NCBI GenBank assembly: GCA_035635555.1
Contig: DASQAT010000028.1
Coordinates: 133,885-197,884 of the forward strand
Length of the DNA stretch: 64,000 bases
DNA from: Candidatus Dormiibacterota bacterium
GTDB taxonomy: Bacteria; Acidobacteriota; Polarisedimenticolia; Gp22-AA2
Direction of reading: 5' to 3'
Numbering within the stretch: position 1 is the first letter of the stretch; every line of letters starts with the position of its first letter. This document shows, piece after piece, positions 1-64,000 of the stretch. The notes beneath the pieces were generated by a model, which searched no databases, had not been told where the DNA came from, and saw only the letters and a list, made by a program, of their open reading frames with translations. The position numbers and the translations under genes are program-made.

Positions 1-75
1 ATCGAGACCAACCAGGCCGGGTTCGACAGTGTGGCCCTCGTGACCGAGAAGGTCCCCGGGCAGTCGGAGGAGTGA
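1..75 (+). CDS. exbD: ExbD/TolR-family protein, C-terminal fragment (cut by window start)
   Basis: The first 75 bases are an open frame ending in TGA. The 24 residues contain AGFDSVALVTE, which resembles the C-terminal end of ExbD/TolR periplasmic domains, where a final beta strand carries a similar VALVTE-type ending. It is followed after 12 nt by a complete ExbD gene, so this is probably the first of two tandem ExbD paralogs in an ExbB-ExbD-ExbD proton-channel operon whose ExbB would lie upstream. The call rests on a short tail and on context; the rest of the gene is outside the window. Confidence 0.6.
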   Translation: METNQAGFDSVALVTEKVPGQSEE

Positions 76-87
76 GAGGAAACTGAC

Positions 88-528
88 ATGGCGATGCAAC
101 TCGGTTCCAGCGGCGTCAAGTCGGACATCAACGTCACGCCCTTCGTCGATATCGTCCTGGTGCTGCTGATCATCTTCATGGTGGTCACGCCAATGCTCAG
201 CCGCGCCCTGGACGTCGCCGTGCCCCCCAAGACGGAATCGAACGTCCCGCCCGACCCGACCGAACAGCTGATCATCAGCGTCAAGGGGCCCGACAGCCCG
301 CCCAAGGTCTATCTGAACCGCGAGGAGATCTCGGGCGGACTGGACGGCGTCAAGGATCGCGTCGCCGAGCTGATGAAAGGGCGGCGCGAGAAGATCGTCT
401 TCTTCCAGGCGGACAACGATCTCGTCTACCAGGACGTGGTCAACGTCATGGACAAGATCCGCGAGGGCGGCGCCGATATCGGCTTGATCACCGACGAAAA
501 CCTGGACGTGACGCAGGGCGCCCAGTAA
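88..528 (+). CDS. exbD: Biopolymer transport protein ExbD/TolR
   Basis: This 146-residue protein has a short cytoplasmic N-terminus, one transmembrane helix at about residues 16-38 and a periplasmic domain, the normal ExbD/TolR layout. The helix carries the proton-relay Asp (D21 in INVTPFVDIVLVLL), needed in the family for coupling proton flow through ExbB to TonB. A GAGAGGAAA ribosome site lies just upstream of the ATG. It should work with an upstream ExbB and power an outer-membrane transporter through a TonB-like partner; a TonB-like protein is encoded far away at 46.3 kb. TolR is the alternative, but no tol/pal genes are visible here. Confidence 0.9.
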   Translation: MAMQLGSSGVKSDINVTPFVDIVLVLLIIFMVVTPMLSRALDVAVPPKTESNVPPDPTEQLIISVKGPDSPPKVYLNREEISGGLDGVKDRVAELMKGRREKIVFFQADNDLVYQDVVNVMDKIREGGADIGLITDENLDVTQGAQ

Positions 529-589
529 CACCTCGCCGTCGTCTCCACACCCGCCGCCGGGTGGCGAAACCAGAGGGGCGCCCGCCGCG

Positions 590-2017
590 ATGACCGTTCC
601 TCCTCCAGGCCCTCCCGTGAAGCGCGTTCATCTCATCGGCATCTGCGGCACGGGGATGGGATCGCTCGCCGGCCTCCTGGCCGACGCCGGCTACGACGTG
701 CGCGGATCGGACGAGGCGGTCTATCCCCCCATGAGCACGATGCTGCGCGACAAGGGGATCCGCGTCCTCGAGGGGTACCGGGCGGACCACCTCGACGACC
801 GGCCCGACCTGGTCGTGATCGGCAATATAGCCACGAAGTCGAACCCCGAGGCGGTCGCGGCGATCGAGCGCGGCCTTTCCTACGCCAGCATGCCGCAGGC
901 GATCGGAAGACTGTTCCTGGAAGGGCGGCATTCGATCGTGGTGGCGGGGACGCACGGCAAGACGACCACCGCCGGGATCATGGCGTGGACGCTGACCTCG
1001 GCCGGTCGCGATCCTTCGTTCCTCGTCGGAGGGGTACTGAAGAACTTCGACCGCTCCTACGGTCTCGGGCGGGGGGAGGAGTTCGTCATCGAGGGGGACG
1101 AGTACGAGACGTCGTTCTTCGACAAGGGCCCGAAGTTCCTGCACTACCGGCCCCAGAGCGTGATCCTGACATCCGTCGAATACGACCACGCCGAGATGTA
1201 CCCCGACCTCCAGTCGGTGAAGGAAGCGTTCAGGAAGCTCGTGGCGCTCGTCCCCCGCGACGGCCTGCTGGTCTACTGCGCCGACGACCCCAACGCGCGC
1301 GAGGCGGCCCGCGGAGCGCGCTCTCCGCTCGTCCCGTACGGCTGCGGACGGGGCGAGGGCTTCCGGGGCCACGTCCGCGAGGCCGGCTCCGAGGGGATGG
1401 AGTTCGAGGTCACGCAGGACGGTGCTCTGTTCGGCGTGTACCGCTCGCCGCTCACCGGGCTGCACAACCTGCGCAACATGCTCGGGGTGATCGCCGTCGC
1501 GCACCACCGCGGTCTGCCGGCGCAGGCCATCGGGGAGGGTCTCGCGACCTTTGCGGGAATGAAAAGGCGGCAGGACGTCCGCGGCGTCGCCGCGGGCGTG
1601 ACGGTCATCGACGACTTCGCGCACCACCCGACGGCCGTGCGCGCGACGCTGCAGGCCACGCGGGATCGGTATCCCGGACGGCGCATCTGGGCCGTCTTCG
1701 AGCCGCGCACCAACACCACGCGAAGAAGTGTCTTCCAGGAGGAGTACGCGAAGAGCTTCGACGACGCGGAGCGCATCGTCGTCGCCGCCGTCGACCACCC
1801 GGAGAGGGCGCCGGAGGGGCAGAGGTTCTCGGTCGAGCGGCTGATCGCGGATCTGCGCGCGCGCGGCAAGGACGCCGTGTCCATCCCGGGCGTCCCGGAC
1901 ATCGTCGACTTCGTGGCGAAGGAATCCCGCCGCGACGACGTGATCCTGGTGATGTCCAACGGGGCCTTCGGCGGGCTGCACGATCGGCTGCTCGCCGCCC
2001 TCGCAGCGCGCCGCTGA
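590..2017 (+). CDS. mpl: UDP-N-acetylmuramate:L-alanyl-gamma-D-glutamyl-meso-DAP ligase (Mpl)
   Basis: A 475-residue Mur-ligase-family protein. The N-terminus has the Rossmann-like signature HLIGICGTGMGSLAGLL (residues 14-30), typical of Mpl/MurC, and the ATP-binding P-loop GTHGKTTT lies at 120-127. EGDEYETSFFDKGPKF and the C-terminal FEPRTNTTRR segment match Mpl better than MurC. Mpl reattaches the tripeptide L-Ala-gamma-D-Glu-mesoDAP, recovered from wall turnover, to UDP-MurNAc, so this is a cytoplasmic peptidoglycan-recycling enzyme. The length is normal. An internal GTG at 617 is a possible later start. It converges with the GAF-like gene downstream, 17 nt apart. Confidence 0.93.
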   Translation: MTVPPPGPPVKRVHLIGICGTGMGSLAGLLADAGYDVRGSDEAVYPPMSTMLRDKGIRVLEGYRADHLDDRPDLVVIGNIATKSNPEAVAAIERGLSYASMPQAIGRLFLEGRHSIVVAGTHGKTTTAGIMAWTLTSAGRDPSFLVGGVLKNFDRSYGLGRGEEFVIEGDEYETSFFDKGPKFLHYRPQSVILTSVEYDHAEMYPDLQSVKEAFRKLVALVPRDGLLVYCADDPNAREAARGARSPLVPYGCGRGEGFRGHVREAGSEGMEFEVTQDGALFGVYRSPLTGLHNLRNMLGVIAVAHHRGLPAQAIGEGLATFAGMKRRQDVRGVAAGVTVIDDFAHHPTAVRATLQATRDRYPGRRIWAVFEPRTNTTRRSVFQEEYAKSFDDAERIVVAAVDHPERAPEGQRFSVERLIADLRARGKDAVSIPGVPDIVDFVAKESRRDDVILVMSNGAFGGLHDRLLAALAARR

Positions 2018-2034
2018 TCGAAACGCACGCGCCG

Positions 2035-3108
2035 TCAGTTCCCGAGCAGTCCCCGATCCCCCTGGGCGAGGGTGCGCACGAGCTCCTGGCTGAAATAGTC
2101 GTTCTGCCCCGTGACCAGCGCCGGGAACCGGACCTGGAACGCCTGTCGACTGCGATCGATCTCCTTGCGCAGGCGGGTGTACAGGTCGCGATGCTTGCGC
2201 CCCTGGATGACCGCGGCCTCGTTGTAGAGCAGCAGCTCCGAGATCAGGAGGTGGGCGAAGCGACGCGCGTCGGCCAGCCGGCGGCGCTCCTCGTCGCTCT
2301 GCCCGTCGTCGGCGGACGGGGACCTGGGATGGCCTCCGAGATCGGCCAGTATCGCCTGCATCTCCGCCTCCTCCGGGGGCGTCACGGTGCCGCCCGGCGC
2401 GTGCGCGGCAGCATGCGGAGCGGCCCCCGGGGCGCCGGCCGCGACATCGGCGCGTGCCCTGCGCTGGGGCCCCGCCAGGCGCTCCATCGCCATCGCGGCG
2501 ACCCGGGCCAGGATCTCGAAGGCGAGGGGGTCGCCCCCTTCCGTCGCTCCGCCGGTGTCGCCGTAAAGGATCGCCACGGGGCGGCCGCGAACCTGGACGG
2601 GTACCGCGCACGCATCGGCCGGCTGAATTCCGCCGAGGGCGGCCCGGACCTCCTCGCCGACCGACTGGGCCGAGGCGCGCACGGCCGCGCGTCCGGACGC
2701 GGCGCGCGCCAGGATGTGGTGCCCGGCGGCGCTGAGCGTCACGCGCGAGACGTTCTCGCTCTTGAATCCCCCCTCGCCGAGAAAGCCGAGGCCCGCCCAG
2801 CCGGAGAGCGTCGATCCCTTCACGATGAACAGCGCGGTCCGCGGATAGATCGCCGCGGCGGCATCCAGGAGCGCCGAGAGAATCTCGCGCTGTGACTCGT
2901 GTCGCGCGATCGAGTCGACGGCGTCCCGTATCACGTGAAGCTGCGCCGCACCCGAGGCCGCCCCCCATTCCCCCGGTGTGAGGGGGAATCGCATCGGCTC
3001 CGAGGCGGCCGAGAGCGCGTCTTCGAACGCCTGCCGCAGCCGCTCGACCCGCTCGCGCACGTGCCGGTTGGCTTCCGCCTCGACCCTGTCCTTCAGATGA
3101 CCACCCAT
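2035..3108 (-). CDS. GAF-like domain protein of unknown function
   Basis: A 357-residue soluble protein that I do not recognise as a named family. The N-terminal 40 residues are charged and helical. The middle (about 55-215) looks like a GAF domain: RDAVDSIARHESQREILSAL opens it, a CAVPVQVRGRPVAILYGD strand pair follows, and it closes with an EILARVAAMAMERL helix. After an Ala/Pro-rich linker, the last 100 residues are helical and include an SDEERRRLADARRFAHLLISE segment. No kinase, cyclase or DNA-binding domain is visible. The C-terminal half of the MshEN protein at 56.9-58.2 kb has a similar GAF-like pattern. A good promoter sits upstream (3140-3168). A sensory or scaffold role is only inference. 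Confidence 0.7.
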   Translation of the reverse strand: MGGHLKDRVEAEANRHVRERVERLRQAFEDALSAASEPMRFPLTPGEWGAASGAAQLHVIRDAVDSIARHESQREILSALLDAAAAIYPRTALFIVKGSTLSGWAGLGFLGEGGFKSENVSRVTLSAAGHHILARAASGRAAVRASAQSVGEEVRAALGGIQPADACAVPVQVRGRPVAILYGDTGGATEGGDPLAFEILARVAAMAMERLAGPQRRARADVAAGAPGAAPHAAAHAPGGTVTPPEEAEMQAILADLGGHPRSPSADDGQSDEERRRLADARRFAHLLISELLLYNEAAVIQGRKHRDLYTRLRKEIDRSRQAFQVRFPALVTGQNDYFSQELVRTLAQGDRGLLGN

Positions 3109-3139
3109 GCCGCCCCCCCCTCTGGATGCCGCGTGCGGT

Positions 3140-3168
3140 TAGATATCACAGCGGATCGACGCAGTCAA
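3140..3168 (-). promoter_or_regulatory. Sigma70-type promoter for the GAF-like gene
   Basis: Read on the minus strand: -35 TTGACT (3163-3168), 17-nt spacer, -10 TATCTA (3140-3145) preceded by TGA, which gives an extended -10. It lies about 30 nt before the ATG at 3108. Motif match only. Confidence 0.45.
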
Positions 3169-3190
3169 ACGACTTCCGGGTGGCAGCATC

Positions 3191-3208
3191 GCCACACATC
3201 GGTGTGGC
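3191..3208. promoter_or_regulatory. 7-bp inverted repeat in the divergent GAF/lpxC region
   Basis: GCCACAC-ATCG-GTGTGGC is a perfect 7-bp stem with a 4-nt loop. There is no T-run on either side, so it is not a convincing terminator. Its position between two divergent genes would suit an operator, but function is unknown. Confidence 0.35.
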
Positions 3209-3264
3209 TGCCTTGCGACTCGGGCCACCGACGGTTCCCGAAGCCTCTCGGGGTCATATTCGTA

Positions 3265-3284
3265 ACATATTGTCACATATTGAC
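3265..3284. repeat. Tandem 10-mer repeat in the AT-rich lpxC upstream region
   Basis: ACATATTGTC is followed directly by ACATATTGAC, two copies differing at one base, inside a stretch (about 3254-3300) that is strikingly AT-rich for this genome. It lies 87-106 nt before the lpxC ATG and overlaps possible -35 elements (TTGTCA 3270-3275, TTGACT 3280-3285), though no strong -10 follows. Probably the lpxC promoter/operator region. Confidence 0.45.
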
Positions 3285-3370
3285 TTATAGGTTTACACAT
3301 GGAACAGAGATGCTTGGCATATGGGCTGCAATGGAGGAGGCTCGACGTTCGTCGACAGTTGGGAGGGGGA

Positions 3371-4306
3371 ATGGCGCAGAAGCAGAGAACTCTGGCCCGG
3401 CCGATGGAAGTGGAAGGGGTCGGGCTGCACTCCGGCAGACGCGTCCGGCTGCGCGTGCTCCCGGCGGAGGCTGACTCCGGAATCGTCTTCCTCCGCACGG
3501 ACGAAGGGAACGCCGCAATCCCCGCCACGCACCGTCTTTTGAATGACGGCAATCTCTCGACGACGCTGTCCCGCGGGGCGCTTGCCGTCGCGACGGTCGA
3601 GCATCTTCTCTCGGCCCTGCAGGGGCTCTCGATCGACAACGTGCGGATCGAGCTGGATGGTCCCGAAGTGCCGATCCTCGACGGAAGCGCCCTGCCTTTC
3701 GTCACGCTGATTCGCGAGTCCGGTGTCCGCGCGCTCGGCAAGCCCCGCCGGTTCCTGACCCTGACCCGGCCGGTGCGTGTCAAGGCGGGGGAGAAGGAGA
3801 TCCTGGCTCTGCCGGACAACGTCTTCCAGGCGACCTACGCGATCGATTTCCCGCACACCGCGATCGGCTCCCAGACCGTGACGACCGAGGTGAGCGAGCA
3901 CACCTACGCCGACGCGATCGCCCCCGCGCGCACGTTCTGCCTGCTGCGCGACGTCGAGGCGATGCGCAGCTCCGGCCTGGCGCTGGGGGGATCGCTCGAC
4001 AACGCTCTCGTGGTCGGCGACGACGGCGTCCTGAACGGCTCGCTGCGCTTCCCCGACGAGTTCGCCCGTCACAAGGTCCTCGATCTGGTCGGCGACTTGG
4101 CGCTCCTCGGGGCGCCGATCCGCGCCCACGTGATCGCCTTCAAGGGCGGTCATCGGCTCCACGCCGCCCTGGTCGCCAAGATCATGTCCACGCGATCGGC
4201 CTGGTCTCTCGGCACCTCGGAGGACCGGCTGCCGGCCGCGCACCTGGCGGAGTTCGCGCACCTCAAGGACAGCCTGCTGCCGCATCCGGTCGGCCTGGCC
4301 GGGTAG
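3371..4306 (+). CDS. lpxC: UDP-3-O-acyl-N-acetylglucosamine deacetylase (LpxC)
   Basis: Zinc-dependent deacetylase, the committed step of lipid A synthesis in the cytoplasm. The 311-residue length fits the family. E77-H78 in TVEHLLSAL are the general-base and zinc-ligand pair, HKVLDLVGDLALLG supplies the second His and the Asp ligand, and the GGHRLHAALV segment near the C-terminus holds the catalytic His. I chose the ATG at 3371 because a GGGAGGGGGA ribosome site precedes it and the family signature starts about ten residues later; an in-frame ATG at 3299 would add 24 unrelated residues. It stands alone, 38 kb from lpxD-fabZ-lpxA. Confidence 0.95.
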   Translation: MAQKQRTLARPMEVEGVGLHSGRRVRLRVLPAEADSGIVFLRTDEGNAAIPATHRLLNDGNLSTTLSRGALAVATVEHLLSALQGLSIDNVRIELDGPEVPILDGSALPFVTLIRESGVRALGKPRRFLTLTRPVRVKAGEKEILALPDNVFQATYAIDFPHTAIGSQTVTTEVSEHTYADAIAPARTFCLLRDVEAMRSSGLALGGSLDNALVVGDDGVLNGSLRFPDEFARHKVLDLVGDLALLGAPIRAHVIAFKGGHRLHAALVAKIMSTRSAWSLGTSEDRLPAAHLAEFAHLKDSLLPHPVGLAG

Positions 4307-4324
4307 AGACGCCGCCGCCGGCCC

Positions 4325-4353
4325 TTGTCACCCCGTTCCCTCTCCGATAGACT
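4325..4353 (+). promoter_or_regulatory. Sigma70-type promoter for the DUF4390-ntrY-ntrX operon
   Basis: TTGTCA (4325-4330), 17-nt spacer, TAGACT (4348-4353). It is about 70 nt before the ATG at 4423. The same -10 hexamer is seen in the promoter at 27552. Motif match only. Confidence 0.5.
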
Positions 4354-4422
4354 GGCCGCGTCCGGGCCCCGAAGACCGCACGCCTGAAGCGCTCGGTCGG
4401 GGGATACCGGCCCGAGCGAGCG

Positions 4423-4992
4423 ATGAAGGCCAGCCTGCCTGCCCTCACCTTCTGGCTGATCTCCGGCCTGACTGCCGCTCCCGCGATCGGCAGCCCGGTC
4501 CTCACCCATCTCACTGCAGAAAGCGACGGTGACGCCTACAAGGCCTCCTGCCGCCTCGAGGGCGGCCTGACACCGGGCGTGCAAGAGGAGATCGCCGCGG
4601 GGCTCGCGACCACGATCGAGTACCGACTGCACCTCTACCGGCGCCGTCCGGCATTCTTCGATCAGCTCATCGTGAAGCGCCGCGTCCAGTGCACCGTGCG
4701 CTACGACACGCTGACGCAACAATACACCCTGACCCGGCGCATCGACGACGACCTGCAGGAGACGAAGGTCACCGACGATCCGGCCGCGATGCGCGAGTTC
4801 ATGACGTCGCTCCAGGCGGTGCCGCTGGTGAAGACCGGAACGCTGAAGGCGGGCGAGGACTATTACCTGAAGGCGAAGTCGACTCTCGGCCTCGTCTGGC
4901 GCTTCTACGTGATCCCGTGGCCGATGGACACCGACTGGGAGCGCGTCGCGATCGTGGCGGGGGGAGCGAAGAGCCTTGGCACCCAACCCTGA
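4423..4992 (+). CDS. DUF4390-type exported protein
   Basis: A 189-residue protein with an N-terminal signal-like hydrophobic stretch (residues 4-22, ending APAIGS) and a beta-rich remainder. The order of conserved pieces (an amphipathic strand after the signal, FDQLIVKRRVQCTVRYD, the DDLQETKVTDD turn, then the terminal LVWRFYVIPWP) matches the DUF4390 family, which commonly sits immediately before NtrY-like kinases. Here it also overlaps the kinase gene by 17 nt. A periplasmic helper or modulator of the sensor is a reasonable inference from this linkage, but no biochemical function is established from the sequence. Confidence 0.75.
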   Translation: MKASLPALTFWLISGLTAAPAIGSPVLTHLTAESDGDAYKASCRLEGGLTPGVQEEIAAGLATTIEYRLHLYRRRPAFFDQLIVKRRVQCTVRYDTLTQQYTLTRRIDDDLQETKVTDDPAAMREFMTSLQAVPLVKTGTLKAGEDYYLKAKSTLGLVWRFYVIPWPMDTDWERVAIVAGGAKSLGTQP

Positions 4993-7207
4993 CAGGCGGG
5001 AGACGCCGGCCTCGCGCATACGGGTCGACCGACTCGTGTGGACGAGCGTGCTGGCGCTCCTCGTGGTGTTCGTGGGCGGCTACGCCCTTCTGAGCAAGGC
5101 GACCAGCTTCTCCTGGGTGTACATCACCAACAAGGTCCTCCTGTGGTCGCTCCTGCTGATCAACATCCTCCTGATTCTGACGCTCCTGACGCTCCTGATG
5201 AGAAATCTCATCAAGGTGCTCGTGGAGCGACGTCGCGGGATCCTCGGCTCGCGCTTCCGCACCAAGCTCGTGTTCTCCCTTCTCCTCCTGTGGCTTGTGC
5301 CCTCGATGATCATCTTCTGGGCCGCGCTGCACCTCATCCAGAGGAGCGTCGACCGCTGGTTCAACGAGCCGATGGACCGTCTCACCGACGCCTCGCAGCA
5401 GATCGTCGAGACGTATTACGGCGAGGCCAAGACGCGGGGAGCCTCGTTCGCCCGCGAGGTGGCCCGGCGGCTGGAGGAGACGGGGGCCGCCCATCCCTCG
5501 GCGCGGGGCTCGGTGCACGAAGCGCTCGGCGGCCTCCTGCGCGAGTACCACCTCGACCTGGTGGCGCTCGACACGGGGCGCGATCCGCCCTACGTCGTGC
5601 TCGACCCTCACGTGCCGGCCACCGGCGATCTCCAGGAGATTCCCGCCAACCTGCGCCAGGGCGCCCTGCGGGGGGAGCCGTTCATCTGGATGTCCGACTA
5701 CCGGGGCGGCATGCTGATCCGATGCGGCCATCCGGTGCGCGACCCGCCCGGGGGAGAGCCGCGCGCCGTGGCGATCGTCGGCATCTACGTGCCGCGGGAC
5801 CTGCAGCGCCTCGCGTCGTACGTGTCGCGCAGCAACGAAGACTATCGACAAATCCGCGCCCAGAAGGTCGTCATCAAGAGGGTGTACGTGCTGGTGTTCG
5901 CCCTCATCACCCTCGTCGTGCTCTTCTCGGTGACCTGGATCGGGCTGTACCTGGCGCGGCGGATCACCGAGCCGATCCAGACGCTTTTGCAGGGAACGCG
6001 CGAGATCTCCTCAGGCAACCTGGATTACCGCGTCGAGGTCGACGCCGGGGACGAGCTCGGGATCCTGGTGGAGTCGTTCAACCGCATGACCTCGGAGCTC
6101 AGGGCCGGCAAGGAGACCATCGAGAAGCGCAACCTCGAGCTGTCGGCCAGCAACCGCGAGCTGGTGGAGCGCAGGCGCTACATCGAGACGCTGCTCAACA
6201 GCGTCACCGTGGGCGTCGTGTCGTGCGATCGAGACGGGCGCGTCACCACGCTGAACCAGGCGGCGCTCCGGCTGCTCGAGCTCGAGCGGGGGCCCGAGCC
6301 GGTCGGTCGTCCGCTGCCCGCGCTCCTGCCGCCGGAGGGTCGGGAGGCGATCGAACACCTGATCCGCGAGGTGTTCTCCTCGCGCGGCGAGTCGGCGGCC
6401 CTCGGGCTCGAGCTGTCGATCGGAGGCAGGACCTGTACCATCGCGGCCAGCGCCACATCGCTCCGGGACGAGACCGGGGATCCCCTCGGGGCCATCCTGG
6501 TCCTGGAGGACCTCACCGACCTGATGCGGGCGCAGAAGATCGCCGCCTGGCGGGAGGTGGCCCGGCGGCTGGCGCACGAGATCAAGAACCCGCTCACGCC
6601 GATCCAGCTGTCGGCGGAGCGCATCCGCAAGAAATACGCCGAGAAGGCGCGCGATCTCGACGACATCGTGGACGAGGGGACGGCGGCGATCGTGCGCGAG
6701 GTCGCGACTCTCAAGAATCTGGTGGACGAGTTCACGCGCTTCGCCCGTCTGCCGGCTCCGAACCGCGTGGCCACGAGCCTCGAGGACGTCATTTCCGCAT
6801 CGCTGTCGCTTTATAACGGCGTGCATTCGAGGGTGACGATCCAGCCGGTGTGCGACGCGGGGCTGCCCCGGGTCCTGCTCGATCCCGACCAGATGAAGCG
6901 CGTCCTGGTCAACCTCCTCGACAATGCCGTGGAGGCGATGGGAGGACAGGGGACGGTCACGATCGAGGCGCGCCGGGACCCTTCCGGCACCGTGCGCCTG
7001 GAGGTCGCGGACGACGGCCCCGGGATCCGGGAGGAGGACCGCGACCGGCTGTTCCTGCCCTATTTCTCGACCAAGAAGAAGGGGACGGGGCTCGGCCTCG
7101 CCATCGTCCACCGCATCGTCTCCGACCACCACGGACGCATCCACGTCGAGCACAACAAGCCGCGCGGGGCGCGCTTCGTCATCGAGCTGCCGGCCCCGGC
7201 GGCCTAG
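4976..7207 (+). CDS. ntrY: NtrY-like membrane sensor histidine kinase
   Basis: A 743-residue NtrY-type kinase. Four transmembrane helices are visible (about residues 19-40, 46-75, 97-120 and 302-330), with a periplasmic sensor segment between the third and fourth. A HAMP domain follows (about 330-385), then a PAS domain (about 400-520), the HisKA box LAHEIKNPLTP with phospho-acceptor H534, and the ATPase with DNAVEAMGG, DDGPGI and KGTGLGLAIV. The start is TTG, placed by the GGGGGGAGCG site 10 nt upstream and by overlap with the DUF4390 gene. It should phosphorylate the NtrX-like regulator encoded next. NtrY family members act in nitrogen, redox or envelope signalling; the signal here is unknown. 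Confidence 0.9.
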   Translation: MAPNPDRRETPASRIRVDRLVWTSVLALLVVFVGGYALLSKATSFSWVYITNKVLLWSLLLINILLILTLLTLLMRNLIKVLVERRRGILGSRFRTKLVFSLLLLWLVPSMIIFWAALHLIQRSVDRWFNEPMDRLTDASQQIVETYYGEAKTRGASFAREVARRLEETGAAHPSARGSVHEALGGLLREYHLDLVALDTGRDPPYVVLDPHVPATGDLQEIPANLRQGALRGEPFIWMSDYRGGMLIRCGHPVRDPPGGEPRAVAIVGIYVPRDLQRLASYVSRSNEDYRQIRAQKVVIKRVYVLVFALITLVVLFSVTWIGLYLARRITEPIQTLLQGTREISSGNLDYRVEVDAGDELGILVESFNRMTSELRAGKETIEKRNLELSASNRELVERRRYIETLLNSVTVGVVSCDRDGRVTTLNQAALRLLELERGPEPVGRPLPALLPPEGREAIEHLIREVFSSRGESAALGLELSIGGRTCTIAASATSLRDETGDPLGAILVLEDLTDLMRAQKIAAWREVARRLAHEIKNPLTPIQLSAERIRKKYAEKARDLDDIVDEGTAAIVREVATLKNLVDEFTRFARLPAPNRVATSLEDVISASLSLYNGVHSRVTIQPVCDAGLPRVLLDPDQMKRVLVNLLDNAVEAMGGQGTVTIEARRDPSGTVRLEVADDGPGIREEDRDRLFLPYFSTKKKGTGLGLAIVHRIVSDHHGRIHVEHNKPRGARFVIELPAPAA

Positions 7208-7232
7208 GCTGCCCCCTGCTACAATAGGCCGC

Positions 7233-8600
<1,368 letters not shown>

Positions 8601-8616
8601 TATTTCTTCATTCGGC

Positions 8617-8649
8617 TTGACAACTCCTTATTCGTCTGTTAGTAAGATA
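8617..8649 (+). promoter_or_regulatory. Promoter/operator region of the Rrf2-family gene
   Basis: A perfect -35 TTGACA (8617-8622) is followed after 17 nt by TAGTAA (8640-8645), preceded by TGT as an extended -10; a second candidate -10, TAAGAT, lies at 8644-8649. The region is AT-rich compared with its surroundings. Rrf2 family genes are often autoregulated, so this is the natural place for an operator. Confidence 0.5.
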
Positions 8650-8678
8650 GGGTCGGTCAAGCGTCCAACGGGGGATAC

Positions 8679-9086
8679 GTGCAGCTGACCAAGGGCGTCG
8701 AGTACGGCATCGAAGGGATCCTGTACCTGGCGCGGCGGGACGATGGACACCCGGCGTTGATCCGAGAGATCTCGCGCGCCACGTCCATCCCGGAGACGTT
8801 CTTGTCGAAGATTTTCCAGAGGCTGGCGAGCAAGGGTCTCATCAGGTCGCGCCGCGGTTTCCGGGGCGGCTTCCGGCTGGCCCGCCCGGCCGGGCGGATC
8901 ACGCTGCGCGAGATCGTCGAGGCGCTGCAGGGTCCGATCGAGTTCCACCGCTGCCTGGATCATCTCAGGGAGCGCGGGCGTCGCCACCGTTGTCATGTCC
9001 GAAGGGTGTTCCGGAAAGTCCAGAGGAAGGTCGCCTCCATCCTGGAGCAGACCACCCTGGAGGACATCCTGCAGGCGACTCTATAA
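8679..9086 (+). CDS. Rrf2-family transcriptional regulator
   Basis: A 135-residue Rrf2-type repressor/activator with the standard N-terminal winged helix: LTKGVEYGIEGILYLARR, then the recognition helix ETFLSKIFQRLASKGLIRSRRGFRGGF. IscR-like Rrf2 proteins hold a [2Fe-2S] cluster with three closely spaced Cys and a His. Here only C92 and C105 (RCLDH... RHRCH) are present, with several nearby His, so a cluster ligand set is possible but not the IscR standard. Start is GTG with a GGGGA site upstream. It lies directly before the PHP and radical SAM genes, so regulation of iron-sulfur enzyme expression by iron, redox or nitric oxide is a reasonable hypothesis. Confidence 0.88.
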   Translation: MQLTKGVEYGIEGILYLARRDDGHPALIREISRATSIPETFLSKIFQRLASKGLIRSRRGFRGGFRLARPAGRITLREIVEALQGPIEFHRCLDHLRERGRRHRCHVRRVFRKVQRKVASILEQTTLEDILQATL

Positions 9087-9106
9087 CTCCGCAGGAGGGC
9101 GCTCCA

Positions 9107-10048
9107 TTGCGGTCTTTCGGACCAACCGGGTCTGATTCGTCCCGTACCGTCGCCGGCGAGGCGGCGCTGTGCCGTGCCGACCTCCACGTGCACACGCTTC
9201 ACTCCGGGACGGGTCACCTGCGGATGCCGCGGCTGCGCCGGGGCCTGCCCGATCCGGGACTCGTGTACCGGGCCGCCCGTGCCCGCGGCATGGACTTCGT
9301 AACCTTCACCGATCTCGACACGATCGACGGCTGCCTGTCGTTCCTGGACCGCCATCCGGACGCCGGCGATTTCTTCGTTTCGGAGGAGGTTCGGGCGGTC
9401 GAGCCGCGCACGCGCGCCGTCGTGAGCGTCCTGGTCTACGACCTGACCGAAGCGCAGCACAGGGACCTTCGGGCGCTCCGGGGTGACGTTCGCGACGTCG
9501 CCTCCTACGTGCAGAGCGCGGGCCTCCTGGCGTCCCTCGGGTCGGTCCTGGAGGTCCTCGAGGCGGGAGGATCGGAAGGGACCGTGCGGGATCTCATCCG
9601 TCTGTTCGACTGCTTCGAAATCAGGAACGGCGCGGAGGACCGGACGTGCAACGAGCTGATGTCGCGCCTGGTGCAGGAGACCACCGCGGGTCGCGGCTTC
9701 GGCGTGACGGCCGGCAGCAACGCCCACACGTCCGGGCGGGTGGGACGCACCTCGACGGTCGCGCGGGCCCGCGACCGGGCCGGATTCCTCGAGGCGGTGC
9801 GCCGGCGCCGGACCTGGGCGGCGGGGAGCCACGGGGATGTCTGGGGCTCATTCGCCGAGGTGCTGGGGAGGGCTCCTCTGCACCTCTCCGCGGCCCCGCT
9901 CCTCGGCCACGCCGTGCGGCGCGCGCGCAGGAACGCGGGCGCCCGGCGGGCGAGACGACGGCTCGATACCATCGATGTGGAAAAATTCCAGCAGAAGGCA
10001 CGATCGTTCCAGATCACGGGCCCGCGTAGTGAACCCGGGACCCGATGA
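9107..10048 (+). CDS. PHP-domain protein with incomplete metal site
   Basis: A 313-residue protein of the PHP (polymerase and histidinol phosphatase) superfamily, usually metal-dependent phosphoesterases. The first motif DLHVHTLHSG is intact (H27, H29). The second, usually TDHD, reads TDLD (68-71); the late GSDAH motif reads GSNAH (203-207). So some metal ligands are changed and activity may differ. The C-terminal 80 residues are basic and Arg-rich with no PHP counterpart. The start is TTG at 9107, chosen because GGAGGG lies 7 nt before it and this places the gene after the Rrf2 stop. It precedes the radical SAM gene; substrate unknown. Confidence 0.75.
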   Translation: MRSFGPTGSDSSRTVAGEAALCRADLHVHTLHSGTGHLRMPRLRRGLPDPGLVYRAARARGMDFVTFTDLDTIDGCLSFLDRHPDAGDFFVSEEVRAVEPRTRAVVSVLVYDLTEAQHRDLRALRGDVRDVASYVQSAGLLASLGSVLEVLEAGGSEGTVRDLIRLFDCFEIRNGAEDRTCNELMSRLVQETTAGRGFGVTAGSNAHTSGRVGRTSTVARARDRAGFLEAVRRRRTWAAGSHGDVWGSFAEVLGRAPLHLSAAPLLGHAVRRARRNAGARRARRRLDTIDVEKFQQKARSFQITGPRSEPGTR

Positions 10049-10096
10049 GGCGCGCTGAACCGTCCGTGGGAGTCGGTACATCCAACTGGGGCGCCC

Positions 10097-10147
10097 ATGA
10101 ACCTCGACACACAACCGACCGATGTTTCTAGAGAGGAGCGCACATGA
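10097..10147 (+). CDS. Possible 16-residue leader ORF overlapping the radical SAM start
   Basis: An ATG with a GGGGC stretch upstream opens a 16-codon frame (begins MNLDTQPTD, ends REERT) whose TGA overlaps the radical SAM ATG as ATGA. The ribosome site of the radical SAM gene (GAGAGGAG) lies inside it. It could be a translational-coupling leader peptide. It is short enough to be chance, and no known peptide family is recognised. Confidence 0.3.
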   Translation: MNLDTQPTDVSREERT

Positions 10148-12201
10148 GCCAGGCTGTGGCCCGGATCGATGAGAGGACCGAAGTCGGGTTGGAAGCGCGC
10201 CCGGTTCCCCCGGCGCCCCGACCGGCGGCGGCGCCTCAGGCGCCGGCCCCGAAGCGGGGAGCGACGCGCTATCTCCGCCCGCACGTCGTAGCGGGCTCGC
10301 TGCTCAAGGCGGCGGCCCACTTGACCTGGCACGCTTTCCAGGCGGTGAACACGCGCCTGCCCTACGGCGTGAAGCAGCCGAAGTGGGCTCCCGCGCCGCT
10401 GATGAAGAGCAAGGACCGGACGTTCCCGCAGCTGGGCTTTCCCAGGGAGACCGACTCGCTGTGCCCCCAGTGCGTCAAGGACGTGCGCGAGAGCATCGTC
10501 CAGGGGGAGAGCGACTGGCGCGTCCTCATCGACGGCAAGCCGGGGGAGATCAAGGCGAAGATCGTCGAGCGCGGCAACCAGATCTGGATGGAGAAGGACT
10601 GCCCTCGCCACGGCCACTTCGAGGATCTCATGGCCATGGATGCCGACTTCCTGCGGCGCATGGAGCGGCTGTACCCGGGTCGGGACTTCCGCATGGCGCC
10701 CGATCCGTTCCACAACCACGGCTCCTCCACCATCAAGTATGGCCGCGGCGCGGTCCTGACCGTCGACCTGACGAACCGCTGCAACATGATGTGCAACCCC
10801 TGCTTCATGGACGCCAACCAGGTCGGGTACGTGCACGAGCTGACGTGGGACGACGTCCGCCAGATCCTCGACAACTCGATCAACGTGAAGCCGCACCGGC
10901 AGATGTCGGTGCAGTTCTCGGGCGGCGAGCCGACCCTGTCGCCGTATTTCCTCGACGCGGTCGCCTACTCGCGCAAGGTCGGCTACAACAGCGTGCAGGC
11001 GGCGACCAACGGCATCCGGTTCGCGCAGGACCTCGACTTCGCGAAGCGCGCCAAGGCGGCCGGGCTGCGGCTGGTCTACCTCCAGTTCGACGGAGTCACG
11101 AACGAGGCCAACAACCACCGCGGCGTCGGCAACCTGTTCGACGTCAAGAAGCGGGCCATCCAGAACCTGAAGGCGGCCGGCATCGACGTCACCCTGGTCA
11201 CGACGATCGTCAACACCATCAACGATCAGCAGGTGGGGCCGATCATCCAGTTCGCCATCGACAACATCGACAAGATCAACGCCGTGTCGTTCCAGCCGGT
11301 GTCCTTCACCGGGCGGGACGAGGACATCGACGACGAGTCCCGCCGGAAGCAGCGCTACACCCTGTCGCACCTGGCGCACGACGTCAAGAAGCAGCTCGGC
11401 ATCACCGAGCCGCTGCGCGACTGGTATCCGCTGTCGGCCTCCGGCCCCTTCTCGGACCTGCGCGACCAGCTCGAGGGGGCCGACGCGGAATGGGGCTCCC
11501 TGAAGTGCGGCTGCCACCCCAACTGCGGCGTCGGCACGATGCTCCTGGTCAACCAGACGAACAAGACCGCCGTGCCCTTCCCGCAGATCCTGGACACCGA
11601 CCGGCTGCTCGTGGATCTCAAGACCATCAACGACACCTGCCGCGCGAAGCCGGTGACGGTCTTCCAGTTCGTGCTGTCGGTGCTGCGCAACGCGCGTTTC
11701 TCCGAGATGCCGGAGGGCATGAACCTCTGGGAGATGATGAAGATCATCGACGGCCACAACGGCGGCAAGCTCGGCCTGGCCGAGAAGTCCCGCTACAACT
11801 GGCGCATCATGATGGTCGCGGGGATGTGGTTCCAGGATCTGTTCAACTACGACTTCCGCCGCACGGAGATGTGCATCATCCCCTACGCGACGCAGGTGGG
11901 AGAGGTCTCGTTCTGCGCCTACAACACCGGCGTGGGCTGGCGGCAGATCGTCGAGAAGATGTTCTCCACCCACAGCACCGCCCAGTGGTTCAAGGAGAAG
12001 GGGCGCCATCCGATCTTCGCCGCGGGCAAGCACGTTCCGCTCGGGCCGTCGTCGGACAGCGCCCAGCCGCTGCCGGTCGTCTCCGAGATCCACGTCCAGG
12101 GGCGGGAGACTCCGGTCGTTCCCGCCGTCTCCCCGGCGGCCCTGCAGGGCTCATCCTCCGAAGGGACCGCCGCCTGCGGCACGGGGTGCGGCTGCCACTG
12201 A
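10144..12201 (+). CDS. Tetraether-lipid-synthase-like radical SAM protein
   Basis: A 685-residue radical SAM enzyme. The SAM-cluster motif is CNMMCNPC (C213, C217, C220; CX3CX2C) followed by a GGEPT glycine motif (260-264). Before it, LCPQC (107-110) and DCPRHGHFE (C153) form the N-terminal Cys set typical of the MJ0619/Tes group, which binds a rubredoxin-like iron. After it, KCGCHPNCG (455-462), C577 and C591 could hold auxiliary clusters. Tes couples lipid tails to make membrane-spanning tetraethers in archaea; bacterial relatives are linked to membrane-spanning lipids. Extra parts are an 80-residue Pro/Ala-rich N-terminus and a Cys-rich tail ending CGTGCGCH. No B12 or SPASM domain is evident. 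The family is likely; the exact product is inference. Confidence 0.72.
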   Translation: MSQAVARIDERTEVGLEARPVPPAPRPAAAPQAPAPKRGATRYLRPHVVAGSLLKAAAHLTWHAFQAVNTRLPYGVKQPKWAPAPLMKSKDRTFPQLGFPRETDSLCPQCVKDVRESIVQGESDWRVLIDGKPGEIKAKIVERGNQIWMEKDCPRHGHFEDLMAMDADFLRRMERLYPGRDFRMAPDPFHNHGSSTIKYGRGAVLTVDLTNRCNMMCNPCFMDANQVGYVHELTWDDVRQILDNSINVKPHRQMSVQFSGGEPTLSPYFLDAVAYSRKVGYNSVQAATNGIRFAQDLDFAKRAKAAGLRLVYLQFDGVTNEANNHRGVGNLFDVKKRAIQNLKAAGIDVTLVTTIVNTINDQQVGPIIQFAIDNIDKINAVSFQPVSFTGRDEDIDDESRRKQRYTLSHLAHDVKKQLGITEPLRDWYPLSASGPFSDLRDQLEGADAEWGSLKCGCHPNCGVGTMLLVNQTNKTAVPFPQILDTDRLLVDLKTINDTCRAKPVTVFQFVLSVLRNARFSEMPEGMNLWEMMKIIDGHNGGKLGLAEKSRYNWRIMMVAGMWFQDLFNYDFRRTEMCIIPYATQVGEVSFCAYNTGVGWRQIVEKMFSTHSTAQWFKEKGRHPIFAAGKHVPLGPSSDSAQPLPVVSEIHVQGRETPVVPAVSPAALQGSSSEGTAACGTGCGCH

Positions 12202-12229
12202 GGGCCGCCGCGTCCGGGCAGGCACCCGG

Positions 12230-13654
12230 ATGAGACGCACCAAGATCATCGCCACGCTCGGTCCGGCCACGGCGACACCCACGGCCCTCACGGGGCTGCT
12301 GCGCGCCGGGGTCGATGTCGTGCGCCTCAACATGTCCCACGGGGACCACGCCGCCCACGCCCGGGCGATCGCGACGACCCGCCGCGCCGCGGCGGACCTG
12401 GGACGGCCGGTCGCCGTCCTGGCGGACCTGCAGGGATCCAAGGGGCGCGTCGGCTCGCTGGCCGGCGGCCGGCCGCTCGTCCTGCGGCGCGGTGACGTCG
12501 TCACGCTCACGCCCCGGAGGGTTCCCGGCCGCCCCGGGCTCATCCCGACCTCCCACCGCGGCCTCGCCCGCGACGTGCGGCGGGGCGATCCGATCCTGCT
12601 CGACGACGGCCGCATCGAGCTGATCGTCCTGCGCAGCCGCGGGCAGGACGTGGTCGTCCGCGTCTTAGCCGGCGGTCTCCTCCACGAGCACAAGGGGATG
12701 AACCTGCCCGGTACCGATCTCACCGGCGGCGCCCTCACCTCCAAGGACCGCGCCGACCTGGAATTCGCTCTGCGGCATGGGGTCGACTACCTGGCGCTGT
12801 CGTTCGTGCGCTCCGCCGGGGATGTGGAGCGCGTTCGGCGCCTGCTGGGACGGCGGGGGAGACGCGTGCCGCTCATCGCCAAGCTCGAGGTGCGCCGCGC
12901 CGTGGAGCGGCTCCCCGAGATCCTGCATGCGGCCGACGGCGTGATGGTGGCGCGCGGAGACCTCGGGGTCGAAGTGCCGCTCGAGCGGGTCCCGGTGCTG
13001 CAGAAGTGGATCCTGCAGGAGGCCAACCGCGCGGGTGTGATCGCCATCACGGCGACCCAGATGCTCGAGTCGATGGTCGAGCAGCCGCGCCCGACCCGCG
13101 CCGAGGCGTCGGACGTCGCGAACGCCATCTTCGACGGGACCGACGTGGTCATGCTGTCCGCCGAGACCGCCTCGGGAAAATTTCCCCTGCGGGCGGTTGC
13201 GGTGATGGATCGCATCATTCGCGAGGCCGAGAAGAGCGGGTTGCACTGGCCGGCGCGGAGCGCCGGGCCTCCCCCGGGGGCCGGTCTGGAGGTGCGCGCC
13301 GTGGCGCACGCGGCGGTCGACGCCGCCCGCGAGTGGGGGGCGCGCGCCATCGTGGTCTACACCCAGACCGGCGAGACCGCCCGCGTCCTGTCCAAGCTGA
13401 GGCCGCCCTGCCCGATCATGGCGCTCGCCCCCACGGAGCAGGCGCGGCGACGCATGGCCCTGTGGTGGGGTGTCCTGCCCCTGGCGATGCGCTTCTCGCG
13501 CAGCACCGACCGGATGCTCCGGGACGGCGAGCGTGCTCTCCTCGCCGCGCGCCTCTTGAAGAGGGGCGCCCGGGTCGTCGTGGTGTCGGGCACGTCGCCC
13601 CAGGCCGGCGCGACGAACCTCATGAAGCTGCACCGTCTCGGGGAAGGGCGCTGA
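12230..13654 (+). CDS. pyk: Pyruvate kinase
   Basis: A 474-residue glycolytic enzyme converting phosphoenolpyruvate and ADP to pyruvate and ATP. The barrel starts with RRTKIIATLGPAT and VVRLNMSHGDH. The substrate/metal segment LIAKLEVRRAVERL aligns with the catalytic Lys-Glu motif (IAKIE in most members), and MVARGDLGVEVPLE and TATQMLESM are the pyruvate kinase signatures. The C-terminal domain begins at about residue 350. It lies 28 nt after the radical SAM gene on the same strand, so co-transcription is possible although the functions look unrelated. It converges with pheA, 7 nt apart. Confidence 0.95.
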   Translation: MRRTKIIATLGPATATPTALTGLLRAGVDVVRLNMSHGDHAAHARAIATTRRAAADLGRPVAVLADLQGSKGRVGSLAGGRPLVLRRGDVVTLTPRRVPGRPGLIPTSHRGLARDVRRGDPILLDDGRIELIVLRSRGQDVVVRVLAGGLLHEHKGMNLPGTDLTGGALTSKDRADLEFALRHGVDYLALSFVRSAGDVERVRRLLGRRGRRVPLIAKLEVRRAVERLPEILHAADGVMVARGDLGVEVPLERVPVLQKWILQEANRAGVIAITATQMLESMVEQPRPTRAEASDVANAIFDGTDVVMLSAETASGKFPLRAVAVMDRIIREAEKSGLHWPARSAGPPPGAGLEVRAVAHAAVDAAREWGARAIVVYTQTGETARVLSKLRPPCPIMALAPTEQARRRMALWWGVLPLAMRFSRSTDRMLRDGERALLAARLLKRGARVVVVSGTSPQAGATNLMKLHRLGEGR

Positions 13655-13661
13655 GACGCGG

Positions 13662-14507
13662 TCAGAGGCGCGGTGTGCGCGCCCGCGGGTAGGAGCCGAG
13701 GACGCGCACGAAGTCGCACACCTCCTCGAGGTGCCGGAGCGCGTTCTTGACCCTCTCCTCGCGCGGCGACCCGTCCACATCCACGTGGAAGACATATTCC
13801 CAGGGGCGCCCGCGCATCGGGCGGGACTCGATCTTCAGGAGATTGATGTCGCGCAGGGCGAAGACACCCATGCAGCGGAACAGCGCGCCGGGGACATGCC
13901 GGGTGGCGAACAGGATCGAGGTCTTGTCCGGCGGTCCCAGCGGTCGTCCGTCACGCGACAGCAGGAAGAAGCGGGTGAAATTGGCCCGGTGGTCCTCGAG
14001 ACCCCGCTTCAAGATGCGTGCTCCGTACAGGCGGGCCGCCAGCTCCGAGGCGATGGCCGCCCCGTCGCGCGCCCGCTCCTCGCGCAGCAGCCGCACGCTT
14101 CCGGCGGTGTCATACGTTGCGACGCGGACCAGGCGCGGGTTCCGGCGGAAGAACCGCTCGCACTGGGCGAGGGCCACCGGGTGCGAGTAGACGCGCCGCA
14201 CGTCCCGGAACCTGACGCCCGGAAGGGCCACGAGCGCGTGGGTGACGCGGATGATCGCCTCCCCGGCGACCTTGAGCGGGGAGGCGAGGAGCAGGTCGTG
14301 CACCCTGTGGATCGAGCCGGCGATGGTATTCTCGACCGGCGCCAGGGCGAAGCGGCAGCGTCCCGTCTCCGCCGCCCGGAACAGCCCGTCGAACTCGGCG
14401 CAGGGCACGATCCGGGCGCCCGCGCCGAAGAGCGAGAGCACCGCCAGCTCCGAGAACGCCCCCCTCTCACCCTGGATGCCGACGCGGGGCGAGCCGGTCC
14501 GTTTCAT
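13662..14507 (-). CDS. pheA: Prephenate dehydratase (PheA), monofunctional with ACT domain
   Basis: A 281-residue enzyme of phenylalanine synthesis (prephenate to phenylpyruvate). The N-terminus begins VGIQGERGAFSELAV as in the family, the middle shows APVENTIAGSIHRVHDLL, and the catalytic NFTRFF (Thr-Arg-Phe) motif is present. The C-terminal ACT regulatory domain has the IESRPMRGRPWEYVF segment that usually senses phenylalanine. There is no chorismate mutase domain. Its ATG overlaps the stop of the formimidoyltransferase gene (ATGA), so it is the last gene of a minus-strand operon starting at or before gshA. Confidence 0.94.
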   Translation of the reverse strand: MKRTGSPRVGIQGERGAFSELAVLSLFGAGARIVPCAEFDGLFRAAETGRCRFALAPVENTIAGSIHRVHDLLLASPLKVAGEAIIRVTHALVALPGVRFRDVRRVYSHPVALAQCERFFRRNPRLVRVATYDTAGSVRLLREERARDGAAIASELAARLYGARILKRGLEDHRANFTRFFLLSRDGRPLGPPDKTSILFATRHVPGALFRCMGVFALRDINLLKIESRPMRGRPWEYVFHVDVDGSPREERVKNALRHLEEVCDFVRVLGSYPRARTPRL

Positions 14508-15466
14508 CGCCCGTCTCCGCGCTCACGTGCCTCAGACTCCTCGAGCCGCCGCTCGAGGACCCTGGAGGGATCGAACTCCTCCAGCATGAGGGAATGACGC
14601 GCCGCCTGGAACAGCGCCTCCGCGGGGACGAGACCGACGATCTCGCTGCCGGCGATCCCGACGCTGTGGCGGGCGGCTTCCTCGCGAACCCTGTCGAAGA
14701 CCACGTGCAGAGGTGTCCTGCGGAAGTCCGTCATGTTGATCGACACCTGGGCCAGGTTGCGGTCCTTCAGCAGGACGCCCATCGCCTTGACGCAGGGAAG
14801 ACCGCCGTCCTTCTCGCGGATGAGCCGGGCAATCGATTTCGCAAGGTCCAGATCGGCGGACGCGAGATTGATGTTGTAGGCGATCAGGAACTCGCGTGCT
14901 CCGATGGCGACGCAGCCGGCGCTCGGGTGCACGCGGTCCGGCCCGAAATCCGGCTTCCACCGCGGGTCCTTGATCTTCTCGGGGAATCCCTCGAACCCGC
15001 CCTTGCGGATCTCGGCCAGGTTGCGCCTCGAGGGGGTGAGCGCCGCGTTCTCGTAGAGGTAGACCGGCAGGTCGTGACGTCTGGCTATCGCGTCGCCGAG
15101 ATCGCGCGCCAGGAGGACGCAGTCCCGCATCGCGAGACCCCGGATCGGCACGAGTGGCAGGACGTCCACCGCCCCCATGCGCGGGTGGGCGCCGGTGTGG
15201 GCCCTCAGATCGATGCGCTCGATGCAGGCCGCGACCAGGGCGAGGCAGGCCGCGTGAATCGCCTCAGGGCTGCCCGCGAGGGTGAGGACGGAGCGGTTGT
15301 GATCGGAGTCGGACGAGAAGTCGAGGACCGACGCCGGTCCGCTCCGACGGACGGCGTCGAGGATGGCGTCGATGACCTCGCGCCGTCGCCCTTCGCTGAA
15401 ATTGGGGACGCACTCGACGACGGGGGTGAGCGGGGCGCGCGGCCCCGGTCCGTCACCCGCTTCCAT
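14504..15466 (-). CDS. ftcD: Glutamate formimidoyltransferase (FtcD N-domain type)
   Basis: A 320-residue protein matching the formiminotransferase part of FtcD: it starts VVECVPNFSEGRRREVIDAI, followed by DSDHNRSVLTLAG, the LRAHTGAHPRMGAVDVLPLVP motif and NINLASADLDLAKSIA, all typical of the family. It moves the formimino group between formiminoglutamate and tetrahydrofolate, usually in histidine breakdown. No cyclodeaminase domain is attached and no hut genes are near, so the physiological role here is open. The ATG at 15466 is only 2 nt after the gshA stop, suggesting tight coupling. The other in-frame start codons would run into gshA. Confidence 0.9.
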   Translation of the reverse strand: MEAGDGPGPRAPLTPVVECVPNFSEGRRREVIDAILDAVRRSGPASVLDFSSDSDHNRSVLTLAGSPEAIHAACLALVAACIERIDLRAHTGAHPRMGAVDVLPLVPIRGLAMRDCVLLARDLGDAIARRHDLPVYLYENAALTPSRRNLAEIRKGGFEGFPEKIKDPRWKPDFGPDRVHPSAGCVAIGAREFLIAYNINLASADLDLAKSIARLIREKDGGLPCVKAMGVLLKDRNLAQVSINMTDFRRTPLHVVFDRVREEAARHSVGIAGSEIVGLVPAEALFQAARHSLMLEEFDPSRVLERRLEESEARERGDGR

Positions 15467-15468
15467 GC

Positions 15469-16848
15469 TCAGGAAACCTCGACCTGGGTCTGCGACAGCG
15501 CCTCGACCAGCTTCAGCGGGTTTCTGCCCATGGGGCCTTCCCAATCCGCGGCGAGTCGAGCGGCGGGGCAGCCACCCTCCCCCCCGAGGCGACGGTCGAG
15601 GATGGCGAGGTGCTCCGATTCCTCCGGGCACCCCTGGTTGTTGAGACCCTGGCGTGCCAGGCGGACCAGCTCGATGAGCAGGTCGCGGGCCGGCACGGTC
15701 CCGGCGGTCCCCTCGCCGCGTCCCTGTGCGGGGGCCGGCAGGCGCGCCGCCGGACCGGCGCGGCAGACGTCCTCGAGAAGCCGCTCGCGTTCCTTGAAGG
15801 ACATGTCGCGCACCAGCCCCCAGGCCGCGCGGCGCGACGCACCGTCGTAGAGGATCCCCTTGAGAAACGCCGCCAGGGCCAGGCAGGACGCGGGCTCCCC
15901 GGAGTCCGTGCCGCGCACCTCGATGTACTTCTTCAGCCGGACTTCCGGAAACAACGTGGACAGATGGATCTCCCAGTCGAGAAGCGTCGGCTTCTCGCCG
16001 TCGAACCCCTTTCTGATGAACTTGCGGAACGTCAGGCCGTTCGCCGGGCGGTAGTCCTCGCCGCGCACCACGAAGAACATCGGCACGTCGAGGGCGTACT
16101 CGAGGTAGTCGTGGAATCCGGCCCCGTCCTTGAAGACGAACGGCAGGAGACCGCAGCGATCCGGATCGGTGTCGAGCCAGGCCCACGCACGGTAGGTCAT
16201 GTAGCCGTTCAGCCGGCCGTCCAGGATCGGAGAATTGGCGAACAGCGCGGTCAGGAGGGGCGACAGGCCCATGGCCGTGCGGAGCTTGTCCGCGGCGTCG
16301 GTCTCGCTGCCATAGTCCAGGTTGATCTGGATGCCGCAGGTCTGCTTCATCATGACGTGGGCGCGCGAGCCGCGCTTCGGAAGGTAGTCGCGCATGATGG
16401 CGTAGCGTTTCTTGGGGATGAAGCCGATCTCGTCCAGCGGAGTGAACGGCTGCAGTCCGATGCCGAGCCACGCGATGCCGTGCGGACGGGAGACCTCTTC
16501 CACGGCGGAGATGTAGGCGGCGAGCTCGTCACGCAGGGTCGCCAGGCCGCGATGCACCGCGCCCGACAGCTCCATCTGGGCCCCGGGCTCGAGGGTGATC
16601 CGCGTTCCCCCCTTGGAGAGACCGAGGATCCGCCCCCCCTCCAGCATCGGAGTCCAGCCGGCGCTCTTGGCCAGCGTGTTCAGGATGGTCTCGACCGAGG
16701 CCGGGCCTTCATACGGCACCGCGCGCCCGCTGTCGCGGAACACGCCCGCGCGCTCGTACTCCAGGCCCACACCCCAGCGCTCACGGGGCTTCGAGCCGCT
16801 CTCAAAGTATCCCTGCAGGTCCTCTTCCCGCGTGATGGTCGCGTCCAT
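15469..16848 (-). CDS. gshA: Glutamate-cysteine ligase, plant/alphaproteobacterial type
   Basis: A 459-residue enzyme of the GCS2-type family, making gamma-glutamylcysteine, the first step of glutathione synthesis. Visible family segments are WGVGLEYERAGVF near the N-terminus, TLEPGAQMELSG in the active site, MMKQTCGIQINLDYGSE, MTYRAWAWLDTDPDRCG, and YIEVRGTDS late in the protein. Length is normal. GGGAGA lies just before the ATG. No gshB is in the window. The gene heads the gshA-ftcD-pheA group and lies 121 nt after the MinD-like fusion gene, with an extended -10 element in the gap. Confidence 0.92.
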   Translation of the reverse strand: MDATITREEDLQGYFESGSKPRERWGVGLEYERAGVFRDSGRAVPYEGPASVETILNTLAKSAGWTPMLEGGRILGLSKGGTRITLEPGAQMELSGAVHRGLATLRDELAAYISAVEEVSRPHGIAWLGIGLQPFTPLDEIGFIPKKRYAIMRDYLPKRGSRAHVMMKQTCGIQINLDYGSETDAADKLRTAMGLSPLLTALFANSPILDGRLNGYMTYRAWAWLDTDPDRCGLLPFVFKDGAGFHDYLEYALDVPMFFVVRGEDYRPANGLTFRKFIRKGFDGEKPTLLDWEIHLSTLFPEVRLKKYIEVRGTDSGEPASCLALAAFLKGILYDGASRRAAWGLVRDMSFKERERLLEDVCRAGPAARLPAPAQGRGEGTAGTVPARDLLIELVRLARQGLNNQGCPEESEHLAILDRRLGGEGGCPAARLAADWEGPMGRNPLKLVEALSQTQVEVS

Positions 16849-16869
16849 GCGTCTCCCGGGAAAGCGGGG

Positions 16870-16878
16870 ATTCTATCA
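16870..16878 (-). promoter_or_regulatory. Extended -10 promoter candidate for gshA
   Basis: On the minus strand the sequence reads TGATAGAAT, an exact TGn extension plus TAGAAT (5 of 6 to consensus). No clear -35 is seen, which extended -10 promoters tolerate. It would give a leader of about 15 nt before the ATG at 16848. Confidence 0.35.
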
Positions 16879-16882
16879 GATG

Positions 16883-16900
16883 CGCCCCGGCACCGGGGCG
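16883..16900. repeat. GC-rich inverted repeat between the fusion gene and gshA
   Basis: CGCCCCGG-CA-CCGGGGCG, 8-bp arms. It sits 70 nt past the fusion gene stop and just before the gshA extended -10. No T-run follows, so it is either a weak terminator/processing hairpin or chance in GC-rich DNA. Confidence 0.35.
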
Positions 16901-16969
16901 ATTCGCCGGGGGGGGCGCGGACCCGGGACACCGGTCTCGACGACCCGCGGGCGCGCGTGCCGAGCCGGA

Positions 16970-18835
16970 TCAGTTGTGAGAGAAGGGCGAGGCGGGCCCG
17001 GGCGGCTGGCCCTTCGATTCCTGCCAGTCCCGGTATCGCTTCATATAGTTTCGCGCCACGTCCTCGCCCGAGAGTCCCAGACAGCGGGCGTACTCACGCA
17101 GGAACCCGCGCACGAAGACGGCGGCGGGCAGCTCACCGAAACGCTCCTCCTCGATCGCCTGCAGGTAGGCGCGCCGGATCTTCGTCTTCTCGGCGATGGT
17201 CTCGAGCGCCAGGCGGAGACGCTGCCGTTCTTCGCGGAGATCGGCCCCGCTCTCGGGCGCCGGTCGATCGGCAGGGGGAGAGGCGGGCTCGGTCGGCTGT
17301 GAATTCGAGGATTCCGCGGCCGTCCCGAGGATCGCGCCGGATTCGGCGGCCGGGCCGTCGGGGAGGGGAGCGGTCGCGGGAAGGAGCGCCCCGCCGTCCG
17401 GCGGGTCTTCCGCCGGGGGATCGGGGAGGATCGGGGACGGCACCGACTGGCCGCCGGCCAGCTCCAGCCCCGCCCCGGCCTGCTCGTCCGGAGCGGCGCT
17501 CCCGTCTTTCGGTGGCTCGCCGGACGGCGCGGAAACGTCCTTCGCGGCGGCGCCGGCGTGCAGGCCGCGCACCTGGTCCTCCTTGAGCGCGCCGCTTCCG
17601 AGCAGCTGTCGATCGTAGTCGGAGCGGCTCTCCAGGAAAATGAGCGTGCGGTACGCCGCCTCGATGCGCCCCTGGAGCTCGCGCAGGCCCGGGGCGTCCA
17701 TGAGGGTGGACAGGCAGGTGGTTTCGGGATCGTAGGTCTTCTTGAGGAGCTGATAGGCCGATTGCACCTCCTTCGCGGAGGCCTTGGGCACCACTTCCAG
17801 GACCCGGTAATGGTCGAGCGATTCCAGGTCCTCCCATTCTTCGTCGGCGGCGCGCAGCGGCCCGACGCCGACCGACAGGAGACGCGCCGCGGCCCGGGAG
17901 ATCTCCTTGGTGGACGCGGCGTTGGGATATTGCTGCGACAGCGGGCGCCTCTTCTGGACCGCCTGCAGGATCGACAGGTCGTGATCGATGATCCCCGCGG
18001 TGGCCAGCGGCACGCCGAACAGCTTGCGGAAGCCGCTGGCGAGGCAGGCGGCCGCTTCCTCCTCCGACTCTCCCCGCACCTGGTTCAAAAGCAGCTCGAG
18101 TCGCGTGCGCCGCACCAGCGCCCCGATGGCGTCGCGGGCCCCCGGATCGATGGTCCGCAGACGCGTCATGAAGTCCCGGAAGGAGAGACGCTGCGGGTCG
18201 ATCCCCGCCTGCTGCAGACGCTCCTGGATGGTCCCCATCGACTCGCCGGTGACGGCGCGCAGCAGGATCCAGCGCAGGTAGGTCTCGGTGAACAGGTACA
18301 GAGATTCGAGGGCGGCCGGCTCCGGTGTCGTCACCAGGATCCCGACGGTGGCCTCGGCGAATGTGGCGACCGTCGCGGGCCAGCGGCCGGACCCGCAGTC
18401 CACGATGATGTGGTCCGCGGAGAGCGTCGCGAACTGCTCGGCCACCTGGCGCACGAACGCGACGGGATCGTCGCGCAGATCGCCGCGCTGGAGACCGCCG
18501 ATGATGCGCAGGTTCGTGGTCGGCGTCTCGCAGGCGATCTCGGAGAGGAGGGCCGCCTTCCCCGAGGCGATGTCGGCGAGAGTGCGCGGCAGGCGTTGAT
18601 AGCCGAGGTAGGCGTGCAGATTGCTCCCCTGCAGGTCGAGGTCGATCAGCACGACGCGCCGGCCGGCGCGCGCGAGCTGGATCCCGAGGTTGGCCGCCAG
18701 GAGCGACCGCCCGACCCCTCCCTTGCCGCCCGCGAGGCCCCAGATCGACTGGCGCGCCTCGCGCGCTTCGGCGGGCCGGGGGGAGGTGGTGGAGCGGGCG
18801 GCGGTTCCGCTGCTGTTCGTGCTCGTCTGTTCCAT
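16970..18835 (-). CDS. MinD/ParA-like ATPase fused to a J-like domain and a RodZ-type HTH
   Basis: A 621-residue three-part protein. Residues 31-325 are a MinD/FleN-type deviant-Walker ATPase: signature Lys K38 is kept in GGKGGVGRS, but the invariant P-loop Lys is Arg (R43); VLIDLDLQGSNLH follows. Residues 340-412 look like a J domain (LDHYRVLEVVPKASAKEVQSAYQLL), but the HPD motif is absent (YDPET instead). A Pro/Ala/Glu-rich linker (415-530) leads to a RodZ-like HTH (533-603: IAEKTKIRRAYLQAIEEERF, FVRGFLREYARCLGL). No transmembrane helix follows. The start overlaps the spoVR stop (TGATG), so the proteins are probably made together. Localisation or scaffold work for the PrkA-SpoVR system is inference. 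Confidence 0.85.
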   Translation of the reverse strand: MEQTSTNSSGTAARSTTSPRPAEAREARQSIWGLAGGKGGVGRSLLAANLGIQLARAGRRVVLIDLDLQGSNLHAYLGYQRLPRTLADIASGKAALLSEIACETPTTNLRIIGGLQRGDLRDDPVAFVRQVAEQFATLSADHIIVDCGSGRWPATVATFAEATVGILVTTPEPAALESLYLFTETYLRWILLRAVTGESMGTIQERLQQAGIDPQRLSFRDFMTRLRTIDPGARDAIGALVRRTRLELLLNQVRGESEEEAAACLASGFRKLFGVPLATAGIIDHDLSILQAVQKRRPLSQQYPNAASTKEISRAAARLLSVGVGPLRAADEEWEDLESLDHYRVLEVVPKASAKEVQSAYQLLKKTYDPETTCLSTLMDAPGLRELQGRIEAAYRTLIFLESRSDYDRQLLGSGALKEDQVRGLHAGAAAKDVSAPSGEPPKDGSAAPDEQAGAGLELAGGQSVPSPILPDPPAEDPPDGGALLPATAPLPDGPAAESGAILGTAAESSNSQPTEPASPPADRPAPESGADLREERQRLRLALETIAEKTKIRRAYLQAIEEERFGELPAAVFVRGFLREYARCLGLSGEDVARNYMKRYRDWQESKGQPPGPASPFSHN

Positions 18836-20328
18836 CAGGCCACCTTGTCGGAGACTTCCTTTTCCTCGAATTCCTCGCCGTCGAAACTGATGCGGCGGGT
18901 CTTCTCGTCCACCACGGTGTCGAGGTTCACCGGGCGGCCCCAGATGCGCTGGATGTTGCGGAGCGTCTCGCGGGCGTAGTCGTGCTTCAGCTCGACACCC
19001 TCGTACTTGTGCTGCAGAAGGAGCTCTCCCTTGTTGCGGAAATTGCCGTCGACGACGTAGATGAACGGCTGTCCGAAGTTGGTGAGCTGGAAGAGCAGTC
19101 TCTGCTTCACCTTCTTGAAGTCGCGGTCGCTGATCTGGTACATGCCGGTCTTCGGATTGAAGTCGTAGATGAACAGCTTGTGCTCGCGGCAGAAGTCCTC
19201 GGTGAGATAATTATCGATGAAGGTCACGTCGGTGCAGTGCCTGCGCACCTCGAAGATCTTCTCGCGGCCGAGACCGGTCTTCCTGTCCCAGCGCGCCCGC
19301 TCCACCAGGTCCTCGCAGTCGTCGAACTCCTTGCCGAAACGCCCCTTGTTCCAGCGCTCCTCGATGTTGCGGTACAGCTCGACCCCCAGCTTGTAGGGGT
19401 TCAGGCGGCCGCTCCGGCCGCCGAGCGTGCCGGAGTGGTGGTCGGCGTAGTCGATCACCTCGGCGTCGGTGAGCAGTCGCTCGGTCATCAGCTTGGAGTG
19501 CCAGTAGGTGGCCCACCCCTCGTTCATGATCTTGGTCTGGGCCTGGGGAGCGTAGTAGTAGGCCTCCTCGCGCACCATGGACAGGACGTCGCGCCGCCAG
19601 TTGTCCAGGGGGGAGTTGTCGACGAGGAACTTCAGCACGTCGCGCTGCGGCGACTCGGGGAAGCGCTTCTTGCGCTTCGCCTCCTCCTCGAGCTTCTTCT
19701 GGCGCGCCTCGACGAATTCGGGCGGATTGACGAAGTCGTTCATGTACGACTTGCTTTTCATCCGCCGGACCACCGGCCGGGTCTCTTCGGTCCCCGGCAG
19801 GTCCTTGGGGCGCTCCCGCACGATGAAGGGGGAGTGGGGATCGATCAGGTTCTCGAGCGACAGACAGCTGTCGATGAAGTTCTCGACCGGCTCGACGCCG
19901 TGCGCGTCCATGTAGCGCCGGATGCGGGTGCCGTGATTGGCCATCACGTCCATCATCTTGCGGTTGGTCTTCGAGAAGGCCAGGTTGTTCTTGAAGAAGT
20001 CGCAGTGCGCGTAGACGTGAGCGATGACCAGCTTCTGATCGACGACGGCGTTGCACTCCAGCAGGTAGGCGTAGCACGGGTCGTTGTTGATGACCATCTC
20101 GTAAATCTTCGACAGACCGTAGGAGTAGGACTTGGAGAGGTACTCGTATTCCATGCCGAAGCGCCAGTGGGGATAGCGCGTGGGGAAGCCGCCGTACGAA
20201 GCCACCTGGTTCAGGCCGCGGTAATCGAGGTTCTCGAAAATGACCGGGAAGAAGTCGAGGCCGTAGGATCGCGCGTGCCCCTCAATCTCTTCCTGAAGGT
20301 CGGCCAGGTTCTTCGGCAGGTTGGCCAT
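18835..20328 (-). CDS. spoVR: SpoVR/YcgB family protein
   Basis: A 497-residue member of the SpoVR family, named for a Bacillus cortex-formation gene and present as YcgB in E. coli. Recognisable segments are [34 protein letters not shown] in pieces, [59 protein letters not shown] and [21 protein letters not shown]. The conserved His/Glu residues suggest a metal site, but biochemical activity is not known for the family. It starts 2 nt after the yeaH stop and its stop overlaps the next gene, so the order prkA-yeaH-spoVR-fusion reads as one operon. The family is tied to stationary-phase and starvation stress. Confidence 0.95.
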
Positions 20329-20330
20329 GC

Positions 20331-21437
20331 TCAGCGGCCCCGTCCAAGGAAATCCTTGATCGACTGGTAGATGCCGTCCTTGTTCTCGATCTTCGACACC
20401 GCCACGCGCTCGTCGTCGCCGTACGCCTCCTTGAGGTCCACCAGGAACTGACCCGTGCCGTACGGGCTCTCGACCTGCCCGTAGCAGAACAGATTGACGC
20501 GCGGCAGGAGCTGCGCTTTGAGGATGTTGACGCACTCCTCGGTGTCGCCCTGGGACCAGTTGTCCCCGTCCGAGAAATGCAGGCAGTAGATGTTCCACTC
20601 CTCGGCGGGGTAGTCCAGGTCGACGATCTTGCTGCACAGCTTGTAGGCGGCCGAGATCACCGTGCCGCCGGACTCACGAGTGTGGTAGAAGGTCTCGCGG
20701 TCGACCTCGCGCGCCTCCGCGTCGTGGATGATGTAGCGGATCTCGACCCCCTTGTAGTGGTGCCTCAACCAGGTATCGATCCAGAACGACTCGATCCGCA
20801 CGATCTCCTTCTGCTCCTCGCCCATCGAACCCGAGACGTCCATCATGTAGAGGATGACGGCGTTGGCCTGCGGCATCGCAGCACTCTTCCAGGAGCGGAA
20901 GCGTTTGTCGGCGCGGATAGGGATCAGGATCGGGTGGTCGGGACGGTACGTGCCGGTCGAGATGCTGCGCTTCAGGGTCTCCTTGTAGGTGCGCTTGAAG
21001 TGTCGCAGCGTCTCGGGCCCGTAGCGCGAGATGCCGGTGTAGCGGTCCCGGTTCGACAGGATGTTCTTGCGCCCCTTCGGACGGATCGCGGGGAGCTCCA
21101 GCTCCTCCCCCAGCATCTCCGCCAGCTCGTCCAGCGAGATATCGACCTCGAGCAGGTGCTCGCCCGGCTGGTTGCCGGCCTCCTGCTTGCCCCCCTCCAC
21201 TTCGCCGGCGCCGAGGACCGTGCCCAGGGCCCCTTCTCCCTGGCCGACGCCGCCGGTCTGCTTGGGGCCGTAGATGAACTGGGGGATGCGGATCTGCGGC
21301 AGGGGGATCGAGATGTAGTCCTTGCCGCGGCGGCCGATGAGCTCGCCGCTGCTGATGTACTTCTTCAGCTCCTTCTTGATCCGCCCGCGGATGATCTGCT
21401 TGAAGCGGTTGTGATCCTGCTCGATCCTGAGGATCAT
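20331..21437 (-). CDS. yeaH: YeaH/YhbH family VWA protein (DUF444)
   Basis: A 368-residue DUF444 protein. It opens [19 protein letters not shown], as in the family, and carries a von Willebrand A-type metal site DVSGSMG (MIDAS motif) in the C-terminal half. LHFSDGDNW and [14 protein letters not shown] are further family landmarks. I chose the ATG at 21437 over a GTG 9 nt earlier because AAAGGG sits at the right distance and the family signature begins directly there. YeaH partners PrkA (YeaG) in E. coli stress and starvation responses; the linkage is kept here, with an 93-nt gap to prkA. Confidence 0.94.
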
Positions 21438-21530
21438 CGCGAACACCCTTTCGACGACAACGCCCCTGCGGGGCGCGCGCCATCCCTCGGCCCGCGGCCC
21501 GGCAGGGGCATCGTGGAGACCACCCGGCCC

Positions 21531-23663
<2,133 letters not shown>

Positions 23664-23693
23664 GTCTTCCTCTATTTCAAATGACCTATCTGT

Positions 23694-23722
23694 AATATAG
23701 AGCGAGGTCACTGAATTGTCAA
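23694..23722 (-). promoter_or_regulatory. Strong sigma70-type promoter for the prkA operon
   Basis: On the minus strand: TTGACA (23717-23722), exactly 17 nt, TATATT (23694-23699), about 31 nt before the ATG at 23663. The leader is AT-rich. This is one of the best consensus promoters in the window. Confidence 0.75.
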
Positions 23723-23898
23723 AAAGTTTATCCGCCGCGGGGCGGCTCCCCCGGTGCGCGCCGGGGTGCCGTGCGCCGTTACGTCCAGCCCACGTGTTCG
23801 CTGCACCTTGCGCAGGGTTTCGCGAGGCCACGCCTGCGCCGGGAGGGTGGACGCGCAGGAGCGGCCCCGTGCGGGCCGTCCTTCGCGCGGAGCGTTTG

Positions 23899-23927
23899 TT
23901 GACAGCCCCCGGGGGAGTCATTAACAT
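23899..23927 (+). promoter_or_regulatory. Promoter for the GGDEF-PilZ pair, with a palindromic spacer
   Basis: TTGACA (23899-23904), 17-nt spacer, TAACAT (23922-23927). The spacer contains the perfect 10-bp palindrome CCCCCGGGGG (23906-23915). The GTG start follows 24 nt later. Together with the prkA promoter it makes the region 23664-23950 a divergent promoter region; nothing else coding is seen there. Confidence 0.6.
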
Positions 23928-23950
23928 CGGCCGCACGCAGAGGGGGAGCT

Positions 23951-25078
23951 GTGGCCTCGCGGGACCCGCAGGACGCCGTCCAGGACGACATCAGGAAGGT
24001 CCTCGACGGGAGGGTCCTGCGCGGCGACCGGCTCATCGAGGCGATCTCCCTGGTCGGCCTCACGCACTCCGTCGAGCCGCTGCGTGCCGCCCTGTCCTTC
24101 GTCCTGCCGATGGACTTCACCGAGCCCGAAGCGCGCGACACCTTGGCCGGCATCGAGAGCCATCGCGGCGAGATGGAAGCGCTTCTCGGGCGTGACCCGG
24201 GGTTCACGGTGGCGGCCTTCGATCTGCTGTACGAGAAGGAGCGCACGCTCCGCGACCCGGTGTTCAGGGACAGGCGCTCCCCGGCCGGTGACGCGGCCGC
24301 GCCCGATCCCCGTCCGCAGCCCGCGGACCGTCTCGAGGATGTCCTGCGCCGGGAGACCCGGCGCGCCGAGCGCTCCGACCGCTCCCTCGCGGTCGTCGTC
24401 CTCTCGCCCGACGGCGCCGCGGCCCCCGCGACCCGGGGGATGGAGGCCGGGCTGGTCGCGCTCCGCGACAGCGCGCGCGACGTCGATTCGGTGGCGGCGG
24501 CGAAGAACGGCGACTTCGTCGTCCTCCTGCCGTGCACGGGCGGCCGGGAGGGTCTGCGCGCCGCCGACCGGCTCCGCCGGGCCCTGCTCGCCTCGACCGG
24601 GTCTTCCTTCAGCGCAGGGGTGGCGGCCGCCTCGGGCAGGGCGGCCGACGCGCACGTCCTGATGCGCTGCGCGCGTCGGGCTCTTCACGAGGCCCGGGGC
24701 TCGGGCTCCGGCGCGGCCCTGCACCGCCTCGAGCGGCGCGCCCATTCCCGCATCCTCGTGGGGACGTCGGTGCCGGCCAGGCTGCGGAGCGCGGGAGGCG
24801 AGTCGGAGATCGTCGTCGAGGACCTGTCGCTGGGCGGGGCGCTGCTCAGCACGCCGCACCGCGTGACCCCGGGGGGTGAGGTCGTCCTCGCCCTGCGCGG
24901 TCCTTCCACGCGTCCGGCCGGGTTCCTCCTCCCGTCGCGGGTCCTGCGCGCCCAGGATGGGCCGACCCCGGGCCAGACCCCCTACCGGGCGGCGATCGGT
25001 TTCTCACCGGATGCGCGGCTTCGGGTTGCCGCGGTCCTCGCCACGCTCCGGGCGAGGGACCAGGCGGGGATGCCGTGA
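23951..25078 (+). CDS. Degenerate GGDEF-PilZ protein
   Basis: A 375-residue protein with the same plan as its downstream neighbour: helical N-terminus (1-110), a GGDEF-like domain (about 120-260) and a C-terminal PilZ domain (about 265-370). The GGDEF motif is replaced by KNGDF, so cyclase activity is not expected. The product-binding I-site RxxD (RDVD) is still present exactly 5 residues before that position. The PilZ motifs RAHSR (RxxxR) and DLSLGG (DxSxxG) are intact. I infer a c-di-GMP binding effector rather than an enzyme. Start is GTG with GGGGGAGC upstream. Its stop overlaps the next gene (GTGA). Confidence 0.75.
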
Positions 25079-26283
25079 TCACCCTCGAGGAGGCGGCCCG
25101 CTACCACGAAGAGCTCACGGAGGTGCTGCGGGAGGACGCGCACAACGAAGAGCGCATCCTGAAGCGTCTGGACCAGATTCGCACCCAGAGCGGGCTTCAG
25201 GTGTACGCCGCGCTGCTGCTCATCCTGACCAACCTCGGCTTCGAGGAGTCGGAAGCCCGCCGGCACTGGGAGGAGATCCTGAAGCACCGGCGGGCCCTCG
25301 GCCAGTCGCTGGGGCGCACCGTGGGGTTGAGGGTGGCGGTGCTCGACTACTTCGTCAACGTCAACCGCCAGCTCACCAGTCCGCGCATCATCGACCTGTC
25401 GCTCGCCGACCGGCAGGATCCGTCCTCCACGATCGACGCGAGCACCGGGCTGTGGAACGCCCGCCAGTTCCTGGCGGCGCTGCAGAAGGAGATTCGCCGC
25501 GCCAAGCGATACCGCCTCGACCTGACGATGCTGTACCTGGACATCGACGATTTCAGGGAGATCAACGAGCGCCACGGCGATCTGGTGGGGAACATCCTGC
25601 TGCGGGAGGTGGCGATCCTGATCAAGAACAAGATCCGGGACATCGACATGGCGGCGCGGCTCGCCGGGGAAGAGTTCGGAGTGATCCTCCCGGAGACCGA
25701 GCGCATGGGGGCGTTCCTGGTGGCCGAGCGGATCCGCAAGGAGATGGAGAGGCACTTCCTGCGCCGGGACGTCGACGGCCGGCCGATCGCCATGACGGTG
25801 ACCATCGGCATGGCCAAGTACCCCGAGGACGCGGCCATCGCCGATCGTCTGGTGCGCCGCGCCGAGGAGGCGATGCACCAGGCCAAGGCCCGCGGCGGGA
25901 ACACCGTCGGCGTCTATTACCGGGAGCGGCGGAACTACATCCGCTTCGACGTGTCGCGCCAGCAGGTGACGATCAAGGTCCAGCCCGCGGGTGAGTCCGC
26001 GGGCGGCTCCGGCGCGCCGGACCACGCCCCTCTCAACATCAGCCGGAGCGGTCTCCTGTTCGAGAGTGAGAAGCCTTACGCCATCGGCGACGAGGTGACC
26101 ATCGTCTGTCAGGACGGGCGCGACCAGGCGCGCGTCACGCTGCGCGCCCGCATCGTGCGCATCGAGGAGATCGAAGGGGAGACCAGACGCTTCGAGGTGG
26201 GCGCCGCTTTCCTTCTCGAGTGGGATCACCAGGAGGCCCAGGTGACCGAATTCCTGCGCCGGGGCGGTCTGGGGGCCGCCTGA
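25075..26283 (+). CDS. Diguanylate cyclase (AGEEF) with C-terminal PilZ domain
   Basis: A 402-residue protein. Residues 1-110 are helical with no known sensor domain and no membrane segment. The GGDEF domain (about 118-280) starts DASTGLWNARQF, has the metal/substrate segment YLDIDDFREINERHGD, and carries AGEEF (197-201) in place of GGDEF or GGEEF. An RDID I-site lies 5 residues before it, so product inhibition is likely. The PilZ domain (about 283-395) has RNYIR and NISRSG. AGxEF variants in the family can be active, so synthesis of c-di-GMP from two GTP is likely but not certain. It is coupled by overlap to the degenerate paralog. Confidence 0.85.
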   Translation: MITLEEAARYHEELTEVLREDAHNEERILKRLDQIRTQSGLQVYAALLLILTNLGFEESEARRHWEEILKHRRALGQSLGRTVGLRVAVLDYFVNVNRQLTSPRIIDLSLADRQDPSSTIDASTGLWNARQFLAALQKEIRRAKRYRLDLTMLYLDIDDFREINERHGDLVGNILLREVAILIKNKIRDIDMAARLAGEEFGVILPETERMGAFLVAERIRKEMERHFLRRDVDGRPIAMTVTIGMAKYPEDAAIADRLVRRAEEAMHQAKARGGNTVGVYYRERRNYIRFDVSRQQVTIKVQPAGESAGGSGAPDHAPLNISRSGLLFESEKPYAIGDEVTIVCQDGRDQARVTLRARIVRIEEIEGETRRFEVGAAFLLEWDHQEAQVTEFLRRGGLGAA

Positions 26284-26306
26284 CCGGGGATTCCGACGGC
26301 CGCCCG

Positions 26307-26996
26307 ATGCGCATGACGGTGCTGGGAATCGACACGGCGACCTCGCGCGGGAGCGTGGCGCTTGCGCGTCAGGGGGAGGTCCTGGCCGCCGCGGATCTCC
26401 ACGAGCGCGGCGCGCACGCCAGGGACCTGGTACAGAGAATCGACCGGCTCCTCGCGGGGACCGGTCTCGGGCCCGGCGATCTTCGGGGTATCGTCGTGAC
26501 GCTCGGCCCCGGGTCGTTCACGGGCGTTCGGGTCGGGCTCGCCACAGCGAAGGGGCTCGCCTATGCGCTCGACATCGGTCTCGGCGGCATGTCCACTCTC
26601 GAGGCCCTGGCGCGTGCCGGGCTCCTGCAGGGGGCGGGGAGGGCGGTGGCCGTGTGCGCGGCCATCGAGGCCGGCCGGGGCGAGGTGTACGCCGCGCTGT
26701 TCGGCGTCGCCGATCGCGAGCCGGTCCGCGAGACCGACGATCGCTCCTACCGACCGGCCGATCTGGCGAGGATTCTGCGGTCGGGGACGCTCGTCGTGGG
26801 GGACGGGGCCTCGACGGTCGAACGCGCAATTCGGGACGAGGGGCGGGACATCCTGATGACCGAGCCCTGGCCGATCCTGGCCGGTCCGCTCGCGCTTTGG
26901 GGTTGCCGCACCCTGGTCCCCGGCGTACGCTACGTGCCGGGGCAGCCGCGTCCGAACTACGTTCGTCCGTCCGACGCGGAGGCGCCCCGACGGTGA
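26307..26996 (+). CDS. tsaB: tRNA threonylcarbamoyladenosine synthesis protein TsaB
   Basis: A 229-residue TsaB (YeaZ). The N-terminus MTVLGIDTATSRGSVAL and the VVTLGPGSFTGVRVGLATAKGLAY segment are diagnostic. TsaB is the non-catalytic ASKHA-fold partner of TsaD in adding the t6A modification at A37 of ANN-decoding tRNAs. Two in-frame ATG codons (26307 and 26313) are possible; neither has an ideal ribosome site. It overlaps rimI by GTGA, a common tsaB-rimI arrangement. TsaD and TsaE are not in the window. Confidence 0.93.
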   Translation: MRMTVLGIDTATSRGSVALARQGEVLAAADLHERGAHARDLVQRIDRLLAGTGLGPGDLRGIVVTLGPGSFTGVRVGLATAKGLAYALDIGLGGMSTLEALARAGLLQGAGRAVAVCAAIEAGRGEVYAALFGVADREPVRETDDRSYRPADLARILRSGTLVVGDGASTVERAIRDEGRDILMTEPWPILAGPLALWGCRTLVPGVRYVPGQPRPNYVRPSDAEAPRR

Positions 26997-27496
26997 TCGC
27001 CAAGTCCCGGAAAGGACGGGAGCGCCTCCACTCCTTCAGCATCTCCGGCATGTCGGTCGAGGACATACCGGGCGTCCTGGTGATCGAGAACGTCTCGTTT
27101 CCGACGCCCTGGAGCGAGTCGGCGTTCCGCTACGAGCTGCTGGAAAACCCGTACGCCAGCCTGTTCGTGGCGAAGACCCGCGATACGGTCGAGGTCATCG
27201 CCTTCGCGTGCGCCTGGATCGTCGACCAGGAGATGAAGATCAACAACATCGCGGTCCATCCGGAGTACCGGACGCGCGGCGTCGGCACACGCTTCCTGAA
27301 GTTTCTCCTGGAGTACGCCGCCTCGCAGGGCTGCCGGGAGGTGACGCTCGAGGTTCGGCCCAGCAACGAGGTGGCGCTCCATTTGTACCAGCAGGCCGGG
27401 TTCGTGCCGGTGGGCCGGCGCAAGCAGTACTACACGGACACGCACGAAGACGCCATCGTGATGTGGCGGCGGATCGAGGCACCGCCGCAGGGCTGA
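26993..27496 (+). CDS. rimI: Ribosomal-protein-S18-alanine N-acetyltransferase RimI
   Basis: A 167-residue GNAT acetyltransferase. It begins the domain with the SVEDIPGVLVIENVSFPTPWSE pattern in pieces typical of RimI (the FPTPWS motif), has the acetyl-CoA loop EYRTRGVGTRFL, EVRPSNEVALHLYQQAGF, and the closing RRKQYYTDTHEDAIVMW. It acetylates the N-terminus of ribosomal protein S18. The GTG start at 26993 overlaps the tsaB stop; an open frame continues upstream inside tsaB but is not used. Confidence 0.92.
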   Translation: MIAKSRKGRERLHSFSISGMSVEDIPGVLVIENVSFPTPWSESAFRYELLENPYASLFVAKTRDTVEVIAFACAWIVDQEMKINNIAVHPEYRTRGVGTRFLKFLLEYAASQGCREVTLEVRPSNEVALHLYQQAGFVPVGRRKQYYTDTHEDAIVMWRRIEAPPQG

Positions 27497-27528
27497 GATT
27501 CGGGGACGGCGGAACAGGTCCGAACGGC

Positions 27529-27557
27529 TTGCGCCCTCCCACCGGGGATGATAGACT
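27529..27557 (+). promoter_or_regulatory. Sigma70-type promoter before the YdcH-like gene
   Basis: TTGCGC (27529-27534), 17-nt spacer, TAGACT (27552-27557) preceded by TGA (extended -10). It lies about 77 nt before the ATG at 27634 and probably serves the YdcH-like, psd and pssA genes. Confidence 0.45.
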
Positions 27558-27633
27558 GACGCACAAATATGGACGCGCGTGAATATCGATCCAGTTCGCT
27601 CGAACACCCCTTAAAATCAGGAGGTTGAGGCCG

Positions 27634-27879
27634 ATGGTGCACATCCAGGAGGACCTGAAGCGGACGCTTTCGGAGAACCACGACGAGTATCGAAAGCTGC
27701 TGGCGGAGCACGCCATCTGTGAGTCCAGGCTTCAGGAACTTCAGGGGAAGGCCGTCCTCGACGACGCCGAGCGGGTCGAGAGCGTCAACATCAAGAAGCA
27801 GAAGCTCCATCTCAAAGACCGGATGGAGGCCATCCTCCGGCAGCACATGGAGCGCACGAGCGGCGCCGGGGTCCGGTAG
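27634..27879 (+). CDS. YdcH-like small helical protein (DUF465-type)
   Basis: An 81-residue, highly charged, entirely helical protein. The pattern HxEYRKLLAEHAICESRLQEL... LKKQKLxLKDRMEAIL resembles the DUF465/YdcH family, whose members are small helical hairpins of unknown function. The ATG at 27634 was chosen because CAGGAGG is 9 nt before it; a TTG at 27625 is too close to that site. It lies in front of psd. A structural or protein-protein role is likely; nothing more can be read from the sequence. Confidence 0.75.
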   Translation: MVHIQEDLKRTLSENHDEYRKLLAEHAICESRLQELQGKAVLDDAERVESVNIKKQKLHLKDRMEAILRQHMERTSGAGVR

Positions 27880-27964
27880 CCGGCGGGCCGGGGAATCACG
27901 GCGTAAGCGTCTCGACACGCGAGGGGGCGCCCGCCCGGCGCCCCCTTTTCAACCGGGGGCTGAC

Positions 27965-28609
27965 GTGCCGGTGGCGATTCAGGCGGTGCCGTTTCTCGCA
28001 GGGTTGCTGGTCGCGGGGCTGGTCCTCGGGCTCGTCTTCGGTCCCTGGGGCGCCGTCCCCGTCGGTCTTCTCGCCCTGTTCGTTCTCTTCTTCTTTCGCG
28101 ATCCCGACAGGATCATTCCCGAGGGGGCGGGGCTCGTCCTGTCCCCGGCCGACGGCAGGGTCACGGAGGTCCTGCGCGCCCGCGACGGCACGCGGGTCTC
28201 GGTCTTCCTTTCGGTCTTCAACTGCCACATCAACCGCTCGCCGATCGGTGGCCAGGTCGTCGGGGCGCGCCACACTCCGGGCCGGTTTCATCCGGCCTGG
28301 CAGGGCCGGGCGAGCCACGAGAACGAGCGCAATCACCTGCTGCTCCGCTCGGACACCGGTGATTACGGCGTGACGCAGGTGGCCGGCGTGCTGGCACGAC
28401 GCATCGTCTGCACTAAATCGGTTGGAAACGTCGTGAGCCGGGGGGAGCGCATCGGTCTGATCCGCTTCGGATCGCGCACGGACCTGCACCTGCCGCCGGG
28501 GGTGGAGCCGCTCGTCCGCGTGGGGGATCGGGTCAGGGGCGGCCTGACGATCATGGCGCGCGCCCTGCCGAAGGAGCAGGCGGGCCGGGTCGCGGGGATG
28601 GGCGCATGA
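27965..28609 (+). CDS. psd: Phosphatidylserine decarboxylase, short type
   Basis: A 214-residue short-form decarboxylase that makes phosphatidylethanolamine at the inner membrane. Two hydrophobic N-terminal stretches (about 10-45) precede the FFFRDPDRIIP entry. LSPADGRVTEV, FLSVFNCHINRSPIGG and ASHENERN are family motifs. The auto-cleavage site that generates the pyruvoyl group is the GS of RFGSRTDLHLP near the C-terminus. The start is GTG at 27965 after a GGGGGC stretch; a GTG 6 nt later is also possible. It is coupled to pssA by an ATGA overlap, so the serine-to-ethanolamine lipid route is in one operon. Confidence 0.93.
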   Translation: MPVAIQAVPFLAGLLVAGLVLGLVFGPWGAVPVGLLALFVLFFFRDPDRIIPEGAGLVLSPADGRVTEVLRARDGTRVSVFLSVFNCHINRSPIGGQVVGARHTPGRFHPAWQGRASHENERNHLLLRSDTGDYGVTQVAGVLARRIVCTKSVGNVVSRGERIGLIRFGSRTDLHLPPGVEPLVRVGDRVRGGLTIMARALPKEQAGRVAGMGA

Positions 28610-29367
28610 GAGTCAGGGAGCGGACCCGGTTCCGGCGCGGCGCGTACCTCATCCCGAGCCTGTTCACCACCGGCAACCTGCTCTGCGGCTACATCGCCGT
28701 CGTGCGCAGCATCCAGGGGGAGTTCGAATGGGCCGCGATCGCCCTGTTCATCGCCGCTCTCCTGGATCGGCTCGACGGATGGGTGGCGCGGCTCACCGGG
28801 ACGACAAGCGATTTCGGCGTGCAGTTCGATTCCCTGGCGGACGTAATCTCGTTCGGCATCGCGCCGGCGCTGCTGGCTTACATGTGGGCCCTCTCGGCGC
28901 TGCCGCCGCCCTGGTCCCTGAGCCCGTTCCTCTTCCTGGCGACCAGCGCGGCCCGGCTCGCCCGCTTCAACATCCAGGCCCCCACTCTGGACAAGCGCTA
29001 CTTCGTGGGACTGCCGACCCCGGCGGCCGCCTGCGCCATCGCGGCCAGCGTGTTTTACGACCCGTCGCGCGTCGCCGACCCGATCACCGGTGTGCTCGTG
29101 ATGGTCCTGGTGATCACCCTGTCCATCCTGATGGTCAGCAAGGTGCGCTACCGCTCCTTCAAGGAGATCGACCTGCGTCGGCGGGTCCGCTGGGTGATCG
29201 TCATCGTGATGGCCCTGGTCATCGTCCTGGTCGCGGGGTATCCTCGCGAGGTGGGGCTGCTCCTGAGCTTCGCCTACCTTCTCTCGGGGCTCCTGCCACG
29301 TCTGCGTCCGGCCGGGCAGAAGGAGCCGAGGCCCGCCCCCGCAGGAGGACGCGATGGCCGCGCCTGA
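28606..29367 (+). CDS. pssA: CDP-diacylglycerol-serine O-phosphatidyltransferase PssA
   Basis: A 253-residue polytopic membrane enzyme, about seven to eight helices, that forms phosphatidylserine from CDP-diacylglycerol and serine. It has the CDP-alcohol phosphotransferase signature spread over LDGWVARLTGTTSDFGVQFDSLAD (the Asp, Gly, Ala-Arg, Gly and two Asp positions are all present). The N-terminal RRGAYLIPSLFTTGNLLCGY is typical of PssA. It supplies the substrate of Psd encoded just upstream. The last 20 residues are Arg/Pro-rich and overlap the next gene by 14 nt. Confidence 0.93.
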   Translation: MRVRERTRFRRGAYLIPSLFTTGNLLCGYIAVVRSIQGEFEWAAIALFIAALLDRLDGWVARLTGTTSDFGVQFDSLADVISFGIAPALLAYMWALSALPPPWSLSPFLFLATSAARLARFNIQAPTLDKRYFVGLPTPAAACAIAASVFYDPSRVADPITGVLVMVLVITLSILMVSKVRYRSFKEIDLRRRVRWVIVIVMALVIVLVAGYPREVGLLLSFAYLLSGLLPRLRPAGQKEPRPAPAGGRDGRA

Positions 29368-30397
29368 AGTCGCCCGGTTTCGCCGCCGCGCCCACGTAGC
29401 GGTGTTCGACGCGACGACGCTCGCCGCCAAGGGAGTGAAGGACCAGCTGGTCGCGCGATCGTTCCCGACCGCCTCCGTGCGGATGTTCACCTCGAGCACC
29501 GATCCCGACTTCAATCTCACAGAGTTCGCGGGAGAGCCGGTACTCCTGTCCCCCCCCGATCTCGACACCCTGGGGAACCTGGACGTCGCGTTCCTGTGCG
29601 GCACGCGGCAGGAAGGGGAGAAGTACCTCGATTGGGCCGGGCGGGCCGGCTTTTCGGCGATCGACCTGACCGGCGCGTCGATCGGCGCCGGAGAGGTCCC
29701 TCTGGTCAACGCGTCCGTCAATCCCGAGGCGATCCCTGCCGGGCCCGGTGTCGTGGGCTCGCCGCACGCGGTGGCGCAGATGCTGTCGACGCTCCTCGCC
29801 CCCGTCCGCAGACAGTGCGGGTTGAAGGAGGCCGTGGTCGTGGTCCTGCAGCCGGCCTCCGAGCGGGGCCAGGAGGGGATCGACGAGCTGTACCGCCAGT
29901 CGGTCAGCCTGATGAACTTCCAGGATATGCCGAAGGAAGTCTTCGGGCGCCAGCTCGCGTTCAATCTCGTCCCCGGCTGGCTGGCGGAAGAGGGAAAGGG
30001 TGCGGTGGCGACGCACGCCGATCTGGAGCGGCAGGTTCTGCGCGTCACCGGAGGCGGCTACGATCTCGGCATCCAGATCGTCGACGCGCCGGTGTTTCAC
30101 GGTCACGCGGTCATGGCGCACCTTGTGCTGCGCGAAGGGAAGGGCTCCGACGACCTTCTCGGCTCCTATAGAGGGATCGACGAAATCAGCATCGGGCGTC
30201 GCGGCGACACGGTCACGCCGGTCGAGCGGGCGGGCGACGGCAAGATTCTCGTGGCCGGCGTGCAGCCGGGGCTGCACGCCTCCTCGTTCTGGCTCTGGGC
30301 CGTGGCGGACGATCTGGCCGGCGGGCGATCGCGCAACGCCGTGCGCATCGCCGAGGCGATCCTGGAGCGGGAACCGGGGAGGGGGGGCCGGACGTGA
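29354..30397 (+). CDS. Aspartate-semialdehyde-dehydrogenase-like protein lacking the catalytic Cys
   Basis: A 347-residue paralog of aspartate-semialdehyde dehydrogenase (Asd/Usg). The fold is recognisable from SAIDLTGASIGAGEVPLVNASVNPEAI in parts, VVVVLQPASERGQEGIDELYRQS (matching the QAVSGAGQRGIEEL region) and APVFHGHAVMAHLVLREG. But the active-site NCST-type motif reads SPHAVAQML (136-144), so the nucleophilic Cys is missing. The nucleotide loop GATGxVG is also changed (DATTLAAKG, 19-27). It is therefore unlikely to be a classical dehydrogenase. E. coli Usg is a comparable inactive-looking paralog. It is coupled to pssA and to the next gene by overlaps; function unknown. Confidence 0.78.
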   Translation: MAAPEVARFRRRAHVAVFDATTLAAKGVKDQLVARSFPTASVRMFTSSTDPDFNLTEFAGEPVLLSPPDLDTLGNLDVAFLCGTRQEGEKYLDWAGRAGFSAIDLTGASIGAGEVPLVNASVNPEAIPAGPGVVGSPHAVAQMLSTLLAPVRRQCGLKEAVVVVLQPASERGQEGIDELYRQSVSLMNFQDMPKEVFGRQLAFNLVPGWLAEEGKGAVATHADLERQVLRVTGGGYDLGIQIVDAPVFHGHAVMAHLVLREGKGSDDLLGSYRGIDEISIGRRGDTVTPVERAGDGKILVAGVQPGLHASSFWLWAVADDLAGGRSRNAVRIAEAILEREPGRGGRT

Positions 30398-31164
30398 GCG
30401 GGCGCGCGATCGTCATCCTCGCGCTCCTGGCCGGGGTCCTGCCCCGGCCGTACGAGGTGTCGCGGGCGCAGGACCTGAAGCGCCCGGAGGAGCAGCTGGC
30501 GGCGATCTACAGTCTCAAGGTACAGCTCGAGATCGAGCAGCGACGGCTGGACGACGCCCTGCAGCGCTACAGCGAGCAGGCGCGGATGCGCGAGGAGGCG
30601 CGCGGCCGGCTGGCGCGCCTGTACGACGAACTCGACGCCATGGTGCAGGGTCGTTCGGACGCCGACGCGGCCCTGATGCGTGACCGCGAGGAGGAGATCC
30701 AGAAAGTCGAGCAACAGGTGGAGGTCCTCACGCAGGAGACCCGGCGGATCCGCGCCGACATCAAGGACGCGCACGCGCGCATCGATCTCCTGGGCGAGCG
30801 GATCGGCAAGCTGCGCAAGACCCTTCCCTCCGACAACGAGTCTCTGACCGGCGCCTGGGACGTCAGTTATCTCCCGAGCGGTGACAAGGGGGTGTTCTCG
30901 CTGCGGCAGTCGGGGACGCTGCTGGTGGGGGAGTACACGCTGGAGGGGGGATGGAAGGGGAGCCTGCAGGGCACCTTCGTGGACGGCAAGGTGCTCCTGC
31001 ACCGCATCGACTCCAAGCTGGGACGCTCCTCCGATCTCGAAGGCTCCCTGGCACCCGATGGGCGGACGATCCGGGGCACCTGGCAGAGCTTCATCCTGTC
31101 GGGCGGCCAGCCCACGTCCGGGCAGTGGGTGGCCCGCAAGCGGCAGGAGAAGGCCGAAGACTAG
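30394..31164 (+). CDS. Exported coiled-coil protein with C-terminal beta domain, unknown function
   Basis: A 256-residue protein I do not recognise. It has a signal-like N-terminus (hydrophobic residues 5-17, then Ser/Arg/Ala), a long coiled coil (about 32-145, heptads rich in Glu, Arg and Leu), and a C-terminal domain (about 150-250) with repeated Gly-x-Trp/Tyr strands such as LTGAWDVSYLPSG, GEYTLEGGWKGSLQG and IRGTWQSFIL, suggesting a small lipocalin-like beta sheet. Start is GTG overlapping the previous stop (GTGA). Probably periplasmic. It converges with the VWA gene 25 nt downstream, with no terminator seen between. Confidence 0.7.
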   Translation: MSGRAIVILALLAGVLPRPYEVSRAQDLKRPEEQLAAIYSLKVQLEIEQRRLDDALQRYSEQARMREEARGRLARLYDELDAMVQGRSDADAALMRDREEEIQKVEQQVEVLTQETRRIRADIKDAHARIDLLGERIGKLRKTLPSDNESLTGAWDVSYLPSGDKGVFSLRQSGTLLVGEYTLEGGWKGSLQGTFVDGKVLLHRIDSKLGRSSDLEGSLAPDGRTIRGTWQSFILSGGQPTSGQWVARKRQEKAED

Positions 31165-31189
31165 GAGCCTGTCCCGGGGCGAACGAGAC

Positions 31190-33295
31190 TCAGCCCCCGG
31201 CCGCCGTTTCCGTCGCCGCGGTCCCGCGCGGCGACCTCAGATGAAGTGGCGCCGTTCCCGCGTCCGTCTCGGCCCCGGCGGCATCCTTCCGGCGCACCAC
31301 CACCTGGTAGTCTCCTTCCGCGAGCCCGTCCAGTGGAAGGTTGATCGTGATCGATCCGGGGCCCGGCGCCGGTCCTGCGGTGCCCGCCTGCGCCGGCGTG
31401 GGGACGTCGATGCTGCGCAGGTCGCGCGCGCCGTCGCGGATCACCAGGCGGAGGCCGGCCGGGGGGAGCGCCCCTTCGAGGCGGAAGCCGCAGGCCAGGG
31501 CCTCGCCGACCGCGAACGTCGTCTTCAGTGTCGGTCCGATCGTGTAGTCGGCCGCCTCGTCCTGGGACGGCGCGGCCGCGCGGCCCGGGGGGACCTCGAC
31601 CCACAGGCTCTTTTCCGTCATCGAGTAAATCGACAGCCCGAACGTCCCGGGGACGTGGTCCCCCGCGATCCCGGGAAGCTTCAGGCGGGCCGCGCCGAAC
31701 GTGCCGGCCGCCTGGTCCGAGACGACGGCGGTGATCGTCTGGGCGCCGAGCGGCACGCGGATCCTGCTGTAGAAATCGACGCCCAGGCGGCCCTGGGCGG
31801 ACGCGTCCGTGAGCGTGATTCGAGCCTCGCGCGCCGCACGGACCGTCTCGTGCAGCGACTCGTCCATCACGACGAACCCCGACTCCAGCCGGGCGGTTGC
31901 GCCTTTCGGTTGCGGCACGAACACGACCCGATTGGGCGGAAGATGAACCACCAGGTCGTAGACGCGCGCCGTCCCGCCGGCCGGCCCCGGGACGGCGCTG
32001 ATCTCGACTCCGAGGTCGGAGTACAGCTCGGGGAGGAGGTAGGCCGCCTCGACCGCGCGCTGGCGCGCCTGCTCGGGGAGCAGGCGCGTGAAGCCGCGCC
32101 GCCATCGTAGCGATCCGCTGACGTGCTTCAGGCGCAGCTGCACGGTGTGATACTGCCCGTCGGGCGGGCCTTCCGGGGTATAGCCGATCAGGTAGTAGGC
32201 GCGACCCGCGCTCTCCGCCTCGGCCAGTCCCTTGAAGAGATCGTTCGAGGTCGACCGCGTGCCGCCGGTGTTGAGGGCGAGCGTCTCGAGCGCATTGGAA
32301 CGGCGCACGGAGGCGCGCATCTCGGTGCCCGAGGTGGCGGTCTGCCCGCTCGTCTGCACGCTGTGCAGGGTCACCCCCGCGGCCGCGGCGTCGTGGGCCA
32401 GAATCTGGATTTCGTGCGAGAGGTCGTACTTGCGGGCCCGTTCGAGGAAAGCAGACGTGGCGGACGAAGGACCGAAGCGCTGCAGGAAGTCCATGGCGGG
32501 GTTCTCCGGCACGCCGTCCCCCATGAAGACGATTGCCTTGTAGCCTGGATAGGGAGCGAGGGAATCGACCAGGGTTGTGAGGGCCCGCAGGAGGTCCCGG
32601 GAGCGTGGGGTGAACTCTTCGCCGTAGTTGGTGAACAGGAGATCCAAATGTCTCCCCCCGACCTCGGTGCCGCCCATCGACTGCAGGCTCGCAATCTCCC
32701 TCTCGTACTCCCCCTGCCCCGAGTTGTAATCGTTGTATCGTTTCAGGTCGCCGAGCGTGTCCTCGATCGCCCGCGTCAGCGCCGCACGGTCCGTGGTGAA
32801 ATCGTGCAGGAGCCGTAGCTTCCTGTCGTAGTCGGCCAGGGCGACCTGGTCGCTCGGGAGGAGCGCGCCGTCCAGGAATCGCTCCGTCGCCTTGCGGGCC
32901 GCCGTCATTCCATGCGCCGCCGAGGTGCTGTCGTCGAAGAACAGCACGAACCTCCGGGGGAGGCTCCCCGGCGTGCTCGGCGCGCTCGTGCCCCCGCCGG
33001 CGGGAGGGGTTGCCGTGACGGGCGCCTGCGCGTCCGGGGAGACCTCGTGGAATTCCAGCGAATGGATCGGTTTGGCGTGACCGTCCACCATGAGGGCGAA
33101 ATCGTCCGTGGTGAGGTCCCTGATCGGCCGGCCACGGCCGTCGGTGACGTACACCTCGATGAGGACGAGCTCGACGGTGGTCCGCTCGCTCAGGCCGGAG
33201 GTGGACTGGGCGGGCGCGGGGAAGCCGTGGGGCACGACCGTGCCCGCGAGCAGCATGGCGATCGGGACGAGAAGCCACGGGCGTGCCTGCGCCAA
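31190..33295 (-). CDS. Secreted VWFA-related protein (Acidobacterial type)
   Basis: A 701-residue exported protein. A signal peptide (about 1-30, ending FPAPAQS) is followed by VELVLIEVYVTDGRGRPIRDLTTDDFALMVDG, the typical opening of the VWFA-related Acidobacterial family. The VWA domain (about 110-330) keeps its metal site DDSTS in VLFFDDSTS and an IVFMGDGVPE segment. ALNTGGTRSTSNDLFKGLAEAES and YYLIGYTPEG close the domain. The C-terminal 300 residues are beta-rich, Ig-like. Start is TTG, fixed by GGAGGA 5 nt upstream. Function unknown; extracytoplasmic adhesion or binding is usual for such VWA proteins. It is the best taxonomic marker in the window. Confidence 0.87.
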   Translation of the reverse strand: MAQARPWLLVPIAMLLAGTVVPHGFPAPAQSTSGLSERTTVELVLIEVYVTDGRGRPIRDLTTDDFALMVDGHAKPIHSLEFHEVSPDAQAPVTATPPAGGGTSAPSTPGSLPRRFVLFFDDSTSAAHGMTAARKATERFLDGALLPSDQVALADYDRKLRLLHDFTTDRAALTRAIEDTLGDLKRYNDYNSGQGEYEREIASLQSMGGTEVGGRHLDLLFTNYGEEFTPRSRDLLRALTTLVDSLAPYPGYKAIVFMGDGVPENPAMDFLQRFGPSSATSAFLERARKYDLSHEIQILAHDAAAAGVTLHSVQTSGQTATSGTEMRASVRRSNALETLALNTGGTRSTSNDLFKGLAEAESAGRAYYLIGYTPEGPPDGQYHTVQLRLKHVSGSLRWRRGFTRLLPEQARQRAVEAAYLLPELYSDLGVEISAVPGPAGGTARVYDLVVHLPPNRVVFVPQPKGATARLESGFVVMDESLHETVRAAREARITLTDASAQGRLGVDFYSRIRVPLGAQTITAVVSDQAAGTFGAARLKLPGIAGDHVPGTFGLSIYSMTEKSLWVEVPPGRAAAPSQDEAADYTIGPTLKTTFAVGEALACGFRLEGALPPAGLRLVIRDGARDLRSIDVPTPAQAGTAGPAPGPGSITINLPLDGLAEGDYQVVVRRKDAAGAETDAGTAPLHLRSPRGTAATETAAGG

Positions 33296-33369
33296 GGGGG
33301 TCCTCCGTGCCCCCCATTATGCCTCGACAGGCCCCCGGTCGGCGTGGATGAATCGGCGCCTCTGCTTCC

Positions 33370-33398
33370 TTGATTTGTATCAGTCGGCGCAGTAACAT
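33370..33398 (+). promoter_or_regulatory. Promoter candidate for lolC/E and the envelope cluster
   Basis: TTGATT (33370-33375), 17-nt spacer, TAACAT (33393-33398), about 50 nt before the ATG at 33451. The -10 matches that of the GGDEF-PilZ promoter. Motif match only. Confidence 0.45.
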
Positions 33399-33450
33399 CG
33401 GCCGCCTTCGAGCGCCTTCCCGGGCGCTCTCACGTGGGGCTGCCCTTTCC

Positions 33451-34692
33451 ATGTCCTACCCTGTGTTCATCGCCGGACGTTACCTGCTGGCGCAGCGCAA
33501 GCAGGCCATCATCTATGTCATCTCCCTCATCTCGGTCCTGGGGGTCATCGTCGGCGTGGCGGCGCTCGTGGTGGTCCTGGCGCTGATGACCGGCTTCCAG
33601 GACCAGATCCAGGACAAGATCTTCGGGGCGAACGCGCATCTCACGATCTTCTCCTCGTCGAGCGGCCGGCCGCTGGACGACGCCCCGGCGGTGCTGCAAC
33701 GCCTCAAGGAGTGCGAGCCGGTCGCGGCGGCGGGGGCGGTGGTCTACGAGAAGGGAATGGCGACGAGCGAGCTGAACGCGGCGGGCGCCGCGGTGCTCAT
33801 CAAGGGGATCGACCCGCAGACGGAGCGCGGCATCACGGAGCTCGCGTCGCAGGTGCGCGGAGATCTCGGCGTCCTGTCCCTGCCGGGAGCCGGCGGACGC
33901 GAACGCGCCATCCTGGGAAAGGACCTGGCCCTCAACCTGGGTGTGGGTCCGGGCGACGTGGTGCGCGTGATCATCGCGCAGGCGAACGTCACGCCATTCT
34001 TCAGCGTCCCCCGGAGCCGGGAGTTCGAGGTCGCGGGCGTGGCCGACGCCGGCTTCTACGATTACGACAGCAGCCGGATCTACATCTCGCTCGCGGCGGC
34101 CCGGCGTTTCGTGGGGCTCCAGCCGGCACAGGCCAGTGCAATCGAGGCGCGGGTGAAGGCTCCCCAGAGACTGCAGGAGGCGTCGCAGGCCGTGCAGAAG
34201 ACACTCGGGTCCGGCTATTACGTGAACGACCTGATCCGGATGAACAGGACATTCTTCTCGGCCCTGCGGTTCGAGAAGCTCGGCATGTCGATCGCCATCG
34301 GCCTCATCGTCCTGGTGGCGGCGCTCAACATCATCTCGATCCTCATCCTCATGGTCATGGAGAAGATGCGCGACATCGGCGTCCTCCTGGCGATGGGGGC
34401 GACGTCCCAGGGCATCCGGCGCATCTTCCTCATGCAGGGCCTGATCATCGCGGCCCTCGGCACCGGCGCGGGTATCGTCCTCGGAATACTCCTCGCCTGG
34501 ATCCTGGACCGCTACCGTCTGATCGCCCTTCCGGTGGACGTCTACTTCATCCCGTACGTGCCGTTCCATATCCGCCCCCTCGATGTCGTGACGGTGGCGG
34601 TGGCCACGGTGGGAGTGTCGTTCCTGGCGACGCTCTACCCTTCCTGGAGAGCGGCGCGCCTCGACCCGTCGGAGGCCCTGCGCTATGAGTAG
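33451..34692 (+). CDS. lolC: Lipoprotein-releasing ABC transporter permease LolC/E
   Basis: A 413-residue permease with the LolC/E layout: one N-terminal helix (about 20-48), a large periplasmic domain (about 50-270) and three C-terminal helices (about 277-300, 325-350, 370-395). The start FIAGRYLLAQRKQAIIYVISLISVLGV is typical, and EKMRDIGVLLAMGATSQGIRRIFLMQG is the cytoplasmic coupling region that contacts LolD. Only one permease gene is present, suggesting a LolC/E (LolF-like) homodimer rather than a LolC-LolE pair. The complex removes outer-membrane lipoproteins from the inner membrane. It overlaps lolD by 8 nt. Confidence 0.9.
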   Translation: MSYPVFIAGRYLLAQRKQAIIYVISLISVLGVIVGVAALVVVLALMTGFQDQIQDKIFGANAHLTIFSSSSGRPLDDAPAVLQRLKECEPVAAAGAVVYEKGMATSELNAAGAAVLIKGIDPQTERGITELASQVRGDLGVLSLPGAGGRERAILGKDLALNLGVGPGDVVRVIIAQANVTPFFSVPRSREFEVAGVADAGFYDYDSSRIYISLAAARRFVGLQPAQASAIEARVKAPQRLQEASQAVQKTLGSGYYVNDLIRMNRTFFSALRFEKLGMSIAIGLIVLVAALNIISILILMVMEKMRDIGVLLAMGATSQGIRRIFLMQGLIIAALGTGAGIVLGILLAWILDRYRLIALPVDVYFIPYVPFHIRPLDVVTVAVATVGVSFLATLYPSWRAARLDPSEALRYE

Positions 34693-35425
34693 CCCGGCGG
34701 GCGAGCCGATCCTGCGTTGCGCCGATCTCTGGAAGTCGTTCGGTCCGGAGGGACGGCGGGTGGAGGTGCTGCGGGGCCTTGACCTGGAGGTGCGGCGCGG
34801 GGAGATGGTCGCCGTCCTGGGAGAGTCGGGCACCGGCAAGACCACCCTTCTGCACCTGATCGGCGGCATCGATCGCCCGGACCGGGGCTCGATCCTGTTC
34901 CGGGGCCGCGACGTCGCCGCGGCCGGCGCGCACGAGCGGGCCGTCTATCGCAACCGTGACCTGGGGTTCGTGTTCCAGTTCCATCACCTCCTGCCGGAGT
35001 TCAGCGCCGTCGAGAACGCCATGATGCCCCTCCTGATCCGCGGGGAGGAGCGGCGCCGGGCCCGGCAGCGCGCCCTGGCGCTGCTGCAGGAGCTCGGGCT
35101 CCTCGACAGTGCCGACAGGCGGCCCACGGAGCTGTCGGGGGGCGAGCAGCAGAGGGTGGCGGTGGCGCGCGCCATCGTCGGCGGTCCGGCCCTGCTCCTG
35201 GCCGACGAGCCGACGGGCAATCTGGACGAGAGAAACGCCGAGGCCGTCTTCGCGCTCCTCTTCGACCTGCACCGCCGGCGCGGCATGACCACCCTGTTCG
35301 TCACCCACAGCGCCCGACTGGCCTCCAAGTGCAGCCGTGTCCTGAGGATGGAGCACGGTTCCTTGACGGATCCGGCGGGCAGCCGGTACAATGTGCAAGC
35401 AGGAACCACGCAGGTTCCCCGCTGA
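34685..35425 (+). CDS. lolD: Lipoprotein-releasing ABC transporter ATPase LolD
   Basis: A 246-residue ABC ATPase of the LolD/MacB class. Walker A is GESGTGKTT, the Q-loop FQFHHLLPEFSAVENAMMPL is characteristic of LolD, the signature is LSGGEQQR, Walker B LLLADEPTGNLD, and the H-loop is FVTHS. It energises the permease encoded just before it. The last 40 codons contain a promoter that would serve clpC. Confidence 0.93.
   Translation: MSSPAGEPILRCADLWKSFGPEGRRVEVLRGLDLEVRRGEMVAVLGESGTGKTTLLHLIGGIDRPDRGSILFRGRDVAAAGAHERAVYRNRDLGFVFQFHHLLPEFSAVENAMMPLLIRGEERRRARQRALALLQELGLLDSADRRPTELSGGEQQRVAVARAIVGGPALLLADEPTGNLDERNAEAVFALLFDLHRRRGMTTLFVTHSARLASKCSRVLRMEHGSLTDPAGSRYNVQAGTTQVPR
35363..35392 (+). 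promoter_or_regulatory. Internal sigma70-type promoter for clpC, inside lolD
   Basis: TTGACG (35363-35368), 18-nt spacer, TACAAT (35387-35392), about 70 nt before the clpC ATG. It lies in the 3' end of lolD and would allow clpC to be made without the Lol genes. Confidence 0.55.
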
Positions 35426-35463
35426 AAATTACGGACGGATCGGAACAGTCGGGCGGGCGGGAT

Positions 35464-37887
35464 ATGTTCGAGAAGTACACGGAGAAGGCCAAGAAGGTCC
35501 TGTTCCTCGCCCGCTACGAGGCCAGCCAGATGGGGAGCAAGGTGATCGGCTCCGAGCACCTGCTCCTGGGACTGATCAAGGAAGGCGACGACCTGGTCCG
35601 TGATCTGTTCGGCCGCTCCGGTGTCAACCTGGAGCTGCTGCGGGCCGAGCTGGAGGCCCGCGGACCGTCGGGGGAAAAGCAGGCGGCCCCCATCGAGATC
35701 CCGTTCAGCGAAGAGACCAAGAAGATCCTGGCGTGCGCCGAGGAGGAGGCGGAGCGCCTCCTGCATCCGTACGTCAGCGACGAGCACATCCTGCTCGGCC
35801 TCCTGCGCGTCGAGGACTCCGCGGCCGGCCGCATCCTGGCCGAGAAGGGGATGCGTCTGTACGCCCTGCGCGAGGACACGGTCGCCGTGTGGAAGCAGCG
35901 GGCGCTGCCGAAAAAGGTCAAGGAGACGCCGTTCCTCAACGAGTTCGCGCGCGATCTCTCGGAGATGGCGGCGCGCCAGGTGTTCGATCCCCTCATCGGG
36001 CGCGAGAATGAGCTGCAGCGGATGATCCAGGTGCTGTCGCGACGGCGCAAGAACAGCATCGTGCTCCTGGGCGAGCCCGGCGTCGGCAAGACGGCGCTCG
36101 TCGAGGGGCTGGCGCAGAGGATCGCCGAAGGGAGCGTGCCGGTGTCCCTCTCCCGCAAGCGCATCCTGGCTCTCGATCTGTGCCTCATCGTGGCCGGCAC
36201 CAAGTACCGCGGCCAGTTCGAGGAGCGCCTGAAGGGGATCATCTCCGAGATCATCGGGAACGAGGACATCATCATCTTCATCGACGAGATCCACTCGCTC
36301 ATCGGGGCGGGCTCCGCGGAGGGCTCGCTCGACGCGGCCAGCATCATCAAGCCGGCCCTGTCGCGCGGCGAGGTGCAGTGCATCGGTGCCACCACGCCTA
36401 AGGATTATCACCGTTACATCGAGAAGGACCGGGCGCTGGTGCGCCGCTTCCAGCCCATCCGCCTTCACCCGCCCACGGAGGACGAGACCCTCCTGATCCT
36501 GAGCGGCGTCAAGGAGCGCTACGAGAAGTTCCACCAGGTCCGCTACACGGAGGAGGGGCTGCGCGCCGCCGTCTCGCTGTCCAACCGCTACATCACCGAT
36601 CGCTTCCTTCCCGACAAGGCGATCGACGTGATCGACGAGGCCGGGGCGCGCGTCAAGCTTCGCCGGCGCATGAATTACCGCGAGATCCGGGACCTCGAGC
36701 GTGACATCGAGCGCGCCGTCAGCAGCATGAAGAATTACCTGTTCCGCAAGGACTTCGAAAAGGCGGTGAAGCAGCACGACGAGGAGATCCTCCTCAGGAA
36801 GAAGTACGACGAGTTCAAGGTGCGCGAGGAGGAGGAGCGCCGCGCCGTCCTCGAGGTGACCCAGGAGGACATCGAAGAGGTGATCTCCAAGTGGACCGGG
36901 ATCCCGATCTCCTCGGTGAAGAAGGAGGAGGCGGAGCGGCTCATCAGGATGGAGGAGTTCCTGCACCGGCGCATCGTCGGGCAGGATGAGGCGATCTCGG
37001 CCCTGGCGCGCGCCACCCGGAGGCAGCGCGCGGGGCTGAAGAACCCGCTGCGGCCGGTCGGCTCGTTCATCTTCCTGGGTCCGACCGGCGTCGGCAAGAC
37101 GGAGGTGGCCAAGGGGATCGCCGAGTTCCTGTTCGGCGACGAGAAGTCGCTCGTGCGCTTCGACATGTCGGAGTACATGGAGAAGCACGCCATCGCCAAG
37201 ATGATCGGCTCGCCCCCCGGCTACGTCGGCTACGAGGAGGGCGGGCAGCTCACCGAGCGCGTGAAGCGGAGGCCCTACAGCGTGATCCTGCTGGACGAGA
37301 TCGAGAAGGCCCACCCCGACGTGCTGAACGTCCTCCTTCAAGTCCTGGAGGACGGCCAGATCACCGACGCCTTCGGAGACACGATCGACTTCAAGAACGG
37401 CCTCGTGGTGATGACGAGCAACATCGGCTCCCAACTGATCCAGAAGGGCCGGTCCATGGGATTCCGCAGCCCGGACGATCGGCAGCGCGACTACCGCGAG
37501 CGCCGCGATCTGGTGCTGAAGGAGGTCAAGACCGTCCTCAATCCCGAGTTCATCAACCGCGTCGACGAGATCATCGTCTTCGACGCGCTGTCGGATGACG
37601 ACCTGCTGGCGATCGCCCGCTTGATGATCAGCCAGCTCAACGCCAGCCTGGCGGATCGGGGGGTCCGCCTGACGCTCACCGACGAAGCGTACCGCTGGCT
37701 GATCGACAAGACGTGCAGCGATCGTTCCTACGGCGCGCGCCCGCTCCGCCGTGCCATCCAGAAGAATATTGAGGATGCCCTGTCGGAGAGTCTCATTCTC
37801 GGAAAGTTCCCCGAGAACGGGGAGATCGAGATCTTCGTCGATCAGGAGCGGCTGGCCTTCCGGGAGCCGATCGAGATCGCCCGCTGA
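35464..37887 (+). CDS. clpC: ATP-dependent Clp protease ATPase subunit ClpC
   Basis: An 807-residue class I Clp ATPase. The N-domain has two Clp repeats (about 1-145, from MFEKYTEKAKKVLFLARYEA). The first AAA+ domain has Walker A GEPGVGKTA and IIIFIDEIHSLIGAG; the short M-domain (about 405-475) fits ClpC better than ClpB. The second AAA+ domain has GPTGVGKTE and VILLDEIEKAHPDV, and SPPGYVGYEEGGQLT is the pore loop. It unfolds proteins for ClpP or acts as a chaperone. No clpP or mcsB is near. The ATG has a GGGCGGGAT stretch upstream. It is unusual to find it between lolD and bamA. Confidence 0.94.
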   Translation: MFEKYTEKAKKVLFLARYEASQMGSKVIGSEHLLLGLIKEGDDLVRDLFGRSGVNLELLRAELEARGPSGEKQAAPIEIPFSEETKKILACAEEEAERLLHPYVSDEHILLGLLRVEDSAAGRILAEKGMRLYALREDTVAVWKQRALPKKVKETPFLNEFARDLSEMAARQVFDPLIGRENELQRMIQVLSRRRKNSIVLLGEPGVGKTALVEGLAQRIAEGSVPVSLSRKRILALDLCLIVAGTKYRGQFEERLKGIISEIIGNEDIIIFIDEIHSLIGAGSAEGSLDAASIIKPALSRGEVQCIGATTPKDYHRYIEKDRALVRRFQPIRLHPPTEDETLLILSGVKERYEKFHQVRYTEEGLRAAVSLSNRYITDRFLPDKAIDVIDEAGARVKLRRRMNYREIRDLERDIERAVSSMKNYLFRKDFEKAVKQHDEEILLRKKYDEFKVREEEERRAVLEVTQEDIEEVISKWTGIPISSVKKEEAERLIRMEEFLHRRIVGQDEAISALARATRRQRAGLKNPLRPVGSFIFLGPTGVGKTEVAKGIAEFLFGDEKSLVRFDMSEYMEKHAIAKMIGSPPGYVGYEEGGQLTERVKRRPYSVILLDEIEKAHPDVLNVLLQVLEDGQITDAFGDTIDFKNGLVVMTSNIGSQLIQKGRSMGFRSPDDRQRDYRERRDLVLKEVKTVLNPEFINRVDEIIVFDALSDDDLLAIARLMISQLNASLADRGVRLTLTDEAYRWLIDKTCSDRSYGARPLRRAIQKNIEDALSESLILGKFPENGEIEIFVDQERLAFREPIEIAR

Positions 37888-37936
37888 TACCGAATCCCGC
37901 CACTACCGCGCCCGTACGGTGCCGCTAGGAGACCGC

Positions 37937-40900
37937 GTGCCGCGCGCCGTACGTGTCTGCCCGCCGGTGTTCGCAGCGATCCTGGCCCTCGCCGTCCCTC
38001 TGACCATCATCCGGGGCGCTGTCCCGCTCGCCGCTCCGGATGGACAGGTCGCGACCAGCGCTCAGGAGGCCTCCCCGGGGCCCACGCCAGCGGGCGCCGC
38101 GCCGCCCGGCCCGGCCCCGTCACCCACCCCGGCCCCCCCGGCCGAGGCGGCCCCCTCCCCGCAGGACAAGAACCGCGGACCCGAGACGGGGCCGCAATCT
38201 CCGGAACCCGGACCCGGGGGAGAGCCGGAGGGGGCCACGGCACCGGAGGCCCCGGCCGGCGGAGGGAAGGGAGTCATCGGACGGATCGTCGTGGACGGCA
38301 ACATCCGGGTGTCGGACACCGCGTTCTTCAACAGCCTGCACCTCAAGTCGGGCGACCCGTACGACGAGCGCGCCATCCAGGACGAGTTCCGCCGCCTCTG
38401 GGACCTGGACCTCTTCGACGACATCAACGTCGAATCGCGCAAGCGCGAGGGGAACGTCTACGACTTGATCTTCCACGTGCGCGATCGGCCTCTGGTGGGG
38501 AACGTCGCGTTCGTCGGCATGAAGGCCGTGACCGAGGCCAACATCCAGGAACGGCTGAACCAGGCGAAGTGCGAGGTGAAGCGCGGGCAGCCGGTGGACT
38601 TCTCGGTTCTCAGCCGAGCGGAGGCGGCCATCGAGCAGCTCCTGGCGGAGAAGGGGTACCTGCAGGCGCGGGCCAAGGCGCGCCTGACCCCGGTCGGCCA
38701 GGGGCAGCGCGAAGTGACCTTCCACATTCGCGAGGGGGCCAAGACCAAGATCAAGAAGATCGACTTCACGGGGAACACGATGTTCACGGACCGGCGTCTG
38801 CGCAAGATGCTGAAGCTCACCAAGCAGGCCTTCTGGCTGACTTCGTGGGCCTCGTCCAAGACCCTCTATCATCCGGCCAAGTTCGACCAGGACGCGGAGA
38901 ACATCCGCACGTCGTACAAATCGGTCGGCTACCTCGACATCGCCATCCAGCCCGAGATCGTGGAGCTCGTGGGCGGCAAGCCCAAGAAACCACAGGGCAC
39001 CCCCAAGAGCCTGACCCTGGTGGCGCCGGGCACGACACCGGGCGCGCAAGGACTCGAGGATGAAGACGAGGAGGACTTCGAGGAGCCGCCCCCCGCCCCG
39101 GCTCCGCCGGGCGAGACGGAGAAGCAGCGGACCCGGCGTGTCAAGGCCGAGCTGAAGGCCAAGAAGAAGAGCGAGACGCCGCCGAAGAAGTGGGTGCACC
39201 TCACCGTTCCGATCGACGAGGGGGCGCAGTACAAGGTCGGCAAGATCGACATCGAAGGGAACAGCGTCTTCAGCGGACCCGAGGTGATGGCGCGGGTGCC
39301 TCTGCGCGCGGGCATGGTGTTCAACGACTCGGCCCTCAAGTTCGGCACCAAGCGGCTGGAGGAGGACTACGGCGAGCGGGGGTACTTCTACGTGTCGATC
39401 GATCCCCGGATCGACAAGCATGAGCGCACCGCCGACCTCACCCTGGCGATCACCGAGGACAAGAAGTACTTCGTGGATCGCATCGAGTTCGGCGGCAACA
39501 CCACGACGCGCGACGGCGTCCTGCGGCGGGAGATGCCTCTGACCGAGGAGGATCTGTTCAACGTGCGCCGCATGCGCCTGGGGCTGCGCAAGATCGCCCA
39601 GCTCGGATACTTCCAGGTCGGCGACGACCCGGCGGTGAAACCGAAGGGGGAGACCGACCACGTCGACATCCTGGTGCAGGGCGTCGAATCGAGCCGCAAC
39701 GAGATCCAGGTGGGCGGCGGCGTCTCCGGACTGGAGGGAGGGTTCTTCCAGGCGTCGTATTCCACGCGCAATTTCCTCGGCCGGGGGGAGATCTTCTCGA
39801 CCTACGTCCAGACCGGCACGCGCGCCAACCGCTACTCCTTCAACTTCACGGAGCCGTGGTTCCTCGGACACCCCTGGACGCTGGGGTTCTCCCTGTTCCG
39901 GCGCCAGACCGACTACACCGGATTCCGCCAGATCGGCAGCGGCGGCACCCTCTCCCTCGGGCGGCTGCTCGGCGTATTCAGCCGGTTCGACGTGGCCTAC
40001 GGCTACGAGAACGTGGATCTCCTGACGACCACGGCCGGGTTCCCGGTCAACCGCCAGAACAGCGCCACGAGCAGCCTCACGACGCTGTACACCGTGGACA
40101 CCCGCAACAATTACTTCCGCCCGACGCGCGGCTACCGCGTGCAGGGGAGCATGGAGTATGCGGGAGGGTTCCTCGGCGGGGACAATTTCTTCTACAAGCC
40201 CCGATTCGACGCCACGCTGTACCTCCCCGGTCTCTCGCGCAAGCATTACATCGGGCTGAACGCCGCCTACGGGTACGTCTCGCCCTTCGGAGGGCGCGTC
40301 GTGCCGGTCTTTGAGCGCTACTTCCTCGGAGGCGAGAGGTCCCTGCGCGTATTCAAGAGCCGCACGGTCAGTCCGGCGCGGCGCGACGTCGACGTCAACC
40401 ACAACGGATTCATCGACACTCCGGAGGATCGCAACCCGGACGGGGTCTTCGAGCCCTGCGAGGATCTCAACGGCAACGGGGTCCAGGACAAGAACGAGCC
40501 GGACCGTGGCAATTGCCTTCTCGATCCAGCCGAGGACGCCAACAACAACGGCATTCTCGACACGGAGGACCTGAACCACAACGGGGTCCTCGATCCGGGC
40601 GAGGACAAGAACGGGAACGGAATCCTGGACACCGAGGACAGAAACGGAAACGGCCGGCTCGATCTGGGCGAGGACCGCCCGGACGGGATCTGGACCCCGT
40701 TCTGCCCGGCGGACGATCCGAACATGAACGGCAAGCAGGATCCGGGCGAGTTCGACAACGGCAACTGCCGCCTCGATCCGGGCGAGGACACGAACGGGGA
40801 TGGCGTCTTCGGCACCGTGTTTCCGGGTGGCAACCAGTACATCCTGCTCAACGCCGAGTACACGGTTCCGCTGGCCGACGCGGTCGAATTCGCCCTGTTC

Positions 40901-41095
40901 TACGACGCGGGCAACGCCTTCGACGACGGGCAGAAGATCCGGCTGAACGACATGCGCGTCGACTACGGCTTCGAGCTGCGCTTCTACCTGCCGGTCTTCC
41001 AGGCGCCCCTGCGTCTGATCTACGGCTTCATCCAGAACCCGCAGAAGGGCGAGGACCCCAGCAACTTCATCTTCAGCATCGGCACCACTTTCTAG
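37937..41095 (+). CDS. bamA: Outer membrane protein assembly factor BamA with unusual loop insert
   Basis: A 1052-residue Omp85 protein. After a signal peptide (about 1-35) comes a Pro/Ala/Glu-rich stretch (35-110), then five POTRA-like repeats (about 112-620; each opens like [13 protein letters not shown] or [13 protein letters not shown]). The third is preceded by an acidic/Lys-rich insert (about 355-415). The barrel (about 630-1052) ends in the expected aromatic C-terminus (FSIGTTF). Before the L6 insert, [15 protein letters not shown] holds R804-V805-F806 where the family has RGF. An insert of Asx-rich calcium-binding-type repeats (817-958) follows. Start is GTG with AGGAGA upstream. BamA folds outer-membrane barrels; Skp and LpxD genes follow as usual. 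Confidence 0.92.
40385..40810 (+). repeat. Calcium-binding-type repeat insert in BamA loop 6
   Basis: About 142 codons of short repeats built on D/N-x-N-G-N-G-x-x-D, such as [36 protein letters not shown] and DRNGNGRLD, spaced by acidic DPGED/DTED linkers, with four Cys. The pattern is that of EF-hand-like or thrombospondin type 3 loops. It is in frame and lies between the RGF-equivalent motif and the next barrel strand ([12 protein letters not shown]), which should be extracellular. Confidence 0.85.
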
Positions 41096-41172
41096 GAGGC
41101 CCGCCGCCCATGTACGCCCCGGATCTCTGTGGTATAGTCATGGCCCGCTGTCGCGAGTCAAGGAGACCCTCG

Positions 41173-41796
41173 ATGCCACGATGGTTGTGCGGCCCCTTGG
41201 TCTGTCTGCTCCTCACCTTCGGCGCCACGTCCCTGCCCGCGCAGCCCGCCGAGCCGCCGAAGGTCGGCGTCTTCGATCCGGAGACCGTGTGGAAGCTCAC
41301 CGAGGTGGGCAAGAAATACAACCAGGACCTGAACGACGCGCGCGACCGCCTGCAGGCCGAGATCGACAAGAAGCAGGCCGAGATCGACGCCCTGAAGGAC
41401 AAGCTGCGCCAGCAGCAGCAGAGCCTGAGCGAGGACAAGGCCGCGCAGATGCAGAAGGACATCCAGAACAAGATGATCGAGCTGAACCGGCTCAACGACG
41501 ACGCCACGCGGGAGATGAAGTCCCAGCTCAACGACGTCCAGAACCGCTTCCAGCAGATGCTCGTCGAGACCCTCGAGGTCTACGGCAAGGAAAGGAACTT
41601 CACGCTGGTCCTCGACAAGAGCGTCATCGCCTACAACTCGCCCCAGGTCGACGTCACCCAGGACCTGATCCAGAAGTTCAACGACATGCACAAGGCCGCG
41701 GCCCTGCCCGCCACCGGGAAGGCCCAGCCCAAGAAGACCCCCGAAAAGCCGAAGGAGGCGCCGAAGGATGCGCCGAAGCCGCCGGGGGGCCGCTGA
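41173..41796 (+). CDS. skp: OmpH/Skp-family periplasmic chaperone
   Basis: A 207-residue protein with a signal peptide (about 1-26, ending LPAQP) followed by [21 protein letters not shown], a classic OmpH/Skp opening. Most of the rest (about 50-140) is a long helical hairpin rich in Gln, Lys, Asp and Leu, the tentacle of Skp. [19 protein letters not shown] closes the beta body. The tail is Lys/Pro-rich. Skp holds unfolded outer-membrane proteins for BamA, whose gene is directly upstream. The ATG at 41173 has AGGAGA 6 nt before it; an in-frame ATG at 41140 lacks such a site. Confidence 0.9.
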
Positions 41797-41807
41797 AGGA
41801 CGCTCCG

Positions 41808-42878
41808 TTGGGAGCCTACACGCTGGGTGAGATTGCCTCCCGTGTCGAAGGGACCGTGCGCGGCGACTCCAGTCGCACGGTCTCCGGCATCAAGCCGCTC
41901 GACCAGGCCGGCCCCGAGGACCTCAGCTTCGTGGCGCATCCGCGCTACCGGCGGGCCGCCGAGGGGTCCCGCGCCGCCGGCCTGATCGTGAGCGAGGAGG
42001 GGATCGCCCCGGGGCGCAACCTGATCCTGGTCAAGAACCCGTACGTCGCCCTGGCCGCGGCGATGGGCCTCTTCTACGAGCAGGCGCGGCCGGCGCCCGG
42101 GCTCAGCCCGCAGGCCGTGCTGGGAGAGGGGACGCGTATCGGGCGGGACGTCTCGATCGGACCGTTCGTCGTCACCGGTCGCGACTGCTCGATCGGGGAC
42201 CGCGCCGCCCTCCTGCCCGGTGTCGTCCTGGGCGACGATGTGCGGATAGGCGAGGACACGGTGCTGCACCCGGGTGTCGTGGTCTACTCCCACTCCGTTC
42301 TGGGGGCGAGGGTCATCGTGCATGCATCCAGCGTCGTCGGCAGCGACGGCTTCGGCTATGCAGAGGCCGCCGGAGCGCGGGCCAAGATCCCCCAGGTCGG
42401 CAACGTCGTGATCGAAGACGACGTGGAGATCGGCGCCTGCACGACCATCGACCGGGCGACGTTTGGCAGTACGATGGTCGGGCGCGGAACGAAGATCGAC
42501 AACCTCGTGCAGATCGGCCACAACGTGTCGATCGGCGAGGGCTCTGTGCTCGTGGCCCAGTCGGGGATCGCCGGCAGCACGCGTCTCGGCCGCGGCGTGA
42601 TCGTGGCCGGGCAGTCGGGGGCGGCGGGGCACCTCGTACTCGGGGATCGTACGGTGGTCGGGGCCAAGTCGGCGGTCCTGCAGGACCTGCCGGCCGGCTC
42701 CTTCGTCGTGGGGCACCCGGCCTCGGACCATCGCGAGTGGAAGCGAAGCCAGGCGGCTCTCCGCCGCCTGCCGGATCTGCTGCGGGCCGTCGCCCGCCTG
42801 GAGCGCGCCGCGGGTCAGGGCAAGAGCGGTCGTCCGTCGGCGAAATCAGCGCGGGCGCGCCGGGCGCGACGCTCCTAG
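41808..42878 (+). CDS. lpxD: UDP-3-O-(3-hydroxyacyl)glucosamine N-acyltransferase LpxD
   Basis: A 356-residue enzyme of lipid A synthesis, adding the second acyl chain. The N-terminal uridine-binding domain begins [17 protein letters not shown], with [23 protein letters not shown] left-handed beta helix of hexapeptide repeats runs from about 105 to 310. The catalytic His lies in [10 protein letters not shown], and [12 protein letters not shown] is a family landmark. Start is TTG, chosen because GAAGGA lies 7 nt before it and it is 11 nt after the skp stop; longer frames would overlap skp. Its product route requires LpxC (3.4 kb) and LpxA (encoded two genes on). Confidence 0.94.
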
Positions 42879-42909
42879 ACAGCGCGGCGCGCAGCGCGAC
42901 GAGGGGGAC

Positions 42910-43386
42910 ATGGACGAACCGCAGGGCGTCCTCGACATCCGCCAGATTCTTGCGATCCTGCCGCACCGGTATCCCTTCCTGCTGGTGGACCGGATCGTGT
43001 CGATGGAGGAAGGGCGGAAGGTGGTCGGGATCAAGAACGTCACGTTCAACGAGCCGTTCTTCCAGGGACACTTTCCTGGAAATCCGGTGATGCCGGGAGT
43101 CCTGATCGTCGAGGCCATGGCCCAGGTCGGCGCGGTGCTGCTCCTGCGCGGTGTCCCGGACCGCGAGCGCAAGCTGGTGTATTTCGCCGGCATCGACCGC
43201 GCCCGGTTCAGGCGCCCGGTGACACCGGGCGATCAGGTGCGCTTCGAGGTGGAAGTCCTGAAGCTGCGCTCGCGTTCCGCCCGGCTGCGAGGTGAGGCGT
43301 TCGTGGACGGAGGCCTGGTCGCCGAGGCCGAGCTGTTCTCGTCCATGGTCGATCGGGACGGCCCCGCGCAACCGGAGGTCCCATGA
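42910..43386 (+). CDS. fabZ: 3-hydroxyacyl-ACP dehydratase FabZ
   Basis: A 158-residue hot-dog-fold dehydratase of fatty acid elongation. It starts [22 protein letters not shown] and carries the catalytic His and Glu in [20 protein letters not shown], both family-diagnostic. It competes with LpxA/LpxD for 3-hydroxyacyl-ACP, which is why it sits between lpxD and lpxA in many Gram-negative genomes. The stop overlaps the lpxA start (ATGA). Its start is preceded by GAGGGG. Confidence 0.96.
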
Positions 43387-44168
43387 CCGCCCCCGCCGGA
43401 CTCCATCCCACCGCTCAAATCGACGCGGGGGCGCGCCTGGGTGACGGGACGACGGTCGGAGCCTTCAGCGTCATCGGCCGCGACGTGACCGTCGGGCCCG
43501 GCTGCGAGATCGGCCCGCACGCGGTCGTCGAGGGCCCCACGGTGATGGGCGCCCGTTGCCGCGTCTTCCCCTTCGCGTGCATCGGAATGGCGCCCCAGGA
43601 TCTCAAGTACCGGGGGGAGCGGACCACGATCGAGATCGGCGACGACAACATCTTCCGGGAGGGAGTGACGGTTCATCGCGGTACCGTGGGGGGAGGTGGG
43701 GTGACGCGGATCGGGTCGGGGAATCTCCTGATGGCCCAGACGCACGTCGCGCACGATTGCCGCGTCGGGAGCCAGGTCATATTCGCGAACGCCGCGACTC
43801 TGGCCGGGCACGTCGTGGTCGAGGATGGAGCCACGATCGGGGCGTTCTCCGGCGTGCACCAGTTCTGCCGAGTCGGTGCGCATGCCTACATCGGAGGGTA
43901 CTCGGTCATCACGCAGGACGCCCTGCCCTACGTCCTGACCGTCGGCAACCGCGCCAAGAGCTTCGGCATCAACATGGTCGGACTGGAGCGCAAGCAGTTC
44001 GCTCCGGAGGCGATCCAGGCTCTCCGGCAGGCGTACCGCATCCTGTTCCGCTCGCGGCTCACCCTCCAGGAGGCTCTCGATCGCCTGCAGGCCGAGTTTC
44101 CGGCCCAGCCGGAGGTGCAGACCCTGGCCGCCTTCATCCGCGGAAGCCGCCGCGGCGTGATCCGCTGA
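43383..44168 (+). CDS. lpxA: UDP-N-acetylglucosamine acyltransferase LpxA
   Basis: A 261-residue left-handed beta-helix acyltransferase, the first enzyme of lipid A synthesis. [15 protein letters not shown] opens the helix; [14 protein letters not shown] holds the catalytic His (about H120); [14 protein letters not shown]-type residues are seen as [14 protein letters not shown]; and [26 protein letters not shown] is the C-terminal helical domain. Length is normal. lpxB, lpxH/lpxI and lpxK are not in the window; the next gene is an oxidoreductase instead. Confidence 0.96.
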
Positions 44169-44179
44169 AGGGCGGCTTC

Positions 44180-45160
44180 ATGGGGACCTCCGGCCGCCGC
44201 CCGGTCCGTGTCGCGGTGATCGGTGTCGGCAGCCTCGGTCAGCACCACGCGCGGATCTACGCCGGCCTGGAGGAGGCCGACCTGGTGGCGGTGGTGGACG
44301 CCGACCCGGATCGCGCCGCCTCGGTCGCCTCGCGCCACGGCGTTCCCGCCCTGAGCTCCTTCACGGACCTGCCGAGCGACCTCGAGGCGGTCAGCGTGGC
44401 CGTACCGACCTCGGCGCACGCCCCGATCGTCGAGGCGTGCCTGCGGCGCGGCCTGGCGGTCCTGGTCGAGAAGCCGATGGCCGCGAGTCTCGAGGAAGCG
44501 GTCTCCATGACGCGGCAGGCGGAGCGCGCGGGGAAGCTCCTCCTGGTCGGCCACACGGAGCGCTTCAATCCGATCGTGCGGGCGGCGCGAGACCGCGTGC
44601 GCGACCCGCGCTTCATCGAGACACACCGCCTGGGGGTGTTCACCGCGCGCAGCACGGACGTGGACGTCGTCCTGGACCTGATGATTCACGACCTCGACGT
44701 GATCCTCAGTCTCGTGCCGTCCCCCATCGCCTCGATCGACTCGGTGGGAGTGCACGCCTTGACCGACAAGGTCGACATCGCCAACGCCCGGTTGCGATTC
44801 GAGAACGGGTGTGTCGCCAACGTCACCGCCAGCCGGATCAGCACCGACCGGGTCCGCAAGCTGCGCGTCTTCGAGGCGGACTCCTACCTGTCCATCGACT
44901 ACGCCGGACAGGAGGGGGTGATCTACACCCTGAAGCGCGCGGCGGGGGCGCCGCCGGAGATCGTCCGCGAACAGCTGTCGGCGGATCGCGAGGAGCCGCT
45001 CCTGGTGGAGCTGCGCGCCTTCGTGAGCCGCGTGAGAGGAGAGGATGCCCCGGGTGTGTCGGCGGACGAGGGCCTGCGCGCGCTCGAGACCGCCCTGCGG
45101 ATCGTGGAGCAGATCGCCGCGGCCGGCCGCCCTGCGGGGGGCCGGGACGGCGTCCGGTGA
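44180..45160 (+). CDS. Gfo/Idh/MocA-family oxidoreductase in the lpx cluster
   Basis: A 326-residue NAD(P)-dependent oxidoreductase. The Rossmann fold shows VAVIGVGSLGQHHARIYAGL, and LVEKPMAAS is the conserved Glu-Lys-Pro motif with the catalytic Lys. HDLDVILSLV fits the second-domain His motif. The position right after lpxA suggests a role in envelope sugar chemistry. GnnA, which oxidises UDP-GlcNAc at C3 for diamino lipid A in some bacteria, belongs to this family and is sometimes linked to lpxA. Its partner aminotransferase GnnB is not in the window, so the substrate is unproven. The stop overlaps the next gene (GTGA). Confidence 0.82.
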   Translation: MGTSGRRPVRVAVIGVGSLGQHHARIYAGLEEADLVAVVDADPDRAASVASRHGVPALSSFTDLPSDLEAVSVAVPTSAHAPIVEACLRRGLAVLVEKPMAASLEEAVSMTRQAERAGKLLLVGHTERFNPIVRAARDRVRDPRFIETHRLGVFTARSTDVDVVLDLMIHDLDVILSLVPSPIASIDSVGVHALTDKVDIANARLRFENGCVANVTASRISTDRVRKLRVFEADSYLSIDYAGQEGVIYTLKRAAGAPPEIVREQLSADREEPLLVELRAFVSRVRGEDAPGVSADEGLRALETALRIVEQIAAAGRPAGGRDGVR

Positions 45161-46251
45161 ACGGCGACGTCCGTGTCGAGGAGTACCTCCGCGCCCACGT
45201 CGAGGCCGGCGACTTCCCTGGAGCGTCCTACCTCGTCGCCGAGGAGGGTCGTGTTCTCGCGGAGGGAGCTCTCGGCCTGGCCGTGGTGCGTCCGCGGCGA
45301 ATTCCGGCCGCGACCTCGACCCTCTACGACCTCGCGTCCCTCACGAAGCCTTTCGCGGGGGCGCTCCTGGCGGCGCGACTCGCGTCGGCGGGCCGGCTGC
45401 GCTGCGAGGATCGGCTGGTGCGCCTCCTGCCGGAATGGGACCGGGAGGATGAGGCCTCGCGCATCAGTCTCCTCGATCTCCTCACGCACCGGTCCGGTCT
45501 GCCGGCCTGGAAGCCGCTCTACGTCCACGCCACCGGCCGGGAGGAGTATCTCCGGTCCCTGAAAGACCTGGCCCTGGATCGGCCGCCCGGCGCCCGGGTG
45601 GTGTATTCGGACCCCGGGTATATCCTGCTGGGGTTCGCGCTGGAGCGAGCGGGCGGAGCGTCTCTGGAGCGTCTGTTCGCGGAGATGATCACCGGCCCTC
45701 TGCAGATCACGGACCTGCTCTACCGACCCGAACCGGCCCTCCAAAGGCGCATTGCCGCGACCGAGGAGGGAAACCGGAAAGAGCGGCTCCTCGCCGGGCC
45801 GGAAGGGGATGGTTACAATGGTTGGCGCGCGGAGGTGGCCTGGGGTGTGGTGCACGACTTGAACGCCCGCGCTCTCGGCGGGATCAGCGCCCATGCCGGC
45901 CTGTTCGGGACGGCGCGGGCGGTCCACCTGATGGCGCGGGAGGTCCTGGGCCCGGGGACAGGGCTCCTGGAGGAATCGCAACGCCTGCTCATGAGCACCA
46001 ACCTCACTGCGGGGCTCGGAGAGGACCGCTCCCTGGGGTTCCTGCTGGCCTCGAGTCCCGGCACCGCCGCGGAAGGGGCGCTGTCGCGCCGGTCGTTCGG
46101 GCACACGGGGTTCACGGGAACCTCCCTGTGGATCGATCCGGACGCGCGGCGCATCTACGTTCTTCTGACGAACCGGGTGCACCCCGAGTTCCGGGAGACG
46201 GACATGAACGCCATCCGCCGCGGATTCCACCAGATCGCCGCGGCCCTGTAA
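45157..46251 (+). CDS. Serine hydrolase of the beta-lactamase/DD-peptidase family
   Basis: A 364-residue class C beta-lactamase-like serine hydrolase. The nucleophile motif SLTK (61-64) lies in TLYDLASLTKPF; YSDPGYILLGFALE holds the YxN-type Tyr; GHTGFTGTSLW is the third motif (HxG). No signal peptide is seen, so the protein appears cytoplasmic, unlike most penicillin-binding relatives. Start is GTG overlapping the oxidoreductase stop. Members include esterases, peptidases and transacylases; the substrate cannot be told. GGISAHAGLFGTARAVHLMARE is typical of esterase-type relatives. Confidence 0.85.
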   Translation: MNGDVRVEEYLRAHVEAGDFPGASYLVAEEGRVLAEGALGLAVVRPRRIPAATSTLYDLASLTKPFAGALLAARLASAGRLRCEDRLVRLLPEWDREDEASRISLLDLLTHRSGLPAWKPLYVHATGREEYLRSLKDLALDRPPGARVVYSDPGYILLGFALERAGGASLERLFAEMITGPLQITDLLYRPEPALQRRIAATEEGNRKERLLAGPEGDGYNGWRAEVAWGVVHDLNARALGGISAHAGLFGTARAVHLMAREVLGPGTGLLEESQRLLMSTNLTAGLGEDRSLGFLLASSPGTAAEGALSRRSFGHTGFTGTSLWIDPDARRIYVLLTNRVHPEFRETDMNAIRRGFHQIAAAL

Positions 46252-46278
46252 CGCCCTGAAGTCCCCGGGTGAAGCACC

Positions 46279-47424
46279 ATGGAATTTCTGTCCCTGAGCG
46301 AGCCTGTCGAGACGCCGACCCTCAAGGTCGGCCGATCGGAGGCCGTCCTCCTGTCAATCGGGCTGCACCTCCTGCTGCTCCTGCTCGTCATGTTCGGGCC
46401 GATCGCGGCCTCCAGATTCCTGCCGCAGTCGATCATCACCTTTCTCTCCCCCCGCCTCCCGCCGGCGCGGCCCGAGCCGCCCGCGGCTCTGGCGGGCGGG
46501 CCGGCCCCGGCGCCAAGACAGTCCGAGAAGCGGAACATTCCGTTGAAGTTCGCTTACGTGAGCGTCCCGCACGACGAGGCGAGCAGCAAGAACCCCACAG
46601 CACCGCTCGCGTCGGACAAGGATCGCCGGGCGCGTCAGGAGACGCGCACGCCGCCCGACGCCAAGCGATTCTCCATCGATCCTCACTCGGAAGGGACGTC
46701 GATCGACAGGGTCAAGCCGGATCCCAAACGCGCGCAGGGAAGGGAGGATGTCGAGGCGCAGAGCCGGGCGCGCCGCGGGTCGTCGTCCAGCGGGGACGGC
46801 GCGACGGGGACCGGGGCAGTCGCCCGCAACAGCACCCCGCAGATTGCCTCCGCGCCGAGACCGGACGGGCCGCGCGCGCAGGGAAGATCTCCGGAGAGCG
46901 CGCCGGGAAGACAGGCGGCGCCCGGCCGGGAGGGGAGCCCTCTGGTTGATCCCGGCGTACCCGAGGGGACCGCCGAGCAGGGGGATGACCCGCGCGAGAG
47001 CCTGAAGCAGGCGCTCTCGGATCTCAAGGCCGGAGAGTACAAGTTCCAGTTCAACAATCCGGCGTACCTGCGTGGCGGCAGCTACGGCACCATGTCGTTC
47101 GACACGCAGGGATTCCCGTGGGGCGACTACGCCCGCAGAATCTATCTCGTCATCCGCAACAACTGGTACGCACGGATTCCTCTGGCCGCGCAGAACGGGA
47201 TCCGCGGATGGGTCTGCCAGCGCTTCGTGATAGAAAAAGATGGAGCGATATCGAGCGTGCAGGCCGTGCGTCCTTCCGGTGTCGCTCCGTTCGACCGGGC
47301 GTCGGCGGACGCCTTGACCAGCAGCAGCCCTCTCCCGCCGCTGCCGCCGGACTTCCCGGAGCCCAGGGAAGGCGTGACCTTCTGCTTCTACTACAACATG
47401 TACCCGGAGGAGGATGGGGAGTAA
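46279..47424 (+). CDS. TonB-like energy-transducing protein
   Basis: A 381-residue protein with a short cytoplasmic N-terminus, one transmembrane helix (about 24-44), a long Pro/Arg/Ser-rich disordered spacer (about 55-245) and a globular C-terminal domain (about 270-375). That layout, with YLVIRNNWYARIPL, VIEKDGAISSVQAVRPSGVAPFDRAS and a final LPPLPPDFPEPREGVTFCFYYN, matches the TonB C-terminal fold. It should connect the ExbB/ExbD motor to outer-membrane receptors. The exbD genes are at the far left of the window. It converges with the FG-GAP gene only 3 nt away. Confidence 0.8.
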   Translation: MEFLSLSEPVETPTLKVGRSEAVLLSIGLHLLLLLLVMFGPIAASRFLPQSIITFLSPRLPPARPEPPAALAGGPAPAPRQSEKRNIPLKFAYVSVPHDEASSKNPTAPLASDKDRRARQETRTPPDAKRFSIDPHSEGTSIDRVKPDPKRAQGREDVEAQSRARRGSSSSGDGATGTGAVARNSTPQIASAPRPDGPRAQGRSPESAPGRQAAPGREGSPLVDPGVPEGTAEQGDDPRESLKQALSDLKAGEYKFQFNNPAYLRGGSYGTMSFDTQGFPWGDYARRIYLVIRNNWYARIPLAAQNGIRGWVCQRFVIEKDGAISSVQAVRPSGVAPFDRASADALTSSSPLPPLPPDFPEPREGVTFCFYYNMYPEEDGE

Positions 47425-47427
47425 TCC

Positions 47428-50400
47428 TCAGGGGATGGTCCTGCCGAACCGGCTCGCGATCAGCGCGAGGTCCGTACCGTCCACCCGGCCGTCGAGATTG
47501 ACGTCCACGGGAAGGCCGTAGAGTCCCGTGAGCGGCTGGAGCACCTGATCGCAGAAGAGGAAGCCGCTCGTGCCGGTCTGCACGGGCAGGTCCATGCCCT
47601 CCTTGCGCACACCGCTTCCGACCAGGAGGCGGGTCGGCGTATACGCAGGGGTCGACCCCAGATCGGGGTTCTGCAGCAGCGTGCCGTCGGATTGGATCGT
47701 GAAATCCTCGCCGCGCACCGAACCGAACGAGCGGGCCAGGAGCGCGAGGTCGTAGCCGTCCACGCGCCCGGAATGGTCGATGTCGGCCCGCTCCGGGACG
47801 ATGTTGGTCATGATGACCGGACTCCGACTCACGCTGTCGAACAGGACCACGTCCGGGTAGGTCGAGTCGACGGACAGATTGACCTGTCCCGTCGCCAGGA
47901 AAGTCATCCCGTCCGGAACGTCGGTCGGGTTGAACGACGGATCGGTGAAGAACAATCCGTTTCCGATCCCCAGGAAGATCGTGAGGTTCGGAGTCGCGGG
48001 GTCGCCGTCCCCCGACGACAGGACGACCAGATCGACGTACCCGTCCTGATTGACATCCACGAACGTGGCGTCCACCGGCGATGACGGCAAGGTCAGGGGA
48101 TTGGGGTTCCCGGGAGGAGGCGCCGGCCCTTCGTTGCTCGGGAGGAGAACGTCGACGGTGGACGTGCCCGGCTCGACCACGGCGATCACGCTCGTCGTGT
48201 TGTCGTCGTCGAAGTGGTAGCGCTGATCGCTCAACGTCAGCCACGGGTTGCCGCAGACGTTCTGCTCGGGTGCTATCAGCAGATGACTCGGGTCCCCCTG
48301 CAGGGGGGCCTGGGCGGCGACCGGTGACGCGGGCGGCGCGAAGCCCCCGGCGCCGTCGCCGAAGAACAGCTTCAGGTCGTCGTCACCGCTTCCCGGGGCC
48401 CCCTTCTCGGCAACCATCAGGGCGGGGTCCGACTTGGAGTCGCACACCAGCGGGAAGCTCTGACAGTGCCCGCCGGGACAATCGACGTCGCCCGTGCACG
48501 GTTGGCCGACGTTGCTGCCGCCGGCGCAGATCAGCCCGGTGCAGGTGTAGGCGAAGCGTCCGACGACCGCGGCCACCGGATTGGCGAGCCCGCCGATCGC
48601 GGACCAGGTCCCGGGCGCCGGCCGGAGGCTGCCCGAAGCGTCCCCGATCAGGAAGGACAACGCTCCGCCGGCCTGATCGACCACGACGGCGTCGTTCACC
48701 GGAGCGTCGCAATCGGCCGCGGTGCTGCACCGGGCGTTCGCCCTCGGTCCGGCGTGACAGATGCCGCCGGCGCCCGAAATGATGTCGCAGCCGCTGCCGT
48801 CACAGATGTCGCCGATATGGTTGCCGTCGGCGTCGGCCTGGTCGGCATTCGCGGTCCATGGACAGTTATCGAGCTTCGGGGGGATCGAGAACTGATCGTA
48901 GTCGGGCACGAGGTCGAGATCGGTATCGATGTTCTGGCAGGCGGCGTCGAGAATCTGGCACTGGTCGCCGACGCCGTTGCCGTCGCTGTCGCACTGGGAC
49001 GTGATCGGGTCCTTGGTCAGGCAGTTGACCGGAGCCTTGATGATATCGGTGCAGGGGTTTTCCACGAAACAGTGCGGAAAGCCGATCGTGTCGTTCGCCG
49101 GACAGTTCGGCGGGTTGTAGCGCGTCGGGCAGTCGTCGACGTCGTCGAGTACTCCGTCCTGGTCGTAGTCGTTTCCGTGCAGAGTGAGCGGCGCGACGGT
49201 GGCGGAGACCGGCCCGTTCCCGGCGGGGAAGGTCGGGCGCTCCGTCTGCACGCCGGTCAGCTCGGTGATGAGAGGCGTGACGGTCCCCGCCGTGTCGTCG
49301 TCGAGCACGAGGAGGTCGGAGACACCGTCCTGTCGAAGATCGGCCACGGTCATTCCGGTGGCGCGCAGCGGGCCCAGGAGCGGCTCCGGCGGCAGTCCGC
49401 GGAAGGTGGTGCCGGTGCCGGACAGGACGTCAAGACGCGGCGGAGTGGTGTTGAGCATCACCACGTCCTGTCCCACGGAGGCGTCGGCGGGGAACAGTGC
49501 CATCGCCGCGATGTTTCTCCAGGGAGACACGGGCGAGGTCGGGGCGAGAGAGAAGGCGAGGCTGCCGGGGGATCCGCTGTTCCGGTACAGGGTGATGCTG
49601 TTGTCGGAGTATCCGAGGACCGCGAGATCCAGTCTGCCGTCGTGATCGTAATCGAGTGTCGCCACGGCTGACGGATTCGCCAGCCCCGTCAGCGTGACCG
49701 CCGGCGCGAACGTCGCGCCGCCGGACCCGCTGTAGATCAGGACCTGCCCGCCGCTGAAATCGGCGACCGCCAAGTCGAGGTTGCCGTCCCCGTCGAGATC
49801 GACCAGGGCGCCGCCGCGCGGGACGTGGCCGCTTCCGAGATCGATGCTCTGCCCCGCCACCAGGGAGCCCTGCGTGCAGGTCGTGGTGAAGACCCTGATC
49901 GTCCCGTGACTCCCCGGGACACGGCAGAGGCCGCCACCCGGACAGTCCGGGTCGATGAGGCAGGACGCCCCGGGACTCGTGCCGCCCTGGCAGCTCAGCG
50001 ATCCCTGTTCGAGGACGACCAGATCGGCGCACGCGTCTCCGTTGAGGGACCCCGCGAGCACGTCGACCGGCTGGCCCGGAACCGGGAAGGGGGAGCCCGG
50101 AGCCGGAGTGAACGCGGCCGCTCCACCGTTCAGCAGGATGCCGACGTTCCCCGCGATGCGGTTGGCGAAGGCCAGGTCGGGAACCTTGTCGCCGTTGAAA
50201 TCCGCGGCCGCCACCCCCTCAGGCCCGGTGGGGGAGCGGCAGGTCCCGCGGGAAGGACAATCCGTGTCCACTGTGCACGCCTTGCCGGGATCGGAGCCGC
50301 CCGTGCAGGTCGCGCTGATTCCGGGGACGGGGGAAAGGCGACAGGTCCCGCCGCCGGAGCAATTGACGCTGGTCGCGCACGACATGCCGTTCAGCGTGCC

Positions 50401-51558
50401 ACCCGAGCAGAGCCCCCCCGCGAGGAGGACGGTGGTCGGCTGGCACGTGCCGCCCGGACAATCGACGGACGACACGCACGACCTGCCGGCGTTGCTGCCG
50501 CCCAGGCAGACCTCTCCCATGTCGCCTCCCACGGCGCCCGGGAAGAACTGCAGGGCGTCGCTCCCCGTGTTGGAGACCACGATGTCGAGTCGGAGGTCGC
50601 CGTTGAAGTCGGCCACCACGGCATGGGACGCCCCGAAGCTTGCCTGCAGAGAAAAACGGTTGAGCAGCCCTCCCGTCGTGTCGTTGACCCGGACTCGCAC
50701 CAGCCCCAGCGCCGAGCCGCCCCCCGAGCTGCTGTTCACGACGACCAGGTCGTTGCTGCGCGAGCAGACGGCGCCGACCTTCGGAGTCTGCTGGACGCCG
50801 CACTGCGCGCCGGCGGGGACGAGGAAGAGATTGTCGTCCGGCGTCCCGCAGATTCCGTCGATCCCCGCGGCCGTCTCCGGCTCCTGCCCGGGGTTGGGAT
50901 TGAGCGGGCAGTTGTCGAGCCTCGCCGGCACCGCGAACTGGTCATAGTCCGGCACGAGATCGAGATCGGTATCGATGTTCTGGCAGGCGGAGTCCAGAAT
51001 CTGGCACTGGTCTCCGACGCCGTTGCCGTCGCTGTCGCACTGGGACGTGACCGGGTCCTTGATCGCGCAGTCGACGGGGACCTTCGCGGGGTTCTTGCAC
51101 GGGTTGTCCACGAAGCACTCTGGCGAATTGATCTTGTCGTTCGCCGGGCAATTCGGCGGGTTGTAGACGTTCGGGCAGTTGTCGACGTCGTTGTTCACGC
51201 GGTCGCCGTCGACGTCCTCGGGATTGAAATCGCCCGTGGCAAGGAACACGGGCCCCAGGGTCGGCTGGTTGATGGTGGCCGCTCCGACGATGTTCGGGGA
51301 ATCCTTCTGCAGCGCGAACGTCCCGTCCTTCTGGTTGATCAGCACGGTGACCGTCCCGGCCTCGAAGTTGGCGACCACCAGGTCGTCGTAGCCGTCCTGA
51401 TCGAAATCGGCCCCGATGAGGTGCAGGGGATGATCGATGGAGCCCGGCCGCAGGGCCAGAAGGGCCGCGGCACCCGGGGTCGGAGCCAGGAGGAGGATTG
51501 CGCCGTAGAGCGTGGGGAGCGCCAGGGCGAGAAGACCCCCCCGCGTCAGCCGATTCAT
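47428..51558 (-). CDS. Large secreted FG-GAP / thrombospondin-3 / dockerin-like protein
   Basis: A 1376-residue exported protein. A signal peptide (about 1-32) is followed by FG-GAP/VCBS-type repeats such as GADFDQDGYDDLVVANF and VADFNGDLRLDIVVSNTG, probably a beta propeller. Two near-identical segments (DCPxxYNPPNCPAND ... CDSDGNGVGDQC) are thrombospondin type 3-like. At least five Cys-rich units of form CxGGSxxGxxCxxxxDCPGGxC lie between. The C-terminus has two dockerin type I-like repeats (DIDHSGRVDGYDLALLARSFG and DVNLDGRVDGTDLALIASRFG) about 70 residues apart. All bind calcium in known relatives. An ATG at 51558 is preferred; a GTG lies 3 nt earlier. Probably surface-exposed; role unknown. 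Confidence 0.87.
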   Translation of the reverse strand: MNRLTRGGLLALALPTLYGAILLLAPTPGAAALLALRPGSIDHPLHLIGADFDQDGYDDLVVANFEAGTVTVLINQKDGTFALQKDSPNIVGAATINQPTLGPVFLATGDFNPEDVDGDRVNNDVDNCPNVYNPPNCPANDKINSPECFVDNPCKNPAKVPVDCAIKDPVTSQCDSDGNGVGDQCQILDSACQNIDTDLDLVPDYDQFAVPARLDNCPLNPNPGQEPETAAGIDGICGTPDDNLFLVPAGAQCGVQQTPKVGAVCSRSNDLVVVNSSSGGGSALGLVRVRVNDTTGGLLNRFSLQASFGASHAVVADFNGDLRLDIVVSNTGSDALQFFPGAVGGDMGEVCLGGSNAGRSCVSSVDCPGGTCQPTTVLLAGGLCSGGTLNGMSCATSVNCSGGGTCRLSPVPGISATCTGGSDPGKACTVDTDCPSRGTCRSPTGPEGVAAADFNGDKVPDLAFANRIAGNVGILLNGGAAAFTPAPGSPFPVPGQPVDVLAGSLNGDACADLVVLEQGSLSCQGGTSPGASCLIDPDCPGGGLCRVPGSHGTIRVFTTTCTQGSLVAGQSIDLGSGHVPRGGALVDLDGDGNLDLAVADFSGGQVLIYSGSGGATFAPAVTLTGLANPSAVATLDYDHDGRLDLAVLGYSDNSITLYRNSGSPGSLAFSLAPTSPVSPWRNIAAMALFPADASVGQDVVMLNTTPPRLDVLSGTGTTFRGLPPEPLLGPLRATGMTVADLRQDGVSDLLVLDDDTAGTVTPLITELTGVQTERPTFPAGNGPVSATVAPLTLHGNDYDQDGVLDDVDDCPTRYNPPNCPANDTIGFPHCFVENPCTDIIKAPVNCLTKDPITSQCDSDGNGVGDQCQILDAACQNIDTDLDLVPDYDQFSIPPKLDNCPWTANADQADADGNHIGDICDGSGCDIISGAGGICHAGPRANARCSTAADCDAPVNDAVVVDQAGGALSFLIGDASGSLRPAPGTWSAIGGLANPVAAVVGRFAYTCTGLICAGGSNVGQPCTGDVDCPGGHCQSFPLVCDSKSDPALMVAEKGAPGSGDDDLKLFFGDGAGGFAPPASPVAAQAPLQGDPSHLLIAPEQNVCGNPWLTLSDQRYHFDDDNTTSVIAVVEPGTSTVDVLLPSNEGPAPPPGNPNPLTLPSSPVDATFVDVNQDGYVDLVVLSSGDGDPATPNLTIFLGIGNGLFFTDPSFNPTDVPDGMTFLATGQVNLSVDSTYPDVVLFDSVSRSPVIMTNIVPERADIDHSGRVDGYDLALLARSFGSVRGEDFTIQSDGTLLQNPDLGSTPAYTPTRLLVGSGVRKEGMDLPVQTGTSGFLFCDQVLQPLTGLYGLPVDVNLDGRVDGTDLALIASRFGRTIP
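48890..49146 (-). repeat. Intragenic 257-nt direct repeat, copy A
   Basis: Same length and reading frame as copy B at 50936-51192, without visible gaps. It encodes the CDSDGNGVGDQC / thrombospondin-3-like segment. Longest identical stretches are around the codons for NIDTDLDLVPDYDQF and DSDGNGVGDQCQIL. Confidence 0.8.
50936..51192 (-). repeat. Intragenic 257-nt direct repeat, copy B
   Basis: Second copy of the thrombospondin-3-like block, about 2.05 kb from copy A, with scattered base differences. Suggests duplication inside the gene and a possible site for recombination or assembly collapse. Confidence 0.8.
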
Positions 51559-51625
51559 CACCTACCGCGCTCTTCCCTCATGACCCGCATGGCAGAAACT
51601 CAACTCCTTGATGAAGTTGCGCGAG

Positions 51626-51654
51626 ATCGTACCGGGGGGATCGGTGGAAGTCAA
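51626..51654 (-). promoter_or_regulatory. Promoter candidate for the FG-GAP protein gene
   Basis: Minus strand: TTGACT (51649-51654), 17-nt spacer, TACGAT (51626-51631), about 68 nt before the ATG at 51558. On the plus strand the same intergenic region has a TATAAT (51681-51686) that may serve rsmD, though no good -35 accompanies it. Confidence 0.4.
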
Positions 51655-51719
51655 GGAAAGGTGCCGTGATCGGCGCGGTGTATAATCCTCGGCCCTCGTT
51701 GACGGGCATTGGAGCGGTC

Positions 51720-52280
51720 TTGCGACTCACGGGCGGAGAAGCCAGGGGGCGCCGGCTGAAGGCGCCGCGGGGACTTCGTACCCGGCCGACATCCGACAGG
51801 GTGCGCGAGGCGCTGTTCGACATCCTGGGAGCGCGCATCGAAGGAGCGCGTTTCCTGGACGGGTACGCCGGCACGGGCGCCGTCGGCTGCGAGGCGTTGA
51901 GCCGCGGCGCCGGTCGAGCTGTCTTCCTGGAGCGCGACCCGATCGCCCTCGGCCTGATCGCCGAGAACCTCAAGCTCGGAGCGTGGTCCGGTGCCGCCGA
52001 GATCGTCGAGGGAGACGCGCGCGCCGCCCTCCGCCGCCTCGGGACCACCGGGAAGCGCTTCGAGATTGTCTATCTCGATCCTCCCTACGACGATCCCGCC
52101 CTGGCGGAAGTGCTCGCGCTGTCGGCGCGTCTTCTGACGCCCGGGGGCATGGTGATCGTGGAACACCGGTCCTCCGTGGGCGTCGAGTTGCCGGACGGGC
52201 TCCTTCCGTTCCGGTCCTATAGGCACGGGGACGCGGCGCTGACCGCGTGCCGCGCCCCTGGAAATCTGCGGCCTGCATGA
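51720..52280 (+). CDS. rsmD: 16S rRNA (guanine966-N2)-methyltransferase RsmD
   Basis: A 186-residue SAM-dependent methyltransferase. The start LRLTGGEARGRRLKAPRG and LRTRPTSDRVREALFDIL are family-diagnostic; FLDGYAGTGAVGCEALSRGA is the SAM site (motif I) and YLDPPYDDP the catalytic motif IV. It methylates G966 of 16S rRNA. TTG at 51720 was chosen because the family normally begins with exactly this RxxxGxxxGRxL stretch and GGAG lies 5 nt upstream; an in-frame GTG at 51666 would add 18 extra residues. The stop overlaps the next gene (ATGA). Confidence 0.93.
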   Translation: MRLTGGEARGRRLKAPRGLRTRPTSDRVREALFDILGARIEGARFLDGYAGTGAVGCEALSRGAGRAVFLERDPIALGLIAENLKLGAWSGAAEIVEGDARAALRRLGTTGKRFEIVYLDPPYDDPALAEVLALSARLLTPGGMVIVEHRSSVGVELPDGLLPFRSYRHGDAALTACRAPGNLRPA

Positions 52281-54625
52281 GCGACTGGATCGCCCGGGTC
52301 GGCCTTGGGCTCCTCATCCTGCTCTGCGCCTCGTTCTGCCTGACGCAGCTCGCCGAGGTCGACCTGCACTGGCACCTCCTGGCCGGGCAGCGCATCCTGC
52401 AGGAGGGGGCCGTCCCTCGGGTCGATACCTTCACCTATGCGTCGGCCGGGCATCCGTGGACCGATCTGCACTGGCTGTTCCAGGTGCTGCTGGCGTTGGT
52501 GCACCGCTCGGCCGGCTGGCCGGGGCTCGAGGGTCTGAAGATCGCGCTCATCGCGGGGGCCTTCAGCCTGGCCATGGTGACGGCGCTGCGGCGGGACGTC
52601 TCCCCGGCCGTCGCAGCACCCCTCCTGTTTCTGGCCATCCTCGCCTCGCAGGAGCGGTTCACGCTGCGGCCCGAGGCCCTGTCCTTCCTGTTCCTCGCCG
52701 CTCTTCTCTTCCTGCTGGGCGAGCGCCGCCGACGCCCGGTCCTGATGCTCCTCGTGCCGCCGCTCATGGCCCTGTGGGCGAACTGTCACGCGCTGTTCGT
52801 CGTCGGTGCGGCGGTCCTGGTCCTCACGATCGCCGGGGACGGTCTCGAGACCTGGGGCAGGTCGCGCCCGGAGGCGGAACCGGCCCGGGGCTGGTCCTCC
52901 CGGAGCCGCACCGCGTGGATCGCGATCCTCGCGCTCGGGGCGACCCTCCTGACGCCGTATGGCTGGGCGGGATGGGGCCTGCCGTGGAGACTCCTGTTCG
53001 AACGGATCGCCACGGACAACGTCTACGCGCGCAGCATCGCCGAGTTCCAGCCTCCGTTCGGGGGATACGATCCGACCGCGTCGATCGCCGCCTTCGCCAT
53101 CCTCGCGGTTGTCGTCATGCTGGCGATGATCGTCGGCTGGAGGTCGGTGCGCGTCTCGGACGCGCCCGTGCTGACGGCGCTTCTCGCTCTGGCCCTCCTG
53201 GCGCGGCGCAATATTCCGTTGTTCGCCCTGGCCGCGGTGCCGGGCGCGGTGCAGGGGCTTGACGAGGCGCTGCGCCGGGCGGGGTCACGCTTCGCGGCGT
53301 CCGCGCGCGGGGTCTCCATCGGGCGGCGGCTCACGACGGGCATCGCGGGGCTGCTCCTTCCGGCCCTGACCCTGTTCCTTCTCGCGGATGTCTGGTCGAA
53401 CCGCTTCTTCGAGCGCGACGGGACGCAGCGCTACTTCGGACGGGGATGGGCCCCCGGCTTCTACCCCGAGGGGGCCGCCGACTTCATCCTCGAGGGGGAC
53501 CCTCCGGGCGAAGTGATCCACGACATGACGATGGGCGGCTATCTCGCGTGGCGATTCCAGCCCTCCCGGCGCACCTTCATCGACGGACGCCTCGAGGTGC
53601 ACGACCAGGCGCTCTTCTCGACCTACCTGGCGCTGCAGACCGATCCGTCGGTGTTCGAGGAGACCGCGACCAGGTTCGGCGCGCGCACCGTCCTCTGGAG
53701 CCACCGCCACAGCCCTGAGGCCGCCGGTCTGCTGCGCTATCTGGCGCAGGGACACGGCTGGCGGCCGGTGTTCGTGGACCTGGCCGCCTCGGTGTTCACG
53801 CGCGATGAGAGCCCCCAGGGAGCGCCCACGATCGACCTCGACGACCCGTCCCTCGCGGTCTCCGTCCTGGACCAGGTGCGACGTGCCGAAGCGGCGTCGG
53901 CGCGGCTCGATCCGGCCCCCGCCTTCCTGCGCCGTCTGCTGCCCCGTCGGGATGTTCCGGTGGCGGTGGTGAACGCAGCGCTGTTCTTCGGCGCCGTCGG
54001 GAGCAACGCGGTCGCCGAGTCGCTGTTCCGGGAGGCGCTGAAGAAGGCCCCGGACAACGCGGTGGTCCACTACGACCTGGGGCTGGTGCTGGATCGCTCC
54101 GGCAGGCCGTCGGAGGCGCGCCGTGAGTTCGAATCGGCGCTTCTGATCGAGGCGTCGTTCTCGCCCGCGCGCGAGGCGCTGGCGCTGCGACGCCTCGGGG
54201 ACGGAGACCCGGAAGGGGCGCTCAGGGACTGGGAGGCGGCCGAACGCAGAGCACCATTGGCTTCCCCTTCGCTCGCGGCGCGCGGCGCCCTCCTGGCGGC
54301 CCGGGGGCGCATCGACGAGGCGATCGAGGACTACCGGCGGGCGGTCGCGCTGTCCCCGCGCGACGCCGACCAGCACGCGGCGCTCGCCCTGCTTTGCCGG
54401 CGCAGCGGTCTCAAGGAGGAGGCCGCCGTGGAGATCCGCCGCGCCCTCCTCCTCGACCCGCACGGCTGCGCTTCGCTCGTGGCGTTCGGCCGGATGAGCG
54501 CGGAGGAGGGGCGCTTCGAGGAGGCGGAACGATCGTTCCGGGAGGCGTTCTCCGCGAGCCGGCCCTGCCCTCAGGCCGCACAGGCCCTCCAGGACCTGCG
54601 CTCGCGCGGTTCCGGGCCGCCCTGA
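52277..54625 (+). CDS. Polytopic GT-C-like membrane protein with C-terminal TPR repeats
   Basis: A 782-residue protein. The N-terminal half (about 1-370) has roughly ten transmembrane helices and opens with AEVDLHWHLLAGQRIL...GAVPRVDTFTYASAGHPWTDLHWLFQ, a pattern seen in GT-C-like membrane proteins (acidic-His loop after the first helix). A soluble region (about 380-570) includes MTMGGYLAWRFQPSRRTFIDGR. The C-terminus (about 575-780) has several TPR units such as NAVVHYDLGLVLDRSGRPSEARREFESAL. Glycan or lipid-linked sugar transfer is possible for the membrane part, but no catalytic residue is proven. It shares an overlapping stop/start with rsmD, probably by chance of operon packing. Confidence 0.72.
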   Translation: MSDWIARVGLGLLILLCASFCLTQLAEVDLHWHLLAGQRILQEGAVPRVDTFTYASAGHPWTDLHWLFQVLLALVHRSAGWPGLEGLKIALIAGAFSLAMVTALRRDVSPAVAAPLLFLAILASQERFTLRPEALSFLFLAALLFLLGERRRRPVLMLLVPPLMALWANCHALFVVGAAVLVLTIAGDGLETWGRSRPEAEPARGWSSRSRTAWIAILALGATLLTPYGWAGWGLPWRLLFERIATDNVYARSIAEFQPPFGGYDPTASIAAFAILAVVVMLAMIVGWRSVRVSDAPVLTALLALALLARRNIPLFALAAVPGAVQGLDEALRRAGSRFAASARGVSIGRRLTTGIAGLLLPALTLFLLADVWSNRFFERDGTQRYFGRGWAPGFYPEGAADFILEGDPPGEVIHDMTMGGYLAWRFQPSRRTFIDGRLEVHDQALFSTYLALQTDPSVFEETATRFGARTVLWSHRHSPEAAGLLRYLAQGHGWRPVFVDLAASVFTRDESPQGAPTIDLDDPSLAVSVLDQVRRAEAASARLDPAPAFLRRLLPRRDVPVAVVNAALFFGAVGSNAVAESLFREALKKAPDNAVVHYDLGLVLDRSGRPSEARREFESALLIEASFSPAREALALRRLGDGDPEGALRDWEAAERRAPLASPSLAARGALLAARGRIDEAIEDYRRAVALSPRDADQHAALALLCRRSGLKEEAAVEIRRALLLDPHGCASLVAFGRMSAEEGRFEEAERSFREAFSASRPCPQAAQALQDLRSRGSGPP

Positions 54626-54733
54626 ATCCTCCGCGCCCCTGCCCGAGCCGGGTCGGTCGGCGGAACGGACTCCTCGGGTCTGTTGCGATTCTGTAATCGG
54701 TCCGACGGCCAGCCGCCATCTGCCGCGCCAGTC

Positions 54734-54761
54734 TTGACTTCGGGACTCCGTTACATATTTT
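54734..54761 (+). promoter_or_regulatory. Promoter candidate for the LysM gene
   Basis: TTGACT (54734-54739), 16-nt spacer, TATTTT (54756-54761) inside an unusually AT-rich patch, about 55 nt before the ATG at 54817. Confidence 0.45.
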
Positions 54762-54816
54762 TGTAGCCGTGGCGCCCCGCCGTCCTCGACGCGGCCGGCC
54801 GTCAGGAGATACGAGA

Positions 54817-56283
54817 ATGCACACTGGACGCTCATCGATTCTGACCCGGATGCCGGCACTCCTTCTCGGATCGGTTCTTCTCCTCCCGGCCTCCGTGTCC
54901 GCGCAGGAGAATCAACCCGCGTCCTCCGCCGAGCCTTCGGTCGGGACACCGGCGCCGCAGGGTTCCGCGCAGGGCGCGGATCAGCCTGCGGACCGGTCCG
55001 CCCCCCGGAAGGGAACCCGGAAACACCGCGGGACTTCGAAGAAGGACGGTGTCGCTCTGGAGCCCGGTTCCACGCTCCCGCCGAAGAACCTCAAGAAGGT
55101 CGGCGATCACTGGACGCCGTACGACCCGCCCGATCCGGAGAGCTTCCCACCGGACGCCACCCTGCACATCATCGTCCCCGGTGACACGCTCTGGGACCTG
55201 GCCGACCTGGTGTTCGGTAATCCTTACCTGTGGCCGCAGATCTGGAACGAGAACCGGTACATCCAGGACTCGCACTGGATCTACCCGGGAGACCCGCTGC
55301 TACTGCCCGCGCGCCCGACGGTGGTCGGAGAGGTCGTACCGCAGGGACAGGAAGGCGCTCCGGCGACGCCGGAGGCCGCGAAGCCGCCGCAGCCCGAGCC
55401 GACCGAGGAGCAGGCGGAGACGGAGGAGCCGGCCCCTGTGACCGCCGAGAAGCCGCCCGCCGCACATCCGTCTCCGGGCTCGGCGCACGCGCCGCGCACC
55501 GTCCCGAAGGTCGTTCCGCTGGCCGACGAGTTCGACATTCGCTGCAGCGGCTTCATCGCGCCGCGCGAGGAGCGGCCGGATTACTTCATCTCCAATCAGG
55601 TCGAAGAGGCCAAGGTCGGCCTGACCGAGGGGGACATCCTCTACCTGAACCGCGGCAAGGCCAATGGTCACGTCGAGCCGGGGACCGAGTACAGCGCCAT
55701 CGAGCGCGAGGGGGAGGTGCGTCACCCCATCACGCACAAGTTTCTCGGCTACTACTACCGCAGGCTCGGGACGGTGAAGGTGCTGGCGGCTCAGGAGACC
55801 ACGGCGATCGCCACCATCTCCATGGCGTGTGACGAGATCCGCACGGGCCAGGCGCTGGTGCCGCTTCTGGTGACGGTCCTGCCCGCCAGGATGGCCCCGC
55901 CATTCGACCAGCTGACCGTCGTCCCCCCGGACAAGGACACCGGCTACGTCGTGCACGTCAAGGACAACCAGGAGCGGGCGTCCCCGGGCCAGATCGCCGA
56001 CATCGACATGGGCTACGAGGATGGACTGAAGCCGGGTGACTTCCTCACCGTCTTCCTTCCGAGCGAGCCGTTCGACAAGCTCCCGCGGATCAAATACAAC
56101 TACCAGATCAACAACCGCCGCTTCCAGAACCCCAAGAACTGGAAGGACGACAACAACAATCTGCCACCCGTCAAGGTGATCGGTCAGCTGGTGGTCCTGT
56201 TCGCCGAGAAGAACACGGCCACCGTGAAGATCCTGAACGCCATCCGCGAGATCGAGATCGGGGATTCGATCGTCCCTCAGTGA
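54817..56283 (+). CDS. Exported LysM-domain protein
   Basis: A 488-residue protein with a signal peptide (about 1-30, ending PASVSAQ) and a Pro/Ser/Lys-rich stretch. One LysM domain lies at about 111-165: LHIIVPGDTLWDLADLVFGNPYLWPQIWNENRYI in parts, closing IYPGDPLLLP. LysM binds peptidoglycan glycans. A second Pro/Glu-rich linker (about 175-240) is followed by a beta-rich C-terminal region (about 245-488) with no family I can name. CAGGAGA precedes the ATG. Probably periplasmic and wall-attached. Its 3' end overlaps the convergent AMMECR1 gene by 7 nt. Confidence 0.85.
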   Translation: MHTGRSSILTRMPALLLGSVLLLPASVSAQENQPASSAEPSVGTPAPQGSAQGADQPADRSAPRKGTRKHRGTSKKDGVALEPGSTLPPKNLKKVGDHWTPYDPPDPESFPPDATLHIIVPGDTLWDLADLVFGNPYLWPQIWNENRYIQDSHWIYPGDPLLLPARPTVVGEVVPQGQEGAPATPEAAKPPQPEPTEEQAETEEPAPVTAEKPPAAHPSPGSAHAPRTVPKVVPLADEFDIRCSGFIAPREERPDYFISNQVEEAKVGLTEGDILYLNRGKANGHVEPGTEYSAIEREGEVRHPITHKFLGYYYRRLGTVKVLAAQETTAIATISMACDEIRTGQALVPLLVTVLPARMAPPFDQLTVVPPDKDTGYVVHVKDNQERASPGQIADIDMGYEDGLKPGDFLTVFLPSEPFDKLPRIKYNYQINNRRFQNPKNWKDDNNNLPPVKVIGQLVVLFAEKNTATVKILNAIREIEIGDSIVPQ

Positions 56284-56849
56284 GCCGGACGCTCCGGCTC
56301 CGCAAACACCTGGGCTGAGAACGCCTCGACCATCGCCCCCTGCGTCCACGCGTCGGGCGGCAGGCCCGCCTTCAGACAGGTTTCCTCGAGGAATGTGCTG
56401 ACGTTCCACCCCTGCCCCACCGCAACCTGGGGCAGGAGCAGGCCGCGCCTGCGTCCCATGGTCACCATCAGACCATGGGTTCCGAGGATGAGCCGCGACG
56501 GGTCCGCGATCCGGAAAGGCGGGTCGAGGGCCGAGATCTCGATCGTCACGCGCTCGAGGTCGCTTGTCCCGAGGGGGTCGAAACGCGGGTCTTCGGTCGC
56601 GGCCGCCGCCGCGCACTCGGTCACGGTCGTGGCCAGAGGGCGCACCGGCATCACCACGCCGACGCAGCCTCGGAGCGCGCGGCCCAGGTGCAGGCTTACG
56701 AAGGCGCCCTGCGGCGCGAGGAGCCTGGGGGAGGGGTTCTCGAGCAGGGGAGCCGGCCGGGATTGCAGACGCGCCGCGACGGCGCGCCGCGCCAGGTCGA
56801 GGAGCGTGGTCTCCTGCCCGGGCGTGAGACGAGGGAGGGCAACCGTCAT
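56277..56849 (-). CDS. AMMECR1-domain protein
   Basis: A 190-residue protein of the AMMECR1 family, found in all domains of life. The signature LRGCVG is present in RALRGCVGVVMP, and RFDPLGTSDLERVTIEISAL and LLLPQVAVGQGWNVSTFLEETCLKAGLPPDAW (in parts) match the family. Many prokaryotes fuse or pair it with the Memo-like protein or a radical SAM AmmeMemoRadiSam partner; neither is seen next to it. AGGAGG sits 8 nt before the ATG. The 3' end overlaps the LysM gene (56277-56283). Function unknown. Confidence 0.9.
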   Translation of the reverse strand: MTVALPRLTPGQETTLLDLARRAVAARLQSRPAPLLENPSPRLLAPQGAFVSLHLGRALRGCVGVVMPVRPLATTVTECAAAAATEDPRFDPLGTSDLERVTIEISALDPPFRIADPSRLILGTHGLMVTMGRRRGLLLPQVAVGQGWNVSTFLEETCLKAGLPPDAWTQGAMVEAFSAQVFAEPERPAH

Positions 56850-56881
56850 GCGCGCGACCCCTCCTGGGCCCCCGCGGACCC

Positions 56882-58195
56882 CTAGATCATCATGATCTTG
56901 TTGCGCAGGATCAGAACCTCGAGCGCCAGCGCCGCCTTCCCGAGAAGACGCCGGAACTGCTGGACGTCCGGCGCCGTGGAGGCCTCCGGTCCGTTGTCGG
57001 CGTAGAGAATGACCGCCGGCCTGTCCGTGATCGTGAGCGGCATCAGCAGGACGCGCGCCGGCGGCGGGCAGCCCAGATCGAGATAGAACTTGGCGTTCGC
57101 GGGCAGGTCCGGCACCGGACCATAGAAATAGTCTCCCCCGGTCCGGAAGAAGACGAAGAGCGAGGGGCGGTCGAGAGGGACGATCACGTTGCGGACCCGC
57201 AGCGGCTGCAGGCCGCCGCCGCGGCCGCTCCAACCGAGTACGCGGTCCGGCTGCGCCACGAACAGGGCGGCGCGCGTGAAGCGGGATGCGGTGAAGGTGA
57301 GAACCGCGTCGAACACCTCGTCGCGCGTTTCTGCCTGGCGGAGGCGCGTGGAGACCGCTTCCATCGTCGTGGCCGGCGGCTGGGTCGCCGGGGCGGTGGC
57401 AGCGCCGTCGGCGGCGGGCGACATCACGCCTCCACGCACCATCACGGGTCGCGGCCGGGGAGGAGCGGACGGCGAGACCTCGGCCGCGCCGCGCGGCCGC
57501 GCCGCCGACTCCTGGACCTCGGCCTGCTCCCTCCAGGCTTCGAGCGAGCTCGGAACAGCCTCTCCGGAGCCGATCGACGGCGGAGCGGCGCCGGTCGCAT
57601 CCATGAAAGGCTGGTCGAGATCGTCGGGGCTTGCGTTGAGCGGCAGACCGTCGAGACCGACCTCGGGCCCCCGGGGGACAGGTGCCGGGGCCGCGGCTCG
57701 AGTCGCCGCCCTCGGACGCGCCGGTTCGGGCGGTCCCGGGGCCACCGGGATCGCCTTCGTGCCGAGACTGATATGGTAATACTGCTCAATCGCCCGGATC
57801 AACCGGAACTCGGTCGCCACATAGGGCTCGATCGGGAGCCCCGTGAGGAAGGCGATCTCGTCCAGGGCGATCAAGTCCTTCGGATCGCGCATCGCCAGGT
57901 GGATCCGGCGACTCTCGATCCCGATCGGCACGATGCAGTATTTTGCGGCGATCCGGGCCGGCACGGCGGCGATGACTTCGGGTGGAACACGTTCCAGGCG
58001 TCGGGCCGCCGCGTAGCGCGTGCGCGACTGCTCCGCCAGGTAGTCTCCGAGAGTGTCCTCGTCGATGAATCCGAGCTTGATGAGACTGTTCCCGAGCCGC
58101 TCGCCGAAGAACGCCTTGTCGTGCAGGGCCTGCTGGAGCTGCTCCTCGGTGATCTTTCCCTTGCCGACGAGCCACTCGCCGATCTGCTGTGTCAA
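56882..58195 (-). CDS. MshEN (GspE N-terminal) protein with GAF-like C-terminus, no ATPase
   Basis: A 437-residue protein. Residues 1-145 are an MshEN/GspE-N domain: IGEWLVGKGKITEEQLQQAL, GERLGNSLIKLGFIDEDTLGDYLAEQ and VPARIAAKYCIVPIGIESRRIHLAMRDP. The expected type II/IV secretion ATPase domain is absent. An Ala/Pro/Arg-rich linker (about 150-290) is followed by a GAF-like domain (about 292-437) with TASRFTRAALFVAQPDRVLGW and RVLLMPLTITDRPAVILYADN. MshEN domains can bind c-di-GMP, so a link to the GGDEF-PilZ pair is possible. Start is TTG, with AGGAG 8 nt upstream. Placed after pnp on the same strand. Confidence 0.82.
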   Translation of the reverse strand: MTQQIGEWLVGKGKITEEQLQQALHDKAFFGERLGNSLIKLGFIDEDTLGDYLAEQSRTRYAAARRLERVPPEVIAAVPARIAAKYCIVPIGIESRRIHLAMRDPKDLIALDEIAFLTGLPIEPYVATEFRLIRAIEQYYHISLGTKAIPVAPGPPEPARPRAATRAAAPAPVPRGPEVGLDGLPLNASPDDLDQPFMDATGAAPPSIGSGEAVPSSLEAWREQAEVQESAARPRGAAEVSPSAPPRPRPVMVRGGVMSPAADGAATAPATQPPATTMEAVSTRLRQAETRDEVFDAVLTFTASRFTRAALFVAQPDRVLGWSGRGGGLQPLRVRNVIVPLDRPSLFVFFRTGGDYFYGPVPDLPANAKFYLDLGCPPPARVLLMPLTITDRPAVILYADNGPEASTAPDVQQFRRLLGKAALALEVLILRNKIMMI

Positions 58196-58227
58196 GGAAG
58201 GAGCTCCTGGCTGGCGATCATCGGTTC

Positions 58228-60438
58228 CTAGCGGTGCCGGGACGAATGCCTCCGGCCGTGGCCGCCATGCCCGCCCGAGCCGCCTCCGAACGGGCGCCGC
58301 GGGCCGGACGGTCCAGGAGCGCCGGCCGCCACCTCCTGAGGCGCGGGTTCACCGGCTTCGATCCGCTTGTCGCGCAGCACCGCCTTGCGACTCAGCCGGA
58401 CACGGTCGCCGTCGACCTCGATCACTTTCACGAGGATCTCCTCGCCTTCGCTGATCTCGTCCTGGACCTCTTTGACGCGGTGCTCGGCGACCTCGGAGAT
58501 GTGCAGCAGCCCCTCGAGACCGGGGAGGATCTCCACGAAGGCTCCGAAGTTGGCGATGCGCGTGACTTTCCCGAGATACGTCTTGCCCGGCTCGGCCTCC
58601 GCGGTGATTTCCTTGATGATGTCGATCGCCTTCATGGCGGAGCCCTCGTCCACCGAGGCGATGTGGATGCGGCCGTCGTCCTCGACGTCGATCTTGCAGC
58701 CGGTCCTCTCGATGATCGAGCGAATCATCTTGCCGCCCGGGCCGATGACTTCGCGGATCTTATCCTTGTTGATCCGGATCGTGAAGATGCGGGGGGCGAA
58801 CGTGGAGATGTTCGCCCGCGGCTTGGCGAGCGTCGTGTCCATGACGTCCAGGATCTGCATGCGGGCCTGGCGCGCCTGGCTCAGGGCCTGCTCCATGATC
58901 GCCTTGCTGATGCCGTCGATCTTGATGTCCATCTGCAGGGCGGTGATCCCTTCGCGCGTGCCCGCGACCTTGAAGTCCATGTCGCCGTAGTGATCCTCAA
59001 CACCGGCGATGTCCGTCAGGATGATGTAGTTGTCCCCCTCCTTGACAAGGCCCATCGCCGCACCGGCCACCGCGGAACGCAACGGCACGCCGGCGTCCAT
59101 GAGGGAGAGGGAGCCGCCGCAGATCGAGGCCATCGAGGAGGAGCCGTTGGACTCGAGAATGTCGGAGACCAGCCGGATGGTGTAGGGGAAATCATCCTCC
59201 CCGGGCATGAGGGGAAGAAGGGCGCGCTCCGCAAGCGCGCCGTGGCCGATCTCTCGCCGGCCCGGACCGCGCAGGAACTTCACCTCCCCCACGGAAAAGG
59301 GCGGAAAATTGTAGTGCAGCATGAAGCGCTTCTCGGACTCCCCTTCGAGCCAGTCCAGCCGCTGGGCATCTTCGGAGGTCCCGAGCGTGCTGGTGACCAG
59401 GGCCTGCGTCTCGCCCCGGGTGAACAGGGCCGATCCGTGCGTGCGCGGGAGGACGCCGACCTCGCAGGTCACCTTGCGCACCTGGTCCGAGGCCCGGCCG
59501 TCGAACCGGCGGCGCTCCACCAGGATCTCGTGCCGGCTGATCTTCTTGTGAAGATCGTTCAGGATGAGGGCCGCCTCCTCGCGCTTCAACGGCTCGGAGT
59601 CCGGGATCGCCTTGACCTGCTCGTCCATGAGGGCGGCGACGGCGCGGTACGAGTCGATCTTCACCGGTATCTTCATCGCCTGGTAGAGACGGTCGCGGCA
59701 GGCGGCTTCGATCTGGCGGTAGAGCGCGGGATCCAGCTCGCGGATCTTCGGCGCGCGCTTTGGCTTTCCGACCTCGCGTCGCAAGTCCTCCTGCACACCG
59801 ACCAGCGTCCTGCAGTGCTGCTGGCCGAACCAGATCGCTTCGAGCATTTCGCTCTCGGAGACCTCGTTCGCGCCGGCCTCGACCATCACCACGTCGGTGG
59901 CGCTCCCCACCACGACCAGGTCGAGACGGCTGGACTCCATCTGCTCGTAGGTCGGGTTCAGGACATAACCCTGATCGCTGAGGCCGACGCGCACCGCGGC
60001 GATCGGGGTCGTGAACGGGATGTCGCTCAGGTGCAGCGCGGTCGAGGCGCCCGTGATCGCCAGCACGTCGGGATCGTTGGCGAGATCGGCCGACAGGACC
60101 AGGGCGATGACCTGCGTCTCGTACGACCAGCCCTTGGGAAACAACGGACGGATCGGACGGTCGATCATGCGCGAGGTGAGGGTCTCCTTCTCGTTCGGGC
60201 GCCCCTCCCGCTTGAAGAAACCGCCGGGGATCTTCCCGGCGGCGTAAGTGTTCTCGCGGTAATCGACGGTGAGGGGCAGAAATCCCATGCCGGGTCGCTC
60301 CTTGCGCTCCGCGGTGGCCGTGACCAGGACGACGGTGTCCCCGTAGCGCACGGTGACGGAACCGTCCGCCTGCTTGGCGATCTTGCCGGTCTCGACGATC
60401 AGGGGTCTTCCGCCGAAATCAATGGTGCGTGTGCTCAT
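58228..60438 (-). CDS. pnp: Polyribonucleotide nucleotidyltransferase (PNPase)
   Basis: A 736-residue 3'-5' phosphorolytic RNase and polymerase. Two RNase PH domains (about 1-215 and 320-540) flank a helical domain; KIPGGFFKREGRPNEKE and FTRGETQALVTSTLG are typical. A KH domain (EVIGPGGKMIRSIIERTG, about 560-610) and an S1 domain (YLGKVTRIANFGAFVEILPGLEGLLHISE in parts, about 625-695) follow. The tail is Gly/His/Arg-rich. ATG at 60438 is favoured because GGAGA lies 7 nt before it. The order rpsO-pnp is the classical one; PNPase usually acts with RNase E in mRNA decay. Confidence 0.96.
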   Translation of the reverse strand: MSTRTIDFGGRPLIVETGKIAKQADGSVTVRYGDTVVLVTATAERKERPGMGFLPLTVDYRENTYAAGKIPGGFFKREGRPNEKETLTSRMIDRPIRPLFPKGWSYETQVIALVLSADLANDPDVLAITGASTALHLSDIPFTTPIAAVRVGLSDQGYVLNPTYEQMESSRLDLVVVGSATDVVMVEAGANEVSESEMLEAIWFGQQHCRTLVGVQEDLRREVGKPKRAPKIRELDPALYRQIEAACRDRLYQAMKIPVKIDSYRAVAALMDEQVKAIPDSEPLKREEAALILNDLHKKISRHEILVERRRFDGRASDQVRKVTCEVGVLPRTHGSALFTRGETQALVTSTLGTSEDAQRLDWLEGESEKRFMLHYNFPPFSVGEVKFLRGPGRREIGHGALAERALLPLMPGEDDFPYTIRLVSDILESNGSSSMASICGGSLSLMDAGVPLRSAVAGAAMGLVKEGDNYIILTDIAGVEDHYGDMDFKVAGTREGITALQMDIKIDGISKAIMEQALSQARQARMQILDVMDTTLAKPRANISTFAPRIFTIRINKDKIREVIGPGGKMIRSIIERTGCKIDVEDDGRIHIASVDEGSAMKAIDIIKEITAEAEPGKTYLGKVTRIANFGAFVEILPGLEGLLHISEVAEHRVKEVQDEISEGEEILVKVIEVDGDRVRLSRKAVLRDKRIEAGEPAPQEVAAGAPGPSGPRRPFGGGSGGHGGHGRRHSSRHR

Positions 60439-60441
60439 CAA

Positions 60442-60738
60442 ACAGTCTCCTCAGCCGGACAAGGCGCGCCACGGAGGCGTCCCGGCGTCCGATCGGGCGC
60501 ATCTGGGCGCCCGGCGATTTATGGAAGGCACCATCGACGACCGACCGCGACTGTGGGCGGCGGCGGAGCGAGGAAGAGGTCGAAGCCAGGGGAAGGGAAG
60601 ACTGAACGTCCAGAAGTAAGTATGAAGACAGGGTTCCCTTCTGGTATTCCCCGGAGTCGGTCCTCAGGTTCGCTCGCAGCCATCCCGTTCGCGTGGATTC
60701 CGCCCGCGGGCGCGGTCGCCCGGGATCGCCGTGCCTTC
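60442..60738 (-). promoter_or_regulatory. Leader region between rpsO and pnp
   Basis: About 297 nt without a gene. It contains a perfect 7-bp inverted repeat, CCAGAAG (60610-60616) and CTTCTGG (60638-60644), with a 21-nt loop, plus GC-rich palindromic stretches near 60702-60711 (GCCCGCGGGC). In E. coli the pnp leader holds an RNase III-processed stem used for autoregulation; a similar role here is only inference. No clear terminator with a T-run was found. Confidence 0.4.
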
Positions 60739-61008
60739 CTATTTGCGAATCCCGAGCTTCTTGATCAGCTCTCGGTAGCGCTCCGCGTTCCTGTCCTTGA
60801 GGTAGTCCAGGAGGCGGCGGCGGGTCCCGACCATCTTGAGCAGGCCGCGGCGGGAGTGATGATCCTTGGCGTGCGCGTTGAAATGCCCGGTCAGATCTTC
60901 GATCCGACGGCTCAGAATGGCAATCTGGACCTCGGGAGATCCCGTATCCGACGGGTGGGTCTGGTAAGAACTGATGATCTGGGTCTTGAGATCCTTCGTC
61001 AGTGCCAT
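60739..61008 (-). CDS. rpsO: Ribosomal protein S15
   Basis: An 89-residue S15, the standard length. [31 protein letters not shown] and [33 protein letters not shown] (in parts) are unmistakable; the protein binds the central domain of 16S rRNA. The ATG at 61008 gives the family length; an in-frame longer reading adds residues with no counterpart. A promoter lies at 61062-61090. In the E. coli order it stands between truB and pnp, as here. Confidence 0.97.
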
Positions 61009-61061
61009 GCCTCGACTCGTTGCGGTTTCTTGCATCTCCCGTTGGTCTCGATTGAGGCGCC

Positions 61062-61090
61062 AATCTAACACATGTCGGGGGGCCTGTAAA
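61062..61090 (-). promoter_or_regulatory. Sigma70-type promoter for rpsO-pnp
   Basis: Minus strand: TTTACA (61085-61090), 17-nt spacer, TAGATT (61062-61067) preceded by TGT as an extended -10, about 54 nt before the ATG at 61008. Confidence 0.55.
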
Positions 61091-61107
61091 GGCGATCCGG
61101 GGGAGTC

Positions 61108-62028
61108 CTATCCCGTGAACACGATCTGGGGGCGTATGACCGGCCGGGCCTCGGAAGGAGCCCGGAGCTGGACTTCGCCGATTCCGATGAGGGCCCCTTC
61201 GGGCCCCTTCAGGCGGCAGCGTCCGGCGGGCAGAGGCGGGCCCGGCGTCGCCACCTCGCTCAGTCCGCAGGGACGGCCGTGACGGATGGCGTGCGTGCCG
61301 GCGGCCGTGAGGACCAGTGTGGGGATTCCCAGAGGAATCTCCTCCATCGGAGTGATGCGTGATGTCGCGCGCGCCCCCAGCGCGATCAAGTCGTCGGGAG
61401 TGAGCGCGTCGTCGACGGAGAACGGACCGGCAGCCACCCGTCGGAGCGAGAAAAGATGCGCCCCGCAACCCAGGATGTCCCCGAGGTCATGCGCGAATGC
61501 CCTGAGGTACGTTCCGGCGGACACCTGGGCTTCGAACGTCACGTCCGTTCCGGAGAGTCCCAGGAACCTCAGGACCCGGAAGGTCACCGTGGTGGGGGTC
61601 GGGGACACGGGCTTGTGGCTGCGGGCCAGCCTGTACATCGGCGTGCCGCGCACCTTCTTCGCCGAGAACACGGGCGGCACCTGCGTGATGGTTCCGCGGA
61701 ACCGCTCGAACCCCGCCTCCACGGCCGCCGCGTCCACCTCCACGGCGCGCGCGGGACCCGTCGGGACGCCGTCCCGATCGTAGGTGTCGGTCGCGATCCC
61801 CAGACGCAACGCGCCGCGATAGGTCTTGTCCATGCCCGACAGGAACGTCGCCAGGCGCGTCGCCCTGCCGATCATCAGAACAAGAAGCCCCGTCGCCATC
61901 GGATCGAGCGTGCCGGCGTGACCGATGCGCCTCACGCCGAGCACGCGGCGCGCCAGGGCCACCACGTCGTGGGAGGTGGGGCCTTCGGGCTTGTCCAGCA
62001 GTAGGACGCCGTCCAGTTCGCTGCCCAT
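61108..62028 (-). CDS. truB: tRNA pseudouridine55 synthase TruB
   Basis: A 306-residue pseudouridine synthase acting on U55 of tRNA T-loops. The start GVLLLDKPEGPTSHDVV and the catalytic-Asp motif GHAGTLDPMATGLL are diagnostic; MDKTYRGALRLGIATDTYD and VSAGTYLRAFAHDLGD follow. The C-terminal PUA-like part runs from about 245. GGAGGAG at the end of rbfA serves as its ribosome site, with only 2 nt between the genes. Confidence 0.96.
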   Translation of the reverse strand: MGSELDGVLLLDKPEGPTSHDVVALARRVLGVRRIGHAGTLDPMATGLLVLMIGRATRLATFLSGMDKTYRGALRLGIATDTYDRDGVPTGPARAVEVDAAAVEAGFERFRGTITQVPPVFSAKKVRGTPMYRLARSHKPVSPTPTTVTFRVLRFLGLSGTDVTFEAQVSAGTYLRAFAHDLGDILGCGAHLFSLRRVAAGPFSVDDALTPDDLIALGARATSRITPMEEIPLGIPTLVLTAAGTHAIRHGRPCGLSEVATPGPPLPAGRCRLKGPEGALIGIGEVQLRAPSEARPVIRPQIVFTG

Positions 62029-62030
62029 GA

Positions 62031-62405
62031 CTACTCCTCCTCGTCGCCGGGCGTCCGCGGCCCGTCCTGATCGTGGATCTCCCGCAGCACGCGCTCGATC
62101 CGGTCGCCCCGATCGAGCGACTCGTCCAGAACGAACACGACGCTCGGCGCGAAGCGGAGTCTCAGGTTCCGGAACAACGCGCGCCGGAAGAATCCCGCCG
62201 CAGCATTGAGCGCCTTGATGGACACCTGCCGGGCGGCCGGCTCCGCGAGAACGCTCACGTGCACCCTCACGCTTTTCAGATCCGGGCTGACGGTGGCGCC
62301 GGTGATGGTCGCGAAGCCGACGCGCGGATCGCGCACCTCCCGCAGGAGCAGCCGGGAAATCTCGCCCTTGATGAGATCGGATACCCGCTCGGTGCGCGTG
62401 CTCAC
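62031..62405 (-). CDS. rbfA: Ribosome-binding factor A
   Basis: A 124-residue RbfA, a KH-like factor for 16S rRNA 5' end maturation and cold-shock growth. RTERVSDLIKGEISRLLLREVRDPRVGFATIT is the family opening in parts, and SVRVHVSVL and LRLRFAPSVVFVLDESL follow. The GTG at 62405 was chosen because GGGAGA lies 4-5 nt upstream and it matches the family N-terminus; a GTG at 62441 would add 12 Gly/Pro-rich residues without a ribosome site. Standard place between infB/DUF503 and truB. Confidence 0.93.
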   Translation of the reverse strand: MSTRTERVSDLIKGEISRLLLREVRDPRVGFATITGATVSPDLKSVRVHVSVLAEPAARQVSIKALNAAAGFFRRALFRNLRLRFAPSVVFVLDESLDRGDRIERVLREIHDQDGPRTPGDEEE

Positions 62406-62445
62406 GGTGTCTCCCGGCGCGGGGCCCACGGGGGCCCCCACCGCA

Positions 62446-62730
62446 TCAGGTGAGGAACTCGAGGTCGCAGCTCAGGACTTCGCCGGGGACCTTGCGCTCG
62501 ACCTCGCTCTGGATCGATGAGAACGTCTGCTCGAGGGGCACCCGGGCGGCCGCGATGCCGACGATTCCCAGAGTGGCGCGCTGCCAGAGGTCCTGGTGAT
62601 CGATTTCGGCGACCGAGACGTTGAAGTGCTGGCGCAACCGGTCCTTCAAGCTGCGCAGCACCTGCCGCTTCTCCTTGAGAGATGCGACCGCAGGCAGATG
62701 GATCTGGATGACACAGAGTGCGACGTTCAC
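62446..62730 (-). CDS. DUF503 family protein
   Basis: A 94-residue protein of the DUF503/YlxP family: NVALCVIQIHLPAVASLKEKRQVLRSLKDRLRQHFNVSVAEIDHQDLWQRATLGI in pieces is the full signature. The fold is ferredoxin-like. It commonly stands between infB and rbfA in Gram-positive and several other lineages, as here, pointing to a role near translation initiation or ribosome assembly. No biochemical activity is established from the sequence. Confidence 0.93.
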   Translation of the reverse strand: MNVALCVIQIHLPAVASLKEKRQVLRSLKDRLRQHFNVSVAEIDHQDLWQRATLGIVGIAAARVPLEQTFSSIQSEVERKVPGEVLSCDLEFLT

Positions 62731-62763
62731 GGCTTCCGACCCGGGTGCGCGGGGGACAGGTCC

Positions 62764-64000
62764 TCAGAGGTTCTTGACGGCGATCTTCTCGATCTTGAAG
62801 GCTTCGATGATGTCGCCGATCTTCACGTCATTGAAGTTGGCCAGGCCGATGCCGCACTCGTACCCCGCCTTCACCTCGCTGGCGTCGTCCTTGAAGCGCC
62901 TCAGGGAGGCCACCTTGCCGGTGTACGCCACCACGTTGTCCCTCAGCAGGCGCACCTCGGCGCTGCGCGTGATCTTGCCGTCTCCGACATGACAACCGGC
63001 GACCGTGCCGATCTTCGGCACCTTGAAGACCTGACGCACCTCGGCCCTGCCCAGGTAGACCTCTTTCGCCTCGGGCTCCAGGAGCCCCAGCATGGCGTTC
63101 TTGATCTCGTTCGTGATGTCATAGATCACCGAGTGCAGCCGGATATCGACCTTCTCCTTCTCGGCCAGGTCCTGGGCGCTGCGCTCGGGACGCACGTTGT
63201 ACCCGACGATGATGGCGTTGCTGGCCGAGGCGAGATGGACATCGGTCTCGGTGATCGCACCCGACCCCGCGTGGATGATCCGGATCTTCACCTTGTCGGA
63301 GGGCAGGTCCGTGAGGCTCTTCGAGAGGGCCTCGACCGATCCCTGGACGTCCGCCTTGACCACCAGCGGCAACTCCTTGACCATCCCCTCCTTGATCTGC
63401 TGGTACAGGTGGTCGAGGGTGAGCCGCGAGGATTTGGCCATCGCCTCCTGGCGCAGCTTCTGCTGGCGGAACGCCCCGATCTGCCGAACCTTCCATTCAT
63501 CCTCCAGCACCTGGAACGGGTTCCCGGCCTCGGGGACGCCTTCGAGGCCCAGGACCTCGACGGGGATGGAGGGACCGGCCTCCTTCACGCGGTGTCCGAG
63601 ATCGTCGAACATGGCGCGCACCTTTCCATGAATCGCGCCGGCGATGAACGGATCGCCGATCCTGATCGTGCCGCGCTGCACGAGGACCGTGGCGACCGGC
63701 CCGCGCGAGCGATCGAGCCGGGACTCCAGGACCACGCCGGACGCCAGGGACGAAGGATCGGACTTCAGGTCCAGCATGTCGGCGGACAGGAGGATCATCT
63801 CCAGCAGATCGTCGATACCGGTTTTCTGCTTGGCGGAGACCTGCACCGACACAACGTCACCACCCCAGTCCTCGACCAGGAGACCCTGGTCCGCGAGCTG
63901 CTTCTTCACGCGATCGAGATTGGCACCGGGTTTGTCGATCTTGTTGATCGCGACCACCATCGGCACCCCCGCTGCGCGGGCGTGGTGCATCGCCTCGGTC
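62764..64000 (-). CDS. infB: Translation initiation factor IF-2, C-terminal part (cut by window end)
   Basis: At least 412 residues of IF-2 are visible; the N-terminal part and most of the GTP-binding domain lie beyond position 64000. The G4 motif AINKIDKPGAN and the G5-like VSAKQKTGIDDLLEMI are present. Downstream, the EF-Tu-like domain II, domain III (VVKADVQGSVEALSKSL) and the fMet-tRNA-binding C2 domain (GYECGIGLANFNDVKIGDIIEAF) follow in order. IF-2 places initiator tRNA on the 30S subunit. It is the first visible gene of the infB-DUF503-rbfA-truB-rpsO-pnp group. Confidence 0.96.
   Translation of the reverse strand, partial: TEAMHHARAAGVPMVVAINKIDKPGANLDRVKKQLADQGLLVEDWGGDVVSVQVSAKQKTGIDDLLEMILLSADMLDLKSDPSSLASGVVLESRLDRSRGPVATVLVQRGTIRIGDPFIAGAIHGKVRAMFDDLGHRVKEAGPSIPVEVLGLEGVPEAGNPFQVLEDEWKVRQIGAFRQQKLRQEAMAKSSRLTLDHLYQQIKEGMVKELPLVVKADVQGSVEALSKSLTDLPSDKVKIRIIHAGSGAITETDVHLASASNAIIVGYNVRPERSAQDLAEKEKVDIRLHSVIYDITNEIKNAMLGLLEPEAKEVYLGRAEVRQVFKVPKIGTVAGCHVGDGKITRSAEVRLLRDNVVAYTGKVASLRRFKDDASEVKAGYECGIGLANFNDVKIGDIIEAFKIEKIAVKNL

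Follow-up and report, generated by a model that had tools for sequence, protein, structure and literature searches.

Does the radical SAM protein encoded in the window (the whole 64,000-nucleotide stretch of DNA that was analysed) join lipid tails, and do the genes around it form a unit dedicated to this reaction? Iso-diabolic acid is the core of the acidobacterial membrane-spanning lipids, and Acidobacteria are also suspected to be a main origin of the brGDGTs, lipids that serve as proxies for soil temperature and pH. The host of the protein is itself a soil acidobacterium. The initial annotation had placed the protein in the tetraether synthase (Tes) group, in one locus with an Rrf2 regulator and a PHP protein, and had suggested a new, redox/iron-regulated lipid-coupling operon. 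All three genes are indeed present on the + strand, behind a promoter and a string of further genes:

3299..4306, + strand: lipid A deacetylase gene lpxC, which opens the syntenic string (Pfam LpxC, 2.3e-103)
4423..4992, + strand: DUF4390 protein (PF14334, 1.3e-19)
4976..7207, + strand: NtrY-like membrane histidine kinase (HATPase_c, HisKA, HAMP, PAS and NtrY_N)
7233..8600, + strand: NtrX-like sigma-54 response regulator, directly 5' of rrf2 (Response_reg, Sigma54_activat and HTH_8)
8617..8645, + strand: promoter of rrf2-php-tes, with TTGACA at 8617-8622, a 17-nt spacer and the extended -10 TGT-TAGTAA at 8637-8645 (aligned footprint)
8679..9086, + strand: Rrf2-family transcriptional regulator, GTG start, 135 aa (PF02082, 8.8e-35)
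9107..10048, + strand: PHP / CehA-McbA-like metallohydrolase, TTG start, apparently degenerate (PHP_C, 22.5 bits)
10144..12201, + strand: tetraether-synthase-related radical SAM protein of the window-type subfamily, 685 aa (profile, sequence and structure)

In the profile search, the radical SAM protein is best matched by the NCBIfam Tes model (NF045702), with 345 bits (4.6e-103) over residues 103-609. This score lies below the equivalog cut-off of 450 bits: the protein is not a "Tes" as defined by NCBI, but a member of a sister subfamily. The sequence also matches that of the archaeal enzyme 7TOL (6.6e-66), and the AF2 model (pLDDT 75.5, pTM 0.81) shows the overall fold of 7TOM/7TOL. The archaeal tetraether synthase 7TOM is the sole full-length structural match of this model (Z 39.1 over 474 residues, rmsd 3.1; Foldseek 7.1e-33), the second best being MoaA (Z 18.9). 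Orthologues across the phylum are 52-90% identical. An amphipathic helix at the N-terminus was considered and rejected: its hydrophobic moments would be modest (0.13-0.34), and no membrane anchor is claimed.

It is very improbable that the protein is instead a radical SAM RiPP maturase or a SPASM-type heme or cofactor maturase. The models of NirJ, AhbC/D, PqqE, mycofactocin and SkfB do give weak, sub-threshold matches, but these are limited to the SAM barrel, whereas the Tes model spans most of the protein; the Z score against GDGT-MAS is 39, compared to 15 against SkfB. No precursor peptide gene was noticed, without a specific search. The maturase assignment was rejected, its matches being partial and weak. 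Profile, sequence, Foldseek and Z scores thus place the protein with Tes and not with the RiPP maturases, in agreement with the initial annotation, and the motifs that the annotation named are all found, the last one as CGCHPNC:

10462..10611, + strand: rubredoxin-like metal site C107-X2-C110-X42-C153-X2-H156 (LCPQC and DCPRHG; alignment)
10693..10719, + strand: MAPDPFHNH (residues 184-192), without Cys, where archaeal Tes has its N-terminal auxiliary [4Fe-4S] cluster (alignment)
10780..10803, + strand: radical SAM cluster motif C213-X3-C217-X2-C220, invariant in the subfamily
11506..11526, + strand: CGCHPNC (C455, C457 and C461), C461 being a C-terminal auxiliary cluster ligand by alignment
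11824..11916, + strand: remaining C-terminal auxiliary cluster site, M561, C577 and C591 (alignment to the 7TOL sequence)

The window protein has its fold, the rubredoxin-like site, the radical SAM motif, the C-terminal auxiliary ligands and Met439 in common with archaeal Tes/GDGT-MAS (MJ0619, 7TOL/7TOM, NF045702). Residues C107, C110, C153 and H156 correspond to C9, C12, C33 and H36 of 7TOL (PMC9433317), with a spacer of 42 residues versus 20 in archaeal Tes; the columns matching C33 and H36 are invariant in the alignment. The same holds for C461, C577, C591 and M561 (41 sequences), the last being aligned with the labile Met439; the catalytic ligands and the Met439 equivalent are all invariant in the subfamily. 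Unlike archaeal Tes, the window protein carries a conserved N-terminal extension and two extra Cys, C455 and C457, invariant in its subfamily, and it has none of the N-terminal auxiliary ligands (C73, C77, C80 and a His). A Cys in the 36 residues upstream of NRCN is absent from 158 of the 159 subfamily proteins, whereas all four ligands are retained in each of the 17 aligned archaeal-type homologues. By these alignments, the whole subfamily lacks one of the three [4Fe-4S] clusters of archaeal Tes, the N-terminal auxiliary one. The proposed membership of the Tes group hence stands for the fold, the radical SAM motif and the Cys geometry of the C-terminal auxiliary site; it fails for the N-terminal cluster and at the 450-bit cut-off.

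This subfamily is found in many Acidobacteriota and Myxococcota, for example in gp4, gp6, Aridibacter, Pyrinomonadaceae and one Terriglobia MAG; the cultured genera among the named matches are Aridibacter, Sorangium and Minicystis. Archaeal-type Tes homologues of Acidobacteriota (L228-L244) share phylum and superfamily with the window protein, but reach 474-619 bits, over the Tes cut-off, and retain the N-terminal auxiliary cluster.

The window protein is likely a bacterial radical SAM enzyme that couples lipids tail to tail. The mechanism and the phospholipid binding of the archaeal enzyme have been described (PMC9433317). By analogy with this mechanism (Lloyd et al.), a 5'-deoxyadenosyl radical generated at C213/C217/C220 would take a hydrogen off the terminal methyl of an iso-branched acyl (or alkyl) chain, and the C-terminal auxiliary cluster (C461/C577/C591, with labile M561) would hold the resulting carbon radical on one of its sulfurs. 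In another SAM turnover the second chain would be activated and the C-C bond closed. Two iso-C15 chains joined in this way would give 13,16-dimethyloctacosanedioic (iso-diabolic) acid, and the most likely role of the enzyme is to make such iso-diabolic, membrane-spanning lipids by coupling iso-branched acyl tails.

A Tes-family enzyme could also carry out another radical reaction on a hydrophobic substrate without joining two chains; a lipid or quinone might, for example, be cross-linked internally, dehydrogenated or hydroxylated, or have sulfur inserted. The window-type subfamily is common in Myxococcota, and to our knowledge iso-diabolic acid has not been established in that phylum. Furthermore, the related enzyme Gms is reported to form a different C-C bond (PMC11186832). 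Such a reaction is nevertheless rather unlikely: every ligand of the substrate-holding cluster of archaeal Tes is invariant in the subfamily, which moreover occurs in groups known for iso-diabolic acid, reported in Acidobacteria SD1, 3, 4 and 6 (PMC13274423). The Mss proteins of Thermotogota and Bacillota, proposed for the same tail coupling and reported to have a catalytic architecture in common with Tes (PMC13274423), are likened to the window protein by description only. Their usual partner, Ger/PlsA (PF09989), is absent from the window genome; the domain was found in none of seven genomes, with T. maritima as positive control. Without a PlsA/Ger homologue, this organism would more likely make an ester-linked product.

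Throughout the window's order, the gene order lpxC-DUF4390-ntrY-ntrX-rrf2-(php)-tes is conserved, with the DUF4390 gene at the same place in every Gp22-order locus examined. The kinase and regulator have the domain make-up and the NtrY_N match of the known NtrY/NtrX pair; unlike that pair, they are set in an lpxC string with tes downstream. The rrf2 gene adjoins tes in the whole order and lies directly next to it in two further families of the class. Outside these classes, no partner gene for lipid synthesis is repeatedly found next to tes, and a phylum-wide conserved lipid-gene cluster was rejected, as the neighbours vary by lineage.

The neighbourhood could be incidental, tes lying behind an unrelated envelope two-component operon with rrf2 and php as passengers. 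The local order is conserved mainly inside one order, none of the 113 tes loci of other groups has rrf2 beside tes, and in one genome (G071) php lies within the ntrYX string without tes. We consider this explanation unlikely, on the other hand, since the associations recur elsewhere. The rrf2 genes that adjoin tes in the two other families, and those beside both tes copies of G271, form a separate Rrf2 clade in the tree and stand in a different genomic context, and genomes contain just 2-4 Rrf2 genes. The php gene, usually present in one or two copies per genome, lies directly 5' of a tes of the archaeal type in another family (L264-L266), and in a third family, represented by G101, ntrX is directly 5' of such a tes, in an lpxC-ntrYX string.

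A dedicated transcription start is suggested by the footprint 5' of rrf2. In 10 of 10 compared loci of the window's order, from two families, TTGAC[A/T] is aligned, and with it a spacer of 17 nt and the extended -10 TGnTAnnAn, while the surrounding bases diverge. A strict consensus scan scored no promoter at 8617, because the site departs from its -10 rule; the "good promoter" of the initial annotation is nonetheless backed by the footprint. The only terminator-like site before rrf2 is weak (8581-8596; 1.8 expected by chance). From this promoter, which follows the envelope/two-component string lpxC-DUF4390-ntrYX, the rrf2, php and tes genes are probably co-transcribed.

The Rrf2 protein matches its domain with 120.2 bits (Pfam gathering cut-off 30). 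It shares this domain over its full length with IscR, RirA, NsrR and CymR, but scores under the cut-offs of all four. The three-Cys motif of the Fe-S sensing members (IscR/RirA/NsrR) is incomplete: C92 and C105 alone are retained in the window protein, and none of the three in the sister-family Rrf2 beside tes. Nearly all other full-length Rrf2 paralogues of the same genomes have the three cluster Cys, and those of the window genome have three or more Cys. The loss of the motif weakens the suggested redox/iron regulation. Rrf2 is probably a local repressor of the tes gene. The rrf2 upstream alignment contains no conserved dyad besides the promoter boxes that could be a shared operator, and no paper in the library searched joins Rrf2 with tetraether lipids.

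The PHP-like protein scores just above the PHP_C cut-off (22.5 vs. 21.3 bits) and, with 29 bits, under that of the CehA/McbA model; no related solved structure was found at E <= 0.001. DLHVH is retained, whereas in the window's genus TDHDT has become TDLDT and GSDAH has become GSNAH; SLGS likewise appears degenerate. The PHP protein is thus present in the locus as annotated, but in the window's family metal-ligand residues have been lost and two members have no php at all. In L264 and in the sister family, intact homologues lie next to tes.

Tes homologues of Acidobacteria have already been published as proposed makers of membrane-spanning lipids (PMC8941075, PMC10087280), and lipid coupling has been demonstrated for no bacterial Tes homologue (PMC11868695). 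What is added here is the definition of the subfamily and its recurring Rrf2/PHP/NtrYX neighbourhood. As a tentative overall picture, a separate Acidobacteriota/Myxococcota tail-coupling subfamily without the N-terminal auxiliary cluster may make iso-diabolic lipids, in one class under dedicated Rrf2 control behind an NtrYX envelope-sensing string, with PHP recurring as a partner of Tes of either type. The tail-coupling enzyme of Acidobacteria is unproven so far, and the window-type subfamily is a clear target. With defined lost and kept ligands, cultured genera, candidate regulators and a partner hydrolase, the question becomes testable by a few deletions and assays. The locus would also offer a genetic handle on how growth conditions turn on the making of these lipids, a point that matters for the reading of the proxies.

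The radical SAM gene of the window, carried by a genome of 4.28 Mb in 59 contigs, stands in the following series of genes:

3299-4306, +, lpxC
4423-4992, +, DUF4390 gene
4976-7207, +, NtrY-like kinase gene
7233-8600, +, NtrX-like sigma-54 regulator gene
8679-9086, +, rrf2
9107-10048, +, PHP-type gene (php)
10144-12201, +, radical SAM gene (tes)
12230-13654, +, pyruvate kinase gene, next after the radical SAM gene

The radical SAM protein is almost certainly related to Tes, the archaeal tetraether lipid synthase. Among the NCBIfam models, Tes ranks first (345 bits, residues 103-609) and TrsS second (224 bits), and MJ0619 is the only strong sequence match among solved structures (6.6e-66). An AlphaFold2 model based on a 41-sequence alignment (pLDDT 75.5, pTM 0.81) matches 7TOM with a Z of 39.1 over 474 residues, MoaA being next (Z 18.9). 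The model is poor at both ends of the chain and at residues 214-231, around the loop of the radical SAM cluster; hence, cluster geometry was not taken from it. We do not assign the protein to Tes proper, since it lacks one of the defining clusters and stays below the curated cut-off (345 bits vs. 450). The reading that the protein works like Tes stands.

Two kinds of Tes homologue are present in Acidobacteriota: an archaeal type and the window type. In the latter, the place of the N-terminal auxiliary cluster is Cys-free in 158 of the 159 proteins, and the spacer of the rubredoxin-like site counts 42 residues (vs. 20 in archaeal Tes) in 153 of them. One clade (support 0.86) takes in all 53 sampled window-type sequences, in a tree whose root is weak because of its single archaeal sequence. 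The ligands compared were those named in, or aligned from, Lloyd et al. (PMC9433317). Outside the N-terminal auxiliary cluster, every one of them is invariant in the window-type alignment: C33 and H36 (7TOL numbering), the three radical SAM cysteines, three C-terminal cysteines, which by alignment would be cluster ligands, and the equivalent of Met439, the C-terminal site ligand named there. C455 and C457 (window protein numbering), beside the C-terminal cluster, are invariant as well. The C-terminus itself (12172-12201) reads as a disordered linker followed by a CGTGCGCH tail, possibly a swinging Cys tail; variants (GCGCH, GGCH) are retained in the window's taxonomic order and in family f7, with none seen elsewhere.

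The arrangement lpxC-DUF4390-ntrY-ntrX-rrf2-(php)-tes is kept in all loci of that taxonomic order with enough flank. Elsewhere in the class, a further two families have rrf2 immediately 5' of tes (64 and 100 bp) in different surroundings, and in one MAG (G271), each of two tes copies (L045, L257) directly follows its own Rrf2 gene. Since the genomes examined here hold 2-4 Rrf2 genes, we estimate chance adjacency at about one in a thousand per lineage. The tes-linked Rrf2s fall into two separate clades, pointing to a linkage that is repeated or very old. All orthologues of the window Rrf2 that were found (E <= 1e-37) come from genomes of the order that also carry tes; in the fetched flanks of distinct tes loci outside the class, Rrf2 was found in 0 of 113.

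The same gene set recurs around either Tes type. In family f14 (L264 2267-6609, L265, L266), php is immediately 5' of an archaeal-type tes in two genomes and, in the third (L265), two genes upstream of it, a B12 radical SAM gene standing in between. In genome G071, php comes after ntrX, with tes at another place, and in G101 (L256 6279-13195), an archaeal-type tes lies immediately 3' of lpxC-DUF4390-ntrY-ntrX, without rrf2 or php. Genomes carry one or two php homologues. The PHP protein is degenerate and at times missing in the window's family, so it is not essential there; its metal ligands are lost in the window's genus (9107-10048) and intact in the sister family and f14, and the window's PHP protein may be a pseudoenzyme. 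By eye, NADH dehydrogenase genes lie downstream of php/tes in L264. In another lineage (L047-L051, L119, L122, L126), a php homologue is found 4.5-7.6 kb upstream of a window-type tes, on the opposite strand.

Ten loci share, 5' of rrf2, a TTGAC[A/T] box followed after a 17-nt spacer by an extended -10, which supports a genuine promoter in the gap that separates rrf2 from ntrX. Control of tes by Rrf2 is predicted and plausible. The three-Cys cluster motif is cut down to C92/C105 in the window Rrf2 and gone from the sister family's Rrf2 and from that of G071; the G271 pair are the only tes-linked Rrf2s with an intact motif. The response of brGDGTs to oxygen varies among acidobacteria (PMC13274423; PMC10087280), so an O2 switch may exist, though the window Rrf2 does not point to one.

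Window-type relatives (52-90% identity) are spread over numerous families of Acidobacteriota and also occur in Myxococcota, the closest being from a MAG labelled Acidobacteria gp22 (89%), which places the source of the window among uncultured Gp22 acidobacteriotes. Of 41 genomes from the window's class, 17 hold a window-type match, in one case no more than a fragment. The type is common in Myxococcota (L128-L164; L153 and L174, Sorangium; L170, Minicystis), Sorangium and Minicystis being cultured carriers. Named carriers include gp2, gp4, gp6, gp7, gp18, gp22 and Aridibacter, compatible with the report of iso-diabolic acid from subdivisions 1, 3, 4 and 6 (PMC13274423). The window protein is predicted, and likely, to join the tails of iso-branched lipids; tail coupling was proposed earlier for bacterial Tes homologues generally (PMC8941075). 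The comparison on ether formation covered the PlsA/Ger domain PF09989; as this is absent from the seven genomes profiled, the window's included, the predicted product is suggested to be ester- rather than ether-linked.

Follow-up and report, generated by a model that had tools for sequence, protein, structure and literature searches.

The window, which is the whole 64,000-nt stretch of DNA analysed here, includes a gene for the outer-membrane insertase BamA in which the conserved motif of loop 6 is altered and is followed by a long, Asx-rich run. The locus raises the questions of whether this is the housekeeping BamA, whether the altered motif and the run arose together, and what such a run might do on an essential outer-membrane machine.

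The bamA gene and its product

The bamA frame runs from a GTG start at 37937 to a stop codon ending at 41095 and encodes 1052 aa. Its product scored 497.6 bits against the TIGR03303 OM_YaeT equivalog model (curated cut-off 297.15 bits), Pfam placed five POTRA matches and an Omp85 match split into two stretches, and 16 barrel strands were counted in an AF2 model. The neighbouring genes, as read from open reading frames, appear to be lolC, lolD and clpC upstream and skp, lpxD, fabZ and lpxA downstream; the only neighbour confirmed with Pfam is the lpxD that adjoins the bamA of family f2 at L057. From its score, domains and neighbours, the window gene looks like the housekeeping BamA, and the identity given in a preliminary description of this DNA was upheld. 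The genome is that of a gp22-type soil acidobacterium, in a class that we take to be Polarisedimenticolia. The features of the gene are as follows.

37937..41095, + strand: bamA (1052 aa), encoding five POTRA stretches plus an Omp85 barrel of 16 strands (TIGR03303, Pfam, AF2 strand count)
40346..40354, + strand: loop 6 anchor motif, R804-V805-F806 in place of RGF (HMMER alignment; all 11 genomes of the order that could be read have V, L or A)
40385..40810, + strand: loop 6 insert, residues 817-958, an Asx-rich array of EF-hand-type loops (translation, motif scan, dN/dS)
40391..40498, + strand: EF-type loops 1-3, at residues 819, 831 and 843 (motif scan)
40535..40672, + strand: EF-type loops 4-7, at residues 867, 878, 890 and 901 (motif scan)
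40715..40750, + strand: EF-type loop 8, at residue 927 (motif scan)
40787..40804, + strand: ninth hexad, DxNxDG, at residue 951, with the acidic twelfth residue absent (motif scan)
40457..40768, + strand: span of four Cys codons (841, 860, 923 and 944), which family f1 retains and family f2 lacks
40856..40858, + strand: E974 (NAEY, strand 12), which probably pairs with R804 and corresponds by motif to E. coli E717 (residue correspondence by our reading of the sequence)
40904..40906, + strand: D990 (FYDAG, an FxDxG motif in strand 13), which probably also pairs with R804 (motif match, by our reading)

The loop 6 VRGF/Y motif has been described as conserved in all Omp85/TpsB proteins, and in E. 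coli it is of importance to BamA itself as well as to OMP assembly (PMC4890855). In HMMER alignments, SLRVF of the window BamA paired position by position with TVRGF or SVRGF in three solved BamAs; Arg and Phe are kept, and Val stands in place of the conserved Gly, the loss of which had been noted previously. The strict VRGF/Y signature is thus absent, though the TIGR03303 equivalog model does not rest on it. In E. coli BamA, E717 forms a salt bridge with R661 (PMC12505904). A network around the FxDxG motif is likewise described as holding the loop 6 Arg (PMC7644211). As the Arg and its likely acidic partners E974 and D990 are kept, the R804 anchor probably still works.

Translation also confirmed that the run begins at D817 (at 40385), 11 residues past F806. 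Over its 142 residues, the insert includes nine hexads of the DxNxNG type, and is not a uniform series of the D-x-N-G-N-G repeats previously reported. Successive hexads are 12, 12, 24, 11, 12, 11, 26 and 24 residues apart. Eight have the spacing of an EF-hand-type calcium loop, taken as the pattern D-x-[DNS]-x-[DNS]-G-x-x-[DNSE]-x-x-[DE], with acidic residues at positions 1 and 12, Asx at 3 and 5, and Gly at 6. When the same 142 residues were shuffled 20,000 times, the mean number of EF loops was 0.036 and the maximum was 2, so that no shuffle reached 8, and the mean number of hexads was 0.38, with none reaching the observed nine. The fifth position of the hexad is Asn in 7 of 9 cases, which may weaken calcium affinity. 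The 157 residues that follow the motif in loop 6 are strongly acidic (37 acidic and 13 basic), and the four Cys of the insert could form disulfides.

Units that lie 11-12 residues apart, as in much of the array, leave no room for the flanking helices of an EF-hand. Pfam EF-hand matches fell below the cut-offs (PF00036 and PF13202, 17.9 versus 25.4 and 15.6 versus 25.9 bits), a dockerin match was not obtained in the Pfam search, and thrombospondin type 3 (PF02412) was absent among matches up to E 10, a level at which the HMMER filters drop most weak matches. No relative of the insert was found by sequence search of the PDB at E 0.1. Tandem Repeats Finder (TRF) detected no array in the insert DNA, even at a score of 30, which indicates that the units have diverged at the DNA level.

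The side of the membrane was assessed from an AF2 model of POTRA5 and the barrel, built on a 10-row alignment in which only three sequences cover the insert. The mean pLDDT was 57.7, with barrel strands mostly at about 65-88, and the best matches of the model to PDB entries in Foldseek were BamA structures, E. coli BamA being the first. Eleven barrel strands precede the insert and five follow it. This places the insert between strands 11 and 12, hence in a predicted extracellular loop 6, consistent with the cell-surface location proposed initially; a periplasmic place for the repeats, which had been named as grounds for rejecting that proposal, is ruled out by the strand count of the model. 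The pLDDT of the insert was below 50 in the barrel context and 36 when it was modelled alone, where no helices of four or more residues were formed, and the model therefore says nothing about the shape of the insert, including the rod form proposed initially.

Distribution of the insert and of the motif residue

A protein-query scan of species genomes returned nine loci. Those in three gp22 Acidobacteria MAGs (L009, L010 and L011) have SLRVF and the insert, and those in Acanthopleuribacter, Sulfidibacter, an Acidobacteriota MAG and a Holophagae MAG (L012-L015) have VRGY and no insert. The insert shows 79-85% identity and dN/dS of 0.13-0.20 among the window BamA, L009 and L010, as compared with dN/dS of 0.14-0.20 for the POTRA part and 0.07-0.27 for the barrel. 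The insert is thus under purifying selection, like the barrel, and is therefore not an assembly error. In the same three sequences, identity is only 39-58% across the Pro-rich N-terminus and the linker of residues 345-425. This linker (38969-39211) is a charged, Pro-rich insert between POTRA parts, with ~49-58% identity among near relatives.

A TIGR03303 search was extended to 60 genomes, comprising 12 of the same order (including the contigs of L009-L011, as G003, G004 and G005), 29 of other orders of the class and 19 from elsewhere in the phylum, the last judged on the best match per genome. The insert is intact in 10 of the 12 genomes of the order, frame-broken in one (G005) and cut off in one (G002), where the contig ends within bamA. 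In G005, the frame breaks where the array starts, close to the end of the contig (L011:6150-6180; also L054), probably through a repeat-related assembly fault. The array is absent from all 26 readable genomes of the other orders (G017, G031 and G040 were unread) and from all 19 genomes elsewhere in the phylum. The preliminary description had called the repeats calcium-type, and to the extent that this refers to EF-hand-type loops recognised by motif, they are fixed across the order. It had also allowed for a local assembly problem, an objection that fails given the same motif and insert in independent assemblies.

In family f1, loop 6 continues for 157-161 residues after the motif and has four Cys, and in family f2 for 107 residues with no Cys. 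The insert begins with DxDxNxNGxIDxPED in both families and ends with GEDTNGD...FGTVFPGG in f1 and a slightly altered form of it in f2; these matching ends point to a single origin. Three genomes from other families of the class (G024, G028 and G030; L070, L073 and L075) carry just one EF-type loop within loop 6, possibly the seed of the array.

The motif residue is distributed differently from the insert. It could be read in 11 of the 12 genomes of the order, all with the array, where it is Val in 6, Ala in 4 and Leu in 1. In the 26 readable genomes of the other orders, all without the array, it is Val in 14, Ile in 7, Ala in 2, Leu in 1 and Gly in 2, the Gly being lost in 24. Of the 37 readable BamAs of the class, with or without an insert, 35 therefore have Val, Ile, Ala or Leu after the Arg, whereas all 19 BamAs from elsewhere in the phylum have Gly there. 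Since the Gly has been lost class-wide, mostly in BamAs that lack the insert, the insert is not the cause of the loss. By this comparison of sequences, the loss is older than the insert and separate from it, and the expectation that Val and the insert would co-vary was not borne out. Most members of the class outside the order have the context GGxxxGPR[V/I/A]F, which is one residue longer than the GGERSLR[V/L/A]F of the order, and G018 has GGERTLRLF without the array.

The only readable BamAs of the class with the motif Gly are those of G032 and G036 (L077 and L080), two genomes of one genus with GPRGF, which may represent reversion or retention. A second Omp85 protein in the genome under study keeps VRGF, and the TamA homologue of the class, which is often fused to TamB, has the canonical RGF in 8 of 8 copies read. 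One such 2154-aa frame (L048:3383-9847, + strand; G000:C48), in which TamB (PF04357, residues 1045-1385) is joined to POTRA and an Omp85 barrel, is by its predicted domains a TamB-TamA-type fusion. A TamB search of 41 genomes gave matches in 34, and by comparison of the two match lists, 29 of these have the TamB match in one open frame with an OM_YaeT match. No report of a TamB-TamA fusion was found in the open-licence literature, covered mostly at title and abstract level.

Related arrays on other surface proteins and the possible role of the insert

Profile matches to the lipopolysaccharide exporter LptD were found in all 12 genomes of the order, and 11 are readable (L126 and L116-L125), that of G005 being a fragment. 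All 11 include an Asx-rich loop of extracellular type, with a D/N/G/E fraction of 0.57-0.68 in the richest 40 residues. Outside the order, 26 loci were examined, and the fraction did not exceed 0.45 in any of the 21 that a frame filter left readable. The BamA insert and the LptD loop thus have a common taxonomic boundary, the order. In nearly all cases, the LptD loop follows a strand ending in YYTK or similar and precedes a GP-F/L-SR-like strand; the frame of G003 ends just past it. Several strict EF motifs in long EF-type arrays are present in LptD of G010 and G011, and one or none in that of the other members, so the loop is best described as Asx-rich rather than as a strict EF array.

A search of the genome with a DNA pattern encoding DxNxNGx[hydrophobic]D gave 31 occurrences, five of these in bamA, as against none for a reversed control. 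Other barrel proteins that carry it are encoded by three TonB-receptor-type frames (L114, L090 and L103), an OmpW-like frame with a single motif (L086) and the LptD frame (L111). In the three TonB-receptor-type frames, the EF-type arrays are long and seem to lie in surface loops. The pattern is also found in frames that look secreted and match kelch, S8-peptidase or MopE/TSP3.

The similar LptD loop and the longer arrays of receptor barrels suggest that BamA is one case of an order-wide theme. The account regarded as reasonably probable is that the insert is a built-in, Ca2+-stabilised cap, part of an order-wide decoration of surface loops by calcium-stabilised arrays, with a role that is probably structural and protective. 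Loop 6 of BamA in this order would have expanded to form a domain of about 105-160 residues with tandem EF-hand-type loops. The array would be exported unfolded, stay so while BamA itself is assembled, and fold upon binding extracellular Ca2+ into a rigid cap above the extracellular mouth of the barrel, with its base held by the R804 anchor inside the lumen. Calcium motifs of the Dx[DN]xDG type have been reported to be biased towards periplasmic, surface or secreted places (PMC3123361).

Attachment or shielding is an unlikely alternative, in which the array would form a calcium bridge to polysaccharide, lipopolysaccharide or a surface layer, or mask BamA from phage or bacteriocins, leaving its assembly function untouched. 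The presence of arrays on several unrelated surface barrels of one genome and the strongly acidic sequence of the insert would fit such a role, but escape from phage or immunity predicts fast change, and the insert is as conserved as the barrel. Less likely again is a calcium sensor, with Ca2+ stiffening loop 6 and altering the opening of BamA, and likewise of LptD, such that insertion would be tuned to external calcium. Loop 6 is mechanically coupled to the barrel via R804 and its partners, and both essential outer-membrane insertion machines carry an array in exactly the same order of bacteria; the arrays on receptor-type barrels of the same genome, however, favour general decoration. It is similarly doubtful that calcium controls both BamA and LptD through loop arrays built on a class-wide redesign of the anchor from RGF to R-V/I/A/L-F, a change for which the textbook motif leaves no room.

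Two further explanations are very improbable. If the insert and the change from Gly to Val were a single coupled innovation, with Val compensating for the load on loop 6, their joint occurrence in all 11 of the order's genomes that were readable would be accounted for, but this is contradicted by the class-wide loss of Gly without any array, including the LRLF motif of G018. Neutral low-complexity expansion or an assembly artefact might be suspected because repeats slip easily, one relative is frame-broken at this point and the contig of another ends inside bamA. Against this, the frame is open, dN/dS is low, the DNA units have diverged, and the length is nearly constant within each family (157-161 and 107 residues). 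A Ca2+-stabilised cap remains the preferred reading.

Comparison with known systems

The window protein shares with the canonical BamA of E. coli, Haemophilus and Neisseria the five POTRA stretches, a 16-strand barrel with loop 6 between strands 11 and 12, the loop 6 Arg and aromatic residue with their acidic partners, and the operon neighbours. It differs in having RVF rather than RGF and 157 residues of loop 6 after the motif, with an EF-loop array. By model, domains and barrel the protein is a BamA, with a new surface module in loop 6 and a departure from strict VRGF/Y. No description of a BamA loop 6 with a calcium or EF-hand array, or of a class-wide loss of the motif Gly, was found in the open-licence literature, again covered mostly at title and abstract level. 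With Val, Ile, Ala or Leu in place of this Gly, the class provides natural variants for probing the role of the residue.

The array resembles the Dx[DN]xDG motifs of thrombospondin type 3 repeats, dockerins and calcium blades in its linear loop grammar, tandem arrangement and mostly extracytoplasmic place, as these are described in PMC3123361. It differs from them in having Asn at position 5 in most units, in its location in an outer-membrane barrel loop, and in the lack of a Pfam TSP_3 or dockerin match.

On present comparison, the nearest known parallel to the insert is the canopy of the Flavobacterium johnsoniae BAM complex, formed by BamH and BamM, which combines an extracellular canopy over BamA, extended BamA loops and structural calcium, features that the proposed cap would share. 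Seven Ca2+ ions are described in BamM (PMC12611786). There, the calcium is held by a separate surface lipoprotein on a 76-residue addition to L5, whereas here the array lies within L6; and the F. johnsoniae BamA has only 16 extra residues in L6 and keeps LRGY, unlike the window BamA. A calcium-type cap built into BamA, with a counterpart in LptD, would resemble the calcium-bearing canopy of Bacteroidota BAM. This suggests that outer-membrane machines acquired extracellular calcium-stabilised caps more than once in evolution.
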